A program made the position numbers and the translations under genes. The notes beneath the pieces were generated by a model, which did no database searches, was not told where the DNA came from, and saw only the letters and a program-made list of their open reading frames with translations. Shown here in pieces: positions 1-17,072 of a DNA stretch of 17,072 nt (positions are counted from its first letter, which is position 1; each line of letters begins with the position of its first letter). Source of the stretch: Dictyoglomus sp. NZ13-RE01 (GTDB lineage Bacteria > Dictyoglomota > Dictyoglomia > Dictyoglomales > Dictyoglomaceae); assembly GCA_002878375.1 (NCBI GenBank), contig NIRF01000020.1:1-17072 (forward strand), written 5' to 3'.

Positions 1-125
1 AAAGCTTTTTTAGAAAGAGCTCTAATTGATGGTTTTTTCTCTTTTATTAAACTCATTATTAACACAATTAAAATTTCTTTTATCTTTTTTCTTAAAGAAA
101 AATCTGGTAGAATATTAATGACCAT
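1..125 (-). CDS. IS transposase, N-terminal part (runs off left edge)
   Basis: An open frame starts at the ATG whose first base is 125 and runs off the left edge with no stop for 41 codons, beginning MVINILPDFSLRKKIKEIL. A strong GGGAGGTG ribosome site lies about 7 bases upstream. The stretch with LIKEKKPSIRALSKKA resembles the helical N-terminal region of IS4-like DDE transposases. The assignment rests mainly on the second copy of the same leader at the right end of the window, which is followed by a recognisable DDE-type segment (FDREF). The catalytic part lies outside the window, so I cannot say whether this copy is intact. The IS family name is tentative. Confidence 0.55.
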   Translation of the reverse strand, partial: MVINILPDFSLRKKIKEILIVLIMSLIKEKKPSIRALSKKA

Positions 126-219
126 AGTTTTCACCTCCCGGGGTTTGGATGTTATCTCTTTCTAATCTAATTCTAACCCTGGGAGGTTTTTCTTTTCAAA
201 AACTGATTACAGGTCAGAT
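118..219 (-). repeat. IS 5'-end repeat, left copy (102 bp, inverted partner at 16758-16859)
   Basis: These 102 bases recur in reverse complement at 16758-16859 with only about four to five differences, clustered around 151-157 and at about 203. The block spans the first bases of the transposase ORF, its ribosome site, a hairpin, and an outer end reading TGATTACAGGTCAGAT that is probably the element terminus. Homology stops abruptly on both sides: after codon 2-3 of the transposase, and where the RNA-gene promoter region begins at about 220. Confidence 0.85.
133..187 (-). promoter_or_regulatory. Hairpin sequestering the transposase ribosome site, left IS copy
   Basis: Arms 133-145 and 175-187 form a 13-bp stem with one mismatch and a loop of 29 bases. 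On the minus-strand transcript the 3' arm contains the GGGAGGT ribosome site of the transposase, so the folded mRNA hides it. IS10 and IS200 are known to use leader hairpins this way to block translation from readthrough transcripts. That role here is inference; the stem and its overlap with the ribosome site are visible directly. Confidence 0.6.
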
Positions 220-230
220 TTTAATAGGTA

Positions 231-258
231 TTGATTTTTTGAATGGATTTGGTATAAT
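231..258 (+). promoter_or_regulatory. Promoter of the structured RNA
   Basis: TTGATT at 231-236 and a perfect TATAAT at 253-258 are separated by 16 bases. The expected start at about 264 coincides with the first base of the GCCACAGGC strand that closes the RNA. The promoter lies just inside the IS end at 219, so it is native to the interior segment. Confidence 0.75.
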
Positions 259-263
259 ATAAT

Positions 264-450
264 TGCCACAGGCATCAAGGGGTCCGATGGAGGACCGTGG
301 CAAGGCTCCCTGTGGCGGAGTAGGTCTCCTGACCTTTGGGAAAGGGGAAGTAGAGCTTCCCTGCTTACTGAAGGAGATAAGGGAGACTGAAAGCAAAGGG
401 GGTGATTGCCATGAAAATCCGGAGGGTCCGTTGAGCCTGTGGCTTCTTTT
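264..450 (+). ncRNA. Structured GC-rich non-coding RNA, family not identified
   Basis: This block is much richer in G+C than its surroundings, which is typical of functional RNA in an AT-rich thermophile. Its ends pair over 9 bp (264-272 with 435-443) and a U-rich tract follows (444-453). Internal hairpins include 281-285/292-296, CTCC 306-309/GGAG 317-320, AGGTC 322-326/GACCT 331-335 and GGGAAG 345-350/CTTCCC 356-361. Outer pairing of 362-366 with 391-395 is also possible. It has its own upstream promoter, and the next gene has a separate one at 488-516, so an independent transcript of about 185 nt is likeliest. I see no SRP tetraloop domain, RNase P core or tmRNA features. Size and end-to-end pairing are 6S-like, but the branched fold is not. 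A lineage-specific RNA such as the published Dictyoglomi-1 motif is possible but untested. Confidence 0.65.
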
Positions 451-473
451 TTTCCTTCCAAAATATCACCATA

Positions 474-516
474 AGTAAAAATTCCTCTTGAAATTTTTAC
501 TATAAGTAAATATAAT
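474..516 (+). promoter_or_regulatory. Promoter of the sigma-factor gene with overlapping inverted repeat
   Basis: TTGAAA at 488-493 and TATAAT at 511-516 are separated by an ideal 17 bases and point at the sigma-like gene. A 10-bp inverted repeat (AGTAAAAATT 474-483, AATTTTTACT 492-501) overlaps the -35 element, and the 9-mer ATAAGTAAA occurs at 471-479 and again at 502-510. Such repeats around a promoter could be an operator, but the bases are AT-only, so chance is not excluded. Confidence 0.65.
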
Positions 517-546
517 AAGGTATCTTTGAAAATTTGGGAGGGAAAA

Positions 547-1002
547 ATGAATAGAGAAAGTCTTGCAACTGCCTATAAGCCTCTTCTTTACAAATATTTA
601 TCCCTATTATATGTGAAAGAGATCGATTGGGATGACTGGAAACAGGAGGGTGAACTTATCCTTCGCCAACTTATAGCTAAATATGAGCCTGAAAAAGGAG
701 ATTTATCTTCCTATCTGAAAAAATCTCTCTACTTTTCTTTGAAATCCTTTAGAAAGAAATTATTGGAGAAACAAAAGATAGTATATGAAAATTTTCCAGA
801 GGAAAACCATAAAAAGATAAGGCTCAGGGGGCTTTCAAAAAGGGAAAAAGAGATAATAAAACTTATATATTTTGTAGGTTTATCAGAAAGGGAGATTGCA
901 AAAAGATTAAAAATTTCCAGAGGGAGTGTAAAGATATATAAAAAGAGGGCATTGAATAAATTAAGAGATTCTATCTCCAAGGAGGATTTTGTGCTCTTCT
1001 AA
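547..1002 (+). CDS. Small sigma-70-family RNA polymerase sigma factor
   Basis: A 151-residue protein with two recognisable sigma parts. The N-terminal half has a region-2-like pattern (YKPLLYKYLSLLY, then WDDWKQEGELIL, then KYEPEKGDLSSYLKKSL). The C-terminal part has a clear region 4 helix-turn-helix from about residue 98 (LSKREKEIIKLIY, LSEREIAKRLKISRGSVKIY). There is no region 1 or 3, so it is alternative-type and closest in layout to small ECF, UviA or phage-like factors. I chose the ATG at 547 because GGGAGGG sits 4 bases upstream; the frame also opens at a TTG at 526 without such a site. It has its own promoter. Its 3' end overlaps the convergent SDR gene by 32 bases. The genes it controls are not visible. 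Confidence 0.75.
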   Translation: MNRESLATAYKPLLYKYLSLLYVKEIDWDDWKQEGELILRQLIAKYEPEKGDLSSYLKKSLYFSLKSFRKKLLEKQKIVYENFPEENHKKIRLRGLSKREKEIIKLIYFVGLSEREIAKRLKISRGSVKIYKKRALNKLRDSISKEDFVLF

Positions 1003-1696
1003 TGTTTATTTCATCTATAACTGCATTCCCTCTATGTTTTAATAAAAATAATACTACCTCCGCTATTTCCTCTGGCTTAATCAAAGTGGAGGGATCAAGG
1101 TCTGGTCTCATAATAGTAACAAGATCTGTGGCAACCCCTCCAGGAGAGATAACATGTACCCTTATTCCATCCTCATGGACCTCCTGGGCTAAAACCTTTG
1201 TAAATCCCATTAATGCATGCTTTGATGCTGTATATGCACCTTGATTAACATATCCTTTTGTGCCAACTACCGACGAAATATTTATAATAGTAGGTATGTC
1301 AGACTTTTTTAGGTAGGGAATTGCATACTTTGATAGGAAAAAGGGAGCCCTTGCATTTACAGCCATTATCTCATCCCATTCTTCCTCTGTAGTATCCATT
1401 ATGGATTTAGCAAGGGCAATACCTGCATTATTTATGAGAATATCCAAACCACCAAAATGCTCAACCACTTTCTCAATTAAAATTTTAGGAGCCTTTGGAT
1501 CTCTTAAATCAAAGGGGCATATAAGAATATCTATATTGTAGATGGAAAGCTCATTTTTAAGGATAAGAAGACTTTCTTCAGCCCTACTGTTTATAGCTAA
1601 ATTTACACCTTCTTGGGCTAAAGCCTTTGAGATTGCCTTACCAATTCCTCTACTGGCACCAGTAATTAAAGCAACTTTCCCTTTTAATGAGACCAT
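971..1696 (-). CDS. SDR-family NAD(P)-dependent oxidoreductase (FabG-like)
   Basis: At 241 residues this is the usual length of a classical short-chain dehydrogenase/reductase. It has the nucleotide-binding TGASRGIG (12-19), NNAG (89-92), the structural Asn114, and the catalytic Ser142, Tyr155 and Lys159 (YTASK). The NSR at the end of the second beta strand favours NADP(H). The closest generic match is 3-oxoacyl-ACP reductase FabG, but many SDRs of this form reduce sugars or small ketones, and there are no fatty-acid genes nearby. The ATG at 1696 has AAGG just upstream. The gene runs convergently into the sigma-factor gene and overlaps it by 32 bases with no terminator between, so antisense interference is possible. 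Substrate unknown. Confidence 0.85.
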   Translation of the reverse strand: MVSLKGKVALITGASRGIGKAISKALAQEGVNLAINSRAEESLLILKNELSIYNIDILICPFDLRDPKAPKILIEKVVEHFGGLDILINNAGIALAKSIMDTTEEEWDEIMAVNARAPFFLSKYAIPYLKKSDIPTIINISSVVGTKGYVNQGAYTASKHALMGFTKVLAQEVHEDGIRVHVISPGGVATDLVTIMRPDLDPSTLIKPEEIAEVVLFLLKHRGNAVIDEINIRRAQNPPWR

Positions 1697-1776
1697 ACCT
1701 TAAATATTTTACCACATATTTTCAAATTAAGTATAATCAAATTTTTATAACAATTGTGAAGAGATAAGAAAATATC

Positions 1777-1804
1777 TTGCTTTTCCATATACAAAGATTA
1801 TAAT
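1777..1804 (+). promoter_or_regulatory. Promoter of the secreted carbohydrate-binding protein
   Basis: TTGCTT at 1777-1782 and TATAAT at 1799-1804 are separated by 16 bases and point at the gene starting at 1843. A strong AAGGAGG ribosome site lies at 1827-1833. Confidence 0.6.
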
Positions 1805-1842
1805 AATTCATAGAAAAATTTATCTCAAGGAGGTAAAGCTCC

Positions 1843-2382
1843 ATGAAAAAGTTTTTAATGTATCTCCTGCTGACCCTTCTCGTAATATTCTCCTTATCAT
1901 TAGCACAAGAAGCTAAAAAACCAAAAAGTGTAAAAGTTCTTGGAAACTTTGAAGAACCTGTTATCTATCAAGCCCCACAAAATTGGTATATTGTAATAGA
2001 TGCTTCAAGTCCAGCAGAGGCAGAAGAGTATGGTTGCAAAAAAGGAGTATTTTATATCATAATAAATAATGTAGGAACTAACTTTTGGCATATACAATTT
2101 GGTACCCATACTCCTTTAAAAAAGAATACAAAGTATGTACTTAAATTTGATGCAAGCTCAACAAAAGAAAGAGATATACAAGTAAGAGCTATAGTAAATC
2201 AGGCACCATGGCCCATTATAGATAAAACCGTATTTAATTTAACTCCTGAAATGAAAACTTACACCTGGGAATTTACACTAAAAGATGATGCTACTACTAT
2301 TGTTTTTGATTTTGGGAAAATAAGTGATAAAAGCGTTCCAAGTACAATCATATTAGATAATGTAATATTAGAAGAATACTAA
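1843..2382 (+). CDS. Secreted stand-alone carbohydrate-binding module protein (CBM4/9-like)
   Basis: A 179-residue protein starting with a typical signal peptide (MKKFLMYLLLTLLVIFSLSLA, cleavage near residue 21). The rest is a single beta-sandwich-like domain with the CBM4/9 pattern: a leading NFEEP, a central block LKKNTKYVLKFDASS, a later LTPEMKTYTWEFTL, and the closing LDNVILEEY that resembles the LDNV motif of this superfamily. No catalytic domain is attached, and its own promoter and terminator make it a single-gene unit. It may bind polysaccharide outside the cell or at its surface. The fold call is moderate, since CBM4, 9, 16 and 22 are hard to tell apart by eye. The ATG is fixed by AAGGAGG 9 bases upstream. 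Confidence 0.75.
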   Translation: MKKFLMYLLLTLLVIFSLSLAQEAKKPKSVKVLGNFEEPVIYQAPQNWYIVIDASSPAEAEEYGCKKGVFYIIINNVGTNFWHIQFGTHTPLKKNTKYVLKFDASSTKERDIQVRAIVNQAPWPIIDKTVFNLTPEMKTYTWEFTLKDDATTIVFDFGKISDKSVPSTIILDNVILEEY

Positions 2383-2389
2383 CTCTTAA

Positions 2390-2420
2390 AGGAGCTGGAA
2401 GATTTTTGCTTCCAGCTCCT
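2390..2420 (+). terminator. Intrinsic hairpin terminator between convergent genes
   Basis: AGGAGCTGGAAG (2390-2401) and its perfect complement (2409-2420) form a 12-bp stem with a 7-base loop. It closes the carbohydrate-binding-protein gene and overlaps the stop codon of the convergent deacetylase. The downstream T-run is weak on both strands. Confidence 0.75.
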
Positions 2421-3309
2421 AAATAGTTAAATTTCTCAAATCTTTATAAGAAATTATATTTATATTTTCTCTTTCTATAGTAGCTTTTACCAATTCATTT
2501 TTAAATACCAAAAACTCCCAAACCCTCTTTTCCCAAGTAGGATTAAAGGCTTTTATCTCATCACTCTCCACCGATGGATGAATAATAATCTCAGAAACTC
2601 CTGGTTTTAAATTTTTTAATAAATTAATAATCATACTTATAAAAGAGTTATATGAAGTGCATGTTTTAAGTTCATAAGGATAAGATATTAGATAATCAAT
2701 AATAGGTACGTTTTTCTTTTTTGCCATATCGACCAACTTCATATGAACATCAATTGCATCCTGTCCCATTCTCTTTAATACATCTTGGGGTAAGTATCGA
2801 GGAAGCCTCAAAGGAATATTATACTCTGCACAAATATCAATTAATAAATGAAGATAAGTTCTTCCATTAACATAATATAAGCTTCCCATATGGTTATCTA
2901 AATGGGATGGTGATATCCCAAATTTTTTTACCAAAAGTATCTGATTTCTAATCTCTTCTTCCAACTCCTTTTCATCCACATTACCAATCAAATCTTCCGC
3001 TCTTTCTGGAAAATATCCATACTTATCTGTTAATGTTGATACGCTTTTATTTCTTGTGACAGGTCCCCATTTATAATTTTTCCATTCACTGGTTAATGTT
3101 ATATGTACACCAATACTTACCTCAGGATGCATCCTCCCCCATTCTCCAGCCTCTATAGCCCAAGAGCATGGTGCCATTAAAGTAGCACCAGATATAACCT
3201 TATTCTCTAAAAGCTTAATTATTGCCTCATTCACCGAATGGCAAACACCAAAATCATCCGCAGTTATTATGAGGTACTTTGGTTTTTCTTTTTTCCTTTC
3301 CTCTATCAT
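2419..3309 (-). CDS. YdjC/ChbG-type carbohydrate deacetylase
   Basis: A 296-residue protein of the YdjC/ChbG family, metal-dependent (beta/alpha)-barrel enzymes that remove acetyl groups from N-acetylated sugars such as chitin-derived disaccharides. Visible landmarks are the N-terminal ITADDFG with Asp18/Asp19, GVHITLTSEW with His69, and SHLDNHMG with His136 and His140; the Asp-His-His set forms the metal site in this family. The ATG at 3309 follows GAGGGG. There is no signal peptide, so it acts in the cytoplasm. It is transcribed away from the DnaA-box cluster, whose left edge is about 70 bases upstream. No chitobiose genes are nearby, so the sugar substrate is open; a role with the sugar operon across the origin-like region is only a guess. 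Confidence 0.85.
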   Translation of the reverse strand: MIEERKKEKPKYLIITADDFGVCHSVNEAIIKLLENKVISGATLMAPCSWAIEAGEWGRMHPEVSIGVHITLTSEWKNYKWGPVTRNKSVSTLTDKYGYFPERAEDLIGNVDEKELEEEIRNQILLVKKFGISPSHLDNHMGSLYYVNGRTYLHLLIDICAEYNIPLRLPRYLPQDVLKRMGQDAIDVHMKLVDMAKKKNVPIIDYLISYPYELKTCTSYNSFISMIINLLKNLKPGVSEIIIHPSVESDEIKAFNPTWEKRVWEFLVFKNELVKATIERENINIISYKDLRNLTI

Positions 3310-3376
3310 TATTCCCCTCCTAAAAAACTATTTTTTATATTTTATCACAACTTTTTTCATTTTTATGATTTATAAA

Positions 3377-3647
3377 ATATCCACAGCTGTGGATAACTTT
3401 GTGGAAAAATTGTGGATAAGTCTGTGGATAACTCCCTTAAATTGTGGATAACTTTGTGGATAGAATTTTAAATGTGGAAACTGTGGATAAAATGTGGAAA
3501 GTTATCAACAAGATTAAACATTTATTCTTCAACGATTTTTAATATTTATCCACATTATCCACAGCTCTTACTACTACAACAATATTTTTTATTTTTTTAT
3601 AAAGAAAATTAAAATACATTATAGTTGTTGTTATAGGTTGTGGATAA
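3377..3647. other. DnaA-box cluster, candidate chromosomal replication origin (oriC)
   Basis: Within 271 bases there are eight exact DnaA boxes (TTATCCACA or its complement TGTGGATAA): 3388-3396, 3411-3419, 3423-3431, 3443-3451, 3482-3490, 3546-3554, 3555-3563 and 3639-3647. Near matches lie at 3377-3385, 3400-3408, 3455-3463, 3473-3481, 3493-3501 and 3502-3510. Boxes between 3388 and 3501 all face one way; those at 3502-3563 face the other. The tandem pair 3546-3563 is followed by GCTC, a TTACTACTACAACAA trio stretch and an AT tract, the arrangement of bacterial origin-unwinding sites. There is no dnaA, dnaN, rpmH or gyrB here, so a DnaA-titrating locus is an alternative. The 413 bases without a gene (3310-3722) hold this cluster, AT-rich flanks and the promoter of the next gene. 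Confidence 0.85.
3568..3604. other. DnaA-trio-like repeat and AT-rich unwinding element
   Basis: Directly after the tandem boxes at 3546-3563 and a GCTC spacer, the top strand reads TTA-CTA-CTA-CAA-CAA (3568-3582), so the complementary strand reads 3'-AAT-GAT-GAT. This matches the DnaA-trio element described in Bacillus subtilis, where DnaA loads on one strand to open DNA. A run of almost pure A and T follows (3581-3604), a natural unwinding site. Confidence 0.7.
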
Positions 3648-3654
3648 GTAAAAT

Positions 3655-3684
3655 TTGACTATTAGGTTTAATTTAAGGTATATT
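3655..3684 (+). promoter_or_regulatory. Promoter of the restriction-modification remnant
   Basis: TTGACT at 3655-3660 and TATATT at 3679-3684 are separated by 18 bases, upstream of the methyltransferase start at 3723 with its AAAGGGGGAAG ribosome site. It lies only 7 bases after the last DnaA box (3639-3647), so DnaA binding could affect it. Confidence 0.55.
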
Positions 3685-3722
3685 ATACAAAGAAGGTAAA
3701 ATTATTTTTAAAAGGGGGAAGA

Positions 3723-4601
3723 ATGTTACAGAGAATTGAAGAATTTAGCTCTTTTTTGACATATAATAATGAATTGTCAGAAAACAAACAGTTAGTTCTT
3801 TTTGATAATGTTCAGTTTATTTATGAATTAGCATTAGCTCAACTTGAATTGCATGCTCTTGGAGTAAAATTTGAAGTAACTAATGGACTAAGAGAGTTTA
3901 AACTATTAGAAGTAGAAGATGAAGAAGAACTCAGAAGGAGATTAGCATATTTTAAATTTGTAAAAGGAAAACCAACCGATTATTTTCAGATTATTCAAAA
4001 GAATAGAACACGCTCTGTAAATCAATATCTTACCCACTGGATTTATCCTTATAAAGGGAAATTTCATCCACAAATGATAAGGGCTCTTTTGAATATTATT
4101 GGAATAAAACAAGGTGAAACTATTCTTGACCCCTTTATTGGAAGTGGTACCACTGCTTTAGAAGCACAACTTTTAGGAATAAACTGTATAGGTATAGATA
4201 TATCACCTTTATGTGTTATTCAGAGTAGGGTAAAAACAGAATCATTAGACGCTTTCTCTGAAATAATAGAATGGAAAGAAGAAATAACAAGAAGTATAAA
4301 ACCATCATTATTTAATGTAGAAGGAAAGACTATTGATAATATTATAGAAACAATACCTAATGAGAAAGTAAAAAATTTTTATAAAATGGCAAAACTTGTT
4401 GCCGTAAGCGATAATGCAAGACGAGGCAAAAATTTTTCTCAATCATTTTTAAAAAATTTAGAGCTAATGATAGCTTCAGTTTCCGATTATATTGAAATAT
4501 CTAAAAAGCTAAATTTAAAATTAGGAAAAACTGATATTAGAATAGGTGATTCAAGGTCTCTTAATTTAGAAAATGACAGCATTGATGGAATTAGGATATA
4601 A
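3723..4601 (+). pseudogene. DNA methyltransferase, N-terminal piece (frameshifted, lacks catalytic motif IV)
   Basis: A 292-residue frame carrying the AdoMet-binding half of an amino (N6-adenine/N4-cytosine) DNA methyltransferase. THWIYPYKGKFHP (104-116) precedes motif I, DPFIGSGTT (136-144), and a motif II-like GIDISPL (157-163). The frame ends GDSRSLNLENDSIDGI then RI and stop. In this family IDGI is normally followed at once by the catalytic (S/N/D)PP(Y/F) motif IV and a DY segment; neither is present here or in the overlapping next frame. The homologous sequence resumes in frame +2 as ALMELGYNLSALREEFIGV. A deletion removing motif IV together with a frame change explains this best, so the enzyme should be unable to methylate. 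A natural two-subunit enzyme is less likely because motif IV is missing altogether. Confidence 0.75.
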
Positions 4602-4902
4602 TCTTTCTGCACTTAGGGAAGAATTTATTGGTGTGCGAGGTAAAGGTCAGGCAAGACTTGATTTATATAACGTGGATATGAAAAAAAGCTTGGAAGAGAT
4701 GTTTAGGGTTCTAAAGCCTGGAAGATATGCAGTTATTATAATAGGGAATGCAACCTATATGGGAGAAGAGATTAAAACTGTTGAATTTATAATAGATTAT
4801 GCAGAAAAGATAGGATTTAAACTAATCACAAATATAGATAAGATTATTTTTGGACTTTATAATGTGATGCAAAAGGAAAACATATTAATATTTAAAAAAT
4901 AA
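4573..4902 (+). pseudogene. DNA methyltransferase, C-terminal piece
   Basis: This frame overlaps the previous one by 29 bases and continues the same methyltransferase. LGYNLSALREEFIGVRGKG corresponds to the segment that follows motif IV in this family, and YNVDMKKSLEEMFRVLKPGRYAVIIIGNATY contains the late Rossmann strands. The apparent ATG at 4573 has no ribosome site, so it is probably not a real start. The stop at 4902 is 6 bases before the nuclease gene. If translated at all, it would be by reinitiation after the upstream stop at 4601. It ends in the expected hydrophobic strand (ENILIFKK), so only the middle of the gene is lost. Confidence 0.7.
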
Positions 4903-4908
4903 TTAGTT

Positions 4909-5514
4909 ATGTCGAACAATAAAAATAAGAAAATAATCCCTATAGATAAGAAAGATGAGCGGGATAGATTGTTATTAGAAGATATTTATACTATCGTAAA
5001 TGATTTTGCTACTCAATATAATAAACAACCTATAACTTTTGAACTTTATAAAACATTGATTAAATCTCCTAAACCAAAAAGTTTTCGTAATAATGAAGTA
5101 GGTATATTTGAAGACAGAATGATCCCTTCATTTTTTGAGAAAAACAGAGAAAAACTCAAAATAATCAGTTCTTTTGAAAGATTAACATCTACAGGTTATC
5201 CTGATGAGAAAATTACCGATATATACGGGAGAGTAACATATTTAGAAGTGAAAGCAACTTCACGGAGAGATGTTGGTTCACCAAGAGACTTTTATTTTTC
5301 CCCTTTAAAGAACTCTAAAAATAAAGTTAGTGAAGATGGACATCATCTTTTACTATGTTTTGATACTTTCGAGAGAAAAGAAAAAGAATTTATTATTACT
5401 GGTTGGTGCCTTATTGATTTATTCAATATAAAAGTATCAATGAAACCAGAGTTTAATGCAGATAACTTAGAATTATATAGAAAAGAAAATATTTTATTGG
5501 AAGTCAGTATTTAA
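4909..5514 (+). CDS. Probable restriction endonuclease (PD-(D/E)XK fold)
   Basis: A 201-residue protein with a nuclease signature in its middle: GYPDE (96-100) then, after 13 residues, YLEVKAT with Glu113-x-Lys115, giving the D-(x)13-E-x-K arrangement of PD-(D/E)XK enzymes. SPRDFYFSP follows, as in related DUF-type restriction nucleases. The position right after an amino-methyltransferase gene supports a type II restriction-modification pair. The frame is open and full-length in appearance. The start has no visible ribosome site (TAATTAGTTATG), so translation may depend on the upstream reading frame, which is now broken. Recognition sequence unknown. Whether the nuclease is active without the methyltransferase is an open question. 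Confidence 0.65.
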   Translation: MSNNKNKKIIPIDKKDERDRLLLEDIYTIVNDFATQYNKQPITFELYKTLIKSPKPKSFRNNEVGIFEDRMIPSFFEKNREKLKIISSFERLTSTGYPDEKITDIYGRVTYLEVKATSRRDVGSPRDFYFSPLKNSKNKVSEDGHHLLLCFDTFERKEKEFIITGWCLIDLFNIKVSMKPEFNADNLELYRKENILLEVSI

Positions 5515-5566
5515 TCAAGTATATTTATCCTCATTTATTTTTCCAAAATAAATTAAGAAATAAGTC

Positions 5567-5595
5567 TTGACAAAATATAAAAGTTGTTTTAAAGT
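5567..5595 (+). promoter_or_regulatory. Candidate promoter of the sugar operon
   Basis: A perfect TTGACA at 5567-5572 is followed after 17 bases by TAAAGT (5590-5595), a 4-of-6 match to the -10 consensus. The leader to the ROK gene would be about 145 bases, AT-rich and without an ORF. Confidence 0.5.
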
Positions 5596-5716
5596 TATTT
5601 TAGATTTTAAATTATCTTACTTTTGATTTCTGATTTTAAGAATATAATTATAAAGCAAATAATGTAAGTAAAGTTAATTAAAAGTATGCTTTTGGAATAG
5701 ATAAATAAATAGAAAC

Positions 5717-5737
5717 TTAATTTAAGATTTAAATTAA
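5717..5737 (+). promoter_or_regulatory. Palindrome before the ROK gene, possible operator
   Basis: TTAATTTAA (5717-5725), GAT, then TTAAATTAA (5729-5737) make a perfect 9-bp inverted repeat ending 7 bases before the ROK start codon. ROK repressors bind such dyads and often autoregulate. The arms are pure A/T in an AT-rich leader, so chance is possible. Confidence 0.35.
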
Positions 5738-5744
5738 TAAGATC

Positions 5745-6953
5745 ATGCCTAATCAAAAGGGCTTAAGAAAAAATAATAAAGCATTAGTATTTCAAACCAT
5801 AGCAAGGTTTGCTCCTATCTCTCGAAAGGAAATTGCAGAAATTACAAATCTTTCTCCCGCATTAGTAACTATAATAACAGAAGAATTAAAAAAACAATCC
5901 TATATATTGGAGACAGGGACTGCAAATTCTACCGGGGGAAGACCTGCAATATTTTTGGAGATATATCCTCATGCAGGCTATGTTATCGGTATAAATCTTG
6001 GAATGACTTATATTTCTGCTCTTCTTATGGATTTTAGTCTTCAACCTGTACATAAATTAAAAATACCTACTAATCCTCAAGATGGTAAGGATGCAGTAAT
6101 AAACAGAATTATAGAAGCAATAGAAAAAATTATTATATTAGCAGAAGTTCCACGAGAAAAAGTCTTAGCAATAGGAATTGGCATACCTGGTCTTGTGGAT
6201 ACTAAAAATGGTATTTCAAAATTTTCTCCTAATTTAGGTTGGCATAACATTCCCATAAGGGACATTGTTTATCAAAGAGTGAATATTCCTGTGCTTATTG
6301 AGAATGACGTAAGATGCGCAACTTTAGGAGAGAAATTCTTTGGGGCAGGAAGGGGTGTTGATAATTTAGTTTGTATGTATGTGGGCACAGGAATAGGTGC
6401 AGGAATTATAATTGATGGAAAACTTTATAAAGGAGTAAGTGAAGGAGCTGGAGAAATTGGACATACTACTATATTAGACGATGGTCCATTATGTAGTTGT
6501 GGAAATAAAGGATGTCTTGAGGCTGTTGCTTCAGGTCCTGCTATAGCAAGAAGAGCTAAAGAGTTAATAGAGAAAGGAAGAAAAAGTCTAATTTATGATT
6601 TAGTAGAAGGAAAGTTAGAAAAAATAACAGGTGAAATTGTATCACGTGCAGGGTGGTCAGGAGATCCCTTAGCTTTAGAAATTTTAAGAGATACTGGGCA
6701 TTATTTGGGTATTGGAATTGCTAATCTAATAAATCTTTTTAATCCTGAGTTATTAATCTTAGGTGGTGGAGTTATGCAAGCAGGAGAATTGATTATGAAT
6801 TCTCTTAGAGAAACACTAAAAGAAAGGGTATTTTCAATGCCAGCGGAATCTGTAAAAATTGTTTTTGCTTTCTTGGGTAATGAAGCGGGTATGACTGGTG
6901 CTGCAAAGCTTGCTATGGATTTTGCATATCAACGTTTAGGATTAGTCTTGTAA
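5745..6953 (+). CDS. ROK-family transcriptional regulator (XylR/NagC-like)
   Basis: A 402-residue ROK protein with an N-terminal winged helix-turn-helix (about 25-55: ISRKEIAEITNLSPALVTII) and a sugar-kinase-like domain. Visible landmarks are IGIGIPGLVD (143-152), END with Asp188 at the kinase base position, GTGIGAGII (214-222), EIGH with His240, and the zinc motif C250-S-C-G-N-K-G-C257. The DNA-binding domain marks it as a regulator rather than a glucokinase. It heads the sugar-import and hydrolase genes on the same strand, so it probably represses them until a pentose or oligosaccharide binds. The ATG at 5745 gives the usual N-terminus but has no ribosome site upstream, hinting at low-level or leaderless expression. 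Confidence 0.85.
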   Translation: MPNQKGLRKNNKALVFQTIARFAPISRKEIAEITNLSPALVTIITEELKKQSYILETGTANSTGGRPAIFLEIYPHAGYVIGINLGMTYISALLMDFSLQPVHKLKIPTNPQDGKDAVINRIIEAIEKIIILAEVPREKVLAIGIGIPGLVDTKNGISKFSPNLGWHNIPIRDIVYQRVNIPVLIENDVRCATLGEKFFGAGRGVDNLVCMYVGTGIGAGIIIDGKLYKGVSEGAGEIGHTTILDDGPLCSCGNKGCLEAVASGPAIARRAKELIEKGRKSLIYDLVEGKLEKITGEIVSRAGWSGDPLALEILRDTGHYLGIGIANLINLFNPELLILGGGVMQAGELIMNSLRETLKERVFSMPAESVKIVFAFLGNEAGMTGAAKLAMDFAYQRLGLVL

Positions 6954-6995
6954 AAAGGAGGTGATAAAAGACAATAAATAAAATTTCTCCTTTTA
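6954..6995 (+). promoter_or_regulatory. Orphan extended Shine-Dalgarno sequence after the ROK stop, with inverted repeat
   Basis: AAAGGAGGTGAT directly after the ROK stop is complementary to the conserved 3' tail of bacterial 16S rRNA over about 12 bases, yet no ATG, GTG or TTG follows at a usable distance. AAAAGGAG at its 5' side also pairs with CTCCTTTT at 6988-6995. The binding-protein gene has its own separate ribosome site at 7015-7021. This resembles mRNA-stabilising Shine-Dalgarno sites, but could be a relic of a lost gene start. Confidence 0.4.
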
Positions 6996-7029
6996 ATTCT
7001 CCAAAAATTTTAATGGGAGGTAAAAGGAT

Positions 7030-8298
7030 ATGTTTAAAAAGGTTTCTTTAGTTTTAATTTCTATATTAGTATTGAGTTTAATAATAGGACCAGGGCTTGC
7101 AGCTAAAAAAGTAGAGCTTACATTTTGGAATGGATTTACAGGACCTGATGGAAGATACATGCAAAATCTTGTAGATGAATTCAATAAAACCTATGCAGGA
7201 AGAATAGAAGTAAAGATGTCTGTTATGCCATGGGGAGATTACTATACAAAAGTAGTGGCAGCAGTTGCAGCAGGAAATCCACCAGATGTAGGGATAATGC
7301 ATTTAGATCAGATTTCAGCGTATGTACCAAGAGGAGTAATTATTCCATTAGATGATTTAGCAGCAGAACTAAAACTTTCAGAAAAAGACTTTATACCATC
7401 TGTTTGGAGAGCAGGAATATATGAGGGTAAAAGATATGCTATACCATTAGATGTACATCCACTAGTTTTTTACTGGAATAAAAAGCTATTTAGAGAAGCA
7501 GGTTTAGATCCTGAAAAGCCGCCAAAGAATAGAACAGAATTTATTGAATATGCTAAAAAACTTACAAAGGATAAAGATGGTGATGGAAAGATAGATCAGT
7601 GGGGAACAATGATTCCTGTTGGTTGGCCTAACTTCATGATATGGTATTCTATTTTCTTTGGAAATGGTGGAACACTATTTACTCCAGATAATAAAAAAGC
7701 TCTATTCAACTCTGCTGAGGGAGTAGACGCATTACAGTTTTTAGTAGATTTAATAAAGGTATATAAAGTATCTCCAGAAAATGTAGCAGTAGATGCCGAT
7801 GTTGATGCCTTTAAGAGAGGAACTTGTGCTATGGAATTTAATGGCATATGGATGTTAACGGCATATCAGGAACAACCAGGATTAGAATTTGGAGCAGGAA
7901 GAGTGCCACAATTAGGAATGAAAACTTTAGCAAATTGGGCAGGTTCTCATAATTTCGTAGTATTCAGACAGAGAACACTAGATCCTGATAAATTATCTGC
8001 AGCTAAAACCTTCATAGGATGGGTCAGTAGAAAGAGTTTAGAGTGGGCAAAGGCTGGGCAATTACCAGCAAGATTATCAGTATTAAGAAGTAGTGATTTC
8101 AAAAAAATACCATACATAGGAAAGCTTGGCCAGGAAATTCCTCCATATATTGTATTTCCACCTCTCTTTCCTAAATATGGTGAAGCAACAGGACCAATTT
8201 GGGATGCTTTAAACTTTGCCTTAACCTTTAAGAAAGATCCTAAGAAGGCAATGGATGACGCGGTAGAACTTGCGAATAAGATTTTAGCTTCAGAATAA
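7030..8298 (+). CDS. ABC sugar-transporter substrate-binding protein
   Basis: A 422-residue extracytoplasmic binding protein of the family-1 (MalE/UgpB-like) type. A signal peptide covers about residues 1-24 (MFKKVSLVLISILVLSLI, then GPGLA). No lipobox cysteine follows, so it is either free or held by its hydrophobic N-terminus. The mature part begins VELTFWNGFTGPDG, typical of this family. NPPDVGIMHLDQISAYVPRG and RYAIPLDVHPLVFYWNKKLFREAG are its hinge and ligand-cleft segments. KDKDGDGKIDQWG forms an EF-hand-like DxDxDG loop, common in these proteins and possibly calcium-binding. Two permease genes follow. The GH43 and GH2 neighbours suggest xylo- or arabino-oligosaccharide ligands. The start is fixed by GGGAGGT at 7015-7021. 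Confidence 0.92.
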   Translation: MFKKVSLVLISILVLSLIIGPGLAAKKVELTFWNGFTGPDGRYMQNLVDEFNKTYAGRIEVKMSVMPWGDYYTKVVAAVAAGNPPDVGIMHLDQISAYVPRGVIIPLDDLAAELKLSEKDFIPSVWRAGIYEGKRYAIPLDVHPLVFYWNKKLFREAGLDPEKPPKNRTEFIEYAKKLTKDKDGDGKIDQWGTMIPVGWPNFMIWYSIFFGNGGTLFTPDNKKALFNSAEGVDALQFLVDLIKVYKVSPENVAVDADVDAFKRGTCAMEFNGIWMLTAYQEQPGLEFGAGRVPQLGMKTLANWAGSHNFVVFRQRTLDPDKLSAAKTFIGWVSRKSLEWAKAGQLPARLSVLRSSDFKKIPYIGKLGQEIPPYIVFPPLFPKYGEATGPIWDALNFALTFKKDPKKAMDDAVELANKILASE

Positions 8299-8307
8299 TG
8301 TAAATTT

Positions 8308-8340
8308 AAGCAGTGGGGAAATACCCCCCACTGCTTTTTA
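8308..8340 (+). terminator. Intrinsic terminator or attenuator between binding-protein and permease genes
   Basis: AAGCAGTGGGG (8308-8318) and CCCCACTGCTT (8326-8336) form a perfect 11-bp stem with a 7-base loop, followed by a T-rich run. Placed inside the operon, it should end most transcripts after the binding-protein gene and protect their 3' ends, leaving fewer permease transcripts. High binding-protein to permease ratios are usual for these importers. Confidence 0.85.
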
Positions 8341-8364
8341 ATTTTTAAGGAGGAAATTAGTATT

Positions 8365-9264
8365 ATGAGAAAAAGGCTATTTGGAGATGAGGGAGTTTTA
8401 ACTCCTTATTTATATCTTCTTCCACATGCTATATTCTTTTCTATTTTTGCCCTTTATCCTGTTTTTAAAGGGCTTTGGATTAGTCTTCATAAATGGGATA
8501 TATTAAGTGGCGAAAAAAGATTTGTAGGATTAAAAAACTATATAGATATTTTTTTAGTGAGGAATGTACCTGCTCAGTATTATTGGGAAGCTCTCTGGAA
8601 TACTATTCAGTTTGTTATTTATAGTGTACCATTCTTAGTGGGTATAGCTCTTATTCTTGCATTGTTAGTAAATTCTGCAAAGAAAGGAAGAGGATTTTTT
8701 AGGACTATCTTTTTTCTTCCCACTGCATTGACTGTTTCTGTTGTTGCTGTTATTTGGAGATGGATATTTAATTATGAGTCTGGTCTTCTGAATTACATTC
8801 TTTATTCTCTTTTTAGAATTAAGAATATACCTTGGTTAACCCAGCAACCTGGTGCATGGATTTCTATCGTTGTAGCTACAGTATGGTGGACCGTAGGTTG
8901 GAACATGGTATATTTTATAATTGGCATTCAAAATATTCCAGAGGAACTTTATGAAGCGGCAAAAATTGATGGCGCAGGGTGGTGGCAGAGTTTTAGGTAT
9001 ATCACTTTGCCTTCTTTAAAACCTATCGCTCTTTTCATTTTTATAACTACAATTATAGCCTCTTTTAATCTTTTTGGACAACCACAATTAATGACTGGCG
9101 GAGGTCCAGGAAGAAGTACTGTTACTGTTATGTTGCATATTTATAATGAGGGATTTGGAACAAATTTAAGAATGGGATCTGCATCTGCAATGGCATATTT
9201 AACAGCTTTTGTGATGATAATAGTAACTTTCTTACAAGTACGATTATTTACTCGTGGTGAGTGA
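8365..9264 (+). CDS. ABC sugar-transporter permease, MalF/UgpA type
   Basis: A 299-residue inner-membrane protein with about six transmembrane segments. It starts with the TPYLYLLPHAIFFSIFALYP helix typical of the first permease in carbohydrate importers. Near residue 192 lies the EAA loop that contacts the ATPase (EELYEAAKIDGAGWWQSF, then ITLPSLKP). NLFGQPQLMTGGGPG is the usual signature near the periplasmic end of this subunit. AAGGAGG is at 8347-8353. The second permease starts 15 bases after its stop. It should pair with that permease and an ATPase encoded elsewhere to import the oligosaccharide delivered by the binding protein. Confidence 0.92.
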   Translation: MRKRLFGDEGVLTPYLYLLPHAIFFSIFALYPVFKGLWISLHKWDILSGEKRFVGLKNYIDIFLVRNVPAQYYWEALWNTIQFVIYSVPFLVGIALILALLVNSAKKGRGFFRTIFFLPTALTVSVVAVIWRWIFNYESGLLNYILYSLFRIKNIPWLTQQPGAWISIVVATVWWTVGWNMVYFIIGIQNIPEELYEAAKIDGAGWWQSFRYITLPSLKPIALFIFITTIIASFNLFGQPQLMTGGGPGRSTVTVMLHIYNEGFGTNLRMGSASAMAYLTAFVMIIVTFLQVRLFTRGE

Positions 9265-9279
9265 AGGGGGAAGGCTGTA

Positions 9280-10125
9280 ATGAATTATAAATTAAGAATA
9301 AAAATATTTAACATTTTAATATACTTAATATTAACTATTCTGGCTATTTTTTGGATTTTCCCTATATATTGGATGTTTATAACTTCTTTGAAACCAGAAT
9401 ATGAGACTATAGCTTGGCCTGTAAAATGGATTCCTATACCTCCAACTTGGGAAAATTATAAGAAAATTTTAGGAAATCCCGTAGACACACCAGTATTTAT
9501 TTGGTTTAAAAATAGTTTTATTGCAGCTTTTTCTTATAGTATTTTAGGATTAATAGTCTCAAGTCTTTCTGCTTATGCTTTTTCAAGAATGAAATTTCCA
9601 GGTAGAGATAGGTATTTTTGGTTTTTGGTAAGTTTTATGACTATTCCAGGTATAATTTATCTAATACCAAATTACTTAACAATATATAGTTTTGGTTGGG
9701 TGGATGACCTAAAATCCATTATTTTTCCTGGTTTAGCGAGTGTTTGGGGAGTGTTCATGCTTAGGCAATATTTTCTTACAATTCCATACGAATTAGATGA
9801 ATCAGCTAAAATAGATGGGGCAAATAAATTATATATTCTATGGAAAATTATAATTCCTTTGTCCAAACCTGCCCTTCTAACTTTAGGTTTTATGAATTTC
9901 TTATCTAACTGGAATGATTATCTCTGGGCTCTTATTTGTCTTTCTTCTCCTGAGAAAAGAACTTTACCTGTAGGAATGCTAACCCTTCAAGGAAGATATA
10001 TACATTTTTATGGTACTATGATGGCTGGAGCCTTTCTAACTGCACTTCCTGCATTAATACTGTTTGTTCTATTACAAAGATATTATATACGTGGAGTAGT
10101 TATGTCTGGATTTGGTGGGAGATAA
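9280..10125 (+). CDS. ABC sugar-transporter permease, MalG/UgpE type
   Basis: A 281-residue inner-membrane protein with about six transmembrane segments, the second half of the import channel. The N-terminus has the usual helix and SLKP sequence (IFWIFPIYWMFITSLKP). The EAA loop lies near residue 170 (YELDESAKIDGANKLYILWK, then IIPLSKP). NWNDYLWALICL and a C-terminal YYIRGVVMSGFGGR, a typical family ending (RGLTAGAVKG-like), complete it. GGGGGAAGG-type sequence precedes the ATG (GAAGGGGGAAGGCTGTAATG). No ATP-binding gene follows: the next genes are glycosidases, so a shared MsmK/MalK-like ATPase elsewhere is implied. Confidence 0.92.
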   Translation: MNYKLRIKIFNILIYLILTILAIFWIFPIYWMFITSLKPEYETIAWPVKWIPIPPTWENYKKILGNPVDTPVFIWFKNSFIAAFSYSILGLIVSSLSAYAFSRMKFPGRDRYFWFLVSFMTIPGIIYLIPNYLTIYSFGWVDDLKSIIFPGLASVWGVFMLRQYFLTIPYELDESAKIDGANKLYILWKIIIPLSKPALLTLGFMNFLSNWNDYLWALICLSSPEKRTLPVGMLTLQGRYIHFYGTMMAGAFLTALPALILFVLLQRYYIRGVVMSGFGGR

Positions 10126-10137
10126 GGAGGGAATATT

Positions 10138-10190
10138 ATGAAAAAATTCTTTACTTTACAATCATAATTTTTATTTTAGGGGTAATTACT
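10138..10190 (+). pseudogene. Signal-peptide start of the GH43 gene, out of frame by one base in a poly-A run
   Basis: A strong AAGGAGGG ribosome site (10124-10131) precedes an ATG at 10138, which reads MKKFFTLQS and stops. Read in the GH43 frame, the same bases give KILYFTIIIFILGVIT running directly into the annotated start, a typical signal peptide. The ATG is followed by six A residues; seven would give MKKILYFTIIIFILGVITMYGEE in one frame. So either one A is lost (mutation or sequencing error) or polymerase slippage on the A-run restores secretion in part of the transcripts. Confidence 0.75.
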
Positions 10191-11735
10191 ATGTATGGGG
10201 AAGAGGTACCTAAATATAAAAATCCATTAAACGTTTATAAAATAGCAGATCCTTTTGTTTTATATTACAATGGGAAATACTATTTATATGCTACTTCTGA
10301 AAGGGGTGCAGGTTATCAAGGCGGGTTTGAAGTTTGGGAATCACATAATTTAGTAGATTGGATGTACAAAGGATGGGCATATAGATCTAATGAAAATTCT
10401 TGGGGAAAAGACTCCTTCTGGGCTCCAGAAGTATTGTATAAAAATGGTAAATTTTATTTATTTTATAGTTCTGCTGGATATATAAATGGAAAAAAGACAT
10501 TAAGAATTTGCCTTGCTGTATCTAATACCCCTTTAGGTCCTTTCAAAGATATAAAAGCTCCTCTTTTTGATTTTGGATATGCAACAATTGATGCCCATCC
10601 CTTTGTGGATGATGATGGAAAAGTTTACTTATATTTTTCAAGGGATGTTTCGGAAAATCCTACAAGTGATATATATGTAGTAAGATTGACTGATGATCTT
10701 TTAAATACTATTGGAGCTCCACAATTTTTAACCTCTCCTACCCAATTGTGGGAAAGAAACTCTAAATGGAATGAGGGACCTTTTGTTGTTAAATATAACA
10801 AAAAATATTATCTATTCTATTCTGGAAACTTTTTTGCAAGTCCAGAATATTCAGTAGGTTATGCAGTTTCAGATTCTCCTTTTGGTCCATTTATAAAAGC
10901 ATCAGAAAATCCTATATTGAGTAGAACAGAAAGTGTATCAGGACCAGGACACAATAGTGTAATAAAAACCCCTGATGGAAAGGAATATTTCATAGTATAT
11001 CATACTCAAATGAAAAAGGAAGGAACTCATTTAAGACAATTGGCAATTGATAGATTAATATTTACTCCTGACGGAAAAGTGAAAATCATAGGTCCTACTG
11101 ATACTCCCCAACCATTTCCTTCTGGTGTACCAATGCCTCAGAAGGCAACATCTGATGATTTTTTAAAAGACAGTTTAGATCTTTCAAAATGGTGTATTAC
11201 AGGTCAGTATGATTATTCTCTCTCCGAAAGAAAAGGATATTTGCGAATAAAGACAATAATGTCTGATATCTATTCTATTCTTTCTACCCCATTAGATGTA
11301 TCTAATATATTTACTCAATACACATGGGATCATAAATTTGAAATCTCAACTAAGTTTGAAGTTATTTCCGAAGAGGAACAGGATAGAGCAGGGTTAATTG
11401 TTTTTGATAATTATAATCATTATTTAGAATTTGTGAGAACTAAGAAAAAAGGGAAAATAATATTGGAATTTGCACATAAAAATGTAGAAGACTATGAAAA
11501 ATTTACGATAGAAAATATACCTAATAATAAAACATGCTATTTAAAATTAAGAATGAATGGGGATAAATGGGAAGCTTATTATAAGTTTGATGAAAAAGAA
11601 AATTGGAAATCTTTTGGAAAGTCAATTAAAAATGACTTTGATATTCTGAAGATAGGAATCACAGCATATTCCCCTTATTCTATTGGAGGTTCTATTTTTG
11701 ATTTTGACTATTTTAATTATTTAGAATTGAGGTAA
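10191..11735 (+). CDS. Glycoside hydrolase family 43 enzyme (beta-xylosidase/arabinofuranosidase type)
   Basis: A 514-residue enzyme whose first 320 residues have the five-bladed beta-propeller pattern of GH43: Asp20 in KIADPF (general base), Asp134 in IDAHPF (pKa modulator) and Glu195 in NEGPF (general acid). The remainder (about 325-514, DDFLKDSLDLSKW onward) is a concanavalin-like C-terminal domain of the DUF1349 or beta-xylosidase C-terminal type. GH43 enzymes cleave xylose or arabinose from xylan and arabinan oligosaccharides; exact specificity cannot be read here. Neighbouring transporter and GH2 genes support hemicellulose use. The ATG at 10191 has only AGGGG 8 bases before it. The better ribosome site belongs to an out-of-frame ATG at 10138, so whether the enzyme is secreted or cytoplasmic is unresolved. 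Confidence 0.9.
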   Translation: MYGEEVPKYKNPLNVYKIADPFVLYYNGKYYLYATSERGAGYQGGFEVWESHNLVDWMYKGWAYRSNENSWGKDSFWAPEVLYKNGKFYLFYSSAGYINGKKTLRICLAVSNTPLGPFKDIKAPLFDFGYATIDAHPFVDDDGKVYLYFSRDVSENPTSDIYVVRLTDDLLNTIGAPQFLTSPTQLWERNSKWNEGPFVVKYNKKYYLFYSGNFFASPEYSVGYAVSDSPFGPFIKASENPILSRTESVSGPGHNSVIKTPDGKEYFIVYHTQMKKEGTHLRQLAIDRLIFTPDGKVKIIGPTDTPQPFPSGVPMPQKATSDDFLKDSLDLSKWCITGQYDYSLSERKGYLRIKTIMSDIYSILSTPLDVSNIFTQYTWDHKFEISTKFEVISEEEQDRAGLIVFDNYNHYLEFVRTKKKGKIILEFAHKNVEDYEKFTIENIPNNKTCYLKLRMNGDKWEAYYKFDEKENWKSFGKSIKNDFDILKIGITAYSPYSIGGSIFDFDYFNYLELR

Positions 11736-11776
11736 GCTAAGCCAAAATAAGATAAAAAAGAAGGAGGTTTAGTAGC

Positions 11777-14308
11777 TTGGCAAGAGAAACTTTGTCTTTG
11801 GAAGGATTATGGGATTTTTATTTGGAAGGTAATGAGTATAAAGGTAAGATACATGTTCCTTCTATAATTCAAGCGGAGTTTCCTGAACTTAAAGATTATT
11901 ATGGAAGCTTTTATTATAAAAGAACCTTTGATATCCCTGAGGATTGGTTAAAAAGTAAAATTTTATTAAGATTTTCTGCAGTAGATTATTATTCAGAAGT
12001 ATGGATAAATGGAAAGTTTGTTGGAGAACACGAAGGTGGTTTTTTACCTTTTTATTTTTCAATTAATGAGTTTTTAAAGCTTGAAGAAAATGAAATTTTA
12101 GTTAAAGTGGTCGATCCTAATAAAGATAAAAAAGTATTTCGAGATTTTACTCAGGATGAGATTCCTCATGGGAAAGCCCACGATACTTGGTATGGAAATA
12201 TTAGTGGAATATGGCAAAAAGTATATTTGGAAAAAGTAGAAACTCCATATGTAGAGAAAGTAAAAGTATTTCCAAATGTGGATGATAAAAGTGCTACAAT
12301 TGAAATCTTCATTAAAGATTTAGAAAAGGATTGTAAGTTAAGTCTTAAAATTATAGATCCTTTAGGAAGGAATTATTATAAAGAGGTAGAAATAACTTCA
12401 GAAAAAAAGATTGTTACGTTTGAATTTCCCGAAATAATTTTGTGGGAATTGGAAGCTCCAAATCTTTATAATTTAGAAATTAAAGTATATAAAGGAAATA
12501 TATTAAGAGATATGTTTCAAACAGAATTTGGAATGAGAAAGATTGAGATAATAGATGGAGAAATATATCTAAACAATAAGCCCATATATATTTTTGGAGC
12601 CTTGGATCAGGATTTCTATGCTGAAAAGATATATATACCAAAATCTTCTGAGGAAATAAGAGAGCGACTTCAAAAAGCAAAGGAGATGGGTTTAAATCTT
12701 CTAAGAACTCATGTAAAAGTCCCTCTACCTGAATATTTGTATTGGGCAGACCATATAGGGATATTAATTTGGGAGGAACTTCCTTATTGGGAAAATTTGA
12801 CAGAAAAAGCGAAAGAAAGAGCAAGAAAAACCTTAGTAGAAATGATAGAAAGAGATTTTAATCATCCATGTATTGTAGTTTGGGGGATTATAAATGAAAG
12901 TTGGGGAATAGATCTAAGTATTAGAGAAAACAGAGAATGGCTCAAAGAGATGTATGATTATGTTAAAAATCTTGATCCCACAAGGCTTGTAGTAGATAAT
13001 TCTCCATGTATTCCCAATTTTCACTTAAAAACTGATATAGAGGATTTTCACTTCTATACATCAATTCCTGATCATATTAAGAAGTGGGAAGACTTCATTA
13101 ATGGTTTCTCTAAAAGAGATTTTTGGACTTATAGCCCATATGGTGATGCGGAAAAAGGAAATAAGCCTCTTGTAATTTCTGAATTTGGAAATTGGGGGCT
13201 ATACAATATACCAGAGAGTTTTGTATTTAATATTCCTAAATACATGGAGTCAAATCCTCCTTGGGATGTTAGAAAAAGATTTTATTCTTGGAAATTGGAT
13301 GAAGTTTTTGGCTCCTTTGAAGAGTTTATAAAAGAGACTCAAAGACATGAGTTTCTGTCTCTAAAACATGAAATTGAGATTATAAGGAAACATCCATCTA
13401 TAAAAGGCTATATCATCACAGAATTTACTGATGTTTTTTGGGAATCTAATGGCTTATTAGATCCTTGGGGAAATCCAAAAATATTTCATGAAAACTTGAA
13501 ATGGCTTAATAATCCCAATTTTATATCATTACATTTTTATAAGCCTAATTGGAAAAGTGGAGAAAAAATGGATATCTTGTTAGAGGGATGTTTAGTATCA
13601 CCTGCAGAAATGGTGATACTAAAATTTGATGATTCGGAAAAAATCATTGAAAAGAAATTAGAGAATTATAAATTAAATCAATGGCAGGAGTTAGGAGAAT
13701 TGTCTTTGGAGCTTCCAGAAGTCAAGTCTCTTACCAGGAAGAGACTCTTACTATATTTAAAAAGTGTAACAGGCGAAATTATTGCGAAAAACTTTTATGA
13801 TTTTTATATTTTCCCCAAAGAAGATATCGACAAAGGAACAGATAAATTGAGAATTAAAAACTATCTTACAGATGAGGATAAAAACTTCTTAATGCAGGGT
13901 GGAAATTTACTAATTTTAGCTTCTGATGAATTCTCTTTAGGATTTTTAAAGGAAGAAAAAGGATGGCAGATTGTTTCTAGGAAAAAAGATTTATATCATG
14001 GAGATTGGATAAATAATTTTAATTTTCATAGAAAGAAAAGCTTCTTCTCAAAAGTTATTCTTCCAAATCCATGGGATTTCTCCTTTTTTTCTCTTATTTC
14101 TGATAATTTAATTATCAATATTGATCCAAGGGATTCGGAAAGTATATTAGCGGGAACTTTTTATGGATGGATTATGTCGCCTGGAGGTTACCTTATAGAG
14201 ATTCCATATGAAAATGGGAAAATTATGATATCAACACTATCATTTAAGGATTTTTCAGACCCTTTAACAGTTTGGCTTTGGAATAGAATTGTTCAAGATT
14301 TAAGTTAA
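11777..14308 (+). CDS. Glycoside hydrolase family 2 enzyme
   Basis: An 843-residue cytoplasmic-looking enzyme (no signal peptide) with the GH2 order: sugar-binding jelly roll (about 1-155, FYYKRTF, VDYYSEVWINGKFVGEHEGGF), an Ig-like domain (about 157-255), then a TIM barrel. The barrel holds the acid/base Glu374 in WGIINESWG and the nucleophile Glu469 in VISEFGNWG. The last 200 residues form an extra beta-rich and GATase-like region (GGNLLILASDEF), which many GH2 enzymes lack. Members include beta-galactosidases, mannosidases, glucuronidases and arabinosidases; I cannot choose. The start is a TTG at 11777, set by AAGGAGGT at 11761-11768. As the last gene of the operon, it probably finishes intracellular breakdown of imported oligosaccharides. 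Confidence 0.88.
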   Translation: MARETLSLEGLWDFYLEGNEYKGKIHVPSIIQAEFPELKDYYGSFYYKRTFDIPEDWLKSKILLRFSAVDYYSEVWINGKFVGEHEGGFLPFYFSINEFLKLEENEILVKVVDPNKDKKVFRDFTQDEIPHGKAHDTWYGNISGIWQKVYLEKVETPYVEKVKVFPNVDDKSATIEIFIKDLEKDCKLSLKIIDPLGRNYYKEVEITSEKKIVTFEFPEIILWELEAPNLYNLEIKVYKGNILRDMFQTEFGMRKIEIIDGEIYLNNKPIYIFGALDQDFYAEKIYIPKSSEEIRERLQKAKEMGLNLLRTHVKVPLPEYLYWADHIGILIWEELPYWENLTEKAKERARKTLVEMIERDFNHPCIVVWGIINESWGIDLSIRENREWLKEMYDYVKNLDPTRLVVDNSPCIPNFHLKTDIEDFHFYTSIPDHIKKWEDFINGFSKRDFWTYSPYGDAEKGNKPLVISEFGNWGLYNIPESFVFNIPKYMESNPPWDVRKRFYSWKLDEVFGSFEEFIKETQRHEFLSLKHEIEIIRKHPSIKGYIITEFTDVFWESNGLLDPWGNPKIFHENLKWLNNPNFISLHFYKPNWKSGEKMDILLEGCLVSPAEMVILKFDDSEKIIEKKLENYKLNQWQELGELSLELPEVKSLTRKRLLLYLKSVTGEIIAKNFYDFYIFPKEDIDKGTDKLRIKNYLTDEDKNFLMQGGNLLILASDEFSLGFLKEEKGWQIVSRKKDLYHGDWINNFNFHRKKSFFSKVILPNPWDFSFFSLISDNLIINIDPRDSESILAGTFYGWIMSPGGYLIEIPYENGKIMISTLSFKDFSDPLTVWLWNRIVQDLS

Positions 14309-14315
14309 AATTTAG

Positions 14316-14350
14316 AGGCAAGACCCAAGCTAAATACTTTGGTCTTGCCT
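14316..14350. terminator. Hairpin after the GH2 gene
   Basis: AGGCAAGACC (14316-14325) pairs perfectly with GGTCTTGCCT (14341-14350), and further AA/TT pairs extend the stem inward. No T-run follows on the plus strand, so it may act as a stabilising or bidirectional terminator; the minus-strand genes end just beyond it. Confidence 0.55.
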
Positions 14351-14369
14351 ATGGGAGGTAAAAGGATAT
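14351..14369 (+). other. Orphan ribosome-site copy identical to that of the binding-protein gene
   Basis: The 19 bases ATGGGAGGTAAAAGGATAT are identical to 7013-7031, the ribosome site and start of the sugar-binding-protein gene, but here no start codon follows and identity stops at once. It looks like the start region of a lost gene, cut at a rearrangement junction near 14369, or a chance match to a common ribosome-site style. Confidence 0.35.
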
Positions 14370-14388
14370 ACCTCAATTATCTATTATA

Positions 14389-14571
14389 TCAGATTTCATT
14401 TAGGTTTTTTATTATCAAAAATAATATGATTAATGAAATAATAATAGAGATAATGGTGATGTATAGCTCAATTCCTGACCTTCTCCAGAATATGAGCCAT
14501 AATATCCCCATTACTATTACAAAAATTAGGGCTAAGATTTGTTGAGGTGGTTTTTTTATTCTTTTATCCAT
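14389..14571 (-). CDS. Small two-helix membrane protein, unknown function
   Basis: A 60-residue frame starting at the ATG at 14571, inside the last codons of the preceding ATPase gene (overlap of 16 bases), as in translationally coupled genes. After a basic start (MDKRIKKPPQQ) it has two hydrophobic segments, LALIFVIVMGILWLIFW and ITIISIIISLIILFLII, joined by a short RRSGIELY linker. I do not recognise it. Length, overlap and two clean helices suggest a real gene, but a chance hydrophobic ORF in AT-rich DNA is not excluded. A GTG at 14583 in the same frame is an alternative start. It ends near the hairpin at 14316-14350. Confidence 0.5.
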   Translation of the reverse strand: MDKRIKKPPQQILALIFVIVMGILWLIFWRRSGIELYITIISIIISLIILFLIIKNLNEI

Positions 14572-15572
14572 GGAGGGATCCACTTAGGTAGGTCCTTCCA
14601 AAAGAAGCAGGCAACCTCATGCTTTTCATTAACATTTTCTAAAACAGGATCTTCTCTTAAACAAATATCTTGAGAATATAAGCAGGCATGAGAGAAAGGA
14701 CATGAATTTTTGCCCAGTTCTCTTTTTGGTGGTTCGTAGGATCTTAATTCTGGTATTTTTTTCTCTTTTGCTAAATCAGGATCGGAAATAGGGGTTGCAG
14801 ATATCAAAGTTCTTGTGTAGGGATGTAAAGGATTGTTTATGACCTCTTCACATTCTCCTTTTTCTACAATTCTTCCTCCATATAATATGACTAATTTCCC
14901 TCCATTAGTTGCAAAGAACCTTGCAGCTCCAATGTCATGTAGAATTAGTATTATAGAAAGTCCTAATTCTTTGTTAAGAATTTTTAGAAGTTGAATAATA
15001 GTAGCTCTAAGAGACATATCTATCATGCTTATGGGCTCATCCGCAATAAGAATTTCTGGATTTGCTGTGAGAGCCCTTGCAATGGCAAGTCTTTGTCTTC
15101 CACCTCCAGAAAGATGATGGGGATATTTATTTAAAAAATAGGAAGGAGGTGTAAGACCAACTAAATTGAGAAGTTCCTCAACTTTATTATCAATCTGCTT
15201 TCCTCTAATATTATTGTTTTTCTTAAGAGGATCCGCCAACGTAGAATATATGTTTCTTGATGGATGTAAGGAAGCATAAGGATCTTGATGTACATATTGG
15301 ACTTTTGTTCTTAAATAGGATAATTCTTTCTTAGATATGTTTGACAAATCCCTTCCAAACCATTTTATTTTTCCTTTTGTTGGTGTTTCCAAAAGGCTTG
15401 CAATTCTTGCCAATGTAGTTTTTCCCATTCCACTTTCACCAATAATTGCCCATCTATCTTGTTTATTTATTTTTAAATTGATACCCTCTAATGCAACAAT
15501 ATATTTTTTATTAAAGTAGCCTCGGGTAAATATTTTGGTAACTCCTTCTAATTCTAATACTGGAATTTCCAT
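14556..15572 (-). CDS. ABC transporter ATP-binding protein, OppF/DppF type
   Basis: A 338-residue ATPase subunit of a peptide/oligosaccharide (Opp/Dpp family) importer. It has Walker A GESGMGKTT (45-53), the signature LSGGGRQR (154-161), Walker B ILIADE (174-179) and the H-loop His212 (LILHDI). The signature has Gly where Gln is usual (LSGGQ), and the D-loop reads SMID rather than SALD. The extended C-terminus carries the family cysteine cluster (CPFSHACLYSQDIC, later VACFFW) seen in Opp/Dpp ATPases. It follows the OppD-type gene by 15 bases, with GGAGG about 11 bases before the start. In thermophilic sugar users such transporters often carry oligosaccharides rather than peptides; the missing binding protein leaves the substrate open. 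Confidence 0.85.
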   Translation of the reverse strand: MEIPVLELEGVTKIFTRGYFNKKYIVALEGINLKINKQDRWAIIGESGMGKTTLARIASLLETPTKGKIKWFGRDLSNISKKELSYLRTKVQYVHQDPYASLHPSRNIYSTLADPLKKNNNIRGKQIDNKVEELLNLVGLTPPSYFLNKYPHHLSGGGRQRLAIARALTANPEILIADEPISMIDMSLRATIIQLLKILNKELGLSIILILHDIGAARFFATNGGKLVILYGGRIVEKGECEEVINNPLHPYTRTLISATPISDPDLAKEKKIPELRSYEPPKRELGKNSCPFSHACLYSQDICLREDPVLENVNEKHEVACFFWKDLPKWIPPWIKE

Positions 15573-15587
15573 TCTTACATACTCCTC

Positions 15588-16550
15588 CTATTTATAAAGA
15601 TAGCATGCAACTTCTCTGTTATTATCTATAGAGAACATTGGAGGTTTTTCCTTTTTACACTCTTCTTTAACATATGGACATCTTGGATGAAATCTACAAC
15701 CAGAGGGCGGATTTAGTAAACTTGGGGGATCTCCTGGAATTCCCTTTATCTTTTCTGGATCTGAGATTAAACTCATTATAGAGTTAACTAAGCCTTGAGT
15801 ATATGGATGTTTTGGATCTTTTAGGATACTTCTTGTAGGACCACTTTCTACAATATTTCCTGCATATACTACACAGATTCTATCGGAAAGCTCTGCAGCA
15901 ACTGCTATATCATGGGTAACAAAAATTAAAGTGAGATTAAGCTCTTTCTTAAGATTTTTTAGAAGTTGGATAATGTGGGCTTGAGTTAATACATCTAATG
16001 CTGATGTAGGCTCATCTAATATGAGAATTTTAGGGTTGAATATTAGGGAAAGAGCAATAAGGACTCTCTGTTTCATTCCTCCTGATAATTGATGAGGAAA
16101 GGAATATAGGACGTTTTTGGGATCAAGTCTTACAAGCGATATTAATTCTTCCGCCCTTTCAATTATTTTACTGTTTTGCCAATTATTGTTATGGGCATAA
16201 ACTGTATCAAAGAAATGATCTATTATTTTCATGGTTGGATTTAGAGATTGCTGGGCTGCCTGAGGAACTAATGCTATCTCAGACCATCTTATTTTTCTTA
16301 GCTCGCTTTCAGGAAGATTTAGAAGATTTTTACCATTATAGATTACTTCTCCTTCGAGAATTTTTGAATTAGGAGGGAGAGTTAGAGTCATTGCTTCAAT
16401 GATGGTGCTTTTTCCAGAGGCACTTTCTCCTACAATAGCAGATACAGTATTTTCTTCTATATCAAAAGATACGCCATCACAAGCTTTTATAGTTCCTTCC
16501 CTAACCAAATAAACCGCCTTAAGATTTTTTACAGATAATATAGTTCCCAC
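15588..16550 (-). CDS. ABC transporter ATP-binding protein, OppD/DppD type
   Basis: A 320-residue ATPase with canonical motifs: Walker A GESASGKST (41-49), signature LSGGMKQR (155-162), Walker B ILILDE (175-180), D-loop SALD and H-loop His213. The C-terminal cysteine cluster CRFHPRCPYVKEEC with a final VACYLYK is typical of OppD-type subunits. The start is a GTG at 16550 that shares its first base with the TAG stop of the upstream permease, a one-base overlap indicating coupled translation; GGAGGT lies 7 bases upstream. It would pair with the OppF-type ATPase to drive a two-permease importer. That permease is broken in this window, so the ATPase probably has no local partner. Confidence 0.88.
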   Translation of the reverse strand: MGTILSVKNLKAVYLVREGTIKACDGVSFDIEENTVSAIVGESASGKSTIIEAMTLTLPPNSKILEGEVIYNGKNLLNLPESELRKIRWSEIALVPQAAQQSLNPTMKIIDHFFDTVYAHNNNWQNSKIIERAEELISLVRLDPKNVLYSFPHQLSGGMKQRVLIALSLIFNPKILILDEPTSALDVLTQAHIIQLLKNLKKELNLTLIFVTHDIAVAAELSDRICVVYAGNIVESGPTRSILKDPKHPYTQGLVNSIMSLISDPEKIKGIPGDPPSLLNPPSGCRFHPRCPYVKEECKKEKPPMFSIDNNREVACYLYK

Positions 16551-16757
16551 TATTCATACCTCCGTAGCTTTGGATTAAATATTTCTTCTATTCCTTGAGC
16601 AAAAAGAATTCCTCCATATATTAATAAAACTATATGAATCATTATGATTATTGGATAATGAAAACCACGAGGAGTGTATAAAGCACCTGCCTGATATAAT
16701 GCATAATTAAGCATTACTCCCCAATGGGTTGGATCAAATTTGGCAAGACCAAGAAAC
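16550..16757 (-). pseudogene. OppC/DppC-type permease, 3' fragment truncated by the IS
   Basis: About 69 residues with the C-terminal end of an OppC-type permease: FLGLAKFDPTHWGVMLNYA, then a last transmembrane helix (IIIMIHIVLLIYGGILFAQG) and the usual NPKLRRYE terminus. Family members are 280-300 residues, so about three quarters of the gene is missing. The break coincides exactly with the IS end at 16758: upstream bases of the same frame belong to the IS repeat. An ATG at 16774 inside the IS could start a 74-residue chimera but has no function in view. The rest of the gene may survive elsewhere in the genome. Confidence 0.8.
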
Positions 16758-16859
16758 ATCTGACCTGTAATCATTTTTTGAAAAGAAAAACCTCCCAGGG
16801 TTAGAATTAGATTAGAAAGATATCATATCCAAACCCCGGGAGGTGAAAACTATGGTCAT
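16758..16859 (+). repeat. IS 5'-end repeat, right copy (inverted partner at 118-219)
   Basis: This is the reverse complement of the left copy over 102 bases with about four to five differences. It begins ATCTGACCTGTAATCA at the break in the permease gene and ends within codon 3 of the transposase. The two copies face outward, so the 16.5 kb between them is bounded by inverted element ends. Confidence 0.85.
16790..16844 (+). promoter_or_regulatory. Hairpin sequestering the transposase ribosome site, right IS copy
   Basis: ACCTCCCAGGGTT (16790-16802) pairs with AACCCCGGGAGGT (16832-16844), 12 of 13 positions, burying the GGGAGGTG ribosome site 7 bases before the transposase ATG at 16852. The stem is kept in both IS copies although the loop bases have diverged, which hints at selection on the fold. 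Confidence 0.6.
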
Positions 16860-17072
16860 AGCAAGCTTTATCTTTAAATCTTGTTAATCCCATTAACTAC
16901 TCCTCTACTCAAGCTTTGGTAAATAGATTTAGAAGATTTTTTACATATCTAATTGATTGAAAGTATCTCTTTACTTCTTCCATTAATTCCAAAAGGGACA
17001 GTTTTTATCTTTGATAGAGAATTTACATATAGAAGACTGATGGAATTTCTAAAAGATAAAGGGATGAATTTT
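16852..17072 (+). pseudogene. Decayed IS transposase gene (DDE type, IS4-like), runs off right edge
   Basis: The ATG at 16852 gives MVIASFIFKSC and stops. Shifted by one base, the frame reads ALSLNLVNPINYSSTQALVNRFRRFFTYLID before a stop at 16960. In a third frame, from 16953, the sequence reads LIESISLLLPLIPKGTVFIF, then DREFTYRRLMEFLKDKGMNF, open to the edge. FDREF with a following LxxxLKxKGxxF matches the second catalytic Asp block of IS4-like DDE transposases. The distance from the start to this block (about 55 codons) is far too short, so the gene carries internal deletions and frameshifts and is dead. Homology to the left copy ends after eight coding bases. Confidence 0.7.

Follow-up and report, generated by a model that had tools for sequence, protein, structure and literature searches.

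A very probable chromosomal replication origin away from dnaA in Dictyoglomaceae, with a predicted basal unwinding system and a candidate module facing it

In Escherichia coli oriC is not adjacent to dnaA, and displaced origins are already known as a kind; what is new in the Dictyoglomaceae locus treated here is its anatomy, a predicted basal unwinding system (BUS) with a putative module facing it. The oriC of Bacillus subtilis (incC/BUS) combines tandem DnaA boxes, a GC-rich spacer, DnaA-trios and an AT-rich element with distal boxes that supply DnaA (PMC6669920, PMC8287927). The BUS itself is laid out as a box pair, a spacer and trios (PMC8287927, PMC6669920), the preferred spacer measuring 13 nt from the first box (PMC8287927). 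Asn187 of B. subtilis DnaA makes contact with the adenine at the centre of every trio, and cells with thymine at this position of trios 1-3 grew worse and initiated less than those with cytosine (PMC10721633). In Thermotoga maritima, the box array of oriC lies next to an unwinding element whose three TAG triplets are essential (PMC10316083). Bidirectional replication requires a second helicase on the other strand, and how it is placed there is a stated open problem (PMC10201434). Among the papers searched none dealt with the Dictyoglomus oriC as such, and entries in the DoriC database may well exist; the genome announcement of D. thermophilum set the origin by co-localized dnaA, dnaN, recF and gyrA together with skew.

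The DNA analysed, hereafter the window, is a 17,072-nt stretch that makes up the whole of contig C20 in the draft genome (1,927,013 bases, 34 contigs) of Dictyoglomus sp. NZ13-RE01 (PMC5854780). An intergenic cluster of DnaA boxes, unusual in this genome, occupies 3377-3647 and is very probably oriC, the site from which this member of the Dictyoglomaceae replicates its chromosome (Table 1). A preliminary description of the window had counted eight exact and six near-exact boxes here and judged them far beyond chance, and both statements held on recounting: eight perfect copies of TTATCCACA, four with one mismatch and two with two mismatches are present, where Markov models of the window lead to an expectation of 0.003-0.006 exact boxes per 271 bases on both strands. 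Throughout the genome TTWTCCACA has 96 matches on both strands, nine of them inside the cluster; elsewhere there is never more than one per ~600 bases, and no second cluster is seen. The predicted AT-rich unwinding element lies beside the boxes, as in a bacterial oriC, and the 50-mer at 3574 is ~2.7 SD below the mean stability of the window, in which six other sites are equally weak or weaker. A search for RNA families and tRNAs across the window found none. The description was also right about the flanks, which it had given as a sugar deacetylase and a restriction-modification remnant transcribed away from the cluster; these are a YdjC-like deacetylase gene and a broken N6/N4 DNA methylase gene.

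Table 1. Features in and around the box cluster, in window coordinates (a sign after a start gives the strand of that box)
Feature	Position	Strand	Basis or detail
YdjC-like deacetylase gene	2419-3309	-	
Intergenic region holding the probable oriC	3310-3722		between the start codons of the YdjC-like gene and the DNA methylase gene
Very probable oriC, 14 DnaA boxes	3377-3647		counts, uniqueness in the genome, layout in relatives, skew minimum at homologues
Exact boxes	starts 3388-, 3411-, 3423-, 3443-, 3482-, 3546+, 3555+, 3639-		
One-mismatch boxes	starts 3377+, 3400-, 3455-, 3502+		
Two-mismatch boxes	starts 3473-, 3493-		
Inverted box pair at left edge (ATATCCACA / TTATCCACA)	3377-3396		inverted pair kept in 5/5 genomes
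Putative DnaA-oligomerizing array	3388-3510	-	boxes at 3388, 3400, 3411, 3423, 3443, 3455, 3473, 3482 and 3493 (-), one opposite at 3502 (+); most columns invariant among five genomes
Tandem head-to-tail boxes, putative BUS	3546-3563	+	two exact TTATCCACA, no gap
Spacer and putative DnaA-trio array	3564-3582	+	GCTC 3564-3567, then TTA CTA CTA CAA CAA 3568-3582
Predicted AT-rich DNA unwinding element	3583-3618		A+T 90% in 3583-3632
Facing trio-like array	3619-3638	-	spacer AC, then CTA TAA CAA CAA CTA TAA, inward from the far box
DnaA box on the far side, facing the tandem pair	3639-3647	-	no mismatch in the window, G003, G004 and G006; a single one in G005
N6/N4 DNA methylase gene	3723-4601	+	

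Five genomes were compared: that of the window, two of the same genus (G005 and G006) and two of the sister genus (G003 and G004). G004, a single contig of 1,855,560 bases, is taken to be D. turgidum, partly because its dnaA stands at the start of the record. G003 is D. thermophilum H-6-12 (PMC3931368), a single contig of 1,959,987 bases. With the 413-base intergenic region as query, one strong match was returned in each of the four relatives, where the order and spacing of the boxes are maintained across two genera and both tandem boxes are present with few mismatches; no cluster was found in G001 (86%) and G002 (72%), two further assemblies that are incomplete. The boxes of G005 and G006 are directly adjoined by a short-chain dehydrogenase gene, whose relative in the window lies 1.7 kb off on the other strand; the genes upstream of the cluster in G003 and G004 look like purE and purC when read by eye. 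In the relatives, the YdjC-like gene that adjoins the window's cluster lies elsewhere, is damaged or was not found. As the cluster is conserved while its neighbours differ between the genera, it is the DNA element that is conserved and not its neighbourhood.

Further observations concern the genes themselves. The methylase gene beside the origin (3723-4902) is broken, its two overlapping reading frames meeting at ~4573-4601, and the letters around GATGGAATT suggest either that the catalytic SPPY-type segment was lost by deletion between short repeats or that the assembly collapsed here. A YdjC-like relative in pieces, with an in-frame TAG, is present in the probable D. turgidum (G004 C1:298989-299615), and 526-1002 of the window, close to the contig end, encodes a small protein that resembles sigma-70 (regions 2 and 4) and starts with TTG.

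On the near side of the AT-rich zone, the spacer from the first tandem box to the trios is 13 nt, and the predicted DnaA-bound strand of the trios is the lower one, 5'-TTG TTG TAG TAG TAA-3'. For the C. difficile origin, the corresponding strand reads CACCTACTACTATTACTACTATGA (PMC7561715). All 25 near-side triplets in the five genomes fit YWA in register and none of 20,000 shuffles was as good, a probability that is optimistic here and below, as the genomes are related and not independent samples, and that comes from a test not fully blind, since the YWA pattern was chosen after the near-side arrays and pattern hits had been seen. A strict rule for the BUS was also applied, consisting of one or more DnaA boxes, a spacer of up to 16 nt and at least three adjacent trios with a central A on the bound strand; three canonical triplets after a 13-nt spacer from the first box place the near sides of the window, G004 and G006 within this rule, whereas only two canonical triplets lie next to each other in G003 and G005. 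Of the five triplets on the near side, two (three in G003) have T in place of the canonical A at the centre of the bound strand, a point against the proposed reading; in B. subtilis, thymine centres in trios 1-3 worked worse than cytosine (PMC10721633). Taken together, the tandem boxes, GC-rich spacer, trios and AT-rich zone are read as a BUS with a predicted role in unwinding.

On the far side, a pattern search showed a feature absent from the preliminary description: the last box points inward and is followed, two bases on, by an array of triplets on the opposite strand. The two facing modules could constitute a two-sided BUS able to load one helicase per strand, a more speculative role than that of the near side. 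An ordinary one-sided BUS, in which the facing box and triplets are an extra binding site in AT-rich DNA and seed no second filament, has close to an even prospect of being the true account. With the 2-nt spacer fixed, six of six triplets fit YWA in register in the window and 6, 5, 5 and 4 of six do so in the relatives, and this total of 26 of 30 was equalled by none of 20,000 mononucleotide and none of 20,000 dinucleotide shuffles, although the five genomes are related and G004 taken alone is not significant (P 0.19). When only one genome per genus is retained the count is 11 of 12, and the far-side sequences align poorly, so the register is maintained better than the letters, which speaks against a one-sided BUS; so does the rarity of TCCACA-N2-18-(YWA)4, for which only one match exists in the window's genome outside the cluster. 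In favour of a one-sided BUS, most far-side triplets of the window have T at the centre of the bound strand, and the two with a canonical centre are non-adjacent and so fall outside the strict rule; although it resembles a BUS, the far side is not classed as one because few triplets have the canonical centre. In the phyla sampled, no facing box with an inward array was found at the other BUS-like arrays that lie near dnaA. A hairpin or cruciform formed with the near-side array is a highly unlikely source of the far-side triplets: the 84-nt strand of the window folds better than shuffles (z -2.1), but neither complete relative has this fold (z -0.25 and -0.96, with other pairings), and the hairpin was rejected as unsupported there.

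That the cluster as a whole is a probable oriC away from dnaA, as the preliminary description had proposed, is supported by two of the checks that it named, GC skew and the location of dnaA, at the homologous cluster of the two complete relatives. In G003 and G004, from which skew was sampled in 60 stretches of 20 kb each (61% and 65% of bases), the minimum of cumulative GC skew coincides with the cluster; the change from negative to positive skew lies at most ~2 kb from it and the reverse change about half a chromosome away, skew being mostly positive from the cluster to roughly half-way round and negative over the remainder. The window's own local GC skew switches sign at the cluster. In the same two relatives dnaA is located 298 kb (G003) and 276 kb (G004) from the cluster, without a box cluster of its own, and its neighbours are genes other than dnaN, which is at yet another location; a search around dnaA in all five genomes revealed no box cluster. 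An oriC, and not a titration site, is concluded because the cluster is the sole one, is kept in relatives and has the skew minimum, with dnaA distant and lacking boxes. The large DnaA-titrating locus that had been offered as the alternative, datA-like and with replication starting near dnaA instead, would account for many high-affinity boxes far from dnaA but is scarcely credible, as both complete relatives have the skew minimum at the homologous cluster and not at dnaA, so that the cluster is not away from the apparent replication start, and as titration has no need of tandem boxes and in-register trios beside an AT-rich element.

The distance from parS to the cluster is 67 kb in G003, 74 kb in G004 and 9 kb in G005, and in the first two parS is nearer to the cluster than dnaA is. 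parS and parB are about 1 kb apart in G003, G004, G005 and G006; in the window's genome, parB and the only parS site are on different contigs (parS at C4:56422, parB at C9:47118). In the D. thermophilum record, dnaA and dnaN are ~285 kb apart, and the record start agrees with the skew and the box cluster and disagrees with dnaA and dnaN. The D. turgidum record (G004 C1:1) is numbered from dnaA, 276 kb off the cluster, dnaA being Dtur_0001 at the record start (PMC5167688).

The DnaA of the window's genome (L196:9577-10905) aligns over its full length with B. subtilis DnaA (8btg) and is predicted to read TTATCCACA by virtue of the box-reading motif GGRDHTTV in domain IV. Residues equivalent to Ile190, Ile193, Arg202, Glu228 and Arg264 are kept, and the first-base contacts Arg202 and Glu228 are retained in Dictyoglomaceae DnaA; the equivalent of B. 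subtilis Asn187 is Val in seven of seven Dictyoglomaceae genomes, and in 51 sequences of other genomes this position is N in 31, Q in 10, S in 4, V in 4, I in 1 and T in 1. Val187 with kept Arg202 and Glu228 fits triplets that are conserved at positions 1 and 3 and have A or T in the centre. Val187 may be linked to a relaxed trio centre, a hypothesis only, as other-phyla genomes with Val have mostly canonical trios. Co-variation of Val or Ile187 with central-T trios in other phyla was looked for and not shown, the trios of G041 and G035, both among the Val/Ile genomes, being mostly or wholly canonical.

A mechanism can be proposed in which DnaA, encoded far away, would bind the box array at 3377-3510 and oligomerize, and an ATP-DnaA filament from the tandem boxes (3546-3563) would extend onto the trio strand at 3568-3582. 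This near-side filament would melt the AT-rich element (3583-3618), and the facing box (3639-3647) with the other-strand triplets would seed a second, oppositely directed filament, by which each strand would be held open and able to receive one helicase. The full proposal, of two-sided origins in which opposite-strand modules encode both helicase placements and the trio code is relaxed to 3'-RWT-5' (purine, A/T, thymine), is offered tentatively and is rather doubtful as it stands. If working, the facing module would be a DNA-encoded solution for placing the second helicase, the problem posed earlier (PMC10201434), and a single thermostable protein with a 100-bp DNA would suffice to test it in vitro. 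Dictyoglomaceae, a deeply placed thermophilic lineage, would gain a conserved origin away from dnaA, and records numbered from dnaA, or origins called by it, would be off by some 280-300 kb.

In comparing the locus with known systems, tandem DnaA boxes, a GC-rich spacer, a DnaA-trio array, an AT-rich element and distal boxes with a putative role in supplying DnaA are shared with B. subtilis oriC. Unlike the B. subtilis origin, the Dictyoglomus cluster is not beside dnaA-dnaN, its trios partly have a central T, and a second box with triplets faces the first module, an arrangement undescribed in the BUS papers searched; the DnaA proteins differ as well, with Val here in place of Asn187. The oriC of T. 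maritima likewise belongs to a thermophile and has a box array next to the unwinding element, but its boxes are 12-mers versus the standard 9-mer TTATCCACA here, where boxes flank the predicted unwinding element on both sides. The displaced position is shared with E. coli oriC, from which the locus differs in its neighbours and box arrangement, dnaA being ~280-300 kb off here. As in E. coli datA, a box cluster is found away from dnaA; unlike datA, the Dictyoglomus cluster has the skew minimum and a predicted unwinding module.
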